Under the pieces are notes generated by a model. The model had not been told where the DNA came from. It ran no database searches and saw only the letters and a list, made by a program, of their open reading frames with translations. From the NCBI GenBank assembly GCA_014238155.1, contig JABABQ010000032.1, positions 62,001 to 126,000 of the forward strand: a stretch of 64,000 nucleotides of DNA, in the 5' to 3' direction. Below are positions 1 to 64,000 of this stretch, in pieces (the stretch's first letter is position 1; each line of letters opens with the position of its first letter). This DNA comes from Rhizobiaceae bacterium. GTDB taxonomy: Bacteria; Pseudomonadota; Alphaproteobacteria; Rhizobiales; Rhizobiaceae. Made by a program: the position numbers and the translations under genes.

Positions 1-858
1 ACCGAACAGGGACAAGGCACCAATACAATCATTGCCCAGATCTCAGCTGGTGTGTTTGGTGTGGATATTGATCGGGTTAAAGTGACTACCGGGGACACGG
101 CGACCACCCCCTATGGTGGCGGCACTTGGGCATCACGCGGAGCAGGAATTGGCGGCGAAGCCGTTTTGCAGGCCTCCCATGCTTTGAAGCAACAGGTTCT
201 GGATGTAGCGGGGGTGATACTGCAGGCTGTTTCAGATCAACTGGATATCGTGGACGGACACGTGGTCGACAAAGATGCTGGCACGCAGCGAATCTCACTC
301 GCGGATTTGGGGAAAATTGTCTATTATCGAGGCAATGAACTTCCCGCCGATGTGACACCGGAACTGATTGCCACCCGCCATTACCGCGTCACCGACTTCC
401 CTTTCGTTTTTACCAATGGCGCGATGGCTGCCCATGTCGAAGTCGATGTCGAAACCGGCTTTGTAAAAGTTTTGAACTTCTGGGCTGTTGAAGACTGCGG
501 GCGGGTGATCAATCCCAAATTGGTGGATGAGCAAATCAGAGGTGGCGTTGTGCAAGGCATAGGTGGTGCGCTCTACGAGGAATGTATCTATTCCCCAGAT
601 GGTCAGTTGCAAAATGCTTCAATGGCCGACTATCTGGTGCCGATGGCTGCGGAAATGCCGGATATCCACATTGACCATATCGAGACTCCCACCAAAACAT
701 CGGTCCTTGGTGCTAAGGGTGCGGGTGAAGCTGGTACAGGTGGCGCGCCTGCCGCAATCATGAACGCCGTCAACGACGCGCTTCGACCGCTGAGTACATC
801 GCTGCATCAGATGCCGATGACCCCGCAAAGGATACTCAAAGCCCTGGGGAAAGTTTAG
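1..858 (+). CDS. Molybdopterin-binding large subunit of a xanthine dehydrogenase-family hydroxylase (3' part)
   Basis: The frame is open from base 1, so the gene starts outside the window; 285 codons are visible. It is the C-terminal part of the large molybdenum-cofactor subunit of the xanthine oxidase / aldehyde oxidase / CO dehydrogenase family, which hydroxylates N-heterocycles or aldehydes using water. Visible marks are TEQGQGTNT at the cut end, the glycine-rich GDTATTPYGGGTWASRG loop, and GAKGAGEAGTGG near the C terminus, whose Glu is the family's catalytic base. The FeS and FAD subunits are not in view, so the substrate cannot be told. It converges on a PuuE-like deacetylase gene 6 bp away, and a TRAP transporter follows, which suggests uptake and breakdown of a small organic compound (inference). 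Confidence 0.9.
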   Translation, partial: TEQGQGTNTIIAQISAGVFGVDIDRVKVTTGDTATTPYGGGTWASRGAGIGGEAVLQASHALKQQVLDVAGVILQAVSDQLDIVDGHVVDKDAGTQRISLADLGKIVYYRGNELPADVTPELIATRHYRVTDFPFVFTNGAMAAHVEVDVETGFVKVLNFWAVEDCGRVINPKLVDEQIRGGVVQGIGGALYEECIYSPDGQLQNASMADYLVPMAAEMPDIHIDHIETPTKTSVLGAKGAGEAGTGGAPAAIMNAVNDALRPLSTSLHQMPMTPQRILKALGKV

Positions 859-864
859 GGTTGG

Positions 865-1746
865 TCAACCAGACAAGGCATCCATTTGTCCGCGATACCA
901 ATCGCCGATCTCGCTGGCGGTCATCCAGCAAACTCCTTCATGACCACCGATATAGTCGAACAATTCTTCCAGATAACGGATGCGATGCGGCACGCCGGTA
1001 ATGTAGGGGTGCATGGAAATTGCCATGATGCGTGCATTGTCCGCACTCTCCTGGTAGAGCCGGTCAAACTGGTCGATACCACGGCGCAGCAGTTCATCCG
1101 AACGATGTTGTTGTAACGCATAGACGGCAATATCGTTTGTCTCCACCGTATAGGGAATCGTGGTAATCATACCAAACGGCGTCTCGATATCCTGTGGCAG
1201 ATCGTCAATCACCCAGTCCGCGACATATTCAATACCGTGCTGGCGCAGCAGATCCAGCGTTTCATCGGTTTCCGTCAGTCCCGGACATTCCCAGGAACGC
1301 GGTGCAACACCGCAAAAATCGGCCAGAGAATCGACAGTATTGGCAATGGCCTGGGATTGATTTTCCAATTTATGGGTCGGCCCCTGCAGGAAGCCGTGCC
1401 CCATAAATTCCCAACCTGCCTCTTTGCCCGCTGAGGCGACGCGTGGATAGGAGTTGCAAACATTGCCGTTGATTGCCAGGGTCGTTGGAATATTCCGATC
1501 GGTCAACGCCTTATATTGCCGCCAGAAACCGGACCGCATGCCGTATTCGTGCCAAGACCAGTTGGGAATGTCGGGCAGCAAAGGCTGCCCCATTGGGGGA
1601 GGCAGAACTGTGCGTGGCATCGGTTTTTCAATCTGCCATTCTTCGACATTCAAAATCACCCAGACAGCCATTCGTTTGCCGTGGGCAAACTGAAGTTTTG
1701 GGCGGTCAACAATCGCCTGATAGGGTATCCGGTCGGTCAGACGCAT
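865..1746 (-). CDS. Polysaccharide deacetylase family protein (PuuE/allantoinase-like)
   Basis: A 293-residue NodB-fold protein of the subgroup that includes PuuE-type allantoinases and related amide hydrolases. Near the start is the family signature AIVDRPKL, then MAVWVILNVEEW (the metal-binding acidic region), GHGFLQG (zinc His region), a WECPGLTETDET segment and SMHPYITG near the C terminus. The ATG at 1746 is chosen because family members begin about ten residues before the DRIPY-x-A motif; the frame is open about 130 bases further upstream but that part has no similarity I recognise. It faces the molybdenum hydroxylase gene tail to tail. A role in purine, ureide or another cyclic-amide pathway is possible; the substrate is not established. 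Confidence 0.8.
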   Translation of the reverse strand: MRLTDRIPYQAIVDRPKLQFAHGKRMAVWVILNVEEWQIEKPMPRTVLPPPMGQPLLPDIPNWSWHEYGMRSGFWRQYKALTDRNIPTTLAINGNVCNSYPRVASAGKEAGWEFMGHGFLQGPTHKLENQSQAIANTVDSLADFCGVAPRSWECPGLTETDETLDLLRQHGIEYVADWVIDDLPQDIETPFGMITTIPYTVETNDIAVYALQQHRSDELLRRGIDQFDRLYQESADNARIMAISMHPYITGVPHRIRYLEELFDYIGGHEGVCWMTASEIGDWYRGQMDALSG

Positions 1747-1932
1747 CGCTGAGCAGCCATAGATGAGCCAATCGCACATATTGCGATGCGCATGATGAAA
1801 AAACCAAATTCCATAATACAATACTCTCTTAACAAAGGCGGAGCTAATCCAACAGCTGAGGCTCAAATATTTTTTCAATCATTTCTGATAGATAGGGTCC
1901 AATAGTCTGATGAAACAATACGATCACTGACA

Positions 1933-1958
1933 TAAAAAAGGGCGGCCAATGGCCGCCC
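1933..1958 (-). terminator. Rho-independent terminator of dctP
   Basis: Read on the minus strand, GGGCGGCC and its complement GGCCGCCC form a perfect 8-bp stem around a 3-base loop, followed directly by six T. It lies 34 bp past the dctP stop codon. Confidence 0.93.
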
Positions 1959-1991
1959 CAAATGACCCTGATTTTAAAGGCTGCTCAGGGT

Positions 1992-3074
1992 TTAGTTCAA
2001 AGTATAAGGATGCGGCCACTTGTAACCGGTGGCATTCACCGCTTCGAGATAATTATTCATGACCTCTGTGCCGGGCATGCCACGTCCGTCGGCATCTTTT
2101 GCCTGACGGCTTGGAAATCCAGCAAGCGATTTGGCCCATCCAGCACGGGCTTCTTCTGGCAAAACTTTCATCTTGGCGCCGACTTTTGCCAAACCTTCAA
2201 GGCCAGCTTTCTGGCGTGCATTCAGCGATTTGCCGGCTTGCTCCTCATAGCCACGACCGACCTCAACCAGAATTTTCTGAACCTCAGCTGGCAAACGGTT
2301 GAACGACCGCAGGTTCATGGTCAGTCCGTTCACACCCATGGCTCCAAAGCCGATCTGAGTATAATGCGGTGCTGGCTCATAAAATTTGAAGCCGAGATAG
2401 GCCGATGGGAACATCAACCATCCATGGTAAACCCCGGTCTGAAGCGACAAATATCCGTCCGGCAATGTCGACTGAACCGGCACAGCACCGGCAAATTCCA
2501 GCCATGGCAGGTTTGGTCCAGCCCCACCGACTTTAACGCCCTTGAGATCATCAACTGTGTCCCATGGGTCGGTTGTACCCAGATGATAATTGTCCCACCC
2601 GTGCAGGCCAAGCAGCTTTTGCTTGTACTCTTTCTCAAATGTGTCGGTCAGCCACGGAGTTTTGTCATAAACAGCGCGTGTGGCCTGCATCTGCTGTACT
2701 GAATCCTGAGGCCCAAACGGCGCATAATAAGGGAAATTATGCAAAAACAGCTTGGCGGGCTCAAAGCAGAAGCAATAAGCTCCAATATCTAAAATTCCGT
2801 TCTGCACTGCTTCCAAAGTCTCCGCAACGCCGGCAATAGATCCACCATATCCTTCGACAAATTCAACAGTGTGTTCAGTTTCTGCTGCCACGCGCCGCTT
2901 CACTTCCGGCACAAAATATTTTTCAAGATCTGACACATAGACCGCAGGTCCGCTGGGGTGTCCGGCTCCTGCGCGCAAAGTGAATGAATCAGCACTGGCC
3001 GTGGTTACGGCACCAAGGGTGGTCGACGCAAACAGCGCCATCACCGCAAGTTTACCCAATTTATTTGAACTCAT
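1992..3074 (-). CDS. dctP: TRAP transporter solute-binding protein (DctP family)
   Basis: A 360-residue periplasmic protein. It starts with a Sec signal peptide of about 27 residues (basic N terminus, AVMALFASTTLGAV core, cleavage after ASA), followed by FTLRAGAGHPSGPAVYVSDL, typical of DctP/DctP-like receptors of tripartite ATP-independent transporters. It captures a carboxylate or related acid and hands it to the DctQM permease. The ATG at 3074 has a strong GGGAGGA ribosome binding site five bases upstream; an upstream in-frame start lacks one. Its permease genes dctQ and dctM lie 2.5 kb away on the opposite strand, separated by a DUF2585 gene and an insertion sequence. A terminator follows. 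A 17-bp motif shared with the dctQ upstream region sits 66 bp before the start. Confidence 0.9.
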   Translation of the reverse strand: MSSNKLGKLAVMALFASTTLGAVTTASADSFTLRAGAGHPSGPAVYVSDLEKYFVPEVKRRVAAETEHTVEFVEGYGGSIAGVAETLEAVQNGILDIGAYCFCFEPAKLFLHNFPYYAPFGPQDSVQQMQATRAVYDKTPWLTDTFEKEYKQKLLGLHGWDNYHLGTTDPWDTVDDLKGVKVGGAGPNLPWLEFAGAVPVQSTLPDGYLSLQTGVYHGWLMFPSAYLGFKFYEPAPHYTQIGFGAMGVNGLTMNLRSFNRLPAEVQKILVEVGRGYEEQAGKSLNARQKAGLEGLAKVGAKMKVLPEEARAGWAKSLAGFPSRQAKDADGRGMPGTEVMNNYLEAVNATGYKWPHPYTLN

Positions 3075-3139
3075 GAATTCCTCCCGTTGTAAACGCCTCA
3101 ATGGCGTAAATCTGTGCGTTGCGACAAAGCTTTTCGGCT

Positions 3140-3156
3140 TATTTATCGATCGCTAA
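3140..3156 (+). promoter_or_regulatory. Putative operator, copy 1 (upstream of dctP)
   Basis: TATTTATCGATCGCTAA, identical over 17 bp to bases 5479-5495. The core TTTATCGATCGCTAAA (3142-3157) is an imperfect palindrome, 14 of 16 positions matching. It is 66-82 bp before the dctP start codon. No cognate regulator gene is in the window. Confidence 0.6.
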
Positions 3157-3243
3157 ACGAATTGCCATTTCTTCATAAACATCAATTGGGGTCAAGGGGC
3201 CTGACGGTGCAAAGATCGTGGATAAGCCACATCAAACCGGCAA

Positions 3244-3560
3244 CTACCCCCCCGATTGCCAGTATTTTACCGCTTCAAGTGGCCAAAGCAGCATCAAAAT
3301 GTTCAACAACAATCCGTCACGAATGAAGAAGATAGTGAAGGCTTCCGCAAGGATGAACAGCAATATGCTCGCCCAGACGGGCAGCAAACGGGCCAGATGG
3401 AAACCGACAATCATGGCCAAACAATCCGAGACCGAATTGAGAACGCTGTCGCCAAAATAATCCAGCGAGATTGTCGCTTCACGATAATGATTGATAATTG
3501 CTTCGGTGTTTTCGACAATTTCCCAGGCGACTTCGATTAATGTTGCCACAATCAGCTTTG
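3244..3560 (-). pseudogene. DUF2585 (UPF0314) membrane protein, 3' fragment cut off by an insertion sequence
   Basis: The C-terminal 105 residues of a DUF2585 family protein, recognisable by [35 protein letters not shown] and [18 protein letters not shown]. It includes two or three hydrophobic segments. The insertion sequence at 3565-5106 separates it from its own 5' part at 5107-5353. Removing the element and one copy of the AACC duplication joins the halves in frame as [16 protein letters not shown]. The stretch between the FYG and VEN landmarks is then 31 residues, as I recall for intact homologues. The fragment has no start codon of its own with a convincing ribosome binding site, so it is very likely not translated. 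Confidence 0.88.
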
Positions 3561-3564
3561 AACC

Positions 3565-3582
3565 TATTTCGTTGAAAAACTC
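3565..3582 (+). repeat. Left terminal inverted repeat of the IS1182-like element
   Basis: TATTTCGTTGAAAAACTC; matches the complement of the right end at 17 of 18 positions. Confidence 0.9.
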
Positions 3583-3643
3583 GCCTTAATCTCGGCAGTC
3601 TTTGCTGATTCAGTTTCCTTGTTGATTTGGGAGATTGATTGCG

Positions 3644-5029
3644 ATGATGGGACCACGTCAGGAAGCGCAGGCGGCTCTGTTTTATGAGTTTTGCTTAGAG
3701 GATCATGTTCCGGATGATCACTCATTACGGTCGATTGACCGTTTTGTTGACCTGTCCAGCATCCGCCAGCACCTCGCAGCGTTTTACAGCTCAACCGGAC
3801 GCCCTTCGATTGATCCCGAACTGATGATCCGCATGTTGCTGGTTGGGTACTGCATGGGTATTCGGTCTGAACGACGCCTGTGTGACGAGGTTCATCTGAA
3901 CCTGGCGTATCGATGGTTCTGTCGCCTCGACTTGGGCGATGCTGTTCCAGACCATTCGACCTTTTCCAAAAACCGGCATGGCAGGTTCCGTGACAGTGAT
4001 CTATTGCGGCATGTGTTTGAGACAGTCGTTGCCCGATGCATTGATGAGGGCCTGGCCAGTGGCCAACGTCTTGCCGTGGATGCCAGTTTGATCGAAGCCG
4101 ATACCAATCGTCAGAACTCCACATCGAAAGAAGAATGGGAGCCGGACAAGATTGATCCTGAAGTTGCGCCGCGTGCTGTGCGCGAGTATTTGGACACGCT
4201 GGATGATGCAGCTTTTGGTGCTGCCACTCCCGTTCAACCGAAGTTCACCTCCCATTCTGATCCGGCATCACAATGGACTGCAGCACGCAAAGGACCTGCC
4301 TATTTTGCATATTCCGCCAACTACATGATCGATACGGACAATGCTGTGATCCTTGATGTCGAAGCGAGCCGATCAGTTCGACAGGCCGAACTTGGTGCCA
4401 TGCAGACCATGATCGACAGAACCAAAAATACTTTCGACATCAACCCAGAACGTATGATTGCGGACACAGCCTATGGCACAGGCCCGCTGCTCGAATGGCT
4501 TGTCGAAGAACGTGGCATAGCTCCCCATATTCCAGTGATAGATAAATCTGGTCGCAAGGATGGAACATTCGAGCGCGCCGATTTTGCTTATGATGATGAG
4601 AATGACATCTACATATGTCCGGGTGGCAAAGAACTCAAACAGAGCCGTCGTGCTTTTACTAATCCACGTATTCCGAAAGCTGATAAGTATGGAGTCATTC
4701 GCTATCGCGCCCAAAAAGCCGATTGTGATGGTTGTTCGTTGAAACAGCAGTGTTGCCCGAAAGCGCCCCAGCGCAAGGTAACCCGAACCATCCACGAACC
4801 TTCGCGTGATGTCGCCCGCAAAATCTACCAGACCATCGAATACGCAATATCATGCAAGCTACGTAAAAAGGTAGAGATGCTGTTTGCCCACCTCAAGCGC
4901 ATTCTGAAACTCGACCGGCTTCGATTACGAGGGCCATGCGGAGCCAAAGATGAATTCCACCTCGCAGCAACCGCCCAGAACCTCAGAAAACTCGCAAAAT
5001 TGATCCCAGAACCAAACCCAGCAGCCTGA
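3644..5029 (+). CDS. Transposase, IS1182-like (DDE type)
   Basis: A 461-residue DDE transposase. The N-terminal DUF772-like domain carries DHSLRSIDRFVDL and GRPSIDPELMIRMLLVGYC. The catalytic core follows: first Asp in RLAVDASLIEAD (about residue 146), second in MIADTAYGTG (about 274), Glu in KKVEMLFAHLKR (about 411). A Cys cluster (CDGCSLKQQCCPK) lies between them, as usual for this group. The ATG at 3644 is chosen because GGGAG lies about 10 bases upstream; a TTG three codons earlier is less likely. It is the only gene in the element, fills it nearly end to end and is undamaged, so the element may still be mobile. Confidence 0.93.
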   Translation: MMGPRQEAQAALFYEFCLEDHVPDDHSLRSIDRFVDLSSIRQHLAAFYSSTGRPSIDPELMIRMLLVGYCMGIRSERRLCDEVHLNLAYRWFCRLDLGDAVPDHSTFSKNRHGRFRDSDLLRHVFETVVARCIDEGLASGQRLAVDASLIEADTNRQNSTSKEEWEPDKIDPEVAPRAVREYLDTLDDAAFGAATPVQPKFTSHSDPASQWTAARKGPAYFAYSANYMIDTDNAVILDVEASRSVRQAELGAMQTMIDRTKNTFDINPERMIADTAYGTGPLLEWLVEERGIAPHIPVIDKSGRKDGTFERADFAYDDENDIYICPGGKELKQSRRAFTNPRIPKADKYGVIRYRAQKADCDGCSLKQQCCPKAPQRKVTRTIHEPSRDVARKIYQTIEYAISCKLRKKVEMLFAHLKRILKLDRLRLRGPCGAKDEFHLAATAQNLRKLAKLIPEPNPAA

Positions 5030-5088
5030 GAACCAACAAGAACAACGCTGTTTCGAATTCGAACTGCAATTACAACAAATCAAACAAT

Positions 5089-5106
5089 GAGTTTTTCAAC
5101 GGAATA
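5089..5106 (-). repeat. Right terminal inverted repeat of the IS1182-like element
   Basis: Reads TATTCCGTTGAAAAACTC on the minus strand; the target duplication AACC follows at 5107-5110. Confidence 0.9.
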
Positions 5107-5353
5107 AACCACTCCCGGCGGTTCGCAAGAACAGCCATGCCAGACCATAAAACGCCAGGCCGTGCAAAATGTGACTGGGGGTGTACCAGTCGGTGAGATG
5201 TTGGGAATTTTCTGAACTGATCACCACACCATGCCACAGTTTGATGTATCCACATTTGCAGATCGGTTCGCGGCCCATCGATAGTAATATAGCGGCCATC
5301 ACGACTACGATGGTGAAGCTGATTAGCAGAGCTGTTTTATGGGAAATTTGCAT
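5107..5353 (-). pseudogene. DUF2585 (UPF0314) membrane protein, 5' fragment
   Basis: The N-terminal 82 residues of the interrupted DUF2585 gene. After a membrane segment ([20 protein letters not shown]) come the family signatures [13 protein letters not shown] and [20 protein letters not shown]. With the insertion in place the frame runs a few codons into the element's inverted repeat and stops at 5096, so at most a truncated one- or two-helix protein is made. The start ATG at 5353 is chosen over a TTG at 5362. Without the element the protein would be about 187 residues, a normal size for this family. Its function is unknown. It lies between the two halves of the TRAP transporter, divergent from dctQ. 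Confidence 0.88.
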
Positions 5354-5478
5354 GTGGGCCAAAGATTAACCGCAAATCGGGTATCAAAAAACAATTATTT
5401 GAGCTTTGAGACAAGGAACACATCAAAAGGCATCGTGCAGCAGTTAAGGGTGTATTCTCTTCACCGCGACCTCACCGC

Positions 5479-5495
5479 TATTTATCGATCGCTAA
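5479..5495 (+). promoter_or_regulatory. Putative operator, copy 2 (between the DUF2585 gene and dctQ)
   Basis: TATTTATCGATCGCTAA, identical to 3140-3156. It is 86 bp before the dctQ start and 126 bp before the divergent DUF2585 start, so one regulator could control both TRAP units. Confidence 0.6.
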
Positions 5496-5580
5496 TTTCG
5501 CTTGAGCCTGATCGGGGCTTCCGTTAGCCTGTCCCCACCTTGTCACCAGACGGAATATCTATCATGAGCATCTGCGGTCG

Positions 5581-6087
5581 ATGAACGTGCCTATACGTCT
5601 TTCCAGAGCGATTCATCTGGTATCAGCTCTGTGGACTTTGGGTCTCGCTATCCTCATATTTTTTGATGTGGCGGGTCGTGGCCTGCTCAATCAGCCGATA
5701 CCGGGAACCAAGGAAATTATCCAAAATTCGGTTGTCGCGATTACATTCCTGCAATTGCCTCTGGCGATATTTACCGGCTCCATGCTGCGAACCACAATTT
5801 TCGCCGACGCCGTTTCGCCATTTTTTCGTCGATTGCTGCGTAGTTTTGGTTATTGCCTGGGGGTCCTGTTTTTTATCGGCCTGGTATTGAGCACCTATGA
5901 ATCAGCTTACGATGCCTGGCGGATTGGAGAATATGAAGGAGAAGGAGCCCTGCGCGTGCCGACCTGGCCGGTTCGTGGTCTTGTTCTGCTTATGGGAATC
6001 TTCGGGGCTTACGCCTATATGGCGATGCTCTTTTATGACTGGCGCAACCGTCTGATTGACGAGAATCAGGCGCCGGGATCGGTATGA
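5581..6087 (+). CDS. dctQ: TRAP transporter small permease (DctQ family)
   Basis: A 168-residue inner-membrane protein with four predicted helices: about residues 8-30, 45-65, 87-108 and 128-150. FDVAGRGLLNQPIPGTKEI matches the DctQ pattern of an Arg-rich loop after the first helix and the GxxE element before the second. It pairs with DctM to form the membrane part of a sodium-driven TRAP transporter; DctP at 1992-3074 is the likely receptor. dctM begins 21 bp downstream, so the two are one transcription unit. The ATG at 5581 has no strong ribosome binding site; a six-codon frame at 5564-5584 ends across this start (ATGA overlap) and might couple translation. Confidence 0.88.
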   Translation: MNVPIRLSRAIHLVSALWTLGLAILIFFDVAGRGLLNQPIPGTKEIIQNSVVAITFLQLPLAIFTGSMLRTTIFADAVSPFFRRLLRSFGYCLGVLFFIGLVLSTYESAYDAWRIGEYEGEGALRVPTWPVRGLVLLMGIFGAYAYMAMLFYDWRNRLIDENQAPGSV

Positions 6088-6108
6088 CCACCTTGAGGAG
6101 ACTTCAAA

Positions 6109-7428
6109 ATGGGTGGTGATATTGCACTCTGGATGCTGGCCCTGCTGGTCGGCATGATCTTATTTGGTGTGCATATTGGCGTCTCCTTTGCCATCTGCAG
6201 TGCGTTGGGCGTGTACCTGATGCTGGACAGCGTGGAAGCAGCGCTTGCCATTTTAGGCAACACCGCATTTGAGGCGGTTCGAAAAGACGTTTTTGCAGTA
6301 ATCCCCCTATTTGTACTGATGGGCGATTTTGTATCGCGATCGGGGGCGGCGGCCGACCTTTATCGAATATGCGACAGGGTACTGCGTCGACTTCCCGGGC
6401 GTCTTGCCATTGCCACGATCGCTGGCAACACGGTGTTTGCTGCGGTGACCGGAGTGTCCATCGCTGCCGCTGCTGCCTTCTCCCGAATTGCCTATCCGGA
6501 AATGCGTAAACTTGGCTATAAACAAACCTTTGCGCTGGGTGCTGTTGCTGGCTCAGCTTGTCTCGGCATGTTGATCCCACCATCGGTACTATTGATCGTC
6601 TGGGCAATCTTGACAGAGATGAGCGTCGGCGCACTGTTCATTGCTGGCATCCTGCCGGGCGTGGTTCTGGCCACATTGTTTTCCGGCTACGTCATAATCG
6701 CAGCCATTCGCAATCCAAAAATCGCCCCCCCTTTTGAAGCACCACTGGTTGAAGACACGCCCGAAGAACGTCGCTCAGAATTGATCGGCGGGCTTGGCAT
6801 TCTGGGACTAATACTGCTGGTCATAGGCGGCATCTGGACCGGCGTTTTCACTCCAACCGAGGCCGCCGGATTTGGCGCAATTGGAGCGTTGATTATCGGC
6901 GTTATCAAGGGAATGCGCGGTCGAGAGATCCTGGAAGCCATATTTCAAGCTGGCAAAACCACCGCCCCAATCATGTTCCTGCTGATCACCGCACAAATGT
7001 ATTCGCGGCTTTTGGCTCTGGGCGGCGCCGTCAACTATATCAAAGGCACGTTCCTGACCCTCGGGGTCGATCCATTCATGATCATCGGGCTGATGGTTGT
7101 AATCTGGATATTGCTCGGCATGCTGATCGATTCCGTGTCGATCATTTTGCTGACTGTACCAATTTTTGCACCTATCGCCCTCACATTGGGCATCGATCCC
7201 CTGGCATTCGCCATATTTGGAATTCTGGTGATCGAAGCTGGCCTGTTGACGCCACCTTTCGGACTTCTGGTTTACACGGTCAAAGGCTCAGTACCCGACC
7301 CGACCGCCAGTCTGGCAAAAATATTCAAGGGATCATTCCCCTATTTTCTGCTGATTCTGGTCGCGGCTTTCATCGTGCTGTTAATTCCGCAGCTCGCCAG
7401 TTGGTTGCCCGAAATCATGCTCCGATAG
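6109..7428 (+). CDS. dctM: TRAP transporter large permease (DctM family)
   Basis: A 439-residue polytopic inner-membrane protein with 11-12 hydrophobic segments. It shows the DctM marks: IPLFVLMGDFVSRSG early, GSACLGMLIPPSVLLIVWAILTE (positions about 143-165), GVFTPTEAAGFGAIGAL in the middle and LLTPPFGLLVYTVKG near the end. It forms the ion-coupled transport channel. AGGAG lies 8 bases before the ATG. Length is normal for the family. The substrate cannot be read from the sequence; the nearby hydroxylase and deacetylase suggest a small organic acid or a ring-cleavage product (inference). Confidence 0.92.
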   Translation: MGGDIALWMLALLVGMILFGVHIGVSFAICSALGVYLMLDSVEAALAILGNTAFEAVRKDVFAVIPLFVLMGDFVSRSGAAADLYRICDRVLRRLPGRLAIATIAGNTVFAAVTGVSIAAAAAFSRIAYPEMRKLGYKQTFALGAVAGSACLGMLIPPSVLLIVWAILTEMSVGALFIAGILPGVVLATLFSGYVIIAAIRNPKIAPPFEAPLVEDTPEERRSELIGGLGILGLILLVIGGIWTGVFTPTEAAGFGAIGALIIGVIKGMRGREILEAIFQAGKTTAPIMFLLITAQMYSRLLALGGAVNYIKGTFLTLGVDPFMIIGLMVVIWILLGMLIDSVSIILLTVPIFAPIALTLGIDPLAFAIFGILVIEAGLLTPPFGLLVYTVKGSVPDPTASLAKIFKGSFPYFLLILVAAFIVLLIPQLASWLPEIMLR

Positions 7429-7558
7429 TGGCGAGCGGCGAATATTTTGTTGTTGATTGGCCGAGAAGCTGCAAGGGTTGCAACCCCGATGCCGCTTGGC
7501 AATCTTCACCCAATTCAATAGAAAACCGGGCCACACCCAAATTTTAAGGAACCGTCAC

Positions 7559-8086
7559 ATGGCGCGCATTGCTTCGCTTGACCCGGAAAATCTCACCGAT
7601 GAACAGCAACCGGTGTTCGACGCCATCCGGTCGGGACCGCGAGGTGAAGTCGTTGGGCCGCTGGCGGTTTGGCTGAACCGCCCCGCCCTTGCTGACAAGG
7701 CCCAGCAACTTGGGCAATATTGCCGTTATGACAGTTCCCTTCCCCCACGCCTGTCGGAACTGGCGATTCTCGTCACCGCCCGGGTCTGGGACGCGACGTT
7801 TGAATGGCAATCACATGAACCTCCAGCCCGCGCTGCAGGATTGGATAACTCGATAATCGAAGCCCTGAGGCGCGATGAAGAACCGGAATTTCAAGATGCG
7901 AGTGAGGCGGTGGTTTACGAAGTTTCCAGGGTACTTAACCTTGAGCGGGGCATATCGCAGGATTTGTATGCAAGAGCCGAAGAACTGCTTGGCAAAGACG
8001 GATTGGTCGATCTGATCGGCGTGCTCGGCTATTACGCCCTGATCTCCATGACTATCAAGGCTTTTGATGTCGATCCTATTACCTGA
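7559..8086 (+). CDS. Carboxymuconolactone decarboxylase family protein
   Basis: A 175-residue protein of the CMD/AhpD-like superfamily. The core is LSELAILVTARVWDATFEWQSH (about residues 61-82), which matches the usual ELAIL-x-VAR...EW-x-H motif of gamma-carboxymuconolactone decarboxylase relatives. The AhpD CxxC pair is absent, so peroxidase-partner activity is not expected. The ATG at 7559 is chosen because AAGGA lies 8 bases upstream; the frame extends another 34 codons upstream without similarity. It follows dctM by 130 bp in the same direction and may belong to the same catabolic set. The exact reaction is unknown. Confidence 0.85.
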   Translation: MARIASLDPENLTDEQQPVFDAIRSGPRGEVVGPLAVWLNRPALADKAQQLGQYCRYDSSLPPRLSELAILVTARVWDATFEWQSHEPPARAAGLDNSIIEALRRDEEPEFQDASEAVVYEVSRVLNLERGISQDLYARAEELLGKDGLVDLIGVLGYYALISMTIKAFDVDPIT

Positions 8087-8204
8087 CACCTTGAATATCA
8101 GCGCCACCAACCCAAATTGTGATACTGTACAATAATTGATTGCCGCAATCTCGGCTCACTGGGCTAGGTTGATTGCAGGATCACAACTCCAACGGACACG
8201 ATTG

Positions 8205-9086
8205 ATGACCGACAACACAGAATACACTCCGCCAAAAGTTTGGAAATGGGACAAGGAAAACGGCGGTAAATTTGCCAGCACCAACCGACCGATCGCTGGT
8301 GCCACCCACGAGAAGCACCTGCCCGTTGGCGAACATCCTCTGCAATTGTATTCCTTGGCCACCCCCAATGGCGTAAAAGTGACAATCATGCTGGAAGAAT
8401 TGCTCGCGCAGGGGCACAGCGGCGCAGAATATGATGCCTGGCTGATCAAAATTGGTGACGGTGATCAATTCGGAAGCGGTTTTGTCGGAGCCAACCCGAA
8501 TTCAAAGATTCCCGCCCTGATGGACCACAGCGACGCTGGGAAAAAACCCGTTCGGGTATTTGAATCAGGTGCAATCCTGCTTTATCTCGCTGAAAAATTC
8601 GACGCATTCCTTCCAGCCGACCCCGTCAAACGCACTGAGGCTCTTAATTGGTTGTTCTGGCAAATGGGCAGTGCACCTTATCTCGGTGGCGGGTTTGGGC
8701 ATTTCTATGCCTATGCGCCCTTCAAAATGGAATATCCGATTGACCGGTTTGCCATGGAAACCAAACGCCAGCTTGACGTGCTGGACCACCAATTGGCTGA
8801 CAATAAATATATTGCGGGAGACGACTACACAATCTCCGACATGGCAATCTTCCCCTGGTATGGCGGACTGGTGTCAAACCTGGTTTATTCGGCTTCCGAA
8901 TTCCTGCAAACAGACAGCTATGAACACGTAAATCGCTGGTCGAAAATGTTGTTTGAACGGCCAGCTGTGCAGCGTGGCCGCATGGTCAACCGCACAGGTG
9001 GGGACCTGGACACCCAATTGCATGAACGCCACGATGCAAGCGATTTTGAAACCAGAACCCAGGACAAGCTGGAAGCCGCTGAATAG
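8205..9086 (+). CDS. yghU: Glutathione S-transferase, YghU-type disulfide-bond oxidoreductase
   Basis: A 293-residue cytosolic protein close to E. coli YghU (288 residues), a Nu-class glutathione transferase that reduces organic hydroperoxides and disulfides with two glutathiones. Seen here are the long N-terminal extension (VWKWDKENGGKFASTNRP), the thioredoxin-fold catalytic loop LATPNGVKVTIMLEE, NPNSKIPAL (cis-Pro) and FESGAILLYLAEK (glutathione binding), then the helical domain ending with DYTISDMAIFPWYG. The ATG at 8205 gives the start that matches the family. It lies between the CMD protein and a VOC protein, all plausible detoxification genes. Confidence 0.9.
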   Translation: MTDNTEYTPPKVWKWDKENGGKFASTNRPIAGATHEKHLPVGEHPLQLYSLATPNGVKVTIMLEELLAQGHSGAEYDAWLIKIGDGDQFGSGFVGANPNSKIPALMDHSDAGKKPVRVFESGAILLYLAEKFDAFLPADPVKRTEALNWLFWQMGSAPYLGGGFGHFYAYAPFKMEYPIDRFAMETKRQLDVLDHQLADNKYIAGDDYTISDMAIFPWYGGLVSNLVYSASEFLQTDSYEHVNRWSKMLFERPAVQRGRMVNRTGGDLDTQLHERHDASDFETRTQDKLEAAE

Positions 9087-9107
9087 TTATTTAGTGCGAC
9101 GTATTTC

Positions 9108-9479
9108 TCAAACGTGCTGATCAAACAGGACAGGATTGCCATCCGGATCGACCACGATGAAACTGGCAGGCCCCTTTGAGGTCTGATCAACTTCGTTGAG
9201 GATTTCCAGTCCATCAGCTTGGTATTGCACCTGTAGCTCGCGGATATCCTTAAAATCGTCAACCGGTTGGCCGTTCTGATCCCAGCCGGGATTGAAAGTC
9301 ATCGTATTTCGCTCAATCATATTCTGAAACAAGCCGATGACACAGCCATCATTTGTCAGGATCAACCAGCTCTGATCCACATCACCAGCCAGTTTGGTGA
9401 ATCCCAGTTTTTCATAAAATGACAGCGACACCGCAATATCTTTGACATTCAGACTATTCGAAAACGCTCCAAGCGCCAT
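9108..9479 (-). CDS. VOC family (glyoxalase/bleomycin-resistance fold) protein
   Basis: A 123-residue single-domain vicinal oxygen chelate protein with paired beta-alpha-beta-beta-beta modules: VKDIAVSLSFYEKLGF at the N terminus, an MIERNTMTFNP middle segment and SFIVVDPDGNPVLFDQH at the C terminus. Members bind a metal and act on glyoxal adducts, antibiotics or aromatic rings; this one's substrate is unknown. The ATG at 9479 has AGAGGAG six to seven bases upstream. It converges on yghU with a 21-bp gap. Confidence 0.85.
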   Translation of the reverse strand: MALGAFSNSLNVKDIAVSLSFYEKLGFTKLAGDVDQSWLILTNDGCVIGLFQNMIERNTMTFNPGWDQNGQPVDDFKDIRELQVQYQADGLEILNEVDQTSKGPASFIVVDPDGNPVLFDQHV

Positions 9480-9687
9480 AATGAATCTCCTCTGGCAGTT
9501 CCTTCGTTGTTGTTATGATTTCACAAAAACAACGCAACACCAAACGGTGCATTTGCAGACTTGCGGCAATGCAATTCACCTACACCGGCTCCGTCGCATA
9601 ATCCCGTTTGCATGGGAAGTTTGCCAATTGGCGCCGACATTACGCGCGAACTGCTCTTTGCTGAGCCCAGATCTTAAGATTTGGATC

Positions 9688-10689
9688 CTAGATCTGGGAA
9701 ATCGGTATGCGGGTTTCGGCTTTCAAAGTTTGAGGCCAGTCATTCCTGACGTAGTCCCATGCGGCCAGGGCGATCATCGCGCCGTTGTCTGCAGCCCATT
9801 TCAAAGGTGGCAGGCACAGGATCGCCCCCTCCTGCTGTGCCAATTGTTGAGCTTCTTGTCTGATCTGCGGGCTGGCGGCCACGCCGCCCACAATGGCAAA
9901 GCTTTTTGAGGGATATTGCCGAAGCGCCCGTCGGCTTTTGGTCATCAGCACGTCTATACAGGCTTCAACGAAGGCAGCGCAGACATCGGCCTTGTCGTCA
10001 TCCGGATTTTGCTCCAGATGTCTTGCGACAGATGATTTCAGCCCGGAAAACGAAAACTCAAAACCATCTTTGATCAACGGCCGCGGAAACTTTACCCGCG
10101 GGGTTCCAATCTTGGCCAGTTTATCCACCGCTGGACCACCGGGAAAACCCAAGTCCATCATGCGCGCCACCTTGTCATATGATTCGCCCACGGAATCATC
10201 GCGAGTTGACCCCAGCAATTCGATGGAGTGCTGGTCTTTCAGGTAAGCCAGAAAAGTGTGACCCCCCGATACCAACAGCACAAGTGCAGGATAACTCAGC
10301 CTCTTCTCTCCCAGATCAACGCTTCTAAGATGGCCGCGCAAATGGTTGACACCATAAATTGGCACGTTCCATCCAGCGGCAAGACCGGCGGCAAAATTTA
10401 CACCAGCCAACAGCGATCCGATAAGCCCCGGACCACGGGTAACACCAATTGCCCGTAAATCTGGTCCTTGCACCTGTGCATCGTCCAGTACGGATCGCAC
10501 GGCAGGAAGCAAAGCATGCACATGAGCGCGGCTGGCCAGTTCAGGATACACCCCACCATAGCCCGAATGAATTTCAAACTGGTTGATCGTTTTTTCCGAT
10601 ATTACGAGGCCGCTCTCATCAACCAGCGCCAATGAGGTATCGTCGCAGGAAGTTTCAACGCCAAGAATAAGTTCACCTTTACTGGCCAT
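9688..10689 (-). CDS. tsaD: tRNA N6-adenosine threonylcarbamoyltransferase TsaD (atypical)
   Basis: A 333-residue ASKHA-fold enzyme that transfers the threonylcarbamoyl group from TC-AMP to A37 of ANN-decoding tRNAs. The metal ligands are present: His116 and His120 in NHLRGHL and Asp301 in WAADNGAMIA. Other marks are GVETSCDDTSLA, YGGVYPELASRAH, VSGGHTFL and FPGGPAVDKLA. It is unusual in having NHLRGHL where alphaproteobacterial TsaD normally has NHLEAH or NHLEGH, and ASRAHVHALLP instead of ARAHVEHL, so it looks closer to non-proteobacterial forms (from memory, not a search). It overlaps the end of tsaC by 11 bp. Together with tsaC, tsaB and tsaE it forms a one-strand t6A cluster. Confidence 0.9.
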   Translation of the reverse strand: MASKGELILGVETSCDDTSLALVDESGLVISEKTINQFEIHSGYGGVYPELASRAHVHALLPAVRSVLDDAQVQGPDLRAIGVTRGPGLIGSLLAGVNFAAGLAAGWNVPIYGVNHLRGHLRSVDLGEKRLSYPALVLLVSGGHTFLAYLKDQHSIELLGSTRDDSVGESYDKVARMMDLGFPGGPAVDKLAKIGTPRVKFPRPLIKDGFEFSFSGLKSSVARHLEQNPDDDKADVCAAFVEACIDVLMTKSRRALRQYPSKSFAIVGGVAASPQIRQEAQQLAQQEGAILCLPPLKWAADNGAMIALAAWDYVRNDWPQTLKAETRIPISQI

Positions 10690-11305
10690 TCAATACTCTA
10701 TCAATCTCACTTTCGGGGACAACGCCGATCCGCTCGATCGCAACCGGCTCGACATTGCAATTGACCAATGTCGAAGGCACCGTATCTACCGATCCACCGT
10801 CAATGGCAAGGTCAGGCTGCATTTCCAACTGATCGAGAATATCAATAATCAGGGCAGGCGTATCAAATCCATGGCGATTGGCGCTGGTGGCCAAAACCGG
10901 CCCCGTCCGACCAATCAATTCCAACAGGAAATCATCGTCGGGAATGCGCACTGCAATTTCCTTACGCTGCTTTAGCCAGTCTGGTGCGGTGTTGGCATTG
11001 ATGCCGAATACCAGCGTCAAAGCGCCGGGCACAAATTCTGACTGCAGCAATTTGCGAGCCGGTAGGCTCACATCGACTCCCAGTGCTTCAAGCTGTGCCA
11101 CATCTGCGACCATGATCGGTAAGTTGACGCTGCCCGGTCTGCTCTTGATTGCGAACAAACGAGCCACCGATAGAGGCATTGTCGGCAATACGACCAATCC
11201 ATAAACCGTGTCGGTGGGCACCAACAAAACGCCGCCATCGTGAAGGCAAGCTTCGGCATCTGCCATTGCATTGATTGCATGGCGTTGACTTATTTCTGTG
11301 GTCAT
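10679..11305 (-). CDS. tsaC: L-threonylcarbamoyladenylate synthase (TsaC/Sua5/YrdC family)
   Basis: A 208-residue YrdC-domain enzyme that makes threonylcarbamoyl-AMP from threonine, bicarbonate and ATP, the first step of t6A synthesis. Motifs: GGVLLVPTDTVYGL (residues about 24-37), the KSRP nucleotide-binding segment, LVFG, IAVRIPDDDF and GPVLATSANRHG, where the Ser-Ala-Asn is typical. It lacks the extra Sua5 domain. The ATG at 11305 has an excellent AAAGGAGG site upstream. Its last codons overlap the tsaD start, so translation of the two is probably coupled. A 103-bp gap with a GC-rich repeat separates it from tsaB. Confidence 0.92.
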   Translation of the reverse strand: MTTEISQRHAINAMADAEACLHDGGVLLVPTDTVYGLVVLPTMPLSVARLFAIKSRPGSVNLPIMVADVAQLEALGVDVSLPARKLLQSEFVPGALTLVFGINANTAPDWLKQRKEIAVRIPDDDFLLELIGRTGPVLATSANRHGFDTPALIIDILDQLEMQPDLAIDGGSVDTVPSTLVNCNVEPVAIERIGVVPESEIDRVLNGQ

Positions 11306-11335
11306 GTCCGCCTCCTTTCAATACAATTCTCCCGC

Positions 11336-11370
11336 GCGGGCGGCGAGCTATGAGCGGCGAGCGACGAGTA
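11336..11370. repeat. GC-rich intergenic short repeat (GCGGCGAGCGA type)
   Basis: The tsaB-tsaC gap contains clustered GGCGAG units, including GCGGCGAGCGA. The same 11-mer occurs on the minus strand just past the rpoD stop codon (about 22960-22970), and GCGAGCGGCGA occurs just past the dctM stop (7432-7442). All three sites are intergenic. Confidence 0.4.
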
Positions 11371-11408
11371 GCAATTTGCTCACCACCCTGCCAATTGGCT
11401 GTTCAAGA

Positions 11409-12047
11409 TCATCTGATGAGTTCGTTAATCGGCCCCGCTGCGCTGGTTCGATCCCGACTATTAAAATCATCCAATCCGATCAGAGTTTCAAAGGCCTCCA
11501 GGCCCGGACTCATCAGGTCGACAAATTCCATGTTGTAATCAGCAACACCATCCCCCCACGATTTCGGCGAAGGTCCGATCCATGTTAATTTCTGGTCCTG
11601 CCAGCCCAGTTCAGCAATCATCTCTTCGGGTTTTCCCAGGACCAATTCACAACGCTCTGCTTGGTGATAAAAGCCCATAAAATAGTTGCCGTCGTGAGCA
11701 CGCCGGGCCGAAATTACATGGCTTTGCGGAGAAGCGCCCGACTGTAACATCATCAGCTCCAGCCCGTTGGCTTCGACCATCTTAATGTTAAGCGCAAAGG
11801 CCAAGCCATTTGCAAATGCGATTCCGGAACGCGTCGATGTCAAACCACCGGGTCCAATATCAACAATTATTTCAATGATTTCAGATGCAATTTTGCCAGT
11901 TTGATTCAGCCCGTCTTCAAGTAATGCAGTAAGATCACGAGGTTGATCCTGCCCTAACTGATCAGAACGATACAAAAAACCATCGCCATCATGTAATGCC
12001 AGCTGGAAGTCCAGATTGCTGGTTTCAATGAAAAGTTTCAGCACCAC
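11409..12047 (-). CDS. tsaB: tRNA threonylcarbamoyladenosine complex dimerization subunit TsaB (divergent)
   Basis: A 212-residue ASKHA-fold protein. TsaB is the non-catalytic partner that dimerises with TsaD and is needed for t6A formation. Visible are LFIETSNLDFQLAL at the N terminus and VDIGPGGLTSTRSGIAFAN at about residues 62-80, matching the usual D-x-GPGSFTGLR-x-G-x-A pattern with clear changes (GLTSTR for SFTGLR). The C-terminal half is variable, as normal. The start is one of two adjacent GTG codons at 12047/12044. It lies 7 bp after tsaE. Assignment rests on the fold motif plus context; it is more divergent than its neighbours. Confidence 0.82.
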   Translation of the reverse strand: MVLKLFIETSNLDFQLALHDGDGFLYRSDQLGQDQPRDLTALLEDGLNQTGKIASEIIEIIVDIGPGGLTSTRSGIAFANGLAFALNIKMVEANGLELMMLQSGASPQSHVISARRAHDGNYFMGFYHQAERCELVLGKPEEMIAELGWQDQKLTWIGPSPKSWGDGVADYNMEFVDLMSPGLEAFETLIGLDDFNSRDRTSAAGPINELIR

Positions 12048-12054
12048 AAATTCC

Positions 12055-12549
12055 CTATCCTATGCCTTCAAGGGCGTATTCAACCCTGACTTGCCAATGG
12101 GGGGAACGCCACGAAAATGCAAATTGGCGCGAGGCCGCGGTAGCGCTTCCGCTATCGCCGCCAAATGCCAGCGTTACATCCAGCACATCTTCAAAATCGG
12201 AACGGACCTTTTCGCCCCACTCAACCAACACCAGATGGCTGTCGAAATATTCGTCCAGCCCCAATTGACGAAACTCCGTCTCATCCACAAGGCGATAGGT
12301 ATCAATGTGCAGTATCGGCATGCGGCTGGTATGATAAAAATTAGCCAATCCGTAAGTCGGACTGGTAACCGGATCAACGGCTTTTAATGCGCCGGCAAGA
12401 CAAGTAACGAATTGCGTCTTGCCCGAACCCAATGGGCCATGAAGCAATACGCAATCGCCAGCGCGCAGTTGTTCAGCCAACCGGTCACAAACCTGCTGCA
12501 ACTTTTCCAGATCGAGCGATTTCTCAATGCTTGCCAAGGCTTCACACAC
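12055..12549 (-). CDS. tsaE: tRNA threonylcarbamoyladenosine biosynthesis ATPase TsaE
   Basis: A 164-residue P-loop ATPase that drives turnover of the TsaB-TsaD complex. It shows Walker A GPLGSGKTQF (about residues 39-48), the switch SPTYGL, the HIDTYRL Walker B-like strand and the LVEWGEK motif, all hallmarks of TsaE. The GTG at 12549 is the only reasonable start because an in-frame TGA lies a few codons upstream. It is the first gene of the minus-strand group tsaE-tsaB-tsaC-tsaD and is divergent from a cyclase gene 236 bp away, so the promoter for the cluster should lie in that gap. Confidence 0.93.
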   Translation of the reverse strand: MCEALASIEKSLDLEKLQQVCDRLAEQLRAGDCVLLHGPLGSGKTQFVTCLAGALKAVDPVTSPTYGLANFYHTSRMPILHIDTYRLVDETEFRQLGLDEYFDSHLVLVEWGEKVRSDFEDVLDVTLAFGGDSGSATAASRQFAFSWRSPHWQVRVEYALEGIG

Positions 12550-12785
12550 TTGTTCGATATTTCACTGAACATTCCGCGCCGTTCTGACCTCATTCAGCCC
12601 GTAATTGCAATTACCAGAGGTGAAAAAAGTTTAACTTGGTGCAATCAATACATACTGTTTATCATGCTCAACTCGTCTGATCCGGGAAGAAAATCTCCCA
12701 AATTTTGTCATCTTTTTGCTATGATCTATCCACTGGGGGGAGGCACTGTTAAGATGCCGACACCTCACACAACAGGAACTCTACA

Positions 12786-14666
12786 TTGGCCCTGACACCG
12801 GTTCAGCCTGGATCAAAAAAAGCCAAACGCACCATTTCATTGCGCTGGATGATGATGCTGGGGTTCGGTGGCCTCGTGGCCTTGTCGATTGGCGGTGTGC
12901 TCGCAATGTCCGTAACCGCCAACTTCCGCAATACGTTTTCGCTCCTGAATGAACAGACCCAGCTATTGATCGCGGGAATTGAGCGCTCGGTGAAAGCTGA
13001 AATGGGCCAGGTGGAATTCGCCCTGACCGGCCTGCAAAGACTCCATCGGGACGGTACGATCGACCTCACCAGCCTGACCGACCGGCAAACGGCCTTGCAA
13101 ACCAGCCTTCGCTCTGTTCAGGCGATTGAATCAATTCGCATCATTGGCGCCGCCGGGGATTTGACAGGCTACGTTCGCACTCCCAATGGCGACGTGAGGC
13201 CACTGCCGCCGCAAGAGCGGGACAACTCCAACACCATCATCGAGGTGAACACAGGTGCCGACAAAAGCAAACCTGTCTGGATCGGCGGCACGGTGCGCAA
13301 TGGTCGACTTTCACATGACATCGTTCAGAACATTTATGCCAATGATCTGGTCATAGCGCAGATAAAGGCCACTATTGGTGGGCGTTCAATCAATCGGCTG
13401 GTAGCTTCGCTGGCGTTGGATGGCAAAACGACAACCTTTGTCCTGGATATTGAGGGCAAGCTTATTGCGCACTCTTCTCAACCAAATTTGTTTCGAACTA
13501 CGCCACGCTATTCCATCGAAGACTTCCCTGCGTTGGGAATGAAGCAATTCACGAAAACTGAAAAAATTCCAACATTTATGAATGATGGCAAAACCAAAGC
13601 CCGATTTCAGGTGCACGCTACACAAACCGACGAAAACGGGCGCGGCGGTGGAAATAACTATGTATATGTCACCTTGCCGATGCATGTATTTTCAAGCCAA
13701 CCCTACACCGTAGGCGCTTATGTCAAGGGTTCAGACATTAACGAAGAACTTCGCCGCGCCGGTGCAACGGTTCTGATTGGCATTATAGCGTTACTGATCA
13801 CTCTGGCGGTCGCGATCTTTCTTTCTCACCGCATGTCCAAACCCATGCGCCGCATTGCTGATGCAACTAACCGATTTTCCAAGCTGGAACTTGATGGATT
13901 TGAACCGCTGCCAAAATCTCGGATACGCGAACTTGATACTCAGGCTGGCGGCATTAACAGCATGCACACCGCCCTGTCACAATTTTCCAAATATGTGCCT
14001 CAAAAACTGGTGCAGCGCATATTGGAATCGGGTGATGAGGTCACCCGGCCGGTCGAACGTCCTGTGACCGTCATGTTTACCGATCTGGCCAATTTTACTG
14101 AGGGAGCGGAATCACTGGATGCAGCGGCAATAACGGCGTTGCTGAATGAGCACTTTGAGCTGATCTCCCACCACATCACGCTGAGCCACGGCACGGTGGA
14201 CAAATATCTCGGCGACGGGGTCATGGCGTTCTGGGGTGCGCCCGAATCCGATGATGACCACGCTGCTCATGCAATTGAAGCGGGTATTGCCATCAAGCAA
14301 GCGTTTGAAGCCCAATGTGAGCAGCGACGCGCAGCTGGTTCACCATGTCTGCAGCTGCGTATCGGGATTCACTCAGGACGCGCAATTGTTGGCAATATCG
14401 GAGGCGATGATCGCACCAATTATACCGTGATCGGGCACACGGTGAATGTCGCCAACCGTATTGAACAACTATGTAAATCGCTTATTGAAAGCGATGACGC
14501 CATCATCTCGGTATCGAGTGAATGTTACGAAGCAGCCGGGCAACCAGCCCAATTTAAAGCCGTTGGCGCACATGTGGTGCGTGGCAGTTCCAAACCCGTT
14601 TCTTTGTTAACTCATGATACGGGCCATGGCGGCAACGTAGTCGATATTCGTACTACAGCTGGTTGA
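12786..14666 (+). CDS. Membrane-bound class III adenylate/guanylate cyclase with extracytoplasmic sensor and HAMP-like linker
   Basis: A 626-residue signalling protein. After a short basic N terminus there is a membrane helix (about 22-44), a periplasmic sensor region (45-325) of Cache-like appearance, a second helix (326-346), a HAMP-like linker (HRMSKPMRRIADATNRF) and a class III cyclase domain (about 422-600). Metal-binding Asp residues are in MFTDLANFT (433) and YLGDGVMAFWG (477); the transition-state region is NYTVIGHTVNVANRIEQL. It converts ATP (or GTP) to the cyclic nucleotide in response to an unknown signal. The start is TTG with AGGAAC upstream. It is divergent from tsaE. Confidence 0.9.
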   Translation: MALTPVQPGSKKAKRTISLRWMMMLGFGGLVALSIGGVLAMSVTANFRNTFSLLNEQTQLLIAGIERSVKAEMGQVEFALTGLQRLHRDGTIDLTSLTDRQTALQTSLRSVQAIESIRIIGAAGDLTGYVRTPNGDVRPLPPQERDNSNTIIEVNTGADKSKPVWIGGTVRNGRLSHDIVQNIYANDLVIAQIKATIGGRSINRLVASLALDGKTTTFVLDIEGKLIAHSSQPNLFRTTPRYSIEDFPALGMKQFTKTEKIPTFMNDGKTKARFQVHATQTDENGRGGGNNYVYVTLPMHVFSSQPYTVGAYVKGSDINEELRRAGATVLIGIIALLITLAVAIFLSHRMSKPMRRIADATNRFSKLELDGFEPLPKSRIRELDTQAGGINSMHTALSQFSKYVPQKLVQRILESGDEVTRPVERPVTVMFTDLANFTEGAESLDAAAITALLNEHFELISHHITLSHGTVDKYLGDGVMAFWGAPESDDDHAAHAIEAGIAIKQAFEAQCEQRRAAGSPCLQLRIGIHSGRAIVGNIGGDDRTNYTVIGHTVNVANRIEQLCKSLIESDDAIISVSSECYEAAGQPAQFKAVGAHVVRGSSKPVSLLTHDTGHGGNVVDIRTTAG

Positions 14667-14684
14667 GGCCGGATCTTGCATGGT

Positions 14685-14955
14685 TTAGGGTCAGAACCCA
14701 TTAATCTGATGTATTCTGCGGTGGTGAATTTTGTTGCTGGCGAGGAGCAGAGACGCAGGAAACCTGTTGGTTTTCAAGGCTCTGCGACGATGTCCAGCGA
14801 CTAAATTCGCCCCGCCCGGAGGGTTGGTCATGTCACGCCCGCCTAAAGCAAACCAATGCTCGAAAGGACCACCAGTCCTTGCTTGCGCTTGTTTTACTTT
14901 ATTCGAACGTGTCATGACCAACAGAATACACCAGATTAATGAGTCCTGACCCTAA
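14685..14955. mobile_element. MITE-like element with 34-bp inverted ends
   Basis: A 271-bp non-coding block. Bases 14685-14718 and 14922-14955 are inverted copies (TTAGGGTCAG..., then CATTAATCTG and TGTATTCTG) differing at only a few positions. Immediately outside the GGGTCAG/CTGACCC ends is a TA on each side (14686-14687, 14953-14954), consistent with a TA target duplication. The interior has no convincing gene; a 76-codon minus-strand frame inside it has no recognisable domain. Size, ends and lack of a transposase fit a miniature inverted-repeat transposable element mobilised in trans. Confidence 0.8.
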
Positions 14956-15005
14956 GCAGTTCTCATTCTCGCGGAATATTTTATGCAGCGCGACGGATTC
15001 AATTT

Positions 15006-15572
15006 TTAGCCGAGATCCGCGGGCCCATATTTCAGGATAATTGGCACAATCAGCTCTTCTTCATCAACCAGGTGACGGTTAAGAATCAGTTCAAACCGGG
15101 TGAGCACGTCAAGAAATTTTGCCGTATCACTTACCACGTTGACCGGGTCTCGAGGCATGATTACGCTGTTGGCTGCATCGGTAAACCCATGCAATTGCTC
15201 ATCCAGCTCGTGATGATCTGAATCCAGAATGGCAAAACCCCGTTGCAGGCGCGAATCCAGGTCCATCAAAGTCGGAAAATAGTGCTCATCTTCCATGTGA
15301 TGATGACCGTGCATCTGTTCTACAAAAAACCGGGCATAACGCGACAATTGCGAGGCATAGATTCGTTGTTCGATATCACGCTGTTGTGCCTGCTGGGTCA
15401 GATCAGACATCTTGGCCAATACCTGTCGAAACATCATGTGACGATCAAGCCAAAAGCTTATGAGTCCATGGAACCGGTCATTGCTTTGCCAAGCGTCGCG
15501 CGGAAATTCCTGCAATAGAACTCGCAGTGGATCAGGCAGGCCAGGCCGCATTTCAAGTTTGAGTTCACTCAT
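15006..15572 (-). CDS. Hemerythrin domain-containing protein
   Basis: A 188-residue protein with a hemerythrin-like four-helix bundle. Putative di-iron ligands lie in DRFHGLISFWLDRH, HGHHHMEDEHYFP, LDSDHHELDE and LNRHLVDEEELIVP. Such domains bind oxygen or nitric oxide or help in iron-sulphur repair or oxygen sensing; the specific role is unknown. The ATG at 15572 is used; a GTG one codon earlier is possible, and neither has a strong ribosome binding site. It is flanked by a MITE-like element and an IS3 remnant, so it sits in a disturbed region. Confidence 0.88.
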   Translation of the reverse strand: MSELKLEMRPGLPDPLRVLLQEFPRDAWQSNDRFHGLISFWLDRHMMFRQVLAKMSDLTQQAQQRDIEQRIYASQLSRYARFFVEQMHGHHHMEDEHYFPTLMDLDSRLQRGFAILDSDHHELDEQLHGFTDAANSVIMPRDPVNVVSDTAKFLDVLTRFELILNRHLVDEEELIVPIILKYGPADLG

Positions 15573-15888
15573 CACAACATCTTCAGATAATTGGGTTCTA
15601 CCCGGTCGACGTCTCGATTAGATTTGTCTTCACAAACCAATGAGCAGCAAAATTCGGCACACTATAGGGCAAGTCAAATGGAAGGCCACTGATATTTGCG
15701 CTCAATCGGTCGTCGGTTGATGTGTCAATGCAAACCCGTTGATTGTCATCGCATATCCGTTTTTGTCCACCATAATGGCAAGTTGATGTGCCTGAGACAG
15801 TTGCCGTTGTGGTTTGGTCAATTGAATAACCCCTTATGTATCGCTCCTTTGCTAACCTTCCACCGATCCGAAGCCAAACATTGTTCTG
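15573..15888. other. Unassigned stretch between hemerythrin gene and IS3 remnant
   Basis: No gene I can support. Both strands have short open frames (for example 118 codons on the minus strand, 15598-15954) without recognisable domains or ribosome binding sites. Probably decayed mobile DNA next to the IS3 remnant. Confidence 0.4.
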
Positions 15889-16134
15889 GATCGAGAAGGT
15901 GTACGCAGTTATCCGGTTGCGGAGGTTTCGCGACGATTGGGTGTAAGCAAACACTCGCTGTATGGCTGGATGAAGAACTTATCGCAGCCGCAACGCAGCA
16001 TGGCGCGATGTGGTCGACTACATTGAAATGTTTTACAACCCAAAAAAGAAACATGCGAGAAACAGGATGCTGTCGCCCTATCCATAGAGGTTGAACCCAA
16101 TATCAAACCGATGACGAAAATTGAAGGTGTATAG
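15889..16134 (+). pseudogene. IS3-family transposase remnant (OrfA N-terminal piece joined to OrfB C-terminal piece)
   Basis: Two frames give parts of one IS3 transposase. Bases 15889-16020 read SYPVAEVSRRLGVSKHSLYG, the helix-turn-helix of OrfA. From 16007 another frame reads DVVDYIEMFYNPKKKHARN and MLSP, the C-terminal end of OrfB. After one more frame shift it finishes EVEPNIKPMTKIEGV and stops at 16134. The integrase core with the DDE residues is missing, so there is a large internal deletion plus frameshifts. It is a dead fossil, not a working transposase. Confidence 0.88.
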
Positions 16135-16136
16135 CC

Positions 16137-16652
16137 ATGAAACGAATTAAAGGGATTAACGCGTGGGTGGTGCTTGGATCGCTGGTTACGTGCATGGCGC
16201 TTTCTGGCATTACAGACCAGTTCGTTGAGTGGCGCGATTGGTTCGAGCACGGCTTCATGTCTCACTGGCGTAATGCCAAGATATGGACCGTCGCGAACAT
16301 TTTCTTCTGGTTCCCTTCGCTTCCATTATGGGTCTTGGATTATCTTGTTATAGGGCTGGTTTTCCCAAGCAGTTCTAAAGTGATGCTCGCTCACCGATCT
16401 CCGGGGACGAAATCACGCTACACCTTGCGATTTATCCGTCAGTCCATAAGCGACGTGCTGTCTTGGCCGATACAGATACCCTTCGCCATAGTGCTAAATA
16501 AAAGACTTAACCGGCGGTCTGATTACAATGAAAAGTTATCGGTTGCAGCGGCCCATATGTATGTCAATGTTCTGGCTCTATTGTCTTGCTCGATCATGTT
16601 TTTTATCCCGCTTTTACTGGTCGCCACAGATTTCCAACGTACTTTTGGCTAG
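16137..16652 (+). CDS. Hypothetical membrane protein
   Basis: A 171-residue protein I do not recognise. It has hydrophobic stretches at about 10-27, 50-75 and 141-164, so it is probably an inner-membrane protein with three segments, and a Lys/Arg-rich loop (about 80-130). The ATG at 16137 is two bases after the stop codon of the IS3 remnant, with no clear ribosome binding site. It could be a passenger gene brought in with mobile DNA. Coding status is moderate. Confidence 0.5.
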   Translation: MKRIKGINAWVVLGSLVTCMALSGITDQFVEWRDWFEHGFMSHWRNAKIWTVANIFFWFPSLPLWVLDYLVIGLVFPSSSKVMLAHRSPGTKSRYTLRFIRQSISDVLSWPIQIPFAIVLNKRLNRRSDYNEKLSVAAAHMYVNVLALLSCSIMFFIPLLLVATDFQRTFG

Positions 16653-16922
16653 CTGATGTTGAGCAATGCGATGGTAACACGGTGGCCAAACATAACCGGC
16701 TGGGAGACGAGGATACATCGCTTAGGATCGAAACTCTCACTACACATTTAATATACCAAAAATGGATGCAACCATCACACAAAGTGAATACTGTTATGGA
16801 TGGGAGCATCTAACGGTGACCCATTTCAGACAGTGATGGCGATGCTTGGGGTGGATTTTCCGCAACCCATCGGACTCAGTCGGCAAATCGAATTTGCGAT
16901 GACTCTATTATTGACATTGACC
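16653..16922. other. Intergenic stretch, nothing recognised
   Basis: 270 bp without a supported gene or RNA. It separates the hypothetical membrane protein from the IS3 remnant end at about 16923. Confidence 0.4.
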
Positions 16923-17111
16923 TGAGACCCAACTCTCCTCCAGTCATTTGGAGAATTCGTCGATTTGTTTTTGACCTTATGCTGCCTGTTTTTGCAACAC
17001 CATTTTCATGGCGAACTCGTTGGGCGTGATATTGCCCAATGATGAGTGCGGTCTTTCTTCGTTGTAATCCTCCTTCCATTTGTTGATCTGATCACGTGCA
17101 TGCGGCAGCGA
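16923..17111 (-). pseudogene. Second IS3-family remnant (OrfB C-terminal end with element end)
   Basis: On the minus strand from 17111 the frame reads ARDQINKWKEDYNEERPHSS, then LGNITPNEFAMKM, and stops at 16977. That is the C-terminal end of an IS3-family OrfB integrase (consensus DYN..RPHSSLG..TP.EF). About 50 bp further, TGAGACCC at 16923 has the TGA-starting form of an IS3 terminal repeat. Everything upstream of the fragment, including the catalytic core, is gone. It belongs to a different IS3 subgroup from the remnant at 15889-16134. Confidence 0.85.
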
Positions 17112-17394
17112 CAACACGAGTTTCCTTTAGCTGATTGGGTAAATTGAAACCAAGACCGTACGGCTATGTGCAGACCTAGTGAACACCTACGGCTCATGTT
17201 ACCGCAAGCAGCGATGAGCGCTCGGCTCGCGCTTGTGAGCAAACCTGCGCGGCTTCCTGGCCAACCCAACTGGCGATCAAAATGGTCGATCTCCAGCTGG
17301 CCTATGAAGCAAACTCACGCAATGTACGAGTCTTAGCCAACGCCACATTTCCGTGCTAAGCTTTCCGCACAATGAAATCAAAGTGGATGGGTAG
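17112..17394. other. Intergenic stretch, nothing recognised
   Basis: 283 bp with only short open frames and no similarity I can name, between the IS3 fragment and the NTF2-like gene. Confidence 0.4.
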
Positions 17395-17757
17395 ATGTCC
17401 GACATAGACCAGATAAAAGCATTCGACAGTGGTATAGCCGAAGCAATCAATATGAATGATGCCGCCGCCACGGCAACGTATTACGCTGATGACGCCGCGA
17501 TCCACCCACCTGGTGCCGGGCGCATAGACGGCAAAGATGCGATCCAGGCCTACTGGCAAGCCGCCATTGATGCAGGCCTCAGTGAGGTCAGTATTGTGGC
17601 CAGTTCGGTCGATATTAATGGCGACAGTTCAATTTCGGTTGGGACGCTTTCTGGAAAGATGGGAGATGCCGCGCTTACAGGGAAATACATCGTTGTTGGC
17701 AAGAAAACTGACGAGGGCTGGAAAATGGTTCAAGACATTTGGAACTTTGACGCCTAA
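17395..17757 (+). CDS. SnoaL/DUF4440-like (NTF2 fold) protein
   Basis: A 120-residue protein with the small NTF2-like fold. It shows AIEAIN-type opening (GIAEAINMNDAAATATYYADDAAIHPPG, residues about 13-40), a GKDAIQAYWQAAID middle and a GWKMVQDIWNFD ending, all typical of DUF4440/SnoaL-like proteins, which include ketosteroid isomerase relatives and proteins of unknown function. GGATGGG precedes the ATG at 17395. No catalytic role can be assigned. Confidence 0.82.
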   Translation: MSDIDQIKAFDSGIAEAINMNDAAATATYYADDAAIHPPGAGRIDGKDAIQAYWQAAIDAGLSEVSIVASSVDINGDSSISVGTLSGKMGDAALTGKYIVVGKKTDEGWKMVQDIWNFDA

Positions 17758-17758
17758 A

Positions 17759-17926
17759 TCAGTTCGCGGTGACACTCTTTGCTGAAACGATCTGGGTACG
17801 GTCGCCTGTACTCAGATCGGATTTGGCTCGTTCGTTATCAAATGTCCGGACCAACTCCCTTGCCCTGCGTGTAGCTCGCGCCCTGATCCGGGTTGCGGTC
17901 TCTTCAAGTGTGGTGTCTTGCGACAT
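17759..17926 (-). CDS. Small hypothetical protein (doubtful)
   Basis: A 55-residue frame rich in Arg, Thr and Glu (MSQDTTLEETATRIRARATR...). It starts at an ATG at 17926 without a clear ribosome binding site and ends two bases past the convergent NTF2-like gene. The frame continues 46 codons upstream of that ATG. No family recognised; it may not be a real gene. Confidence 0.25.
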   Translation of the reverse strand: MSQDTTLEETATRIRARATRRARELVRTFDNERAKSDLSTGDRTQIVSAKSVTAN

Positions 17927-18167
17927 GCGCGCATGGGAAGCCAAAACCGATGCCTTGTCAGACCAACCGCACCTTGGGATGTTTTTCCTCTGTGGCGTCC
18001 TGCACACGGTGCATAGTGTGGTTCGATCTGCATGAACGCCAGCAAAGCCAAAATAACATTGCAAAACTTTTCGTCGTTAAGTAGAATTTTGGTTCAACGT
18101 CAAACCCAAGCAGATTTGATCTGAAATTCATGGGAACCGACGTCTCAGCACATCGAGCGAGTATACA

Positions 18168-19394
18168 TTGCAGACAAGCCCGTTGGTTCAGAACATCGCT
18201 GATTGGCTGTATCGACGGGCGCTGGTGTCTGCTGATGTTGAGGCCACGGTAGGTGGGCTGGGCGAAAAACTGCTCGCTGGTGGCATTCCGGTCAGCCGTA
18301 TCAATGTCGGCGCCATGATGCTGCACCCTGTCCTGGGCGCGGTTGACGTGACCTGGGACGCCAAGACCGCGAAAGTCACCTCGCAGGCGGTGGCGCGGTC
18401 TGTTACAACAAGCGACGCGTTTCGAAATGCGCCGTTCTTTAATATGGCTCTAGACAATGTCAGGTTCGAACGGTTCGTTCTGCAAGACGAAAACGTTCGC
18501 AAGAGATATCCCATTTTTGAAAGGTTGTGGGCGCAGGGGATCACCGACTACGTCGCATTTTCCGAGACATTCGGCCAGGACCGAAAATTCGATTGGGCGA
18601 AGTTGCCGTCAAGTGCGGAAGGCGCGTATCTGTCCTACTCGACCAAGCGCCTTTCCGGTTTCGACGCGGATGAGATTGCAAGACTAGCAGAGCTTTCATT
18701 GCCTTTTTCCCTGGCGTTGAAGGTGGCGTTCGACAAGATGTTGTCACTTACGCTCTTGCAGACCTACCTGGGCAAAACGCCCGGGACAAATGTCTTTTCA
18801 GGGGATACTTCACGAGGCGATGGGCGGATTATCGACTGCATCTTGTGGTACAGCGATTTGCGCAACTCGACATCTCTCGCCGCCTCTATCGAGTTAGATG
18901 ACTATCTGACATTGATGAACGAATATTATACCTGCACTGCCGGGGCAACACTTGATCATGGCGGAGAGGTTCTGAAGTTCATTGGAGATGGCATATTGGC
19001 CATCTTTCCCTATGATGAACAAGCTCGCCCTCCGCAGGATATGGCGAATGCAGCAATCATGACGGCTAAAGACGCGATTGCCCGAAATTCCAACAATAAC
19101 GCCCGTCGCAAAGATCTGGGTCTGGATCCTTTGAGCTTCGGGATCGGACTGCACGTCGGCCAGGTCATGTTTGGAAATGTCGGAACCGAAGAGCGGCTGG
19201 ACATGACCGTTACCGGCCCTGCTGTAAACGAAGTGACACGGTATGAATCGCTAACTAAGGATCTGGACGCGCAGATCTTGACGTCCGCGGAATTCAAAGC
19301 TTTTTACGATGGTCCACTACAAACATTTGGAATGCAGACATTGAAGGGCCTAGAGACTGAGATGGAAGTTTTTGGAGTGCCTACTTGTGAATAA
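18168..19394 (+). CDS. Soluble class III adenylate/guanylate cyclase
   Basis: A 408-residue cytoplasmic protein with no membrane helix. The N-terminal 215 residues (VQNIADWLYRRAL..., GGLGEKLLAGGIPVSRINVG, LHPVLGAVDVTW) match the sensor-like region found before the cyclase domain in a soluble alphaproteobacterial cyclase group. The C-terminal catalytic domain has the metal Asp residues in LWYSDLRNSTSLA (230) and FIGDGILAIFP (274), and MTVTGPAVNEVTRYESL as the transition-state region. The start is TTG at 18168; an ATG 38 bases upstream is in another frame. It differs in architecture from the membrane cyclase at 12786. Confidence 0.9.
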   Translation: MQTSPLVQNIADWLYRRALVSADVEATVGGLGEKLLAGGIPVSRINVGAMMLHPVLGAVDVTWDAKTAKVTSQAVARSVTTSDAFRNAPFFNMALDNVRFERFVLQDENVRKRYPIFERLWAQGITDYVAFSETFGQDRKFDWAKLPSSAEGAYLSYSTKRLSGFDADEIARLAELSLPFSLALKVAFDKMLSLTLLQTYLGKTPGTNVFSGDTSRGDGRIIDCILWYSDLRNSTSLAASIELDDYLTLMNEYYTCTAGATLDHGGEVLKFIGDGILAIFPYDEQARPPQDMANAAIMTAKDAIARNSNNNARRKDLGLDPLSFGIGLHVGQVMFGNVGTEERLDMTVTGPAVNEVTRYESLTKDLDAQILTSAEFKAFYDGPLQTFGMQTLKGLETEMEVFGVPTCE

Positions 19395-19571
19395 GTCCAT
19401 CAGATTTAAGATTTAATATTCGGTCAAGCGTCATTGCGAACGGTCTGTTCCAGAATTCCCCATTCGCGATAAAATCAGTCAATCGCCAGCGACTAAAGTA
19501 AGCAGAAAAGTAAGAACATATTTTTCGCTAATTATTTAGGTCTTTTATATCAATATAATACCGTGTGTATG

Positions 19572-19647
19572 TGGTGGGTCTGGAGGGACTCGAACCCCCA
19601 ACCAAGCGGTTATGAGCCGCTGGCTCTAACCATTGAGCTACAGACCC
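19572..19647 (-). tRNA. tRNA-Ile2 (CAU anticodon; lysidine-type)
   Basis: 76 nt including an encoded CCA. The acceptor stem GGGTCTG pairs with CAGACCC; D arm GCTCAATGGTTAGAGC; anticodon stem-loop AGCGGCTCATAACCGCT with anticodon CAU; T arm GGGGGTTCGAGTCCCTC. The D-loop and anticodon arm resemble E. coli ileX more than elongator or initiator tRNA-Met, so tRNA-Ile2 (C34 changed to lysidine by TilS) is favoured; elongator tRNA-Met is the alternative. Confidence 0.9.
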
Positions 19648-19793
19648 GCATCCATGTGGACGCACCCGTCTGCTACCCCAATTTTAACGCGCCAACAAGG
19701 CGTTTCTGGCACCATAGAGGCGCAATTGGACACATTTGTCCCACAGTGCAAACCTATTGCTGCAACAATATTTTTAACCAGTTGGAGAAGTCC

Positions 19794-20519
19794 ATGAATA
19801 TTGCACCGATATTCGCCCTCGGCGCAGCGCTTGCACTACCACTCGCATCCAGCCCGGCGTGGGCGGACACGGCAAAGTCGGCGTTGATATCCGTTTCTGC
19901 GACGGGATCAGCAACAGCCACGCCGGACATTGCCCGAATGAATCTCTCTGTTCAAAGAGAGGCAAAAACCGCAAGAGCGGCATTGGATGCCAACAATACA
20001 GCCATGACTGAAATTCTCAAAAGTTTGCGAAATTCCGGCATCCAAGAACGAGATCTGCAGACCTCCAATTTTAACATTCAGCCCCGCTATCACTTCCCCA
20101 CGTCTTCTTCCAGCTCGCCAAAACTTCGTAAACTCGTTGGCTATGTCGTCACCAACAGCCTGACAGTACGGGTGCGTGATTTGATGAAGCTGGGTGCCAT
20201 TTTGGATAAAGCGGTCAGCCTTGGTGTTAACAGTGGCGGTGGAATTGCATTTTCAACCGAGAACCCTGCGCCAATCATCGAACAAGCGCGCACCAATGCG
20301 ATGGCGAAAGCAATCAGCAAAGCAAAAACACTGACCGAAGCTGCAGGTGTGAAACTGGGCCGGATTGTCGAGATATCAGAAACCAACCGGCAGCCTCCTC
20401 GCCCCCGCGCCATGGCGCGTATGCAAGGCACCGCGATCAGAAAAGTTGCGGTACCGGTTGCAAGCGGAGAAAACAGCTACTCCGTCAGCATCACTGTGAA
20501 ATGGGAACTGGATCAGTAA
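19794..20519 (+). CDS. SIMPL domain (DUF541) periplasmic protein, YggE-like
   Basis: A 241-residue exported protein. The signal peptide covers about residues 1-23 (ALGAALALPLASSPAWA), followed by the SIMPL fold: ISVSATGSATATPDIARM, LKSLRNSGIQERDLQTSNFN, GYVVTNSLTVRVRDL, and repeats of Ala-rich helix before LTEAAGVKLGRIVEISE. Relatives such as YggE reduce oxidative damage; the biochemical activity is unclear. GGAGAAG precedes the ATG at 19794. The frame is open upstream across the tRNA antisense strand, but that part is an artefact. Confidence 0.9.
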   Translation: MNIAPIFALGAALALPLASSPAWADTAKSALISVSATGSATATPDIARMNLSVQREAKTARAALDANNTAMTEILKSLRNSGIQERDLQTSNFNIQPRYHFPTSSSSSPKLRKLVGYVVTNSLTVRVRDLMKLGAILDKAVSLGVNSGGGIAFSTENPAPIIEQARTNAMAKAISKAKTLTEAAGVKLGRIVEISETNRQPPRPRAMARMQGTAIRKVAVPVASGENSYSVSITVKWELDQ

Positions 20520-20546
20520 CGTTTCGCAACTGCGTTCGATTGAGAC

Positions 20547-20579
20547 AAAAAAAAAGGGCGCGGAGGTTAATCCGCGCCC
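20547..20579 (-). terminator. Rho-independent terminator of the exported His/Arg-rich protein gene
   Basis: On the minus strand GGGCGCGGA and TCCGCGCCC form a perfect 9-bp stem with a 6-base loop followed by nine T. It is 32 bp past the stop codon at 20611. Confidence 0.93.
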
Positions 20580-20610
20580 AGTGCAGGTAGGAAGAAAAGT
20601 TGGTCAGAAC

Positions 20611-21003
20611 TTAACGACTTCTGACGAAGCGAAGTGGGCAGCGTTTGCTGTTGCCGAAGCCCATGATGACCCGTTCGCCCCATTTACGGCCGGACACGAT
20701 AATCCGGCGATGACCGACCCGAACGACGTGGGCGTGACGCAGGCCCTTGCGGCGTGCTTTGCGAACCGCCTTGCGGGGGCTGCAGCTGCGATGACGAGGA
20801 CGCTCCCAATGGTCATGACGGTCGTAACGGTCGTATCGACCGTGATGGCGGTACCCGCGGTCACCAAAACCGATGGAAAAACCCGGGCCACCGAAATAAA
20901 TGCCACCACGTACTTCTGCGCTGGCGGTTCCGCTGGTCGCGACAATGGCACCCATTGCAACGGTGCCTGCGACGATGAGTGATTTAATCTGAGAGTTAAA
21001 CAT
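20611..21003 (-). CDS. Small exported His/Arg-rich protein
   Basis: A 130-residue protein with a signal peptide (about 1-29, ending TASA), a short GGPGFSIGFG stretch, a His/Arg/Tyr-rich linker (RGYRHHGRYDRYDRHDHWERP) and a basic C-terminal domain SPRKAVRKARRKGLRHAHVV...IIVSGRKWG. Small exported proteins of this layout are common in Hyphomicrobiales; none has a function I know. The ATG at 21003 has a consensus AAAGGAGG site. Transcription ends at the strong terminator just downstream. The His-rich linker could bind metal (inference). Confidence 0.8.
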   Translation of the reverse strand: MFNSQIKSLIVAGTVAMGAIVATSGTASAEVRGGIYFGGPGFSIGFGDRGYRHHGRYDRYDRHDHWERPRHRSCSPRKAVRKARRKGLRHAHVVRVGHRRIIVSGRKWGERVIMGFGNSKRCPLRFVRSR

Positions 21004-21207
21004 GATGGGCCTCCTTTGGCTCAACCGGCTGCCTCAAATGACTGGTCTGAGAGGGGGGTGGGCAGCTGATGACACCAAATTGGCAAAGCGGCGCTGAACG
21101 ATTTTGGAACAGCCCGTTCATCCTCCGTTCAGACAACGGTATTTTTTATCTAATATGTTGAAAAAACTGAATTAAATAGACAGAATAATTCGTCAAAGCC
21201 AGTGGAA

Positions 21208-22083
21208 TTAGTACCCTGGAGCCCGTATGACTTTGGTAGGAACCTGGTCAAAAACTGCATCAGGTACAAAAAAATCAGCTGCCAATGGGGATTCGATGTC
21301 ATTGGCATAATTCGAGAAATCGCTGACACCGTTCTTCCGCAATATCAACTCATCGATGAAAAAATTGCCGGTGCAGGATTGGGCTTGTCGTGTCAGGATG
21401 CAATGCGCGGCATCCGCCAGGATTTCAGGCTTGCGACTCATCTTCACCATGGCATCGCCACCAAGTAAGTTTCGCACAGCAGCAGTATCGATGACGGTCA
21501 GCGGCCAAAGAGAATTGACGGCGATCGACAGTTTGGCAAATTCTTGCGCCATGCCAAGTGTGCACATGGACATACCGTATTTTGCCATTGTGTAGGCCAC
21601 ATGGGGCCCGAACCATTTGGGCGACATGTCCAGAGGTGGCGCGAGATTCAGGATATGTGCATTGGGTGACATTTTCAGATGTGGCAGGCAGGTCTTGGAC
21701 ACCAGAAACGTGCCACGCGTATTTACCTGATGCATTAGGTCAAAGCGCTTCATTTCGGTCATTTCGGTGGGGGTGAGCTGAATGGCGGAGGCGTTATTGA
21801 TACAGATATCAATTCCACCAAACGCCTCGACTGCGGCATTGACGGCGGCGTTGACCTGTTTTTCTTCACGAATGTCGCAGACCACCGGAAGGGCTTTGCC
21901 ACCGGCGGATTCGATTTTTTCAGCCGCGGTGAAAATAGTTCCCGGCAATTTTAGATGTGGTTCGGCAGTTTTAGCAGCGATTACCACATTGGCACCGTCC
22001 CGGGCAGCACGCAGCGCGATGGCGAGACCGATACCGCGCGATCCGCCTGACATAAATATGGTTTTGTCTTTCAAAGATGACAT
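21208..22083 (-). CDS. Short-chain dehydrogenase/reductase, HSDL2-like
   Basis: A 291-residue NAD(P)-dependent SDR. The Rossmann motif GGSRGIGLAIA is near the N terminus, NNAS (NNAG-like) at about 95, and the active-site YTMAK at about 158. The closest named relative by pattern is hydroxysteroid dehydrogenase-like 2 (APPLDMSPKWFGPHVAYTMAKYGMS, SLWPLTVIDTAA). The catalytic Ser before that segment is Ala here (NLAPPL rather than NLSPPL), which may weaken or alter activity. The ATG at 22083 has GAGGGG upstream. No operon partner is obvious. Confidence 0.88.
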   Translation of the reverse strand: MSSLKDKTIFMSGGSRGIGLAIALRAARDGANVVIAAKTAEPHLKLPGTIFTAAEKIESAGGKALPVVCDIREEKQVNAAVNAAVEAFGGIDICINNASAIQLTPTEMTEMKRFDLMHQVNTRGTFLVSKTCLPHLKMSPNAHILNLAPPLDMSPKWFGPHVAYTMAKYGMSMCTLGMAQEFAKLSIAVNSLWPLTVIDTAAVRNLLGGDAMVKMSRKPEILADAAHCILTRQAQSCTGNFFIDELILRKNGVSDFSNYANDIESPLAADFFVPDAVFDQVPTKVIRAPGY

Positions 22084-22186
22084 GCCAACCCCTCGCCTGT
22101 TTGCCTCCGGTATCACTCTAAAGATATGCGGGAGATAGGCAAAGCAGCCGGGGAAAGAAAATTGCCCTCCAAAAAGCCTGCAAAGA

Positions 22187-22609
22187 TCAGTTTAAATGTA
22201 GCACGATCTGGCGATTGTGGGGTCGAGAACGGTGCTCAAACAGATAGAGGCCCTGCCACGTACCCAAGAGCATGCCCCCTTGAGAAACCGGAATGCTGAG
22301 ACTGGTTTGGGTCAGCGCTGCTTTGATATGAGCGGGCATGTCGTCAGGCCCTTCAGCTGTATGGATCAACCAGCTCATTGCGGCATTATCACCTGGTGGT
22401 ACGAGTCGATGAAAGAAATTCTGCATATCCTGTTGAACGTCAGGGTCAGCGTTTTCCTGAATCAGCAGCGAACACGATGTGTGTCGAACGAAGACCGTCA
22501 ACAGAGCGACATCTACCCCTGCCCCACGGACAAAGCGCTCCGCCTTGGCGGTGAATTCCGTTAATCCGGGGCCGTTGGTCTGCAGAGAGATCATTTCCTG
22601 GTGTGACAT
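22187..22609 (-). CDS. YjbQ family protein (UPF0047, secondary thiamine-phosphate synthase type)
   Basis: A 140-residue single-domain protein. The hallmarks are FVRHTSCSLLIQENADP (residues about 41-57), a metal-binding His/Cys region, DNAAMSWLIHTAEGPDDMPAHIKAA and GTWQGLYLFEHRSRPHNRQI near the end. The family has weak thiamine-phosphate synthase activity in E. coli YjbQ; its true role is unknown. It lies 13 bp after the HlyU-like gene, probably co-transcribed. Confidence 0.92.
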   Translation of the reverse strand: MSHQEMISLQTNGPGLTEFTAKAERFVRGAGVDVALLTVFVRHTSCSLLIQENADPDVQQDMQNFFHRLVPPGDNAAMSWLIHTAEGPDDMPAHIKAALTQTSLSIPVSQGGMLLGTWQGLYLFEHRSRPHNRQIVLHLN

Positions 22610-22622
22610 GGACCAAGCAGCC

Positions 22623-22919
22623 TTAGCGAAAAATTGACTTACCCTGTTCCTTGATCACCTGTTGAGCCTTGCGGATGCAGGCGTCGTTGCACTCGTCGGT
22701 TGACGTGAACAGATCAGCACGGATGAATTGATGGGTTTGGGTTTCGCCATCGACTTCCATCGAAATGGTGCCAGCCAGCCTGTATTGAGCACCTTCTTTC
22801 ATCGGCGTGGGAGTAATCAGATATCCCTCGTGCTCCACAGCAGCACCAGCCGCCGCCTTGCCATCATTGTCATTCCCAGCACCGCCACCGCCGCCGAAAA
22901 GTTTTTTTAGGAAGGACAT
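22623..22919 (-). CDS. HlyU family protein
   Basis: A 98-residue protein: MSFLKKLFGG, a Gly/Ala-rich linker, then the conserved EHEGYLITPTPMKEGAQYRLAG and THQFIRADLFTSTDEC segments of the HlyU family (named after a Vibrio haemolysin regulator, but common in alphaproteobacteria where its role is not settled). AGGAGAA lies before the ATG at 22919. It is upstream of and likely co-transcribed with the YjbQ gene. Confidence 0.88.
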   Translation of the reverse strand: MSFLKKLFGGGGGAGNDNDGKAAAGAAVEHEGYLITPTPMKEGAQYRLAGTISMEVDGETQTHQFIRADLFTSTDECNDACIRKAQQVIKEQGKSIFR

Positions 22920-22982
22920 CGTTTCTCCTATTCTCGCCATTGCGAGCGCCCTGCAACGACCGCTATCGCTCGCCGCTGGCCG

Positions 22983-25061
22983 CTAGCTGTCCAGGAAGCT
23001 GCGCAGTTTGCGCGAGCGACTTGGATGTTTGAGTTTGCGTAGCGCTTTGGCCTCGATCTGACGAATGCGTTCGCGAGTCACGCTGAATTGCTGGCCGACT
23101 TCTTCAAGCGTATGGTCAGTATTCATGCCGATGCCAAAACGCATCCGCAAAACACGTTCTTCGCGCGGGGTCAGACTGGCCAGAACGCGGGTTGTGGTTT
23201 CGCGCAGATTTGACTGAATTGCCGCGTCGATTGGTAGAATGGCGTTCTTGTCCTCGATAAAATCGCCGAGATGGGAATCTTCCTCATCACCGATTGGCGT
23301 TTCCAGCGAAATCGGCTCCTTGGCTATTTTCAGCACTTTGCGCACTTTTTCCAGTGGCATGGCGAGCTTTTCAGACAATTCTTCCGGGGTCGGTTCACGA
23401 CCAATCTCGTGTAGCATCTGCCGGCTGGTGCGAACAATCTTGTTGATCGTTTCAATCATATGCACCGGAATACGGATGGTGCGGGCCTGATCGGCAATCG
23501 AACGTGTGATCGCCTGACGAATCCACCAGGTTGCATAGGTGGAGAACTTATAACCACGGCGATATTCAAACTTATCAACCGCCTTCATCAGGCCAATATT
23601 ACCCTCCTGGATTAGATCCAGGAATTGCAGTCCGCGGTTGGTGTATTTCTTGGCGATGGAAATCACCAATCGAAGGTTTGCCTCGACCATTTCCTTTTTG
23701 GCGATTCGGCTTTCGCGCTCGCCTTTTTGCACCTGATGCACGATGCGGCGGAATTCAGATGTTTCAAGGCCGGTCTCATGGCTCAGCATTTGGATATCGG
23801 CGCGCAATTCCTTGATTTCAGACTTCTCTCCAGCAACGAACTCTTTCCAGCCCTTGGCGCCCAGATTGGCAATCCGCCGCACCCAGTTTGGGTCCAGTTC
23901 GGCACCGCGATATTCTTCCAGAAAGTTTTCGCGTACAACGCCGTATTTTTCGGCCAAACGCATCAACCGACCCTCAGAAGATACCAGACGCTTGTTGATA
24001 TCATAGAGTTGTTCAACCAGGGCCTCGATACGATTATTATTCAGCATCAAGGACTTGACGCTTTCAATGATCTCTTCTTTCAGTTGTTTCAGACGACGGT
24101 CCTGACTTGGCGACAATTTGTCGTTGGTCATGCGTTTTTCTACGTACTGATCCTGAAGACGACGCAATTTTTTGTAGTTACCGGCGATTGAATCGAAAAT
24201 TTCCAAAACCTTCGGCTTCAGCTCTGCTTCCATCGCTGCCAGCGACAATGCAGCTTCGTCATCTTCGTCATCATCATCATCATCGTCGGAAGTGGTGTCT
24301 TCACCTGAATCTTCGCCCGGTGTAGAGTTTTTCAACGCTTCAACTGCTTCAACGGGATCTCGGCCTTCGGCGATTGCCTTTTTGCGGGCCAGTGCCTCAG
24401 GAGAATGTTCACCGCCCGATCCCTGACGTACAGCTTCGGCAACCGATGCTGGTGCGTTCGGGTTGACCGGCACGTTCTGCTTGGCATCGGGGCCAGCATA
24501 GGTGGCCTCCAGATCAATAATATCGCGAAGCAGAATATTTTCTTCGAGAAGTTCGTCGCGCCAGATAATGATTGCCTGGAAGGTCAGTGGGCTTTCGCAC
24601 AGTCCGGCAATCATGGTTTCACGGCCAGCTTCAATGCGCTTGGCAATTGCGATTTCACCTTCGCGGGACAGCAATTCAACCGATCCCATTTCACGCAAAT
24701 ACATGCGGACCGGGTCATCGGTGCGGTCGGTAGGTTCTTTTTTGGCTACTGTGGCCAGTGCCTTTTTGCCGGCTTCGACAATTTCAGTTGAAGCTTCTTC
24801 GGCGGGTTCTTCGGATTCTTCCTCTTCGACCACATTAATGCCCATTTCAGACAGCATCGACATCGTGTCTTCAATTTGATCGGGGCTAACTTCTTCGGAG
24901 GGCATGACCGCATTGAGTTGATCAACGGTAACAACACCGCGTTTTTTGGCGGCCCGGATCATTTTCTTCACGGCATCATTATTCAAATCGAGTAACGGGC
25001 GGTCGGCAGTTTGTTCGGATGCGTCAACAGTCGCTTTTTTTGCTGTAGCGGCTTTTGCCAT
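22983..25061 (-). CDS. rpoD: RNA polymerase primary sigma factor RpoD (sigma-70)
   Basis: A 692-residue housekeeping sigma factor. In order: region 1.1 at the N terminus ([20 protein letters not shown]), region 1.2 ([21 protein letters not shown]), a non-conserved region with an acidic run ([13 protein letters not shown], about 255-267), region 2 ([20 protein letters not shown]), region 3 ([11 protein letters not shown]) and region 4 ([16 protein letters not shown], with the [20 protein letters not shown] recognition helix). The ATG at 25061 begins [10 protein letters not shown] as in related species; the open frame extends 28 codons further without similarity. dnaG lies upstream in the same direction. 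A CtrA-type box sits about 140 bp before the start. Confidence 0.98.
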
Positions 25062-25373
25062 AGGGATCTCTCTTAACCAGCGGGGCCTGAGCGGGTGTCG
25101 GGCCTGAATTTGAGCGACCGGGTCGGCAAAAAAATGAAAAAACATTTTTTCCAGTGCCGATTCGGCCAGCAGATTTTTCGCGCGGATATTACCCGCACGC
25201 TGTTAATTCCTGATTAACCCTGTCGGACTTCTTCAGTCATATCGCAGCACTTTTGGCTCGATTGGATGACAGGTGTTAATGGGCTTATGACGCGAAACCG
25301 GAAAAGTCGCAAGCCGCTTTCTCATCACAGCCTCTAAGTTAGGGCTAAATCACCCTATTTCCAGAAGAAAAGG
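25062..25373. other. rpoD-dnaG intergenic region
   Basis: 312 bp without a gene. It must contain the rpoD promoter. The only clear element is a CtrA-type box at 25203-25218. I see no convincing dnaG terminator. Confidence 0.5.
25203..25218. promoter_or_regulatory. CtrA-type box upstream of rpoD
   Basis: TTAATTCCTGATTAAC fits the CtrA consensus TTAA-N7-TTAAC exactly. It is about 142 bp before the rpoD start codon. Confidence 0.5.
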
Positions 25374-27305
25374 TTAAAAAGAACGTGCTGCACGGCCCGA
25401 TGGCAGGCCAAAACCCTCGATAAGCGCCTCGGTGCCTTCTTCGCGGGCAATTTCCGCTTGAACATCGGCCATGCGAAAAAAACTCGCCTCGTCTCCAATT
25501 TCGTTGCAGGCGCGTTCGGCGGCACGCAATTCCTGTTTGAGGTTTCGGTTGCGCTCATAAAGTGACAGGGCCTGCAGCCAGCCTTCAACGGCGTCTTCAA
25601 ATGCCGCCTCCGGGAGGCACTGCCACATGCGATTATTGCGCACCTGACTTTCCAGAAGACCCATTTCCGCAGCAAATCCCTGTTCTTCGATACTGCGTTT
25701 TACATCTTCGAGAGACGGCTGCTCGTCGCGTTCACCAGCCTCAGCAAAAACGTTCAGCAACGCAACATGCACTTTTTTCAATATAGGGTGTTCAACTTCC
25801 AGAGATGCAAACTGATCAAAATAGCCAATACCAATGGCCGGATGGTTGAGAACTGATACCAACAGCGCGCATTCACGCAAAGGAGGCGGTGCGGCGGCTG
25901 GACCGGATTTGACCAGCGAGGAATTCATCAAACTGTCGGATACAGCAAACTTCTGACGCGAAGCAACATTACGTGACGCGGCTCCGGATAATTTGTTCTG
26001 TCCGCGCTGCTGACCTTCCACGGTGCCGAAGAAACTGGCAAGACGGTCCCGCATATCCTGCTGATAGTGGCGTTTGACGTTTTCTTCGCCTACCTGACTA
26101 ATTACCGCGAATACCGTTCTCTCAAGTTCGGCGCGCTTTTCGGGGGTATCGAAAACTTGCCCATCGGTTTCCCGACGCCAAAGCATATCAGCCAGTGGCC
26201 GCGAGGAATCGAGTATCTGCTGGAAGGCTTCCGGACCGGCACGGCCAATCAGGTCATCTGGATCTTCGCCTTGCGGCAAAAGAGCAAAACGCAGAGAACG
26301 CCCCGGCTTTAGGCCCGCCAGTGCCGTATCGATACTTCGGAATGCGGCCCGCAATCCGGCTTCATCACCGTCAAAACACAGAATCGGTTCGCCGCCAACC
26401 CGCCATGCCAGTTCTATTTGCGGCTCCGTAAGCGCCGTTCCAAGGGGGGCAACTCCGGTTTCGTAACCAGCGGCATGAAGCGCAATCACGTCCATGTATC
26501 CTTCACAGACGATCAGATTTCCGCCCCGTTCGACGGCCTTCCGCGCTTTGGCATAATTATACAGAATGTTGGATTTGGAAAATAATTCTGTTTCAGGTGA
26601 ATTCAGATATTTGGCAGGCACATCAGCTGACAGCGCGCGTCCTCCAAACGCAATAGGGCGTGAACGCGCATCAAGTATGGGAAACATGATGCGATCGCGA
26701 AAGCGGTCGTAAGAGACTGAAATATCTGATCCGTGCACCACCAGTCCACAGGCTTCTATTCGCTGTTGATCAATGCCCTTTGAAACCAAATATTCTTTCA
26801 ACGCGTTGCGGCTTGCAGGCGCATAACCCATCTGGAAATCGTTCTGCACAGACGATGGCAGACGCCTGTCACGCAGATAGGCCCGCGCCTTGGCACCGTC
26901 TGCGGTTTGCAACTGATCACGGAAAAAGCCAACGGCCAGTTCCATGACATCATATAAAGTAGCCTTTTTCTGCTCTCTCTCCATCGCACGAGGATCAACG
27001 GCAGGCATGGCAACACCGGCTTCATCGGCTAAACGTTCCACCGCTTCTGGAAAACTGATCCCGTCGAGTTCGGTCAAGAACCGAAAATGATCTCCTGACA
27101 CACCACATCCAAAGCAATGATAGCGACCCTTTTGGTTTTCGCAGTGGAAAGACGGAGATTTTTCTCCATGAAACGGGCAACACGCCCAGAAATCGCCTTT
27201 CGACTGATTGGACTTCTTGCGGTCAAACGTCACCCGTCGCCCGACAATATCCGCAATTGGGATTCGGTCGCGTATTTCTTCAAGAAAAGAAGGCGAATAG
27301 CGCAT
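25374..27305 (-). CDS. dnaG: DNA primase DnaG
   Basis: A 643-residue primase that lays RNA primers for replication. The N-terminal CHC2 zinc finger has CPFHGEKSPSF and YHCFGCGVSGD (about residues 42-73). The RNA polymerase core includes FQMGYAPASRNAL, FPILDARSRPIAFGGR and the TOPRIM acidic motifs in VCEGYMDVIALHAAG and LCFDGDEAGLRA. A helicase-binding C-terminal domain follows. The ATG at 27305 has GGAGCC upstream. The order yqeY, dnaG, rpoD on one strand resembles the classic macromolecular synthesis operon without rpsU. Confidence 0.97.
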   Translation of the reverse strand: MRYSPSFLEEIRDRIPIADIVGRRVTFDRKKSNQSKGDFWACCPFHGEKSPSFHCENQKGRYHCFGCGVSGDHFRFLTELDGISFPEAVERLADEAGVAMPAVDPRAMEREQKKATLYDVMELAVGFFRDQLQTADGAKARAYLRDRRLPSSVQNDFQMGYAPASRNALKEYLVSKGIDQQRIEACGLVVHGSDISVSYDRFRDRIMFPILDARSRPIAFGGRALSADVPAKYLNSPETELFSKSNILYNYAKARKAVERGGNLIVCEGYMDVIALHAAGYETGVAPLGTALTEPQIELAWRVGGEPILCFDGDEAGLRAAFRSIDTALAGLKPGRSLRFALLPQGEDPDDLIGRAGPEAFQQILDSSRPLADMLWRRETDGQVFDTPEKRAELERTVFAVISQVGEENVKRHYQQDMRDRLASFFGTVEGQQRGQNKLSGAASRNVASRQKFAVSDSLMNSSLVKSGPAAAPPPLRECALLVSVLNHPAIGIGYFDQFASLEVEHPILKKVHVALLNVFAEAGERDEQPSLEDVKRSIEEQGFAAEMGLLESQVRNNRMWQCLPEAAFEDAVEGWLQALSLYERNRNLKQELRAAERACNEIGDEASFFRMADVQAEIAREEGTEALIEGFGLPSGRAARSF

Positions 27306-27410
27306 GGTGGGCTCCGGTTTCTCACCAGATATAGGAGTGATGGCAGATCAGCGCGAGTCAGATTGACAACCTTGCCCGTTTTTCACAGGCAAGACGCGGT
27401 AATTCGGCAA

Positions 27411-27860
27411 TTAGCCGAGCAGTTCCTTGACGACTTTGCTGGCCTGGCCAACGTCCAGTTTGCCGGGATAGCGCTGTTTGATCGCATTCATACATTTGCC
27501 CATATCGCGCAGGCTTTCGCCACCAACTTCGGAAACGATCTTAGTGCAGGCGTTGCGCACTTCGTCCGCATCCATCTGTTTAGGCAAATAAGCGCGAATG
27601 ATTTCCATTTCCTCGCGTTCCTGCGCGGCAAGCTCCAGACGGTTGCCTTCTTCATAGAGGCGAGCGGATTCTTCGCGCTGCTTGATCATTTTCGACAGGA
27701 TTCCGAGGATATCCTCGTCGGAAACCCGTTCCTTGCCCGCGCCGCGGGCATTGATGTCACGATCCTTGATTGCAGCGTTAATCAACCTCAGGGTGGAAAG
27801 CTTGCGCTTTTCGCCTGATTTCATCGCGTCTTTCATGCCGTCTACCAGACGTGTACGCAT
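27411..27860 (-). CDS. GatB/YqeY domain-containing protein
   Basis: A 149-residue protein of the YqeY family, related to the tRNA-binding tail of the amidotransferase subunit GatB. It reads LSTLRLINAAIKDRDI, ILGILSKMIKQREES, YLPKQMDADEV and MNAIKQRYPGKLDVGQASKVVKELL. Role unproven; perhaps tRNA-dependent amidation or quality control. AGGAGA precedes the ATG. It is upstream of dnaG and divergent from carA across a 242-bp gap, an arrangement common in Hyphomicrobiales. Confidence 0.93.
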   Translation of the reverse strand: MRTRLVDGMKDAMKSGEKRKLSTLRLINAAIKDRDINARGAGKERVSDEDILGILSKMIKQREESARLYEEGNRLELAAQEREEMEIIRAYLPKQMDADEVRNACTKIVSEVGGESLRDMGKCMNAIKQRYPGKLDVGQASKVVKELLG

Positions 27861-28102
27861 CTTTTGTCTCCTGTGATGACTTTCGCCACCTTGATGAACA
27901 GCCGTTTCAGATCGCCCACACTATCAAGGCGTCTTTCAACATGCAATTTCCATGTGGGGCTTGGTATCCGCAAAATGGGTGCTATACAGCGCAAGATCAA
28001 GCATGGATAATACGCAATTGCTGCATAGCTGCCCTGTTCGGGAGCGACTGTTTGTCCATTGCCAAGATCGGCATTAATTACGAATCATATGGAATTCCGA
28101 TC

Positions 28103-29311
28103 ATGAGCCAATCCCCTCCCGCACCCTGGACGCTGACAAAACCCACGGCATTACTGATACTTGCCGACGGTACAGTCATTGAAGGCACAGGTGCCGGCGC
28201 ATCCGGAACAGCCGAAGCAGAAGTTTGTTTCAACACTGCCATTACCGGCTATCAAGAGATCCTGACCGACCCATCCTATGCTGGCCAAATCGTCACTTTT
28301 ACTTTTCCACATATTGGCAATGTCGGGGCCAATGAAGAAGATGTTGAAACTCTGGATATGGATGCTCCGACGGGGGTGGCAGGTGCGGTTTTTAAGATGC
28401 CGATTACAAATCCGTCCAATTATCGCTCTGCAAAGCACTTCAATGACTGGCTGGTGGCGCGCAATATTATTGCGCTGTGCAATATCGATACACGTGCACT
28501 GACCGCCCATATTCGCGAAAGCGGGCTGGCGAACGCGGTTATTGCGCATGACCCAGACGGAGACTTTGACCTTGCCGCCCTTAAGCAGCGCGCTGCCAAT
28601 TGGGCTGGTTTGGAAGGTATGGATCTGGCACCCAGTGTCACGTCTGAAAACACAGGCCAATGGTCGCAAAAACCGTGGGTTTGGAATCAGGGATATCGCG
28701 AGAGCCAAGCGCATGCGCACCACATTGTAGCCATGGATTTTGGTGTGAAACGCAACATTTTGCGACTTTTTACCGGACTTGACTGTAAAGTGACGGTGGT
28801 GCCGGCCACTGCTAAAGCCGAAGAAATTCTGGCCCTGCAGCCAGACGGAATATTTTTGTCAAATGGCCCGGGCGACCCGGCGGCGACCGGGAAATATTCA
28901 GTTGAACAAATCCGCAAACTTGTCGACAGCGGTCTGCCGGTGTTTGGAATTTGCCTTGGGCACCAAATGCTGGCACTGGCGCTTGGAGCGACCACTGTAA
29001 AAATGCATCAGGGCCATCATGGCGCCAACCACCCGGTAAAAGACCACACCACCGGGAAAGTTGAAATTGTATCAATGAATCATGGGTTTGCCGTGGATAG
29101 TGATAGCCTGCCCGAAGGCGTTGAAGAAACTCATGTCAGTTTGTTCGACGGCACCAATTGTGGCTTGAGTTTGACCGGTAAGCCTGTATTCAGCGTCCAG
29201 CATCACCCGGAAGCGAGCCCTGGTCCGCAAGACAGTCACTACCTGTTCCGGCGGTTCCTCAATCTGATCAAACAGACCAAGGGTGAAGAGTTATTAAAAG
29301 AGCGGGCCTGA
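28103..29311 (+). CDS. carA: Carbamoyl-phosphate synthase small subunit
   Basis: A 402-residue glutamine amidotransferase subunit. It hydrolyses glutamine and channels ammonia to CarB for carbamoyl phosphate, used in arginine and pyrimidine synthesis. Motifs: FNTAITGYQEILTDPSYAGQ (residues 36-55 or so), the class I glutaminase LSNGPGDP, nucleophile Cys in FGICLGHQML and catalytic His/Glu in QHHPEASPGPQD. The ATG at 28103 is chosen to match family length; the frame is open further upstream. carB is 1.4 kb downstream, separated by a gene on the opposite strand, so the two subunits need separate promoters. Confidence 0.97.
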   Translation: MSQSPPAPWTLTKPTALLILADGTVIEGTGAGASGTAEAEVCFNTAITGYQEILTDPSYAGQIVTFTFPHIGNVGANEEDVETLDMDAPTGVAGAVFKMPITNPSNYRSAKHFNDWLVARNIIALCNIDTRALTAHIRESGLANAVIAHDPDGDFDLAALKQRAANWAGLEGMDLAPSVTSENTGQWSQKPWVWNQGYRESQAHAHHIVAMDFGVKRNILRLFTGLDCKVTVVPATAKAEEILALQPDGIFLSNGPGDPAATGKYSVEQIRKLVDSGLPVFGICLGHQMLALALGATTVKMHQGHHGANHPVKDHTTGKVEIVSMNHGFAVDSDSLPEGVEETHVSLFDGTNCGLSLTGKPVFSVQHHPEASPGPQDSHYLFRRFLNLIKQTKGEELLKERA

Positions 29312-29344
29312 TCGGAAGCTTCCCCCCGAACAGGTGTTCCCAAC

Positions 29345-30355
29345 TCAATAGCCTTCGAATACCCGCGTGTTGCATTCACCAAGTTTGCCGGTTTCAAAAC
29401 CGCGATAGAACCACGCTTTGCGCTGTTCTGAGGTGCCGTGATTGAAACTTTCGGGCACCACATATCCCTGGGTGCGCTTTTGAATGGCGTCATCCCCAAT
29501 TTGCGTTGCGGCGTTTAAAGCTTCTTCCAAATCACCTTTTTCAAGCAGGCCTTTCTGATCGGTAAAATGCGCCCAAATCCCTGCAAAACAATCCGCCTGC
29601 AATTCTACACGAATAGACATCTGATTGGCTTCGGCCTTTCCCATGGAACGGCGAAGCTGATTGAAACGCGGCAGAACTCCGATGACGTTCTGCACGTGAT
29701 GTCCGACTTCGTGAGCGATCACATAGGCGTTGGCGAAATCGCCACTGGCATCAAACTGGCGCGAAAGAGTCTGAAAGAACGAAGTATCGAGGTAGACTTT
29801 GCTGTCACCCGGGCAATAGAACGGTCCTGTCGCCGAACTCGCCTGACCACAGGCTGAGCGGATGCTGCGGGAAAACAAGACCAGTTTCGGCTCGGGATAT
29901 TCGCGCCCTTCCTGTTGAAAAATTCCGTTCCAGACATTTTCGGTTTCGGCCAGAACCACGCCTACAAATTGCTTCATATCATCGGAACTAACAGTCCTAC
30001 CGCTTTTGGTCCGCGGTTGAGGCATGGGTGTCGGGCGAGCTGTTTGATCTTGCTGTTTCGGCACCAGACTGCCACCGCCGCCGCCGGTCAACATGTCGAG
30101 TGGATTGATACCGCAGGATTTCAGCACAAAGAACAATATGACGATAATGATTATGGTGCCGAACCCGCCACCTCCGGCGCGTCGTACGGGCCCCCGCCCA
30201 CCGCTGGTTCGTCCACGACCCAATCCGCCAGGCAGGCGAAGTCCGCCGCCGCCGCGCCGGTTGGGTCGGCCAAAACCACCGCTGCCTCCGCTGCCGGCGT
30301 CGTCGTCGCGAACGTCTTCAATGTTAGAACTTTCCTTGCGTCCGCGCCAGCGCAT
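29345..30355 (-). CDS. ypfJ: Neutral zinc metallopeptidase, YpfJ family
   Basis: A 336-residue membrane-anchored protein. The N-terminal 65 residues are Gly/Arg-rich and cytoplasmic, followed by one membrane helix (GTIIIIVILFFVLKSCG, about 66-82) and a periplasmic metalloprotease domain with the zinc motif HEVGHH (about residue 215) and a downstream ELQADCFAGIWAH. Substrates are unknown. It faces carA tail to tail (33 bp) and is divergent from carB, so it interrupts the car genes. Confidence 0.92.
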   Translation of the reverse strand: MRWRGRKESSNIEDVRDDDAGSGGSGGFGRPNRRGGGGLRLPGGLGRGRTSGGRGPVRRAGGGGFGTIIIIVILFFVLKSCGINPLDMLTGGGGGSLVPKQQDQTARPTPMPQPRTKSGRTVSSDDMKQFVGVVLAETENVWNGIFQQEGREYPEPKLVLFSRSIRSACGQASSATGPFYCPGDSKVYLDTSFFQTLSRQFDASGDFANAYVIAHEVGHHVQNVIGVLPRFNQLRRSMGKAEANQMSIRVELQADCFAGIWAHFTDQKGLLEKGDLEEALNAATQIGDDAIQKRTQGYVVPESFNHGTSEQRKAWFYRGFETGKLGECNTRVFEGY

Positions 30356-30741
30356 GGCGATTCCTCTATGCTTGGATTACGGCATCTGGTTGCCCATTTT
30401 ATGTGAAGACAATAAGTCGCAGAAACTTTCCACGCAAGCAACATGCATAGCAAATGACCGGGTTGAATTACATATTTGCAGACAAACTCAGTTCCCAACC
30501 GACCTGTATTAAGACCGAAACTCTCGCTGATTCAGACAACCAGCATTGGAGGATATGCCAATCGGCAGATTTGCCGCCCCTTCATCCACGAAAATGCTGT
30601 ATCTTGGGGTTTCGCGGTTGTCCCGCTTCCCCTATAGAGACGCCTTAGCCACGACATTTTGCTCTGAGCTCCGGTGTTTCACTGGACGGGATTCCGCACG
30701 GGATCAGAGTAGGTCAAAACTAGTCAGCCAGGGCCCGTAAA
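30356..30741. other. ypfJ-carB divergent intergenic region
   Basis: 386 bp without a supported gene. It must hold promoters for ypfJ (minus) and carB (plus). I see no riboswitch or clear terminator-like leader. Confidence 0.5.
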
Positions 30742-34176
<3,435 letters not shown>

Positions 34177-34191
34177 AGCAATTGAGGTGCA

Positions 34192-34632
34192 ATGACAGAA
34201 CCGACACTACGCCAAGCCACACTGGAAGACGTGCCGCAAATTGTCGCTTGTATTGATGCTGCCTATGAATGCTATGCTAATTCGATTGCGGACCTGCCAC
34301 CGGTGTCAGCCGGACTTGATGAGGACATCCTCACCAACCAGGTTTGGGTGATGGACCTGAACGGGACAGCTCTCGGCATTTTGGTGCTGGTGGTGGCAGA
34401 CGGGTTCATGAAACTGGCAAATCTAGCGGTTCATCCAGATCATGGAGGCAAGGGCTTGGGCGGGGCACTGATTAAACACGCCGAGCAAGAGGCCTATGAA
34501 CAGGGTTTTTTCGAGATGAGACTGAATACCCACTCCGATATGACAAGCACTCAACGTCTTTACCAACGTCTTGGCTGGAAAGAGACCGGGCGCAATGGCA
34601 CGACGGTGACGATGAATAAAACTCTGACCTAA
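34192..34632 (+). CDS. GNAT family N-acetyltransferase
   Basis: A 146-residue acetyl-CoA-dependent transferase. The fold is seen in LRQATLEDVPQIVACIDAAYECY at the start, LANLAVHPDHGGKGLGGALIKHAE (acetyl-CoA binding motif A, about residues 76-100) and MTSTQRLYQRLGWKETGR near the end. Substrate unknown. It starts 15 bp after carB with a GAGGTG site and is likely co-transcribed with it. Confidence 0.9.
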   Translation: MTEPTLRQATLEDVPQIVACIDAAYECYANSIADLPPVSAGLDEDILTNQVWVMDLNGTALGILVLVVADGFMKLANLAVHPDHGGKGLGGALIKHAEQEAYEQGFFEMRLNTHSDMTSTQRLYQRLGWKETGRNGTTVTMNKTLT

Positions 34633-34738
34633 TCAATCTTGACAACATAATTGGGGAAGTTTCAAACCATCGAACAGATGGTTGTGCCCGACGAAATACC
34701 TGTTATCACTGCAACTTTGCCACCTTTTGGATGACGCT

Positions 34739-35716
34739 GTGATTGCTGCCCCAACTCTTGCTGAAATCGAAGCTGCCAGCGCGGCACTTGCCGGTCGCAT
34801 AGTTGCGACACCAACATTGACGCTGAATTCGGACCGTCTGACCCCGTACCTGCCAGGTGGCGGCGCGCAGGTGCACATGAAAATGGAACTGTTCCAGCAG
34901 GCGGGCTCGTTCAAGGCCCGCGGCGCATTGCTGGCGGTCGATGCATTGACCACGGATCAACGGGCAGCCGGTGTCACTGCCGTATCTGCGGGCAATCATG
35001 CCCTGGCCGTTTCCTGGGGCGCCAGCAAGGCCGGCATTTCCGCCAAAGTTGTGATGCCCGATTCAGCCGACAGGATCCGTGTTGATGGCTGCAAGGCTCT
35101 GGGAGCCGAAGTGATGTTGGTCAAAAATGTCGAAGAGGCATTTATCGAATCCGACCGACTGGTGGAGAGAGAAGGTCGCACCATGCTGCATCCTTTCGAA
35201 AGCCCGTTTATGACACTTGGAGCGGCAACTTGTGGCCTCGAATTTGCACGCAGTCGTCCGAATCTGGAAGTTGCAGTCATCCCGGTTGGTGGTGGCGGCT
35301 TCATCTCGGGCATGTCGACGGCGATAAAGCTGATCATTCCGGATTGCCATATCATCGGCATCGAGCCCTTTGGGGCGGACAGCATGTATCGAAGCTTCGA
35401 ACAAGGGGAAGCTGTCGAACTCGAATCTGTCGACACAATCGCCGATTCGCTCGGCGCGCCGATGGCCCGGCCAAACAGTTTTGCGATTACACGGCAAAAT
35501 GTCAGCGAAATCGTTCGACTGGAAGACGATGAACTTCGCGAAGGCATGAAATTGCTCTATGACGGGTTGAAAATCGTCGCTGAACCGGCTTGCGCTGCAA
35601 CAACCGCAGCCGTAACCGGTCGGCTAAAACAACAACTTGCGGGACGCAATATTGGCATTGTTGCCTGCGGTTCCAACATCAGCCACAACAAATTCAACCG
35701 GTTGACCGGGACATAA
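34739..35716 (+). CDS. PLP-dependent threonine/serine dehydratase-like protein
   Basis: A 325-residue fold-type II PLP enzyme. The Schiff-base Lys is in QQAGSFKARGAL (about residue 60), followed by SAGNHALAVSWGA and the phosphate-binding glycine loop VGGGGFISGMSTA (about 180-190). Pattern and length fit threonine dehydratase or serine/threonine ammonia-lyase without the regulatory ACT domain. The GTG at 34739 with GGATGA upstream gives the usual N terminus (VIAAPTLAEIEAAS); a TTG at 34682 is an alternative. It runs 106 bp after the GNAT gene in the same direction. Confidence 0.88.
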   Translation: MIAAPTLAEIEAASAALAGRIVATPTLTLNSDRLTPYLPGGGAQVHMKMELFQQAGSFKARGALLAVDALTTDQRAAGVTAVSAGNHALAVSWGASKAGISAKVVMPDSADRIRVDGCKALGAEVMLVKNVEEAFIESDRLVEREGRTMLHPFESPFMTLGAATCGLEFARSRPNLEVAVIPVGGGGFISGMSTAIKLIIPDCHIIGIEPFGADSMYRSFEQGEAVELESVDTIADSLGAPMARPNSFAITRQNVSEIVRLEDDELREGMKLLYDGLKIVAEPACAATTAAVTGRLKQQLAGRNIGIVACGSNISHNKFNRLTGT

Positions 35717-35765
35717 ATCCAACTTGACGGCCTGAATCGCTGCCCCATATAATAAGCGTTGAAGT

Positions 35766-35794
35766 CGACGGAGGTTCAAACATCTCCTCCGTCG
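35766..35794 (+). other. 9-bp inverted repeat between dehydratase gene and greA
   Basis: CGACGGAGG and CCTCCGTCG form a perfect stem with an 11-base loop, 81 bp before greA. There is no T tract after it on either strand, so a simple terminator is doubtful; it may be a regulatory or transcript-end structure. Confidence 0.45.
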
Positions 35795-35875
35795 CGAAAA
35801 ATCGAAAATCACAACCATCGGACCTGTGGTTCACACCGCATCCGATCATTAGTGTAAAACCAAGGAGGAGCCACA

Positions 35876-36349
35876 ATGGAAAAGGTTCCCATGACTCAGC
35901 CGGGATTTACCGCGCTGGAAATAGAATTGAAACGCCGCCAGTCCGAAGACAGGCACCGAATCGTAAACGCGATAGCAGAAGCTCGCGAACATGGCGATCT
36001 GTCGGAAAATGCCGAATATCACGCTGCCAAAGAGCAACAGAGCCACAATGAAGGCCGCATCATGGAGCTGGAAGACATTGTCGCCCGTGCGGAAGTGATC
36101 GACATCTCGAAAATGTCCGGCGACACCGTCAAGTTTGGCGCCACCGTACGGCTGGTTGATGAAGAGACCGACGAAGAAAAACATTATCAAATTGTTGGAG
36201 ATCAGGAAGCGGATGTTAATTCCGGCAAGATTTCGATTTCCAGTCCGATTGCTCGGGCTCTCATTGGTAAGGAAGAGGGCGACAGTGTTGAAGTTGCTGC
36301 CCCGGGCGGTGCGCGCGCCTATGAAATATTGAAAGTGCAATACGTTTAA
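35876..36349 (+). CDS. greA: Transcription elongation factor GreA
   Basis: A 157-residue factor that enters the secondary channel of RNA polymerase and stimulates cleavage of backtracked RNA. The N-terminal coiled coil includes [16 protein letters not shown] with the acidic tip residues, and the C-terminal FKBP-like domain ends with [27 protein letters not shown] lies 5 bases before the ATG. Size is normal. Confidence 0.97.
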
Positions 36350-36373
36350 TCACGAAGGGTTCCAAAACTCTCA

Positions 36374-37000
36374 ATGATCGACCTCTACACCTTTGGCACG
36401 CCCAATGGCCGCAAGGTCTCTATCGCTCTGGAAGAGATGGGGCTGAACTATCAGGTCAACTCCATCGACATTATGAACAATGAGCAGTTCAGGGCAGATT
36501 TTTTGAAGATTTCTCCGAACAACAAAATCCCCGCCATCGTTGATCATGATACGGGAATATCATTGATGGAGTCCGGCGCAATTCTACACTATCTGGCGAC
36601 AAAGTCCGGCAGGTTTCTGCCCAAAGATCCCCACCACCATTGGCAGGCGCTGGAATGGTTGAACTGGCAATCCGGCGGCTTTGGCCCGATGTTGGGACAG
36701 GCGCACCATTTTTTGCATTTCAATCCCGGTCGCTCGGACTATGCCGAGAGTCGTTTTGGAGAGGAAGCGCAAAGATTGTACGGTGTACTGGACGGACAAT
36801 TGGTCGGGCGCAATTTTGTGGCCGGCGAGTATTCAATTGCCGATATGGCAATTTGGCCATGGGTCGCACGGTTTGAGTTTCAAAAGATCGACCTGAATGC
36901 ATTTCCCAATGTATTGCGTTGGTACCGCACAATTGCAACGCGGTCCGCCGTTATCGCCGGTTATTCGGTGCCAGTCGATACGGAAATTCCAAACCCGTGA
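36374..37000 (+). CDS. Glutathione S-transferase family protein (YfcG/Ure2-like)
   Basis: A 208-residue two-domain GST. Thioredoxin-fold motifs: LYTFGTPNGRKVSIALEE (active-site loop), NNKIPAI (cis-Pro) and LMESGAILHYLA (Glu-Ser for glutathione). The helical domain has YSIADMAIWPWV with the capping Asp. The Thr-x-Asn-Gly loop resembles the YfcG/Ure2-like Nu class with disulfide reductase activity. It starts 24 bp after greA and its stop overlaps the next gene's start (GTGA). Confidence 0.92.
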   Translation: MIDLYTFGTPNGRKVSIALEEMGLNYQVNSIDIMNNEQFRADFLKISPNNKIPAIVDHDTGISLMESGAILHYLATKSGRFLPKDPHHHWQALEWLNWQSGGFGPMLGQAHHFLHFNPGRSDYAESRFGEEAQRLYGVLDGQLVGRNFVAGEYSIADMAIWPWVARFEFQKIDLNAFPNVLRWYRTIATRSAVIAGYSVPVDTEIPNP

Positions 37001-37965
37001 TAAACCCCGACCTGAAAATTCTAATTCTGACTGACGGCAAAATCGGCGATCTCATGCAATGTCGGGGAGTCGCCTCGGCTTTGGCGGAATCCGACAATAT
37101 CTTGGAATCTGTGGTCAGTCCTGGTTGGCTGACCTCGCTCCCCCTGCCCTATATGCCGTTATCGGCAGTTGACCGGCAGTCCGCATTAATGAGCACCAAC
37201 GCTGATATGATCATAGCGTCGGGACGACGCACGGTTCCTTACCTGCGTGCTTTGAAAAAGCGTCGGGGGCGCGAGTGTTTTGCGGTATTTTTGAAAGATC
37301 CAACGATGCACCACGACGTCGCAGATATGATCTGGGCGCCAGAGCACGATCAGTTATCGAAGCCCAACAGCATATCAACCGCCACATCACCGCACGCGTT
37401 CACGGCTGAAAAACTCGCCGCAGCGCACCAAACAGCTGCTGCACGATTTGCTGATTTTGGGTCACCTAATGTCGGGCTCATTCTGGGCGGCAATACAAAA
37501 TCTGTTAGTTGGTCCGGTGGGTCGCGTCAACGTCTGATGTCGGCATTGCAGTTGATGCCGGCTAAAACAAATGTGCTGGTGACCAGTTCTCGCAGAACGC
37601 CGCAATCCTTGTTGAATACAGTGCAACAATCGCTGGAACCGTACAATTCCACTTTGTGGGCCGGGGAAGAAAGTGGTGGCGAAAATCCATATCTGGAAAT
37701 GCTGGCCTGGTGCGACCGACTCATTGTCACAGGCGACAGCCATAACATGGTGTCAGAAGCCCTGGTCAGTGGTTGCCCGGTGCATGTGTTTCGCCCCGAC
37801 GATCTGCACAAAAAAATGCACGCTTTTCTGGATGCGCTGGAAGCTGCAAATCTGGTTCAGGAAATACAGCAAGGTTTTGACAAACAGGTGGGCACACCAA
37901 TCAATGCAACACCGCAGATCTGCGCTGAAATTATGAAACGATACGCAGCCAGATCAGGCAAATAA
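36997..37965 (+). CDS. ELM1/GtrOC1-like glycosyltransferase family protein (DUF1022)
   Basis: A 322-residue protein of the family that includes plant mitochondrial fission protein ELM1. In bacteria these resemble nucleotide-sugar glycosyltransferases. It opens with KILILTDGKIGDLMQCRGVA (residues about 6-25), then ADMIIASGRRTVPYL, VGLILGGNTKSVSWS and WCDRLIVTGDSHNMVSEA, where the Ser-x-Ser-Glu-like segment is the usual donor-binding area. The GTG at 36997 overlaps the GST stop codon, implying translational coupling. It ends 12 bp inside the convergent 2OG oxygenase gene. Function in bacteria is not settled. Confidence 0.85.
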   Translation: MINPDLKILILTDGKIGDLMQCRGVASALAESDNILESVVSPGWLTSLPLPYMPLSAVDRQSALMSTNADMIIASGRRTVPYLRALKKRRGRECFAVFLKDPTMHHDVADMIWAPEHDQLSKPNSISTATSPHAFTAEKLAAAHQTAAARFADFGSPNVGLILGGNTKSVSWSGGSRQRLMSALQLMPAKTNVLVTSSRRTPQSLLNTVQQSLEPYNSTLWAGEESGGENPYLEMLAWCDRLIVTGDSHNMVSEALVSGCPVHVFRPDDLHKKMHAFLDALEAANLVQEIQQGFDKQVGTPINATPQICAEIMKRYAARSGK

Positions 37966-38625
37966 TTCCGCTGGAACAGTGGTTTGCGGAAATGCCAACT
38001 GTTCGCGAGCCCGCCAATCCTGCGTCACATAGTTGATGATGATAGATTTTCGAACTCCCTGAAGCGGACGCGGTTCGAATCCGTGCCAGGTATCATTGGA
38101 AGGTACAAAGATCATCGCCAGATTTGGGACAAACGGAGATTCACCAACATGTGTATCCTTGTCTGCATAAATGCTTGTTCCAAGCGATCTGTGGCCCTCA
38201 CCGTCCGACAGATACAGTAACATTGTAAATGACTTTACGCCGATATCTGTATGGGGCTCCAGCCAAAAACCGTCGGTATCTTGTGCATATTCAATGCGCA
38301 GGAAAGTATCGCTCAGATCGGTGTTGAATTTTGTTTGGACAGCGGTCACGACTTCTTCGCTTTGCAGTGCTTCGGCAAGCAATTTGCAGGCATTGTATTT
38401 GCTGCAATTGTCAGCATCAAAATAGCTGCGCGACTTATTGTGCACTTCGCGCGTGCCAGATACGCCACCCAATTCTGGTGCCGGAAAGGGCAGATCCTGC
38501 AATTCCGCCAGCACTTGCGATGGCACAACATCGCTGACCAGGAAATATGGGTAAGGATCAGAGTGTTGCTCTGCTGCCGCGAAACTCGCCAAAATGGTTT
38601 TCTTTATGTCGTTTAAGCTGGTCAT
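37954..38625 (-). CDS. 2-oxoglutarate/Fe(II)-dependent oxygenase (prolyl hydroxylase-like)
   Basis: A 223-residue double-stranded beta-helix protein. The iron ligands fit H-x-D...H: LEPHTDIGVKSF (about residues 121-132) and WHGFEPRPLQGVRKSIIINYV, where the last His binds iron and the Arg 2-oxoglutarate. It hydroxylates an unknown substrate; clusters for surface polysaccharide modification often hold such genes. The 3' end overlaps the convergent ELM1-like gene by 12 bp. Confidence 0.85.
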   Translation of the reverse strand: MTSLNDIKKTILASFAAAEQHSDPYPYFLVSDVVPSQVLAELQDLPFPAPELGGVSGTREVHNKSRSYFDADNCSKYNACKLLAEALQSEEVVTAVQTKFNTDLSDTFLRIEYAQDTDGFWLEPHTDIGVKSFTMLLYLSDGEGHRSLGTSIYADKDTHVGESPFVPNLAMIFVPSNDTWHGFEPRPLQGVRKSIIINYVTQDWRAREQLAFPQTTVPAELFA

Positions 38626-38851
38626 CGCGGTTCACTTCAATTGCCTGGAATATGTAATCCTCCCACTTGCGTTTGGTTTATCCCATAGCGGGCATGGAAA
38701 CAATCGCAGCTGATAAAATCTTCTCGCCTGCCCCCGCTTCAAGCTTGATCACTTGTTTGTTCAAATCCGGGGATGGACGCTTGCAACCCTTGTAACTACC
38801 CCCGTCTCGCTCCTAGATATGGGGCTGGATAGAACTGTTAAGGCACAGAAA

Positions 38852-39817
38852 ATGGCCAATCACCACACCAAAGTACTGATCATCGGATCTGGTCCTGCTG
38901 GCTATACTGCTGCGATTTATGCAGCACGCGGCATGCTGGACCCCATCCTCGTTGCCGGCATGCAACAAGGTGGTCAGCTGACAATCACCACAGATGTCGA
39001 AAACTATCCAGGATATGCAGATCCGGTTCAGGGTCCGTGGATGATGGAACAAATGCTGGCGCAAGCTGAAAATGTTGGTGCCCGGATCATGTCGGACTCT
39101 ATTACCAAAGCGGAACTCAATGTCCGCCCCTTCCGGTTTCAAACCGAATCCGGAGATACCTACACCGCCGACAGCGTTATCATCTGCACCGGTGCGCAGG
39201 CCAAATGGCTGGGCCTGGAATCCGAAGAGAAATTCATGGGTTTTGGTGTATCCGCCTGCGCCACGTGCGACGGTTTCTTCTATCGCGACAAACATGTGAT
39301 CGTGGTCGGTGGTGGCAATACAGCGGTTGAAGAAGCGTTATATCTGTCCGGTCTGGCTGCAAAAGTTACCGTCATCCACAGGCGCGACGAATTCCGTGCC
39401 GAGCGCATATTGCAAGACCGGCTGTTCAAAAAATCAAATGTCGAAATTATCTGGGACAGCGAGCTGATTGAAATCAAAGGTAAAGATGGCCTGATGCCTT
39501 CGGCTGAATCAGCAGTTATCCGCGATCGCAAGACAGGCAACATTCAGGACACCCCTGTGGATGGTATCTTCATCGCCATCGGCCATGCACCGGCTGTTGA
39601 ATTGTTCAAAGATCAGTTGAAACTGAAGTCGTCCGGCTATCTTTGGACAGCCCCTGATTCAACCGCCACAGAAATTCCCGGTGTTTATGCCGCTGGAGAC
39701 GTTACTGATGACATTTACCGTCAAGCTGTAACTGCTGCGGGCATGGGCTGCATGGCGGCACTTGAAGCGGAAAAATACCTCGCCGAGATGGAAAGCATCG
39801 TCGAAGCCGCGGAATAG
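38852..39817 (+). CDS. trxB: Thioredoxin-disulfide reductase
   Basis: A 321-residue FAD/NADPH flavoenzyme that reduces thioredoxin. FAD site: IIGSGPAGYTAAIYAARG (residues 10-27). Redox-active Cys136-Ala-Thr-Cys139 in SACATCDGFFY. NADPH site: VVGGGNTAVEEALYLS followed by HRRDEFRAE. C-terminal FAD contact: GVYAAGDVTDDIYRQAVTAAGMG. The ATG at 38852 begins MANHHTKVLIIG; upstream codons are not conserved. Length is normal. DUF1272, a dienelactone hydrolase and a LysR gene follow. Confidence 0.97.
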   Translation: MANHHTKVLIIGSGPAGYTAAIYAARGMLDPILVAGMQQGGQLTITTDVENYPGYADPVQGPWMMEQMLAQAENVGARIMSDSITKAELNVRPFRFQTESGDTYTADSVIICTGAQAKWLGLESEEKFMGFGVSACATCDGFFYRDKHVIVVGGGNTAVEEALYLSGLAAKVTVIHRRDEFRAERILQDRLFKKSNVEIIWDSELIEIKGKDGLMPSAESAVIRDRKTGNIQDTPVDGIFIAIGHAPAVELFKDQLKLKSSGYLWTAPDSTATEIPGVYAAGDVTDDIYRQAVTAAGMGCMAALEAEKYLAEMESIVEAAE

Positions 39818-39848
39818 CGCGCCGCAATCAATCGACGTAGCAGTCGAG

Positions 39849-40163
39849 TCACCTTTGATCTGGGTGCACATCTTTCAATTTGCTTACAAAGTGCGAGATT
39901 GCCCGCGCCGAAAACTTACATTTCTTGCGAATGTTTCCAGCCGGTTGATTGTGCAGACCGAGCTTGGGATTTTCCCGATATGCACGTTTTGGACGTATGG
40001 GCCTGGGAACAAAATTGCCACCACAGGTCGGGCAAACGTTGTGAAGAACACTTTCTACGCAGTCGGCGCAATAGGTACATTCATAGGAACAAATTCGCGC
40101 GTCAGCAGATGCAGGCGGCAGATCCTTGTCGCACCATTCACAATTCGGGCGCAGTTGAAGCAT
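39849..40163 (-). CDS. DUF1272 domain-containing protein
   Basis: A 104-residue protein with a Cys-rich N-terminal half: CEWCDKDLPPASADARICSY, then CTYCADCVESVLHNVCPTCGG, about ten Cys that probably bind zinc. The motif RPIRPK follows and the C-terminal 40 residues are not conserved. This matches DUF1272, of unknown role. CTGGAG lies before the ATG at 40163. It faces trxB tail to tail. Confidence 0.88.
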   Translation of the reverse strand: MLQLRPNCEWCDKDLPPASADARICSYECTYCADCVESVLHNVCPTCGGNFVPRPIRPKRAYRENPKLGLHNQPAGNIRKKCKFSARAISHFVSKLKDVHPDQR

Positions 40164-40303
40164 TGGTATTTCTCCAGAAGGATCGGTTGCTTGGGTGGAC
40201 AGGAGTTGTAACAGATAATCACAGTTTTGAGCGATCACCTTGTTGAATAAATTGCCGTGACGTAGGCTTGTTCGACCAGGCAATGTCTAAAGGGAGAAAA
40301 CAC

Positions 40304-41191
40304 ATGCAACGGATGACCGCAAAGGACTTCGAACCTGAACTTTTGGAACTTTATGACTACTATGCCCACGGCATTATGACGAAACGTGAATTTCTTGATC
40401 GCGCTGGTAAATTCGCTGTAGGTGGTGTGACCGCCGTGGCGCTGCTCAAAATGCTGAGCCCGCAATATGCCATGGCTGAACAGGTGTCGTTTAACGACCC
40501 TGACATCAAGGCGACTTATGTGGATTACGATTCACCCAACGGAAATGGCAAGGTGAATGCCTATCTGGTGAAGCCCCGAGAATCCCCTGGGAAAATGCCG
40601 GCTGTCCTTGTAATTCACGAAAACCGTGGCCTCAACCCCTATATCAAAGATGTTGCGCGGCGCGTGGCCAAGGCAGGATTTATGGCTTTAGCCCCTGACG
40701 GACTGACGTCTGTCGGTGGGTATCCCGGCAACGATGAAGAAGGCAAGGCGATGCAAAAGACAGTCGACCGGGCCAAATTGATGAACGACTTTTTTGCAGG
40801 CTACGAACACCTGGCCGCAAGAGATGATTCAACTGGCAGGGTAGGCTGCGTCGGCTTTTGCTATGGCGGTGGCGTGTGCAATGCATTGGCCGTGGCCTAT
40901 CCGGAACTTTCAGCATCGGCACCCTATTATGGTCGACAGGCGAAGGCGGAGGACGTTCCAAGAATTCAGGCACCTCTGCTGCTGCACTATGGCGAGCTGG
41001 ACAAGCGGGTCAACGCCGGCTGGCCAGTTTATGAAGCAGCGTTGAAAGAGCATGGCAAAAAATATACTGCTCATGTTTATGAGGGTGCCAACCATGGCTT
41101 TCACAACGATTCAACACCTCGATATGACGAGAAAATGGCAGAGCTCTCGTGGAATCGAACCGTGGAGTTCTTCAACCTACACCTGGCATAG
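40304..41191 (+). CDS. Dienelactone hydrolase family protein (YghX-like)
   Basis: A 295-residue alpha/beta hydrolase. The first about 55 residues contain MTKREFLDRAGKFAVGG and a hydrophobic stretch ending before AEQV, a likely secretion signal, although the twin-arginine pair is not perfect. The hydrolase domain has VLVIHENRGLNPYIKDVARR, the nucleophile Cys in VGFCYGGG (about residue 187), LLLHYGELDKRVNAG (Asp) and YEGANHGFHND (His). It hydrolyses an ester or lactone; the true substrate is unknown. The ATG at 40304 has GGGAG upstream. Confidence 0.9.
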   Translation: MQRMTAKDFEPELLELYDYYAHGIMTKREFLDRAGKFAVGGVTAVALLKMLSPQYAMAEQVSFNDPDIKATYVDYDSPNGNGKVNAYLVKPRESPGKMPAVLVIHENRGLNPYIKDVARRVAKAGFMALAPDGLTSVGGYPGNDEEGKAMQKTVDRAKLMNDFFAGYEHLAARDDSTGRVGCVGFCYGGGVCNALAVAYPELSASAPYYGRQAKAEDVPRIQAPLLLHYGELDKRVNAGWPVYEAALKEHGKKYTAHVYEGANHGFHNDSTPRYDEKMAELSWNRTVEFFNLHLA

Positions 41192-41339
41192 GGTGGTTCA
41201 AGTTCGACAAAATAGGCTTGGGGAAGTGATGAATATTTACCCCAGGCCTTTGACCTGCCCAAAAAGCTCCCTATTCTGACAACGATTCAAGCCTGCGCCC
41301 CACTGTTTGGCATTGGCACAAGAGCGGCGGGAACCTGCT

Positions 41340-42242
41340 ATGCCCATGGACTGGGATAAATTGCGCATATTTTACAAAGTTGCCAATGCTGGCAGCTTCA
41401 CCCATGCGTCCGAAACACTGAATCTCAGCCAGTCTGCAATCAGCCGTCAGATTTCTTCTTTGGAATCAGAAGTGGGGGTGCCGCTGTTTCATCGCCACGC
41501 GCGGGGACTCATTCTTACCGAGCAGGGTGAAATTCTGTTCAAAGCGGCGGAAGATGTCACCGATAAATTGGAAGCTGCGGCAGGCCGATTGAGCGATTTT
41601 CGCGGTGCTCCCAAGGGCCCGCTCAGAGTTACAACAACAGTCGGCCTTGGCTCTGCATGGCTGGCCATTCGGATGCGGGAATTTGTTGATCTCTATCCCG
41701 ATATTCAAGTTGAACTGATCTTGAGCAATGATGAGCTTGATCTCGGCATGCGGCAGGCCGACTGCGCGATCAGATTGCGACAGCCGCTGCAACCCGACAT
41801 CATTCAACGACGATTGTTCACGGTGCATTTTCATGTATTTGCCACCCAGGACTATATCGACCGGTTTGGCGCCCCGGAGTCGGTAAAAGAACTCGACAAG
41901 CACAGACTGGTTGTCTGGGGTGATGGAACCCCAAGTTATCTGGCAGATGTCAACTGGATGCTGACAGCTGGCATGCCACCCGGCAAGGCCCGTATTCCGG
42001 TTTTGAAGATCAATTCAATTCTCGCCATCAAACGCGCCGTTCAACGTGGCGCTGGTCTGGCGCTGCTACCGGACTATTCAATTGAGGACGATTCCGGTCT
42101 GATACCTGTCATGTCATCGGCTGATATGGATGTTCCAAGTTTCGACACCTATTTCGCCTATTCATCGGAATTGCGAAATTCAGCCCGACTCAGCGCGTTT
42201 CGGGACTTTCTGCTGGATCAGGCTAAGAACTGGAGTTTCTGA
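41340..42242 (+). CDS. LysR family transcriptional regulator
   Basis: A 300-residue regulator. The helix-turn-helix is WDKLRIFYKVANAGSFTHAS followed by LNLSQSAISRQISSLE (residues about 4-45), then RHARGLILTEQGE. The effector-binding domain (about 92-300) has LRVTTTVGLGSAWLAIRM and RGAGLALLPDYSI. The ATG at 41340 begins MPMDWDKLR. LysR genes commonly follow trxB in Hyphomicrobiales. Its effector is unknown and no divergent target gene is present. Confidence 0.92.
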   Translation: MPMDWDKLRIFYKVANAGSFTHASETLNLSQSAISRQISSLESEVGVPLFHRHARGLILTEQGEILFKAAEDVTDKLEAAAGRLSDFRGAPKGPLRVTTTVGLGSAWLAIRMREFVDLYPDIQVELILSNDELDLGMRQADCAIRLRQPLQPDIIQRRLFTVHFHVFATQDYIDRFGAPESVKELDKHRLVVWGDGTPSYLADVNWMLTAGMPPGKARIPVLKINSILAIKRAVQRGAGLALLPDYSIEDDSGLIPVMSSADMDVPSFDTYFAYSSELRNSARLSAFRDFLLDQAKNWSF

Positions 42243-42569
42243 TCCCTTAATCTTTGGCAAATCGACCTAATCTGTTGACTAATTTGCAACACTACAGCCT
42301 AATTTTGCGCCTGCTGCAGGCCATGCCCTCACCGGCGGGGGCCGGAAATACCGTGTTTTTAGAGTTTTACGACACGGGAATAATATTGCCTGAAAACCTC
42401 ATAACTTCCTGAAAAAGGGAAAGGAATTTCACCTGTTTTTCTTACCAACTGCACAATAATCGAGCAGTTCCAGCCGACCCAATCCGACAACAAACCCAAG
42501 CTATGCACGTTACGCATAGCTCCCATGCATCGGACGTTATTGTAAATCTACGTTAATAAATCCATATCA

Positions 42570-42690
42570 GAAGGGAGAGACGCGCAAGGTTATCTCCTCC
42601 CAACCTGCGTCGATCCTACAGATGGCAGCGGTCTTCCTCCCTGACCCACCATCTTATCCTTAGCCGGACCGTCAGGTCCGGCTTTTTTTT
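42570..42690 (+). ncRNA. alpha-r14-type (NfeR1-like) trans-acting small RNA
   Basis: Three consecutive hairpins. Hairpin 1 (42579-42611): GACGC/GCGTC and AGGTT/AACCT stems with loop ATCTCCTCCC. Hairpin 2 (about 42620-42654): AGATGG/CCATCT and GGTC/GACC stems with loop TTCCTCCCT. Hairpin 3 (42663-42682): GCCGGACC/GGTCCGGC plus eight T. Two loops with anti-Shine-Dalgarno CUCC-rich sequence followed by a strong terminator is the layout known for the alpha-r14 family (NfeR1 in Sinorhizobium meliloti). The exact 5' end is a guess. It stands alone between lysR and aspC. Confidence 0.82.
42663..42690 (+). terminator. Rho-independent terminator of the small RNA
   Basis: GCCGGACC-GTCA-GGTCCGGC followed by eight T: a perfect 8-bp stem. 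Confidence 0.96.
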
Positions 42691-43068
42691 GCCCAATTTA
42701 TGGTTCAGATTCTCTTAAACGTTTGAATTCGGTGTTTTCACCAAAATTCCGAAAAAAACTGAAACCCGCACCTTTATTATTTGCTTAAGTCGAGTTAGAA
42801 ATACTGAAGCAACAGGATAGAGCACCGTTTATTTTGTTGGAATCGTGCAAAATTGGCGTATCGATTTTGTTGGTCGAATATGTTGGTATTTGCTGAATCA
42901 GGTAAATGAATTGCCTGTAGATACTAAGTAAGTTTAGTGCCGGGGAGAGAAATTATAAGCTTTCCGCGCAGCAGCCCGCAAACTATCCAGGCTAATTTCA
43001 CGATCCAGTGGAATGTCATTTCGGTGTTTAAAAGAAAGGGGTGTGCTTCTGTCGCAGGCAGCCGCCCC
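42691..43068. other. Non-coding stretch before an unassigned terminator
   Basis: About 380 bp after the small RNA and before a terminator at 43069, with no convincing gene. AT-rich at first, GC-rich toward the terminator. A rightward transcript ending at 43110 would have to start here; a second small RNA is possible. A 76-codon frame at 42937-43167 crosses the terminator and has no known domain. Confidence 0.45.
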
Positions 43069-43110
43069 GGGGGTCGAACTTCCCTCAGGTTCGGCCCCCT
43101 CTTACTTTTT
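43069..43110 (+). terminator. Rho-independent terminator without an assigned gene
   Basis: GGGGGTCGAACTT and AGGTTCGGCCCCC form a 13-bp stem (two G-U pairs) with a 5-base loop, followed by TCTTACTTTTT. It points rightward. The nearest upstream gene on that strand is lysR, 830 bp away and already followed by the small RNA terminator. Confidence 0.7.
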
Positions 43111-43247
43111 GCACCACAGTTTTTTCCGAATTTCGTATCTCAAAATCCAGACGACTTAACGCACTGATATGCGTGACAGCCGCAAAGCATTGATTGATTT
43201 TGCGGGTGGAACCGGTCGGAAACGCGGCTTCGCCAAAATGGCGATGA

Positions 43248-44492
<1,245 letters not shown>

Positions 44493-44648
44493 TCAAACGC
44501 GCGCGAAACTAGGCCCACATCAACCAAAGAGCAAGCGTAGATCGGTGATTTCGCTATCTGATGACGGAATCTTCCGCCGATACGTGGGAATTGACGCGTT
44601 CCAACCGAACTTTAGAGGCTTTTCCAGTCGGCTGAATGCGACTGATGG

Positions 44649-44765
44649 TCAGCTGTTTGAATGGGTGGATCCGCCATCAACAACCGAGCAATAGGCCAGA
44701 ATCAAAGCCAGAATAACGGCCATGGAAAAGAAGATGGTGAGGACAATAATTCCGAAACCGGGCAT
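44649..44765 (-). CDS. 38-residue single-span membrane protein
   Basis: A short gene encoding MPGFGIIVLTIFF, a continuous hydrophobic helix to about residue 25, then a short polar tail (YCSVVDGGSTHSNS). The ribosome binding site AGGAG is six bases before the ATG, which strongly supports translation. It is upstream of aspC on the same strand, 199 bp away. A perfect 11-bp inverted repeat overlaps the ribosome binding site (44774-44800). I do not recognise the family; size and shape fit a small subunit or regulator of a membrane complex (inference). Confidence 0.7.
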   Translation of the reverse strand: MPGFGIIVLTIFFSMAVILALILAYCSVVDGGSTHSNS

Positions 44766-44773
44766 GGGATACT

Positions 44774-44800
44774 CCTGTCATTTTGGGCAAAAATGACAGG
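44774..44800 (-). promoter_or_regulatory. Hairpin over the ribosome binding site of the 38-residue membrane protein gene
   Basis: CCTGTCATTTT and AAAATGACAGG are perfect complements around a 5-base loop. In the minus-strand transcript the second arm ends in AGG, part of the AGGAG ribosome binding site, so folding would hide it. Confidence 0.6.
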
Positions 44801-45013
44801 AAAAGCGTTGTGATCCTTGATTTATGTCAAACAAATTTCGATTGACGACCTGCTTGCAATCCAGGAGCACAGATTGTCAAGATACAATCAGTTTCTCCAA
44901 CAGCGCCCAGGCCATTGCTCGGCAGATCAGCTTGGGTCAAATTGGTTTGACAAACAGCCATCTGCGCGTCTCAACAAAACGTGCCGAAACGGGCCAATTC
45001 AGGAACAATCGCC

Positions 45014-45640
45014 ATGTTTACGTTATACTCGATGCCGTCGTCAGGAAACTCCTACAAGGTGCGACTGCTGCTGGCTCATCTGGGACTGAGTTATGATCAC
45101 GTTGCGACCGAATATGATGGTGACAATACCCTGACCCGAACCGGAGATTTTTTGCGTAAGAACCCAACGGGCAAAGTACCAACAGTGGAATTTGAATCAG
45201 GCGAGTGCCTGTCAGAATCGAATGCAATCTTGATGTATTTTGGCGAGGGCACCCGATTTGTTCCCGCGGACCGGCTTGCGCGGGCCCGAATGTATCAATG
45301 GATGTTTTTTGAACAGAATTTCCATGAAGCAACGGTCGCCGTTCGATCAGCCGTATATATCTACCCGCAACGGGAAATGGACCGCTCCCCCGAGCGACTC
45401 GCCGCGCTGCTTGTAGGCGGCAACAAATCACTCGATGTGATGGAAGTTCAGTTGAACAAAACCCCTTATCTGACGGGGGATGCAATCACCTTGGCCGACT
45501 TGTGCCTTTACGGTTATACCCACAGTGCCGACAAAGGAGGATTCGACGTCACCAGCCGCAGCCGCAGCAGTGTCGCAGACTGGTTGGAAAGAGTGCGTCA
45601 GCAAACGGGACATGTGCCGCTCGACTGGTTACCGGTCTGA
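45014..45640 (+). CDS. Glutathione S-transferase family protein
   Basis: A 208-residue GST. The N-terminal thioredoxin fold has LYSMPSSGNSYKVRLLLAH (active-site Ser region), NPTGKVPTVEF and CLSESNAILMYFGEG. The helical domain has GDAITLADLCLYGYTHSADKGG. It resembles bacterial beta/theta-like GSTs with unknown substrates. The ATG at 45014 has AGGAAC upstream. It stands alone. Confidence 0.9.
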   Translation: MFTLYSMPSSGNSYKVRLLLAHLGLSYDHVATEYDGDNTLTRTGDFLRKNPTGKVPTVEFESGECLSESNAILMYFGEGTRFVPADRLARARMYQWMFFEQNFHEATVAVRSAVYIYPQREMDRSPERLAALLVGGNKSLDVMEVQLNKTPYLTGDAITLADLCLYGYTHSADKGGFDVTSRSRSSVADWLERVRQQTGHVPLDWLPV

Positions 45641-45688
45641 CATTTTGGATATTAAGTCGGTGAATTACATGGAATCTCATACTTTGCG

Positions 45689-45704
45689 TTAACCATTTGT
45701 TAAC
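45689..45704. promoter_or_regulatory. CtrA-type box upstream of the 47-residue membrane protein gene
   Basis: TTAACCATTTGTTAAC fits TTAA-N7-TTAAC exactly. It lies 134 bp before the start at 45838 and 49 bp after the GST gene. Confidence 0.55.
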
Positions 45705-45837
45705 CATAAATCACCGTCTTGCCGTAATTCCTCCACGTTGCAGACAATTTCGCTCGTCAAAGAGTTACAATGGCGCATTGCCACAAATTTATTTGAAGAC
45801 CCGTGGGATTCTGCCTGTGGGATTAGTAGGTATACAG

Positions 45838-45981
45838 ATGAAAGTCGCAAACGATCAGCAAGCACTTGCCAGCAAAGTGCACCTGGCAAATCGCATTCAC
45901 GGCGCCGTGCGCGCGATGCTCATCTCGACTGTCGTATTGGTCGCAACTCTTTTTGTCGGCTTGTCGGGATTTAGTGCCTAG
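45838..45981 (+). CDS. 47-residue membrane protein, putative CtrA target
   Basis: Encodes MKVANDQQALASKVHLANRI (a polar, amphipathic first half), followed by one hydrophobic helix AMLISTVVLVATLFVGLSG and a short end. AGTAGG lies 9 bases before the ATG. The upstream region contains a perfect CtrA-type box. DUF1499 follows after 42 bp in the same direction, perhaps in one unit. I do not recognise a family. Confidence 0.6.
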   Translation: MKVANDQQALASKVHLANRIHGAVRAMLISTVVLVATLFVGLSGFSA

Positions 45982-46023
45982 AGCAAACTTGACCAAAACG
46001 GTTGCTCATCCTACCCCTGACAG

Positions 46024-46560
46024 ATGATCTGGCTCACCCGCATCTTAACCTTTGTTCTCGGTTTTTGCTCTCTTTGGGGCGTGCTATTTTTGGTGGTCAC
46101 GACCTATGGCTGGGAGAAAGTCTGGTATTCGATACACGGGCCGGCTGATCTGGGAGCGATTGAGTTCGCCGATCTGTCCAAACCCTCCCACCCTGATCAG
46201 GTGCTGATTTGTCCGGAACTCATCTGCAAAAACGACGACCGCCACACCGAAAGTCCGATTTACGCTATCGATGTCGACACATTGCATACTGCTTTTCTAA
46301 AGATGCTGGAACCGGAAACCAGTCTTTACAGAGTGGACGATGGAAGTGATCCGATGCGCTTTCGTTACGTCCAGCGCAGCCGACTGCTGCGGCTGCCTGA
46401 TACCATTAGTGTGCGGCTGTTTTCTCTCGGCGATGGTACCTCATCCTCGTTGGCGCTGTATGGCAGAAGCCAGGTTGAAATCCCCTATCTGAATGAAAAC
46501 ATCAAACGTGCAAACCGCTGGATTGATCGGTTGAAAGACCTGGAAAAGAATCCAATCTGA
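46024..46560 (+). CDS. DUF1499 domain-containing protein
   Basis: A 178-residue protein. One N-terminal membrane helix (about 5-27) anchors it, followed by the DUF1499 domain with HPDQVLICPELICKN (the conserved Cys-Pro segment), TAFLKMLEPETSLYR, RYVQRSRLLRLPDTISVRLF and GRSQVEIPYLNENIKRANRWIDRL. Function unknown; it probably acts in the envelope. It is convergent with the histidine kinase gene. Confidence 0.85.
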   Translation: MIWLTRILTFVLGFCSLWGVLFLVVTTYGWEKVWYSIHGPADLGAIEFADLSKPSHPDQVLICPELICKNDDRHTESPIYAIDVDTLHTAFLKMLEPETSLYRVDDGSDPMRFRYVQRSRLLRLPDTISVRLFSLGDGTSSSLALYGRSQVEIPYLNENIKRANRWIDRLKDLEKNPI

Positions 46561-46576
46561 ATCACTTCAATGGCTT

Positions 46577-48001
46577 CTACACCGGCAGTTTCACGACCAC
46601 ACTCAACCCACCCAAATCGCTGTTGTGCAAAGATATTTCTCCGCCATGCGTGTGTACAATATCCTGGCTGATAGCGAGGCCGAGCCCGGTACCGGTTTCA
46701 TCCTGATTTCGCGCGTCATCAAGCCGGACAAATGGTTTGAACACTTCTTCGCGCAAGTCCTCTGCAATTCCGGGTCCGTTGTCATGTAATTCCAACTGCA
46801 AGGCATTTTTACGATGCTTCACTCTAACTTCCACTTTGTCGCCATGCCGCAGCGCGTTCAAAACCAAGTTAGACATCAGGCGAGAAAATGCCGTTGGTCG
46901 CACAACGATTGAGGGATTGCCCTTTATTTTGACCTTGAATGTCTTTCCCAACTTGCCTGCCTCATCGTGGAATCGCTGCAGGACGTCCTCAATATTCAGC
47001 TCGCTGGCTTCTTCGCCCGTATCGCCCCTTGCAAAATCCAGATAGGCTTGCAGCATGTCCTGCATATCATCCACATCACCCGACAAGGCCTCCACTTCTA
47101 TAGATTGAGGAACCAGCGCAAGCTGCAAGCGAAATCTGGTCAGCACGGTGCGCAAGTCGTGACTTACTCCGGCCAACATAGACGTTCGCTGATCCAGCGC
47201 CCGCTCGATGCGATTGCGCATTTCCAGGAATGCATCGGTTGCCTGCCTGACTTCCAAAGCTCCCCGAGGGCGCAAATCGTCCGGTGCAATCTGCCCTTTG
47301 CCAAACAGATCTGCAGCCTCGGCCAATCGTTGGATCGGCCGGATCTGATTGCGCAGAAACAAGATCGCGATGATCAACAGAACAATCGATGCACCAACCA
47401 TCCACAAGAGAAAAATATGGGTGTTGGAGGCATAGGCCTGTTTGCGGGGTACGAAGACCCGCAAAACTTTTTTCTCCAGCCTGATTCGAATTTCAAGAAT
47501 GTTTGAATCCCCCAGAGTATCAATCCAGAAGGGTTTCTTGATTCGGCTGGCCAATTGCTGGCTCAGCGCCGCATCCAGAATTGAGAAAAAAGGCTTCGGC
47601 TTGGGTGCCGGGAAGTCTTCGAGCGGCAAGATCCTCATATCCAGCGACAGACTTTGACGAGCTATCGAAGTGATGGTTTCAAAATCCGTATCCTGGGGAT
47701 AGGTCTCGATTACATCGACCAGCGCCGAGATATCCCGCACCACAGCAGCAGACAGGCGGTTGGTCACCGATTGCCAGTGACGCTCCATGAATACAAATGC
47801 AATGACTGCTTGCAACAATAGCATTGGGGCGATGATGATGATCAGCGACCGGCCATACAGGCCCGTCGGCATGGCAGCTGCAAACTTGCGGGCCATGCTC
47901 CGCCAGTAGCGGCGCAACGGGCTGTATCGACGCGGGCGTTGAGACTGTCGGGGAGCGGCAGGGTCTGGCGTCAACGGCAATCTGTCAGATTGATCACTCA
48001 A
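46577..48001 (-). CDS. Sensor histidine kinase, EnvZ-like
   Basis: A 474-residue inner-membrane kinase. Membrane helices at about 51-72 and 196-217 enclose a periplasmic region. A HAMP domain follows, then the dimerization motif MLAGVSHDLRTVLTR with phospho-acceptor His281, and a GHKL ATPase with SNLVLNALRHG (N box), HDNGPGIAEDL (G1) and GTGLGLAISQDI (G2). It signals to the response regulator gene 43 bp upstream. Its layout matches the EnvZ/OmpR pair found beside a MarR gene in many Hyphomicrobiales. Confidence 0.94.
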   Translation of the reverse strand: MSDQSDRLPLTPDPAAPRQSQRPRRYSPLRRYWRSMARKFAAAMPTGLYGRSLIIIIAPMLLLQAVIAFVFMERHWQSVTNRLSAAVVRDISALVDVIETYPQDTDFETITSIARQSLSLDMRILPLEDFPAPKPKPFFSILDAALSQQLASRIKKPFWIDTLGDSNILEIRIRLEKKVLRVFVPRKQAYASNTHIFLLWMVGASIVLLIIAILFLRNQIRPIQRLAEAADLFGKGQIAPDDLRPRGALEVRQATDAFLEMRNRIERALDQRTSMLAGVSHDLRTVLTRFRLQLALVPQSIEVEALSGDVDDMQDMLQAYLDFARGDTGEEASELNIEDVLQRFHDEAGKLGKTFKVKIKGNPSIVVRPTAFSRLMSNLVLNALRHGDKVEVRVKHRKNALQLELHDNGPGIAEDLREEVFKPFVRLDDARNQDETGTGLGLAISQDIVHTHGGEISLHNSDLGGLSVVVKLPV

Positions 48002-48044
48002 TGCCGGTCATTCCTCTGCCGGTAAGATACAAGATTTGCCAAGC

Positions 48045-48785
48045 CTATTCGATTTGCAACTTATATCCAATGCCACGCACTGTCTGAAGCCAGGTGGGGG
48101 TTGCCGGATCAACTTCGATTTTGCGGCGCAGGCGGTTGATCTGCACATCTACGGTGCGCTCGCTGGCGGTTGCGTCTTCGCCCACCAGGTCCAGCCGCGG
48201 CACCACCTGCCCGGCATTTTCAGCAAACAGCACCATGATTTCGCGTTCCCTGTCGGTGAGTTTGATGGTTGTGCCATTTTTCTTCAACTCACGCGACAAA
48301 ACCGAAAAAGTGTAAGGCCCAAACAATACCTGTTCGATGCCGGGAGGTTCCTCGACTTTGACTCGCTTTAGAATACTGTTGATGCGCAGCACAAGTTCGC
48401 GGGGATCAAATGGTTTAGCCAGATAATCGTCGGCACCAGCTTCCAGTCCTTTAATACGTGCCTCGATTTCTCCCAAGGCCGTCAGCATCAGCACGGGAAC
48501 ATCCATTTTCTGACGAATGGCATTGGTAAAGTCAGTGCCATTTTCTCCCGGCATCATCACATCAACGATTAACAGATCGAAGCTGAGCCCGGCGAGCTTG
48601 CGACGCGCGTCTGCTGCGTCAGATGCGGTGGAAATCCGAAACCCCTGCTCGGCAAGATATCGTGACAACAAATCGCGGATGCGCCGGTCATCATCAATCA
48701 CAAGAATATGTGCTGCATCGTCGGATAATAAAGTCGCACTGTCAGCCTTAGCTGTTCCAGATTGTGGTGCCTGCAAGGTGTTCAT
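48045..48785 (-). CDS. Response regulator, OmpR family
   Basis: A 246-residue two-domain regulator. The receiver domain has the acidic pocket LVIDDD, the phosphorylation site Asp75 in LLIVDVMMPGENG, and the Lys in DYLAKPFDP. The C-terminal winged helix (about 145-246) includes LTDREREIMVLFAENAG and SERTVDVQINRLRRKIE. The first about 25 residues are a non-conserved extension. The ATG at 48785 has GGAAAGG upstream. The partner kinase is next to it. Confidence 0.95.
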   Translation of the reverse strand: MNTLQAPQSGTAKADSATLLSDDAAHILVIDDDRRIRDLLSRYLAEQGFRISTASDAADARRKLAGLSFDLLIVDVMMPGENGTDFTNAIRQKMDVPVLMLTALGEIEARIKGLEAGADDYLAKPFDPRELVLRINSILKRVKVEEPPGIEQVLFGPYTFSVLSRELKKNGTTIKLTDREREIMVLFAENAGQVVPRLDLVGEDATASERTVDVQINRLRRKIEVDPATPTWLQTVRGIGYKLQIE

Positions 48786-48830
48786 TGTTAGATGCCTTTC
48801 CAATGCAGGCTGCTCAAAACCGGAACAGCT

Positions 48831-49358
48831 CTATTGATCCTGCTCCATCAACCCATTTACCAAATCGCGCTCTTCCGGTTCGATCATCCCGAATAGAAAA
48901 TCGCGAATGCTTTCCCGGTCCTTATTCTTGATACCTTCAATGGCACCCTTAATTCGGCGAGACTGCATGTGGGTCAATTGAATGGAAAGATTGCGGCCTT
49001 TTTGCGTTGGATACAAGAGTCGTTGACGACGGTCTTCAGGGCCGGCGATCTGAACCAGATGGCCACTTTCCACCAATTGTCGCAAAACCGGACCAAGACT
49101 CTGCTTGGTGATGCGTAGGATTTCGAGCAATTCTGCCACCACCATGCCGGGGCGTCGGTTGACGAAATGCAGCACCCGGTGATGAGCTCTGCCAAATCCA
49201 TATTCTTCCAACATGCCATCGGCGTCGGCGATAAAATCCCGGTAGGCAAAGAAAAACAACTCTACCAGAGGAAAGTCCAGATCCTCGTCCGGTTCCGGTG
49301 GGTCGAAAACCGGTTGGCCGGCACTATTTTCAGTTTTGTTTGCAGCGAGGCCAGACAT
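48831..49358 (-). CDS. MarR family transcriptional regulator
   Basis: A 175-residue winged-helix regulator: LGRAHHRVLHFVNRRPGMVVAELLEILRITKQSLGPVLRQL contains the DNA-binding helices, followed by the wing LVQIAGPEDRRQRLLYPTQKG. Such proteins usually repress nearby genes and respond to small ligands. It is upstream of the response regulator on the same strand (45 bp) and divergent from ilvE. Confidence 0.93.
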   Translation of the reverse strand: MSGLAANKTENSAGQPVFDPPEPDEDLDFPLVELFFFAYRDFIADADGMLEEYGFGRAHHRVLHFVNRRPGMVVAELLEILRITKQSLGPVLRQLVESGHLVQIAGPEDRRQRLLYPTQKGRNLSIQLTHMQSRRIKGAIEGIKNKDRESIRDFLFGMIEPEERDLVNGLMEQDQ

Positions 49359-49486
49359 GAGCGGACGTGGTATCCAGATATTGCATTTAGGTCAGGACGG
49401 TTGACATAACACATGCGGCGTCCATAGTAACCTAAGATTTTGATAGGGGCGGACCGGCCCCGGCACAACAGCAAAAGAGGTATTTT

Positions 49487-50362
49487 ATGGCTGGCGTTCC
49501 GTTTGACCAACTGGATGGAGACATCTGGTATAATGGAGAATTCGTCGAATGGGAAAATGCCCAGGTGCATGTGCTAACCCACGGGTTGCACTATGCAAGC
49601 GCCGTATTTGAAGGCGAGCGGGCTTATGGTGGAGAGATTTTCAAGCTAACTGAACATACCAAACGACTGCATAAGTCTGCCGAATACCTGGGATTTGAAA
49701 TTCCCTGGTCGGTACAGGAAATCGATGACGCCTGCGTTGCTGCCTTGAAACGGCAGGGCTTGTCCAATGCCTATATCCGTCCTGTTGCCTGGCGCGGCAG
49801 CGAGATGATGGGAGTCTCTGCCCAGGACAATAAGATAAACCTGGCCATCGCTGTGTGGGACTGGCCTTCCTATTTTGATCCGGCGCAGAAGATGAAAGGC
49901 ATACGCCTTGATATTGCTGAATGGAAGCGGCCGGATCCGGCGACCATTCCATGCAAATCGAAAGCTGCCGGTCTCTACATGATCTGCACTTTGTCAAAAC
50001 ACGCAGCAGAAGCCAAAGGTTATGCCGATGCGTTGATGTTTGATTATCGCGGTCGAGTTGCAGAATGCACCGGCGCCAATATTTTCTTCATTAAAGACAA
50101 TGTAATCCACACACCGACGCCAGACTGCTTCCTCGATGGTATCACGCGCCAAACAGTGATTGACTTGGCCGAACGCCGCCAATTTGAGGTGATTGAACGG
50201 GTCATCATGCCCGAAGAAATGTCAGGGTTTGAAGAGTGTTTCATCACCGGTTCAGCTGCTGAAGTCACTCCGGTATCAGAAATCGGACCTTACGATTTTA
50301 AGCCCGGAACGATCAGCAAACTGATGATCGAAGACTATGAAAACGAAGTGACTCCGGATTAG
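49487..50362 (+). CDS. ilvE: Branched-chain amino acid aminotransferase
   Basis: A 291-residue fold-type IV PLP enzyme that makes or degrades valine, leucine and isoleucine. Motifs: VHVLTHGLHYASAVFEGERAY at the N terminus, KRLHKSAEYLGFEIPW, the Schiff-base Lys within TIPCKSKAAGLYM (about residue 162), and VAECTGANIFFIKDNVIHTP in the C-terminal half. AAAGAGG precedes the ATG. The divergent MarR gene lies 128 bp away. Confidence 0.95.
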   Translation: MAGVPFDQLDGDIWYNGEFVEWENAQVHVLTHGLHYASAVFEGERAYGGEIFKLTEHTKRLHKSAEYLGFEIPWSVQEIDDACVAALKRQGLSNAYIRPVAWRGSEMMGVSAQDNKINLAIAVWDWPSYFDPAQKMKGIRLDIAEWKRPDPATIPCKSKAAGLYMICTLSKHAAEAKGYADALMFDYRGRVAECTGANIFFIKDNVIHTPTPDCFLDGITRQTVIDLAERRQFEVIERVIMPEEMSGFEECFITGSAAEVTPVSEIGPYDFKPGTISKLMIEDYENEVTPD

Positions 50363-50498
50363 GTCGCGCCATTATCACCCAATCTTCGAAGAATATGAAT
50401 CAGTGAAAAGTGGAACTTATAGTTGACTTGACGTAAGGGAAGCTGAATTATCGGATTTAACCCGCACTGGGCGGGCAACCATTGCGGAGGAAATATCA

Positions 50499-50804
50499 AT
50501 GGAAGCACTTTTACCAATCGTTATTCAGGTCATTGCTGGTATTATGGGCGGTGGTGGCATCGCCTCTGTGCTCAAAGGCGTAAATATGGGAGCGACCGGT
50601 AACCTGATCGCCGGGGCTCTGGGTGGCCTTGGTGGTGGCTCCATACTGGGCATGTTAGGCGGTGCCGGTGCTGGAGCGGCAGCAGGTGATGCTGCTGGCG
50701 GCGGCATGTTGGGAAGCATGATCGGCTCAGCAATCGGTGGCGGCGCGGGTGGTGCCATCTTAACCGCTGTTGCTGGAATGGTAATGAATAAAATGAAGGG
50801 ATAG
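50499..50804 (+). CDS. Glycine-rich small membrane protein
   Basis: A 101-residue protein made almost wholly of Gly, Ala, Met, Leu and Ile, with GxxxG-like repeats (GGGSILGMLGGAGAGAAAG, GSMIGSAIGGGAGGAI). It has an N-terminal hydrophobic stretch and a Lys-rich end (MNKMKG). GGAGG lies upstream of the ATG. Function unknown; the pattern suggests tightly packed membrane helices or a lipid-associated protein. Confidence 0.75.
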   Translation: MEALLPIVIQVIAGIMGGGGIASVLKGVNMGATGNLIAGALGGLGGGSILGMLGGAGAGAAAGDAAGGGMLGSMIGSAIGGGAGGAILTAVAGMVMNKMKG

Positions 50805-50901
50805 TTCCCTCGATGCCATTTATGGTGTCAACAATCGTGGTAATGAACGGGTGATGTCGGAAAATAATCTCGACACCACCCGTTTTCATGAGGGATTTTG
50901 A

Positions 50902-51543
50902 ATGGCCAATCTTCAAATCACCATTGTAGCTGTGACCGCGTTTCAGCAAAACTGCACGCTGATGTGGGATGAAGAGAGCAAAGACGGCGTGATTATCGAT
51001 CCAGGCGGAGACAATGACCGCGTCAAAGAGGCAATCTCCGAACTCGGCATTAAACCGACGGCCATCTGGCTGACCCACGGACATATCGATCACGCCGCCG
51101 GCGCCATGGAAATGAAAGAGGATTACGGGATCGATATTGTCGGGCCGCACAAAGACGATTTGCCGCTGCTTGATGGGTTGGAAAAACAGGCACAGATGTT
51201 TGGTCTTGAAGGTCAGGTGCGAAATTGCCGGCCAGACCGATGGCTCGAAGAGGGTGAAGTGATGCACATTGGGGAACATCAGTTCGATGTTTTTCATTGT
51301 CCGGGTCACGCACCCGGCCATGTGGTTTTTTATAATAAAAAGGCAGGATTTGCCCATGTGGGGGATGTATTATTTGCCGGATCAATCGGGCGGACCGATC
51401 TGCCGGGGGGGGACCACGAGGCGCTAATCAACTCGATCAAGACCAAGCTGATGGCCTGGCCGGACGACGTACAATTCATTTGCGGACATGGTCCTGCCAG
51501 TTCTATCGGGCAGGAACGCTCCAGCAATCCCTTCCTGGTTTGA
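50902..51543 (+). CDS. Metallo-beta-lactamase fold hydrolase (YcbL/glyoxalase II-like)
   Basis: A 213-residue dinuclear zinc hydrolase. The metal motif is LTHGHIDHAAG (about residues 57-67), with further ligands in FHCPGHAPGHVVF and the C-terminal FICGHGP. LFAGSIGRTDLPGGD is typical of the YcbL group. It probably hydrolyses a thioester such as S-lactoylglutathione. The ATG at 50902 has GAGGGA upstream. Confidence 0.92.
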   Translation: MANLQITIVAVTAFQQNCTLMWDEESKDGVIIDPGGDNDRVKEAISELGIKPTAIWLTHGHIDHAAGAMEMKEDYGIDIVGPHKDDLPLLDGLEKQAQMFGLEGQVRNCRPDRWLEEGEVMHIGEHQFDVFHCPGHAPGHVVFYNKKAGFAHVGDVLFAGSIGRTDLPGGDHEALINSIKTKLMAWPDDVQFICGHGPASSIGQERSSNPFLV

Positions 51544-51620
51544 TTGTTCCATTATCCAGCCGCACTGGTTAACTATGCTTCCTGGCAATTTGCTGGTTAT
51601 TTTGCTCACTTCACCCTAGC

Positions 51621-51654
51621 AAAAGGCCTCACTGAAAAGAGTTCAAGCGAGGCC
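51621..51654 (-). terminator. Rho-independent terminator of the TPR protein gene
   Basis: On the minus strand GGCCTCGCT and AGTGAGGCC pair (one G-U) around a 12-base loop, followed by TTTT. It is 31 bp past the stop codon at 51686. Confidence 0.75.
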
Positions 51655-51685
51655 AGGATGTTGAATGCATTTATCCCACTTATGA

Positions 51686-52228
51686 CTACTGAGAAATGTG
51701 GCGAATGATTTCCGTTTCCAGCATTGAATATTCACGGCAGTCTTTGCCGCAACGTTTTTCAATTTCGGCGAGTTGCTCGCGTGCCTTGTCGACTTTGCCC
51801 AATTGCAGAAAGGCTTCGCCCATATATTCCATCACCAGAGTATAATCCGGGTCCTCACGCAGAGCAGCGGCGTAATACGTCAGGCCTTTTTCGATGCGAC
51901 CAAGCTTGCGGTTGGAATATCCCAAATAGTTGAGAATACGTGGGTCATTCTTGTTTTCCGCGAGTTCCAGAACCACGATCGCTTCTTCATAACGCCGGTT
52001 ATAAGCCAGGTCCCGCGCAGCTTCGTATATATTATCGTCGTCCAGTTCGCTGGATTTCTTTGGCAGCACACAAAGGCGCTTTTTCTTGTCCCACACTTTG
52101 CCATTGATGCAGGTGGGAGTTTCGATCGTGGAGCCGCCATCTCCGGCCGCGAACACCGAACCGGTGAACGCCGCGCCGCCAAGCAAAATGCTGGCCGCCA
52201 ATGCGGTTTTTAGAGATTGAGACAACAT
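51686..52228 (-). CDS. Exported tetratricopeptide repeat protein
   Basis: A 180-residue periplasmic protein with a signal peptide (about 1-27; ILLGGAAFTGSVFA), a short Cys-containing segment (TPTCINGKVWDKKKRLCV) and about three TPR units (DDNIYEAARDLAYNRRYEEAIVVLE, DPRILNYLGYSNRKLGRIEKGL, DYTLVMEYMGEAFLQLGKVDKA). It likely binds partner proteins. GGAGAATAAC precedes the ATG at 52228. A terminator follows. Confidence 0.88.
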   Translation of the reverse strand: MLSQSLKTALAASILLGGAAFTGSVFAAGDGGSTIETPTCINGKVWDKKKRLCVLPKKSSELDDDNIYEAARDLAYNRRYEEAIVVLELAENKNDPRILNYLGYSNRKLGRIEKGLTYYAAALREDPDYTLVMEYMGEAFLQLGKVDKAREQLAEIEKRCGKDCREYSMLETEIIRHISQ

Positions 52229-52436
52229 GTTATTCTCCAATTTGTCTGTACCGGTCGACGCCCCTGAATGCTCAAGTTACGGTTGGACGCCCTTCGAAGT
52301 TTCAGATTAGCGTTGAAAAAAGACTTTGTCATGTGACAGGTGGCAAGTCGTGAAGTGCATAACGTTATTGTGCTTGCACTTTATATAGCTTGGTTCTAGC
52401 AGATTATTCTGCACTGCCTTTTCTGGAATTTGAATA

Positions 52437-53363
52437 ATGTCACGCAGATCAGCAAACCTGTTGTTGCTTGTTGCCGGCCTTGTATGGGGACTTGGTTTTG
52501 TCGCGCAGGAAACGGCGATGGAGGATATCGGCCCCTTCACCTTCATGACTTTGCGCTTTGCCCTGGCTTCCCTTGCACTCGTGCCATTTGTGCTGATCGA
52601 ACACCGTCGGACAGCGAATTCTGGTAAAAACGTGCTGGCAATTTCGCCAGGCGACTGGCTGGCAATTTCAATAGTCGGGCTGATGTTTTTTCTGGCGATG
52701 GCATTTCAGCAAATCGGCATGTTGGGCACCACAGTTTCAAATGCTGGAGTGTTGACGGGACTTTACGTTGTTTTGACACCGATGCTGGCATTTTTTGCCC
52801 TCGGCCAAAGACAACCCAAACTCGTCTGGCCCGCAGCCGTCTTGGCATTTTTTGGCATCTGGCTGCTCGGTGGCGGTGGTTTGGACCAGCTGACGTGGGG
52901 AGACTGGTTTGTGATATTCGGAGCGATTTTCGCCGGATTGCACGTCCTTGCCATGGGCCATGTTGTGACCGGCCTGCGCCGACCTGCTGCAATCGCATCT
53001 GCGCAGTTTGCCGTTGCTGGCGTTTTGTCGGCTTTGGGATTTATCTCTGCCCGTCTCATGCAGTGGCAATATGAACCGTTGGTATCGGTGCAAACCATGC
53101 TGTCGGCTGCTCCTGAAATCCTGTATGCGGCGTTGTTTGCAGGTGCGTTGGCGTTTTTGTTGATGGCAATCTGTCAACAATATACCCGTGCAGCTGATGC
53201 AGCTGTCCTGATGTCATCCGAGGCATTGTTTGCAATAGCTGCAGGAGCTGTTTTGCTGGGCGAAAGACTGACCTGGATCGGATATTCGGGTGGAATCTTA
53301 CTGTTTTTGGCAATCACGATAACGAGTCTGTCGGCCGCCAAATTCAAGGAATCTGTAGCTTAA
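52437..53363 (+). CDS. EamA/DMT family transporter
   Basis: A 308-residue inner-membrane protein with ten predicted helices in two EamA repeats. VAGLVWGLGFVAQETAMEDIGPFTFMTLRFALA marks the first repeat, and the second ends with FLLMAICQQYTRAADAAVLMSSEALFAIAAGAVLLGE. Members export amino acids or metabolites by proton exchange. Start at 52437 after an AT-rich gap; AGGxG is not clear. Substrate unknown. Confidence 0.9.
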   Translation: MSRRSANLLLLVAGLVWGLGFVAQETAMEDIGPFTFMTLRFALASLALVPFVLIEHRRTANSGKNVLAISPGDWLAISIVGLMFFLAMAFQQIGMLGTTVSNAGVLTGLYVVLTPMLAFFALGQRQPKLVWPAAVLAFFGIWLLGGGGLDQLTWGDWFVIFGAIFAGLHVLAMGHVVTGLRRPAAIASAQFAVAGVLSALGFISARLMQWQYEPLVSVQTMLSAAPEILYAALFAGALAFLLMAICQQYTRAADAAVLMSSEALFAIAAGAVLLGERLTWIGYSGGILLFLAITITSLSAAKFKESVA

Positions 53364-53649
53364 TTTCAAAAAGTGCTTGCAAAAGTCTCAAAACCGCAGC
53401 CATTATTTCGCAGTTCGGGTCAAAATATGCCCGGAGACTGGAAACGAGCCGTTTGATTGGGCAGTTGTTGCTGTCAAATTCAGACGGGCCCAGGGAAGCC
53501 TTTTGATCGCGATGAGCGGGTCAGATGCGTGATGCCCCCCTTCCCGAAGGCAATCTATAAAAGAGCATCACTTCCTTTCCCCGTCGCAGAAGCCTGGATT
53601 TTCTGCATGTCTAAATGCAGGCATCACACTTGGGAAAAGGAAATCCCCT

Positions 53650-53859
53650 ATGCAAGGCACCGTAAAATTCTTCAACGCCGCCAAGGGTTATGGGTTCATC
53701 ACGCCTGATGACGGCGAGAAAGACATCTTTGTGCATATCTCTGCTGTTGAACAATCGGGTCTGGGGTCTTTGGAAGAAGGCCAGAAGATTACTTTTGAGG
53801 TCGAACCTGACAAAAAGGGTAAGGGTCCAAAGGCCATCGACTTAAAACTGGTCGTTTAA
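53650..53859 (+). CDS. cspA: Cold-shock protein CspA family
   Basis: A 69-residue single OB-fold RNA chaperone. RNP1 is KGYGFIT (residues 12-18) and RNP2 is DIFVHIS. It melts RNA structure after cold shock or in stationary phase. AAAGGA precedes the ATG. The 286-bp upstream region holds a CTGCAT/ATGCAG hairpin at 53603-53620 and may carry a regulatory leader. A 20-bp perfect palindrome lies 42 bp past the stop. Confidence 0.96.
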
Positions 53860-53900
53860 CTCGCATAAATTTAAAACTCTCCACGATCTCGCATGAGTTT

Positions 53901-53920
53901 TATTGCATACGTATGCAATA
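53901..53920. promoter_or_regulatory. 20-bp perfect palindrome between cspA and the dehalogenase gene
   Basis: TATTGCATACGTATGCAATA is fully self-complementary. It lies between two converging genes (cspA and the dehalogenase gene), 16 bp from the latter's stop codon. No T tract follows on either strand, so it is not a usual terminator; it resembles a dimeric regulator site. Confidence 0.5.
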
Positions 53921-53936
53921 TCGGGTGCCTTGAATG

Positions 53937-54842
53937 TCACTTCTCTGCAAATGCTTCAACTGCCCGTTTTGCTACGACGGCTCCCCATTCCTGCACAAAA
54001 TGGCCCGCTTCCTCTATGATCATCGGTTGCGGACATCCGTTGATGATTTCGCGCATTTTTAACATGACGTCTGGTCCCAATACCGGATCTTGTGCGCCTA
54101 TGGCCATGAAACTTTGTCCCTGCCACCGAGTTTTCCAGAAATCTGCAGCGCGCTTGCTGGTCTCGGCACCCGTCATGCCGGGTTCAACCATCACCATTTC
54201 CGGGAAACGGCGCATTCCGGCCTTGAACGTAATGTCCGGGAATGGTGCATTATATGCCTGCTGTTCGGCTTCGCTGAGTATGGGTGTGGTTCGTTTCATC
54301 AATGCGCCAACATTCATATCCGGATTGGCCGCGACATATGCCCGCCAATCGAGAAAAGCCTGACTTGGGGCGCGTCCCATCGCCAGGACGGTGTTCATAA
54401 TCAACAATCGGTCGAAACGTTGTGGCATGTCTTGCGGCAGGGTAAGCCCAAGAAGCCCTCCCCAATCTTGCACAACCAATGTAATATTTCTGAGGTCCAG
54501 CCGTTCGATCAGGGCCAGAATCATATTGCGGTGAAAATGAAAGTCATAGATGGCATCATTTATGGGTTTGTCCGAGCGGCCAAACCCGAGCCAGTCAGGC
54601 GCTATCACGCGGGCACCACCGGCAACGAAATGTGGGATCATTTTCCGGTAGAGATAGCTCCAGGTGGGCTGTCCGTGGAGGCACAGATAGGTCTGTTCGG
54701 TGTTTTGTGGTGCTTCATCGACATAGTGCACGCGCAGACCTTCATAGCCGGCTAAATCGTCGACATAATGAGGCTCATACGGCCAGTCTGGCAAATTCAA
54801 AAACCGTTCTTCCGGCGTGGTCAGAGATGGAATCTTGGACAC
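53937..54842 (-). CDS. Haloalkane dehalogenase-like alpha/beta hydrolase (HLD-I, DhlA-like)
   Basis: A 301-residue protein close in pattern to DhlA of Xanthobacter (310 residues), which hydrolyses 1,2-dichloroethane and other haloalkanes. Nucleophile Asp126 and halide-binding Trp127 are in LVVQDWGGLLGLTLP; the cap-domain Trp166 (FLDWRAY) fits the second halide ligand; the catalytic acid is Asp252 in IGAQDPVLGPD and His281 is in AGHFVQEWG. Oxyanion region: HGQPTWSYLYRK. The GTG at 54842 has AAGGGGAA upstream. Substrate range is not known; a related hydrolase function cannot be excluded. Confidence 0.85.
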   Translation of the reverse strand: MSKIPSLTTPEERFLNLPDWPYEPHYVDDLAGYEGLRVHYVDEAPQNTEQTYLCLHGQPTWSYLYRKMIPHFVAGGARVIAPDWLGFGRSDKPINDAIYDFHFHRNMILALIERLDLRNITLVVQDWGGLLGLTLPQDMPQRFDRLLIMNTVLAMGRAPSQAFLDWRAYVAANPDMNVGALMKRTTPILSEAEQQAYNAPFPDITFKAGMRRFPEMVMVEPGMTGAETSKRAADFWKTRWQGQSFMAIGAQDPVLGPDVMLKMREIINGCPQPMIIEEAGHFVQEWGAVVAKRAVEAFAEK

Positions 54843-54973
54843 GAAATTTCCCCTTGAGATCAACTATGCAGCACCGGGAAGGCAGTATTTAACCTAGCGT
54901 ATTCTGTAGCTCAACTTCAATGCGCGGGACCAGACCGTCCAAACACCGGTTCTGACCAGTGTTTGCCAATATC

Positions 54974-55315
54974 TCACATCAGCCGCTCGCCGTTGGGAAC
55001 TGACTTATCAATTGTGGCCAGTACGATGTCACCATTTTGATCGGCATAGCCCAGAGTCAACACTTCCGATCTGACGGGCCCTATCTGACGAGGTGGAAAA
55101 TTGGTCACTGCCATGACCTGGCGTCCAACAAGATCTTCGACCGTATAGTGGACCGTGATCTGTGCAGAAGACTTCTTTTCGCCAATCTCGGGGCCAAAAT
55201 CGATCAATAACTTGTAGGCTGGTTTGCGGGCTTCTGGAAAAACTTCCGCCTTAACGATTGTTCCGGCCCGTATGTCGACCTTCATAAAGTCATCGAAGGT
55301 AATCTGCTCGGGCAT
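54974..55315 (-). CDS. csaA: tRNA-binding domain protein CsaA
   Basis: A 113-residue OB-fold protein: ITFDDFMKVDIRAGTIVKAEVFPEARKPAYKLLIDFG then SSAQITVHYTVEDLVGRQVMAVTNFPPRQIG. CsaA is a dimeric tRNA-binding protein with reported chaperone activity in the export pathway of Bacillus. The ATG at 55315 sits 3 bp downstream of the proC stop codon (55318-55320), so the two are probably co-translated. Confidence 0.93.
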   Translation of the reverse strand: MPEQITFDDFMKVDIRAGTIVKAEVFPEARKPAYKLLIDFGPEIGEKKSSAQITVHYTVEDLVGRQVMAVTNFPPRQIGPVRSEVLTLGYADQNGDIVLATIDKSVPNGERLM

Positions 55316-55317
55316 GT

Positions 55318-56148
55318 TCAACCAGCCAGTTCACGTGATCTCTTGGTCGCTGCGGATACAGCTTCACGTAACAGGTCGGGGAAACCGTCTGCTGCCATCA
55401 GAACTTCAAGCGCTGCCTGGGTTGTGCCATTGGGAGAAGTAACATTTCTTCGCAGCTGGGAAGGGGACAATTCCGATTGGCGCATCAGTTCGCCGGCGCC
55501 GCTGACTGTTGCTTCGGCCAGCGTTGCTGCAAGTTGAACCGGCAAACCGGCTGCCTCACCTGCCTCTGCAAGAGCTTCAGCAAGATGGAAAACATATGCA
55601 GGACCGCTGCCGGAGACACCGGTGACGGCATCCATCAGCAACTCGTCCTCGACCCATTCCACCTGGCCAATGGCAGACAATACTTTCGTCACGATCGATC
55701 TTTGAGCATCGCTGACGCGGGTGTTTGGCACACATACGGTAATGCCACGCTGCACCATCGCGGGGGTGTTTGGCATAGCACGAATAACGCGCGGGCTGAC
55801 ATCTGCAAATGGGGCGGACAACTTGGCAATCGTTGTGCCGGCGGCAACCGACACAAGCGCGTTTTCACCGTCAACAAGACCGGCGAGTCCGGGCAACACC
55901 ACTTCCATAATCTGCGGTTTGACGGCGACAACAATAAAATCGGGCCGCTTGGCGTCCTTGGCGTCGGTGACGTGATTGACACCCTGCTCTGCCATCAGGT
56001 CCAGCATGTAAAGTGGCGGTTTGGGATCAATAACCGTAATGGTTGCCGGGTCATGTCCCGCTGCAAGCCAACCACTCAGCATTGCGCCACCCATATTTCC
56101 GGCGCCTATCAGACATATGGTCGGCGAGACGTGCAACTGGGAGGACAT
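55318..56148 (-). CDS. proC: Pyrroline-5-carboxylate reductase
   Basis: A 276-residue NAD(P)H enzyme of the last step of proline synthesis. N-terminal Rossmann motif ICLIGAGNMGGAMLSGW (about 11-27), AVKPQIMEVVLP, RAMPNTPAMVQRG, and the C-terminal dimer domain with DAVTGVSGSGPAYVFHLAEA and TSPNGTTQAAL. The ATG at 56148 overlaps the region of the upstream ybjN-like gene end with a 5-bp gap. Confidence 0.96.
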   Translation of the reverse strand: MSSQLHVSPTICLIGAGNMGGAMLSGWLAAGHDPATITVIDPKPPLYMLDLMAEQGVNHVTDAKDAKRPDFIVVAVKPQIMEVVLPGLAGLVDGENALVSVAAGTTIAKLSAPFADVSPRVIRAMPNTPAMVQRGITVCVPNTRVSDAQRSIVTKVLSAIGQVEWVEDELLMDAVTGVSGSGPAYVFHLAEALAEAGEAAGLPVQLAATLAEATVSGAGELMRQSELSPSQLRRNVTSPNGTTQAALEVLMAADGFPDLLREAVSAATKRSRELAG

Positions 56149-56153
56149 TACAC

Positions 56154-56654
56154 TTATGCCTCGCCAACCGTGTCGAACAGCACGCTGTCCAACGCCTCCG
56201 TCGCGGACTTGCCAGCCCAGACGACGAATTGAAATGCCTGATAATACCGTTCGCAGGACGACAGCGCGGCCTGCAGTAAACATTCTATTTGTGCTTCATT
56301 GACCTCTGCACCACCGGACAGTGGAATGGCCTGCCGAAACAGAACCGATCCATCCTGAGGCCAGACTTCAAAATGCCCGAACAGCAATTGTTCGTTGATC
56401 TGCGAAAGCAGTCGCATGGTTTCGATAAGGCGCTTTTTTGGCACACGCATGTCAAACCCGCAGGCAATGTGCAGGGCTTCAAAATCTTCCATCCAGGAAA
56501 AGGAAACGCTGTAATCCGTCCAAATACCTTGAACTAGAATAGCAATCTCGTCATCGGCTGAACGTTCAAACGACCATTTATTGAAATCCGCAACCTGCTC
56601 AATCGCATCGACTGGATGACTGCCTCTTTCCATAAGTGACTCACTAATGCCCAT
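56154..56654 (-). CDS. YbjN domain-containing protein
   Basis: A 166-residue protein (ATG at 56654, preceded by AAGGAAGAG). It carries the YbjN/DUF1790-like fold, related to type III secretion chaperones: WSFERSADDEIAILVQGIW, LHIACGFDMRVPKKR and YYQAFQFVVWAGKSATEAL. Function unknown, perhaps a general chaperone or regulator. It is upstream of proC on the same strand, 5 bp from its start. Confidence 0.85.
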   Translation of the reverse strand: MGISESLMERGSHPVDAIEQVADFNKWSFERSADDEIAILVQGIWTDYSVSFSWMEDFEALHIACGFDMRVPKKRLIETMRLLSQINEQLLFGHFEVWPQDGSVLFRQAIPLSGGAEVNEAQIECLLQAALSSCERYYQAFQFVVWAGKSATEALDSVLFDTVGEA

Positions 56655-56954
56655 CAAAATTCGCTCTTCCTTCAAGCACCACTACTCAATCAGGCACCGC
56701 ATAGTGGACGCCTGTTCAACGATAAAACTTCGCGGGAAAACCCTGAAACGCGAAACCGTCCCGAATCATTTATTGAATTCACCATAATACGAGATGCGTC
56801 CCAACGAACCCCGCTGTGCAAATCATGCACAGAATCACAGACTTGGACGTTGAATCAAAGTTTCGAATTATCCCGGTAAATGATTCAAAAGAATCAGATT
56901 TTCAAAACTTATCCACGGGCAAATTTATTATTGGAAGTTTACCCAAATGGGCCA
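56655..56954. other. Intergenic region between ybjN-like gene and ubiK
   Basis: 300 bp without a supported gene. A DnaA-box-like TTATCCACG at about 56909 differs at one position from the consensus and stands alone. Promoter of the ybjN-proC-csaA group should be here. Confidence 0.45.
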
Positions 56955-57272
56955 CTATTTTTTTGCTGCGGTTTTGCGTGCCGCCGACTTCTTGGCAGCC
57001 GGCTTTTTGACAGATGCCTGAACCACGGTTTTCAGCTCTTCAATTTCGGCTTTCAGAGCTTCATTTTCCATGCGCGCCTTTGATGCCATTTCCTTCACGG
57101 CTTCAAACTCATCGCGCTGAACCAGGTCCATTTGCAACAAAAAACGTTCGGCCTGGCTTTTCATCGCTCCTTCAACTTCGCGCCGCGCGCCCTGAGCGAC
57201 ACCGGCGGCGTCTGTCATCAATTTTGCAAACTCATCCATCAGGCGAGATGGTCCTTGATTGCCTTGGTTCAT
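56955..57272 (-). CDS. UbiK family accessory factor (BMFP)
   Basis: A 105-residue helical protein: residues 7-40 contain SRLMDEFAKLMTDAAGVAQG, then a coiled coil (about 55-88) rich in Glu and Lys, and a Lys/Ala-rich tail (KKPAAKKSAARKTAAKK). The family (membrane fusogenic / BMFP, UbiK in E. coli) assists the ubiquinone biosynthesis complex. GGAGC precedes the ATG. It is divergent from lgt. Confidence 0.85.
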   Translation of the reverse strand: MNQGNQGPSRLMDEFAKLMTDAAGVAQGARREVEGAMKSQAERFLLQMDLVQRDEFEAVKEMASKARMENEALKAEIEELKTVVQASVKKPAAKKSAARKTAAKK

Positions 57273-57409
57273 GACTTTGCTCCAAAAGTTGATGTCCGAC
57301 CTTTACCTAGGACCTTGCATCCACGACTTCAACCGCAAGTATGCCGCAGCTTGATGCCGCGTGAGTTTCCGGGCAAAACCAAAACCACCATCCCAACCGG
57401 ACATCCCCA

Positions 57410-58279
57410 ATGCAGCCGATTGCCAATTTCTTCTCAGCCATAAGCTTTCCGGCCATCGATCCGGTCTTAATTCAAATCGGCCCGTTTTCCGTTCACTGGT
57501 ATGGCATTGCCTATGTGGCAGGAATCCTGCTGGGCTGGATGTTTGCCAAGAAAGTCGTCAGCACGCCCGCACTCTGGCCCCACACAGGGGCACCGATTAA
57601 GCCGGTCCAACTGGATGATTTTCTGACTTGGGCGGTGGTCGGCATTATCGCCGGAGGACGTCTGGGCTATGTGTTATTTTACAATCTGGCATATTACCTG
57701 AGCAATCCACTTGAAATACCTGCGGTTTGGGATGGAGGCATGAGTTTTCACGGTGGTGCAATTGGCTCCATCGTTGCCATGATCCTGTTTGCCCGGTCGC
57801 GCGGTTTTTCAGCCTATTCCCTGCTCGACGTCATCGCTGCAGCCTCCTGTTTTGGAATTTTCTTTGTTCGCATCGCCAATTTTATCAATTCGGAATTGTG
57901 GGGGCGCACCAGCGATGTCGCCTGGGCGATGATATTTCCCAATGGCGGCCCCCTGCCACGCCATCCAAGCCAGCTTTACGAAGCCGGGTTGGAGGGATTG
58001 GTGTTGTTGTGTGTTCTGTCGATTCTGATCTTCCGCTTTAAAAAACTTAAAACACCGGGATTCATCGGCGGAACCTGGGTGGTGGGCTATGGTGTATCGC
58101 GCATTATCGTCGAATTTTTTCGCCAGCCTGATGCCCATATCGGCTATCTTGCAGGTGGCTGGCTGACCATGGGCATGATCTTGTCGCTGCCGATGCTGGC
58201 AATTGGTATTTGGGGCATGATTTCTTCTCAAAATCGCACACCCTGGCACAGCAATACCGAAGACCAGGCTGCATCTTGA
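57410..58279 (+). CDS. lgt: Phosphatidylglycerol-prolipoprotein diacylglyceryl transferase
   Basis: A 289-residue inner-membrane enzyme that attaches the diacylglycerol to the lipobox Cys of prolipoproteins. Seven predicted helices. Key motifs: [39 protein letters not shown] (essential His), [14 protein letters not shown] and [12 protein letters not shown]. The start at 57410 is the usual one. Its stop codon overlaps the next gene's TTG start. Confidence 0.97.
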
Positions 58280-59379
58280 CGCCGCTTGAGCAGCAGATCC
58301 ACCAGCGCATTGCGGCAGACGGTCCCATGCCTCTGGCCGAATACATGATCGTTTGCCTGACGCATCCCGAGTTTGGGTATTACACATCTGGTCACCCGGT
58401 GGGCGGAAAAGCTTCCGGCGAGACTCCGCCGGGAGATTTCATCACGGCACCGGAAATAAGCCAAATGTTCGGCGAATTGATCGGCGTGTGGTGTATGGAG
58501 GTCTGGCAGGCCCTGGGATCACCAAACCGGTTCAATCTGGTGGAAATCGGCCCCGGTCGAGGAACCCTGATGAAAGACCTGCTGCGGGTCTCCCAGGTTC
58601 TTCCGAACTTCATGGCGGCAGCTCACGTCTATTTGGTTGAAGTCAGCCCGACACTGAGCCATGTGCAGGGTCAAAATTTACCATCACAAGCGAATATTAA
58701 GTGGATTGCTGATATTGACGATCTGCCCGATCGGCCAACAATTATCATCGCCAATGAATTGCTGGACGCCCTACCCATCCGGCAATGGTGCAAGCACGGT
58801 GCGGACTGGCTGGAACGAGCTGTTGGAATAGTGGACGAACAGCTGACCTTTGTGTTGCGGCCCAACAGGCTGGAACTGAGCGACCTGCCGCCAGACCATG
58901 TTACCCGTCCAGAAGGCACTTTGTTTGAGACAGCACCCGCCCGTGAGGCGTTCGTGGCGCGCGCAGCCGAATTGATTCAATCAAATACCGGTGCCGCTCT
59001 CTTCATTGACTACGGCCATTTAAAATCCGGCTATGGCGATACATTTCAGGCGGTGCGCGATCATGTCCCTGCTAATCCGCTGCAGCTGCCCGGACGCACC
59101 GATTTGACCAGCCATGTGGATTTTAGTCCGCTGCGCGCGGCTGCCAACAGCAACGGCTGTGAGGTGCCGCAACCGGTCACTCAAAGGCAATTCCTATTGA
59201 CATTGGGCCTGCTGGAACGGGCGGGACAACTGGGAGCCGGTCGCCCGTCCTCTGTTCAATCTGAGTTGCAACAGGCGGTTGAAAGACTGGCGTCGCCACA
59301 GGGTATGGGAGATCTGTTTAAGGTGATGGGTTTTGCTGCTCCAGCGAGCGTGGGCAATCAGTTGCCTGGATTTTCCTGA
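58276..59379 (+). CDS. Class I SAM-dependent methyltransferase, MidA/NDUFAF7 family
   Basis: A 367-residue methyltransferase-fold protein. Conserved motifs: [53 protein letters not shown] (SAM site) and [12 protein letters not shown]. Eukaryotic NDUFAF7 methylates an Arg of complex I subunit NDUFS2; bacterial roles are assumed similar. The TTG start at 58276 overlaps the lgt stop (TTGA), showing coupling. This order is common in Hyphomicrobiales. Confidence 0.93.
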
Positions 59380-59451
59380 ATTGAAAGTTTCCGGTTGCAC
59401 CGATTCAACCAAAGGTTAGGTTTGGCTATCTAAAGCTGGTCCTCAGGTGCC

Positions 59452-60231
59452 ATGAGCAATATTTTTCCAATTCAAAGCCAGTCGCTGGACGATTTAGAAG
59501 GAATCCAACACGGATTTTTCACCCGACAAGGCGGCGTATCCAAAGGCATTTATGCCGGTTTGAATGCCGGACTGGGCTCCGGTGACAAACGCGACGATGT
59601 TGTGGAGAACCGCCGTCGCATCACACAGAAACTGGGTGTCGCGGAAAACAAACTCGCTTCCCCTTTTCAGGTACATTCACCCGATGTGGTGATTGCCGAG
59701 CGCGCCTGGACGAGTGACCACCCGCAAGCCGATGGCGTGGTAACCAGTCAGCAGGGATTAGCGATTGGAATCGTCACCGCCGATTGCGGACCTGTGTTAT
59801 TTGCAGACACTGAAGCAGGCGTAATTGGGGCATGCCATGCGGGTTGGAAAGGCGCCCTTGGAGGGGTGCTGGAGAACACGGTTGCCAAAATGATTGAGAT
59901 CGGAGCTCAAACTGCTTCCATCACGGCGATATTGGGCCCGACCATTTCGCAAAAAAACTATCAGGTTGGGCCAGTATTTCCTGACCCGTTTCTCGCGGCC
60001 TCTGCCGACAATTCAAAATATTTTTCAACCTCCGACAAACCGAATCATTTTCAGTTTGATCTGACCGGATATATCGTCGATCGGCTGGCAGGAAGCGGTA
60101 TACGAGCTAGTGCTGTTAATCGCTGCACCTATGGAGAAGAAGACAATTTCTATTCCTATCGCCGCACAACCCATCGCAACGAATCCGACTACGGCCGGCA
60201 ATTGTCGGCCATTGTCTTGAATGACACCTGA
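59452..60231 (+). CDS. pgeF: Peptidoglycan editing factor PgeF (purine nucleoside phosphorylase / polyphenol oxidase fold)
   Basis: A 259-residue Cys-His metal enzyme. QHGFFTRQGGVSKG near the N terminus, VHSPDV (His ligand), TADCGPVLFAD (Cys ligand) and GACHAGWKG (His ligand) are the family marks. PgeF removes wrong stem peptides from peptidoglycan precursors; relatives act on purine nucleosides. It ends 13 bp before the M24 gene start used here. Confidence 0.94.
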   Translation: MSNIFPIQSQSLDDLEGIQHGFFTRQGGVSKGIYAGLNAGLGSGDKRDDVVENRRRITQKLGVAENKLASPFQVHSPDVVIAERAWTSDHPQADGVVTSQQGLAIGIVTADCGPVLFADTEAGVIGACHAGWKGALGGVLENTVAKMIEIGAQTASITAILGPTISQKNYQVGPVFPDPFLAASADNSKYFSTSDKPNHFQFDLTGYIVDRLAGSGIRASAVNRCTYGEEDNFYSYRRTTHRNESDYGRQLSAIVLNDT

Positions 60232-60244
60232 CAGGATCCCGGAC

Positions 60245-61393
60245 ATGCTACATTTCTCCGAGCAGGAATTTGCCAACAGAAAAGCCCAACTGATCAAAAA
60301 CGTGCGGGAGCGCGGACTGGATGCAATTCTACTGTTTGCCCAGGAAAGCATGTATTGGCTAACCGGTTATGACACATTCGGTTTCTGTTTTTTCCAGTGT
60401 CTTGTAGTCAAGGCTGATGGCGAGATGATTTTGCTAACGCGCTCAGCAGACCTACGGCAGGCCCGGCACACATCAAACATTGAAAATATAGTCATCTGGA
60501 CAGACGGTGGCTCTGCTAATCCGGCAGTCGATCTGCGCGACCTGCTGTCTCAAATGGACTTGCTCGGCAGCAAAATCGGAATCGAATATGATACCCCCGG
60601 ACTGAATGCGGCCAATGGTAGAAAGGTTGATGACGCGTTGCGCAGTTTTGCTGATACCAGTGACGCTTCCGATCTTGTACACCTGTTGCGCCTGGTTAAA
60701 AGCGTTGAAGAAATTGTCCATGTACGCAAAGCAGCCGAACATGCAGATGCCGCGTTCGACGCTGCGCTGAAGACCACCAAAGGTGGTGCAAACGAAGCCA
60801 AGATTCTGGCCGCCATGCAAGGCGCTGTGCTGGAAGCGGGTGGGGATTATGCGGGCAATGGCTTCATCATCGGGTCAGCAGAAGATGCTCTATTATGCCG
60901 CTACAAATCCGGGCGCCGCAAATTATCAACGAATGATCAACTGACGCTGGAATGGGCCGGTGTTTCAGCCCAGTACCATATGGCTATGATGCGGACTTTG
61001 GTGATCGGCAAACCAAAACCCGACCACCAACGGTTTTTTGAAGCAGCGCGAGATGCCCTCTTGTCTGTGGAAGAAGCCATGACCATCGGCAATAATTTTG
61101 GTGACATTTTTACCGCCCATACCCGTACTCTGGACGCTGCTGGACTTGCCCGCCATCGCCTCAACGCATGTGGCTATTCTGTCGGTGCCCGATACGCACC
61201 CTGCTGGATGGACGGACCGATGTTTTTTGCCGGCAATCAAACCGAAGTTGCACCCAATATGACCCTGTTTGCCCACATGATTATTATGGACAGCGACAGC
61301 CAGACCGCCATGTCTCTGGGACAGACCTATTTGACGACTGAGGGCAAACCGCAACAGCTGAGCAGGCATGGCCTGGAGTTTATTGTTTTGTAA
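60245..61393 (+). CDS. M24 (aminopeptidase P/ectoine hydrolase-like) family protein without the metal ligands
   Basis: A 382-residue pita-bread protein. N-terminal AQESMYWLTGYDTFGFCFFQC and C-terminal ARYAPCWMDGPMFFAGNQ fit a subgroup related to ectoine hydrolase DoeA. Where M24 peptidases have two Asp ligands (DxG...D), this protein reads LEWAGVSAQYHMAMMRT, with no Asp pair, so it probably works without a metal or is not a peptidase. The ATG at 60245 is used to match homologues beginning MLHFS; an ATG at 60221 overlaps pgeF. It belongs to the lgt-midA-pgeF block. Confidence 0.86.
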   Translation: MLHFSEQEFANRKAQLIKNVRERGLDAILLFAQESMYWLTGYDTFGFCFFQCLVVKADGEMILLTRSADLRQARHTSNIENIVIWTDGGSANPAVDLRDLLSQMDLLGSKIGIEYDTPGLNAANGRKVDDALRSFADTSDASDLVHLLRLVKSVEEIVHVRKAAEHADAAFDAALKTTKGGANEAKILAAMQGAVLEAGGDYAGNGFIIGSAEDALLCRYKSGRRKLSTNDQLTLEWAGVSAQYHMAMMRTLVIGKPKPDHQRFFEAARDALLSVEEAMTIGNNFGDIFTAHTRTLDAAGLARHRLNACGYSVGARYAPCWMDGPMFFAGNQTEVAPNMTLFAHMIIMDSDSQTAMSLGQTYLTTEGKPQQLSRHGLEFIVL

Positions 61394-61483
61394 TGGGGAT
61401 AAAGCGACGAATCTGGCTGGCGAAATGATCAAGCTGTTGTTAAGAGTGGCCGACAAACTCCGCATGCAAGATCGCTAACCCGC

Positions 61484-62416
61484 ATGAAGCTCTTTTCTGG
61501 AAACGCTAACAAGAGTCTGGCGGAGGAAATTGCCCGCTATCTGGACATTTCGCTCGGCCAATGTGAAGTCAAGCGCTTTGCCGATCAGGAGATATTTGTC
61601 GAGATACAGGAAAATGTCCGCGGTGAGGACGTGTTTATCCTGCAATCGACCTCCTATCCGGCAAATGACAATCTGATGGAACTGCTGATTATAATCGACG
61701 CGGCGCGTCGGTCATCTGCGCGGCGCATCACAGCCGTACTGCCCTATTTCGGCTATGCCCGGCAAGATCGCAAAGCCGGACCACGGACCCCCATCTCAGC
61801 CAAGCTGGTTGCCAATCTGATTACCGAAGCTGGAGCCGACCGCGTGTTGACGCTGGATCTCCACGCCGGTCAGATCCAGGGATTTTTTGATATTCCAACG
61901 GACAATCTGTTTGCGGTGCCGGTAATGGGCCGCGATTTGCGGGCAAATTACAATGTCGACAACCTGATGGTTGTGTCGCCGGATGTTGGCGGTGTCGTAC
62001 GTGCCCGTGCCTTGGCACGTCGCCTCAATGCCCCGCTGGCGATTGTTGACAAACGCCGCGACAAGCCCGGAGAATCGGAAGTCATGAACGTGATCGGTGA
62101 TGTATCCGGTCGCGACTGTATTCTGATCGACGACATTATCGATTCCGGCGGCACTTTGTGCAACGCAGCTGAAGCCTTGTTGGCCAACGGCGCGGTCTCG
62201 GTCACCGCCTATATTTCACACGGCGTATTATCCGGCGGTGCCGTTGCCCGGATAACCTCATCGATGTTGAAAGAACTGGTGATCACCAGTACCATCGAAC
62301 CCACACCTGCCGTTCAGGCCGCCCATAACATCAGGGTAATCTCGATTGCCGACCTGATTGGCGAAGCCATCAACCGCACGGCGCTTGAACAATCAGTTTC
62401 CAGCTTGTTCGACTAG
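61484..62416 (+). CDS. prs: Ribose-phosphate pyrophosphokinase
   Basis: A 310-residue enzyme that makes PRPP for nucleotides, histidine and NAD. Motifs: [18 protein letters not shown] at the start, [48 protein letters not shown] and the PRPP-binding loop [13 protein letters not shown] (about residues 210-222). Length and start are normal. Confidence 0.98.
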
Positions 62417-62631
62417 TCTCGTATAGCCTTGATCAGTGCCGCGATAATTTGGGCAGAGCCCTTGCGTCATGCGGTTTCTGGGTCTATAGCACCGCCACCG
62501 TGTCGACACCCCTGGAGGGAACACGGGTCAATCTGGAAATCATGACACCTTGTCGGATCACACTCCTGATTGAGCTGGTTTGAACTGAACTGTTCTGGCA
62601 GCAACCTCTGACCAACGCTTAGGAGCATATT

Positions 62632-63309
62632 ATGAGCGAAGAAAACAAGCTCGAGGCCCAGGCGCGTGACCGTGTAGGCAAGGGGGCCGCACGCGAGCTG
62701 CGCAGAAATTCAATGGTGCCTGCCGTGATTTACGGCGACAAGAAACCCCCTCTCGGCATCGCCCTGTCCCACAAGGAAATCACCCAGCGGGTTCACGCTG
62801 GCGGTTTCATGACCAATATTTTGTCAATCGACGTAAACGGCGAGGCTCACCAGGTCCTGCCGAAGGATTATCAGCTGCACCCTGTTTCAGACAAAGTTTT
62901 GCACGTTGATCTGCTACGCGTCTCACGCCGTACCGTCGTGACTGTTGAAATTCCCGTTCACTTCATTAACGAAGAAACCTGCCCCGGCCTGAAAGCTGGC
63001 GGTGTACTCAACATTGTACGTCACACCGTTGAGGTCAACGTGCCGGCTACATCGATTCCAGATGGTTTCGAAATCGACCTGGAACCATTTGACATTGGCG
63101 ATTCCATCAACATTTCTTCGGTGGATCTTCCAGAAGAGGTTGAGCCAACCATTGTCGACCGGGACTTCACCATCGCGACTATCGCTACTCCAGCAGCCTT
63201 GCGCTCTGAAGATGCAGATGAAGAAGAAGATGAAGAAGGCCTGGAAGGTGATGAAGAAGGTGCAGAAGGTGAAGGCGACGGCGTAGAAGATAGCGACGGC
63301 GAAGAATAA
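62632..63309 (+). CDS. rplY: 50S ribosomal protein L25 / general stress protein Ctc
   Basis: A 225-residue two-domain L25. The N-terminal 5S rRNA-binding domain (about 1-95) has [24 protein letters not shown], the TL5-type C-terminal domain includes VPVHF-like [18 protein letters not shown] and the tail (from about 196) is highly acidic ([20 protein letters not shown]). GGAGCATATT precedes the ATG. pth follows after 40 bp in the same direction, a common pair. Confidence 0.97.
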
Positions 63310-63349
63310 GCCGGAATTTGCATTAACTTGATGAAGACGGGACGATCCC

Positions 63350-64000
63350 ATGCTTCTCATTGTTGGCCTGGGCAATCCAGGCCCGAAATACGAAAGACAA
63401 CGTCATAACGTTGGATTCATGGCGGTGGATGAAATTCACCGCCACGAAGGCTTTCCCGCGTGGCGGCCAAAATTCCAGGCGTTGATTTCAGAAGGTCAGA
63501 TTGCCGGACAAAAGTGCCTGCTGGCCAAGCCAATTACTTTCATGAATGAATCCGGACGAGCCGTCGGCGAGATCGCCCGCTTCTACAAGATTCCGCTTGC
63601 GGACGTGGTTGTTCTCTACGATGAACTCGATCTGGCGCCGGGAAAAGTGCGCATCAAGACCGGAGGTGGCGCTGGTGGCCACAACGGCATTCGTTCCATT
63701 GATGCCCATCTGGGCAAAGACTATCGACGAGTCCGCATCGGCATCGGTCATCCGGGTCAAAAAGACCGAGTTAGCGGTCATGTCCTCGGTGATTTTGCGA
63801 AGCCCGACACGATCTGGCGCGATCCGTTACTGGACGAAATAGGACGCAATGCCGATATGCTTGTCAAAGGTGACGATGCCGGTTTTATGAATAGACTCGC
63901 CCTGCGCACGCAATCCAACGAGCCGCCCAGCGCTCGCGGACAATCATCTTCAAAAAAGAAAAGCCATATCCGGCAGGCCAACAAAAATACCCCTGTGGCA
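63350..64000 (+). CDS. pth: Peptidyl-tRNA hydrolase (5' part, runs off the window)
   Basis: 217 codons are visible and the frame is open at the right edge. It frees tRNA from peptidyl-tRNA that falls off ribosomes. Catalytic His19 in ERQRHNVGF, Asn of TFMNESGRAVGE, Asp of VLYDELDL and GGGAGGHNGIRSI are all present. The catalytic domain ends at about residue 190; the remaining Ser/Lys-rich tail (SSSKKKSHIRQANKN) is an extension of a kind seen in Hyphomicrobiales. Confidence 0.96.
   Translation, partial: MLLIVGLGNPGPKYERQRHNVGFMAVDEIHRHEGFPAWRPKFQALISEGQIAGQKCLLAKPITFMNESGRAVGEIARFYKIPLADVVVLYDELDLAPGKVRIKTGGGAGGHNGIRSIDAHLGKDYRRVRIGIGHPGQKDRVSGHVLGDFAKPDTIWRDPLLDEIGRNADMLVKGDDAGFMNRLALRTQSNEPPSARGQSSSKKKSHIRQANKNTPVA

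Follow-up and report, generated by a model that had tools for sequence, protein, structure and literature searches.

AbcR and NfeR1 are LsrB-controlled regulators of nutrient uptake in the rhizobia and their relatives, and they are classed as two families, alpha-r15 for AbcR1 and AbcR2 and alpha-r14 for NfeR1. Loops of these small RNAs (sRNAs) pair with the Shine-Dalgarno sites of mRNAs and block translation (PMC7143759, PMC8844928, PMC5461406). The alpha-r14 RNAs have three hairpins, each with an anti-Shine-Dalgarno (aSD) loop (PMC7143759), and in the NfeR1 promoter, from about -72 to -60, LsrB binds a motif of the form TGCA-N6-GCAT (PMC10746234). In A. tumefaciens, trxB is encoded directly upstream of vtlR, with abcR1 and abcR2 downstream (PMC7486931), and in Sinorhizobium abcR1 and abcR2 are found between lsrB and SMc01226 (PMC8844928). 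RNAs of the aSD type are also known from Rhodobacter, where CcsR1-4 follow the DUF1127 gene ccaF1 at the CIN1 locus and are processed from its transcript (PMC10253847). A two-loop RNA at lsrB was not reported in the portions of the literature searched, a scope outside which the surveys of the cuckoo RNA family and of del Val 2012 fall.

Locus and architecture of the RNA

The window, that is, the whole 64-kb stretch of DNA analyzed here, contained a LysR-type regulator gene on the plus strand (41337..42242; Pfam HTH_1 and LysR_substrate). A homolog was found at E ≤ 1e-60 in 59 of the 61 sampled genomes of the family, with one match in 58 of them and two in one. The gene was taken as the VtlR/LsrB ortholog because of homology and synteny, namely the homologs in the family, trxB upstream, and an aSD sRNA downstream. 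The upstream trxB gene, predicted to encode thioredoxin reductase (38753..39817, plus strand, start uncertain), matched NCBIfam TIGR01292 with 395.9 bits, over a cut-off of 343.45. Between trxB and lsrB were a gene of the YghX/dienelactone hydrolase family (40268..41191, plus strand; NCBIfam NF041440, 540.5 bits; Pfam DLH) and, from the list of open reading frames, a small ORF on the opposite strand (39849-40283, minus), and this separation of the two genes is a difference from the AbcR1/AbcR2 locus. An aspartate aminotransferase-like gene (43248-44480, minus strand) forms the downstream flank of the RNA.

The RNA itself was predicted to be transcribed from 42575..42690 on the plus strand, based on a sub-cut-off match to the alpha-r14 model at 42575-42689, on the distance between promoter box and start in NfeR1, and on 12 orthologs in the genus. 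The 5' end was predicted at either 42575, the start of the model match, or 42576, from the box distance. A preliminary description of this DNA, which placed the RNA at 42570-42690, was thus off by about 5 nt or less. It had also described an intergenic gene of the sRNA type, with two hairpins that expose aSD motifs in their loops and are followed by a terminator, and this anatomy was borne out by the fold, the orthologs, and their covarying stems. Hairpin SL1 (42575..42615, plus strand) carries the loop motif CUCCUCCC (aSD1, 42594-42601, plus strand; CTCCTCCC in DNA letters), and hairpin SL2 (42620..42654, plus strand) carries UUCCUCCC (aSD2, 42634-42641, plus strand; TTCCTCCC in DNA letters); for both hairpins the evidence is the fold, compensatory changes, and an arm-swap test. 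A GCCGG-type intrinsic terminator follows (42662..42690, plus strand), with its stem at 42662-42683, a T-run to 42690, and a GUCA loop that is without an aSD motif. The fold of 42570-42690 had an energy of -48.5 kcal/mol against a mean of -31.62 for shuffled sequences (z -4.43), and none of 200 shuffles was as low. Both aSD motifs were unpaired in the ensemble, with a mean probability of 0.99 each.

The position of the RNA and the LsrB-type box in front of it were both overlooked in the preliminary description. Like AbcR1 and AbcR2, the window RNA is encoded after lsrB on the same strand, with trxB upstream, and it can be said to occupy the AbcR place, as judged by gene order. Unlike the tandem AbcR1/AbcR2 arrangement, a single aSD RNA was found within 1.1 kb of lsrB in the window.

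Conservation in the genus and promoter region

Fifteen genomes made up the genus set, and 14 of these contained a close ortholog of the LysR gene (71-100% identity); the genome without one, G160, is 61% complete. Ahrensia sp. R2A130 (L079) was taken as a member of the genus because its LsrB identity and motif position were the same as those of G151 (L057). An aSD motif was found 96-354 nt downstream of the lsrB ortholog in all 14 genomes having lsrB, and the complete two-loop RNA was found at 12 of the 14 loci. The remaining loci were L046, in which the contig end cuts the RNA, and L055, in which the RNA is degenerate. The L055 locus, from a genome of 0.9 Mb (G163), has kept lsrB; its RNA is without a clear second hairpin or terminator, and the box is absent from its usual place. 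Both aSD motifs were unpaired with a probability of at least 0.90 in 10 of the 12 orthologs, the exceptions being L048 (0.51 for aSD1) and L051 (0.69 for aSD2).

Across the 12 orthologs, CUCCUCCC and CCUCCC were invariant and the stems varied. Covariation was counted on an alignment of the 12 sequences with a structure of 29 pairs given by hand, in which 83.8% of the cells pair. Changes on both sides were found in 18 of the 29 pairs, compared with 9.6 in shuffles, and none of 500 shuffles reached 18; when the partner was slid by 1-3 columns, the paired cells fell to 20.8-46.7%. All six pairs of the outer stem of SL2 had changed on both sides, and 61.3% of their cells pair in this alignment. 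The count of further pair types, one of five covariation measures, was unexceptional (34 compared with 30.6; 56 of 500 shuffles), and RNAalifold recovered the terminator alone from the MAFFT alignment. In the arm-swap test, the hairpin energy was -11.76 kcal/mol with own arms and -6.95 kcal/mol with swapped arms for SL1, and -12.93 and -5.93 kcal/mol for SL2, with none of 20000 permutations reaching the mean for own arms in either case. The own arm was the best partner by hairpin energy in 5 of the 12 species for SL1 and in 9 of the 12 for SL2. When a shorter left arm was used for SL2, 130 of the 20000 permutations matched or undercut the mean for own arms in SL2, and none did so in SL1. A DNA similarity search (E ≤ 0.001) found fragments of the terminator region only, in 2 of the 150 other genomes of the family.

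By themselves, the motif counts in the window are within chance: YCTCCTCCC was found once (0.63 expected) and TTCCTCCC twice (2.09 expected) in 64 kb. The conservation goes beyond chance. Because both loop motifs persist in 12 orthologs of the genus and the stems carry compensatory changes, it is very likely that the sRNA gene at 42575-42690 is real, with its transcription predicted.

Upstream of the RNA is a putative LsrB-type box, TGCA-N6-GCAT (42504..42517, plus strand), which is an exact match to the promoter box of NfeR1 (PMC10746234). Applying the NfeR1 box-to-start distance to this box gives a start at approximately 42576, relative to which the box is at about -72 to -60, a feature that is not specific to alpha-r14. 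The predicted -35 element (TTGTAA, 42540..42545, plus strand) and -10 element (CATATC, 42563..42568, plus strand) are separated by a 17-nt spacer. In an alignment of 12 promoters, 11 from the genus and one from a sister genus (L095), the TTG of the -35 element was invariant; of the CATAT in the -10 element, three letters did not vary and the other two were conserved in 90% or more. A scan of the sRNA region with the sigma-70 consensus found no promoter and did not pick up the -35 element, and the published VtlR consensus, GCAT-N3-TG-N3-T (PMC7486931), was absent from the sRNA promoter.

The box form occurs six times in the 64-kb window, with 5.68 expected by chance, so the evidential value of the box is in its position and not in its occurrence count. 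In the window it is 90 nt upstream of aSD1, and 12 of the 13 genus loci scored had, 89-90 nt upstream of aSD1, a box that matched in 7 or 8 of the 8 half-site letters; the mean best box score elsewhere in those loci was 5.18-5.76 letters. The box together with TTG at the spacing of the window was found seven times in the genome, compared with once for a reversed control pattern. Among 21 AbcR-locus promoters, 17 also had a box matching in 7 or 8 of the letters, at a distance of 76-93 nt, and the same kind of box was present at 6 of 41 alpha-r14 loci. Since promoters of both kinds carry it, the box cannot separate alpha-r14 from alpha-r15. The window box is within a longer palindrome (42498-42522; AGCTATGC-N7-GCATAGCT) that had a terminator-like score for the minus strand.

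Relationship to the alpha-r14 and alpha-r15 families

The Rfam family giving the window RNA the most bits was alpha-r14 (RF02344), with a match of 26.0 bits that spans both hairpins and the terminator. The anti-hemB family scored 24.5 bits with the best E-value (0.0011), spanning SL2 and the terminator only, and the other eight Rfam matches at E ≤ 10 scored 14.7-21.2 bits. The lowest score was that of CcsR1 (14.7 bits), far under its cut-off of 65.3; the RNAs of the CcsR group are of the aSD type, as is the window RNA, and differ from it in being processed from an upstream gene transcript, whereas the window RNA has its own predicted promoter. The preliminary description had named the RNA alpha-r14/NfeR1-type and had proposed a covariance-model search with this family as a check, a poor score counting against the name. 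The top Rfam score and the two aSD loops speak for the name; the score itself, far under the cut-off of 58.8, and the presence of two aSD loops instead of three speak against it, and plain membership in alpha-r14 was rejected on these two grounds. Like NfeR1, other alpha-r14 RNAs, and the wider group of cuckoo RNAs, the window RNA has aSD motifs in hairpin loops and variable stems, and like NfeR1 it has the TGCA-N6-GCAT box approximately 72 nt before its predicted start; unlike them, its terminator loop is without an aSD motif.

A further point against the name is that the only alpha-r14 RNA above the cut-off in the genome of the window is at another locus, behind a DUF1127 gene. This RNA (L002; G000:C36:138924-139045, minus strand; 73.3 bits) contains the CCUCC motif three times and is encoded after an ORF of 50 amino acids (Pfam DUF1127, 55.7 bits), in a placement like that of ccaF1 and CcsR at CIN1 of Rhodobacter (PMC10253847). 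Copies of alpha-r14 over the cut-off were found in 11 of the 15 genus genomes, none of them at lsrB loci, and 9 of the 12 copies were linked to DUF1127 by sequence pattern; the remaining copies were L140, which was skipped, L132, at the edge of a contig, and L144, without a match. The 11 lsrB-locus copies of the genus that alpha-r14 matched at E ≤ 0.1 scored 22.2-46.7 bits, all below the cut-off.

Several features are shared with alpha-r15. The M1 motif of AbcR (PMC5461406), CUCCCA in the first hairpin, is present at 42597-42602 with its loop unpaired, so that an SL1 loop with CUCCUCCC, which includes this motif, is common to the window RNA and AbcR1/AbcR2. Both have an LsrB-type box upstream, and the GCCGG-type terminator stem is found in the window RNA and in most of the AbcR-locus RNAs inspected. 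Further traits of AbcR are activation by VtlR/LsrB and Hfq binding; on the first of these, the window sequence shows the TGCA-N6-GCAT box and not the published VtlR consensus. What is missing is the second AbcR motif, M2 (GUUCCC or UUCCCCUC between SL1 and SL2): the window RNA does not have it, and its second aSD is in the SL2 loop. The linker form UUCCCCU was found at none of the 14 genus loci, compared with 20 of the 22 other family lsrB loci having an aSD motif. A direct search of the genome with alpha-r15 (RF02345; E ≤ 10) did not list the window RNA, the only match being one of 19 bits elsewhere. No match of at least 40 bits was found in the 15 genus genomes, and one below this score, 35.2 bits in G153, was also elsewhere. 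The search with all Rfam models reports a single, best hit where members of a clan overlap, so it alone cannot settle the question of alpha-r15. The grounds for rejecting membership in alpha-r15 were its covariance score and the absence of the UUCCCCU linker.

For comparison with the rest of the family, 29 other lsrB loci (L095-L123) were analyzed. An aSD motif was found downstream of lsrB at 22 of these, and alpha-r15 matched at or above the cut-off, on the same strand and downstream of lsrB, at 14 (12 of 20 and 2 of 9). No aSD motif was found in the stretch examined at the other seven, one of which (L123) had a stretch of just 124 nt, and this indicates that the link between lsrB and an sRNA is not universal. 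For two of these seven, in G004 and G060, a model (R1) built from the 12 genus RNAs matched on the lsrB strand at distances of 1.5 and 4.9 kb beyond lsrB. R1 gave a median of 36.9 bits for AbcR-locus RNAs (n=21) and 29.2 bits for alpha-r14 RNAs (n=30; p 6e-5), the ranges overlapping and the alpha-r14 loci being fetched, high-scoring ones.

At the sister-genus locus L095 (G034) the UUCCCCU linker is present, and alpha-r15 scored 37.4 bits, just under its cut-off of 40. The LsrB tree placed the genus and L095 on one branch, with values of 94/77 that do not reach the star mark of the tool, which, by parsimony, suggests that the AbcR form came first. Mixed layouts are found elsewhere: UUCCUCCC is in the linker at L118, L165, L169, and L170. 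The best R1 match outside the genus among 151 genomes (L161; G041:C1:575447-575575; 55.4 bits) has aSD motifs in the SL1 loop, in the linker (UUCCUCCC), and in the SL2 loop (UUCCUCCC), and no lsrB homolog was found in its 3.1-kb locus. Three-loop, alpha-r14-like RNAs are found downstream of lsrB at L091 (Oricola cellulosilytica; L102 has the same sequence) and L164, which makes replacement by an alpha-r14 copy possible.

The window RNA is therefore classed here as an AbcR-locus RNA by its place, and between alpha-r14 and alpha-r15 by its layout. The explanation that probably holds is that it is an LsrB-controlled AbcR-locus RNA, remodeled within the genus so that its second motif is now in the SL2 loop, and that it represses uptake genes. 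A broader reading is doubtful: alpha-r14 and alpha-r15 may not be separate families at all, and instead belong to a single lineage linked to LsrB. At the lsrB locus, the second motif would have moved from the linker (as UUCCCCU or UUCCUCCC) to the SL2 loop, and a third loop would have been gained in other lineages. The window RNA would then be a bridging form, with one RNA at this locus covering the roles of both AbcR and NfeR1.

Evolution in place from AbcR has a competitor in replacement, in which a divergent, translocated paralog of alpha-r14 (NfeR1/cuckoo) took over the AbcR position at lsrB and lost its third aSD loop. The alpha-r14 model does give the most bits, a genus ortholog (L058) reaches 46.7 bits, the RNA with three loops downstream of lsrB in Oricola gives 51.9 bits, and the promoter box is of the NfeR1 type (PMC10746234). 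This origin is nevertheless unlikely, since the 11 listed lsrB-locus copies of the genus are all under the cut-off, the terminator is without an aSD motif and shares its GCCGG type with AbcR loci, R1 ranks AbcR-locus RNAs above alpha-r14 RNAs, and the over-cut-off alpha-r14 copies of the genus are mostly found with DUF1127. It is very improbable that the region belongs to lsrB, as its 3' untranslated region with the terminator, instead of being an independent sRNA. The RNA is on the strand of lsrB, 332 nt downstream of it, and includes the sole terminator-like site found on the plus strand within 42200-43000; against this are its own conserved box and -35 and -10 positions at fixed distance, its conserved loops and covarying stems, and the fact that AbcR, at the same place, is transcribed separately and activated by VtlR (PMC7486931). 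Inverted repeats that arose by chance, with CU-rich loops, can be dismissed almost entirely, since, even if the aSD motifs by themselves occur in 64 kb about as often as chance predicts, the loops are invariant across 12 orthologs and the covariation weighs strongly against chance.

Other candidate aSD RNAs were seen in the genome of the window. L003 (G000:C75:24383-24468; 40.3 bits with alpha-r14), with two aSD hairpins at the stop codon of a phasin gene (Pfam Phasin_2) and immediately after it, is a possible 3'-UTR-derived aSD sRNA. Some of the weaker R1 matches (17.6-22.5 bits; G000 C33:68703-68772, C36:89130-89248, C1:160146-160261, and C38:222937-223015) may be further aSD RNAs. The L049 locus contains, at 3481-3534 on the plus strand, a sub-threshold match to the whalefall-1 RNA family (32.4 bits; cut-off 37).

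Proposed function and putative targets

As a positional counterpart of AbcR (alpha-r15), the window RNA would be a stand-alone regulatory RNA of approximately 116 nt, with an LsrB/VtlR-dependent promoter of its own downstream of lsrB, and would be activated by LsrB. The AbcR layout, with the first aSD in the SL1 loop and UUCCCCU in the linker, would have given way in the genus to a layout in which a second motif with a CCUCCC core is in the SL2 loop. Either loop would pair with the Shine-Dalgarno site of target mRNAs and block translation, and may also speed mRNA decay. The targets are probably nutrient-uptake genes such as dctP, which encodes a TRAP solute-binding protein. The conserved NfeR1-like layout at the AbcR place suggests that a circuit from LsrB to an aSD RNA persists while the RNA is remodeled, in a branch that is missed by both Rfam models at their cut-offs. 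The different layouts provide a natural series for testing how the position of the motif, in linker or loop, affects target choice.

Putative targets were screened among 50 genes of the window by matching the loops only, with starts taken at the first ATG. The preliminary description had pointed to dctP and greA as genes with matching Shine-Dalgarno sites, and both ranked high. The site of dctP (ORF 1992-3101, minus strand; Pfam PF03480), GGGAGGAA at 3078..3085 on the minus strand, was complementary to aSD2 in 8 of 8 letters and came first of the 50 genes; greA was joint second with dctM, with a match of 7 letters. The mean best loop match was 4.10 letters in Shine-Dalgarno regions and 3.33 letters in gene interiors. 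The loops match generic Shine-Dalgarno sites and any anti-Shine-Dalgarno sequence prefers such sites, so the target list is weak evidence, and the match agrees with a transporter target without showing one. An energy-based screen, with paired flanks and energy-chosen starts, was discarded because energies of a similar size were obtained with a random control (1% level, -19.3). By reading, a transposase-like ORF (3635-5029 of the window) is found between dctP and the dctQ/dctM-like ORFs (5581-7428, plus strand).
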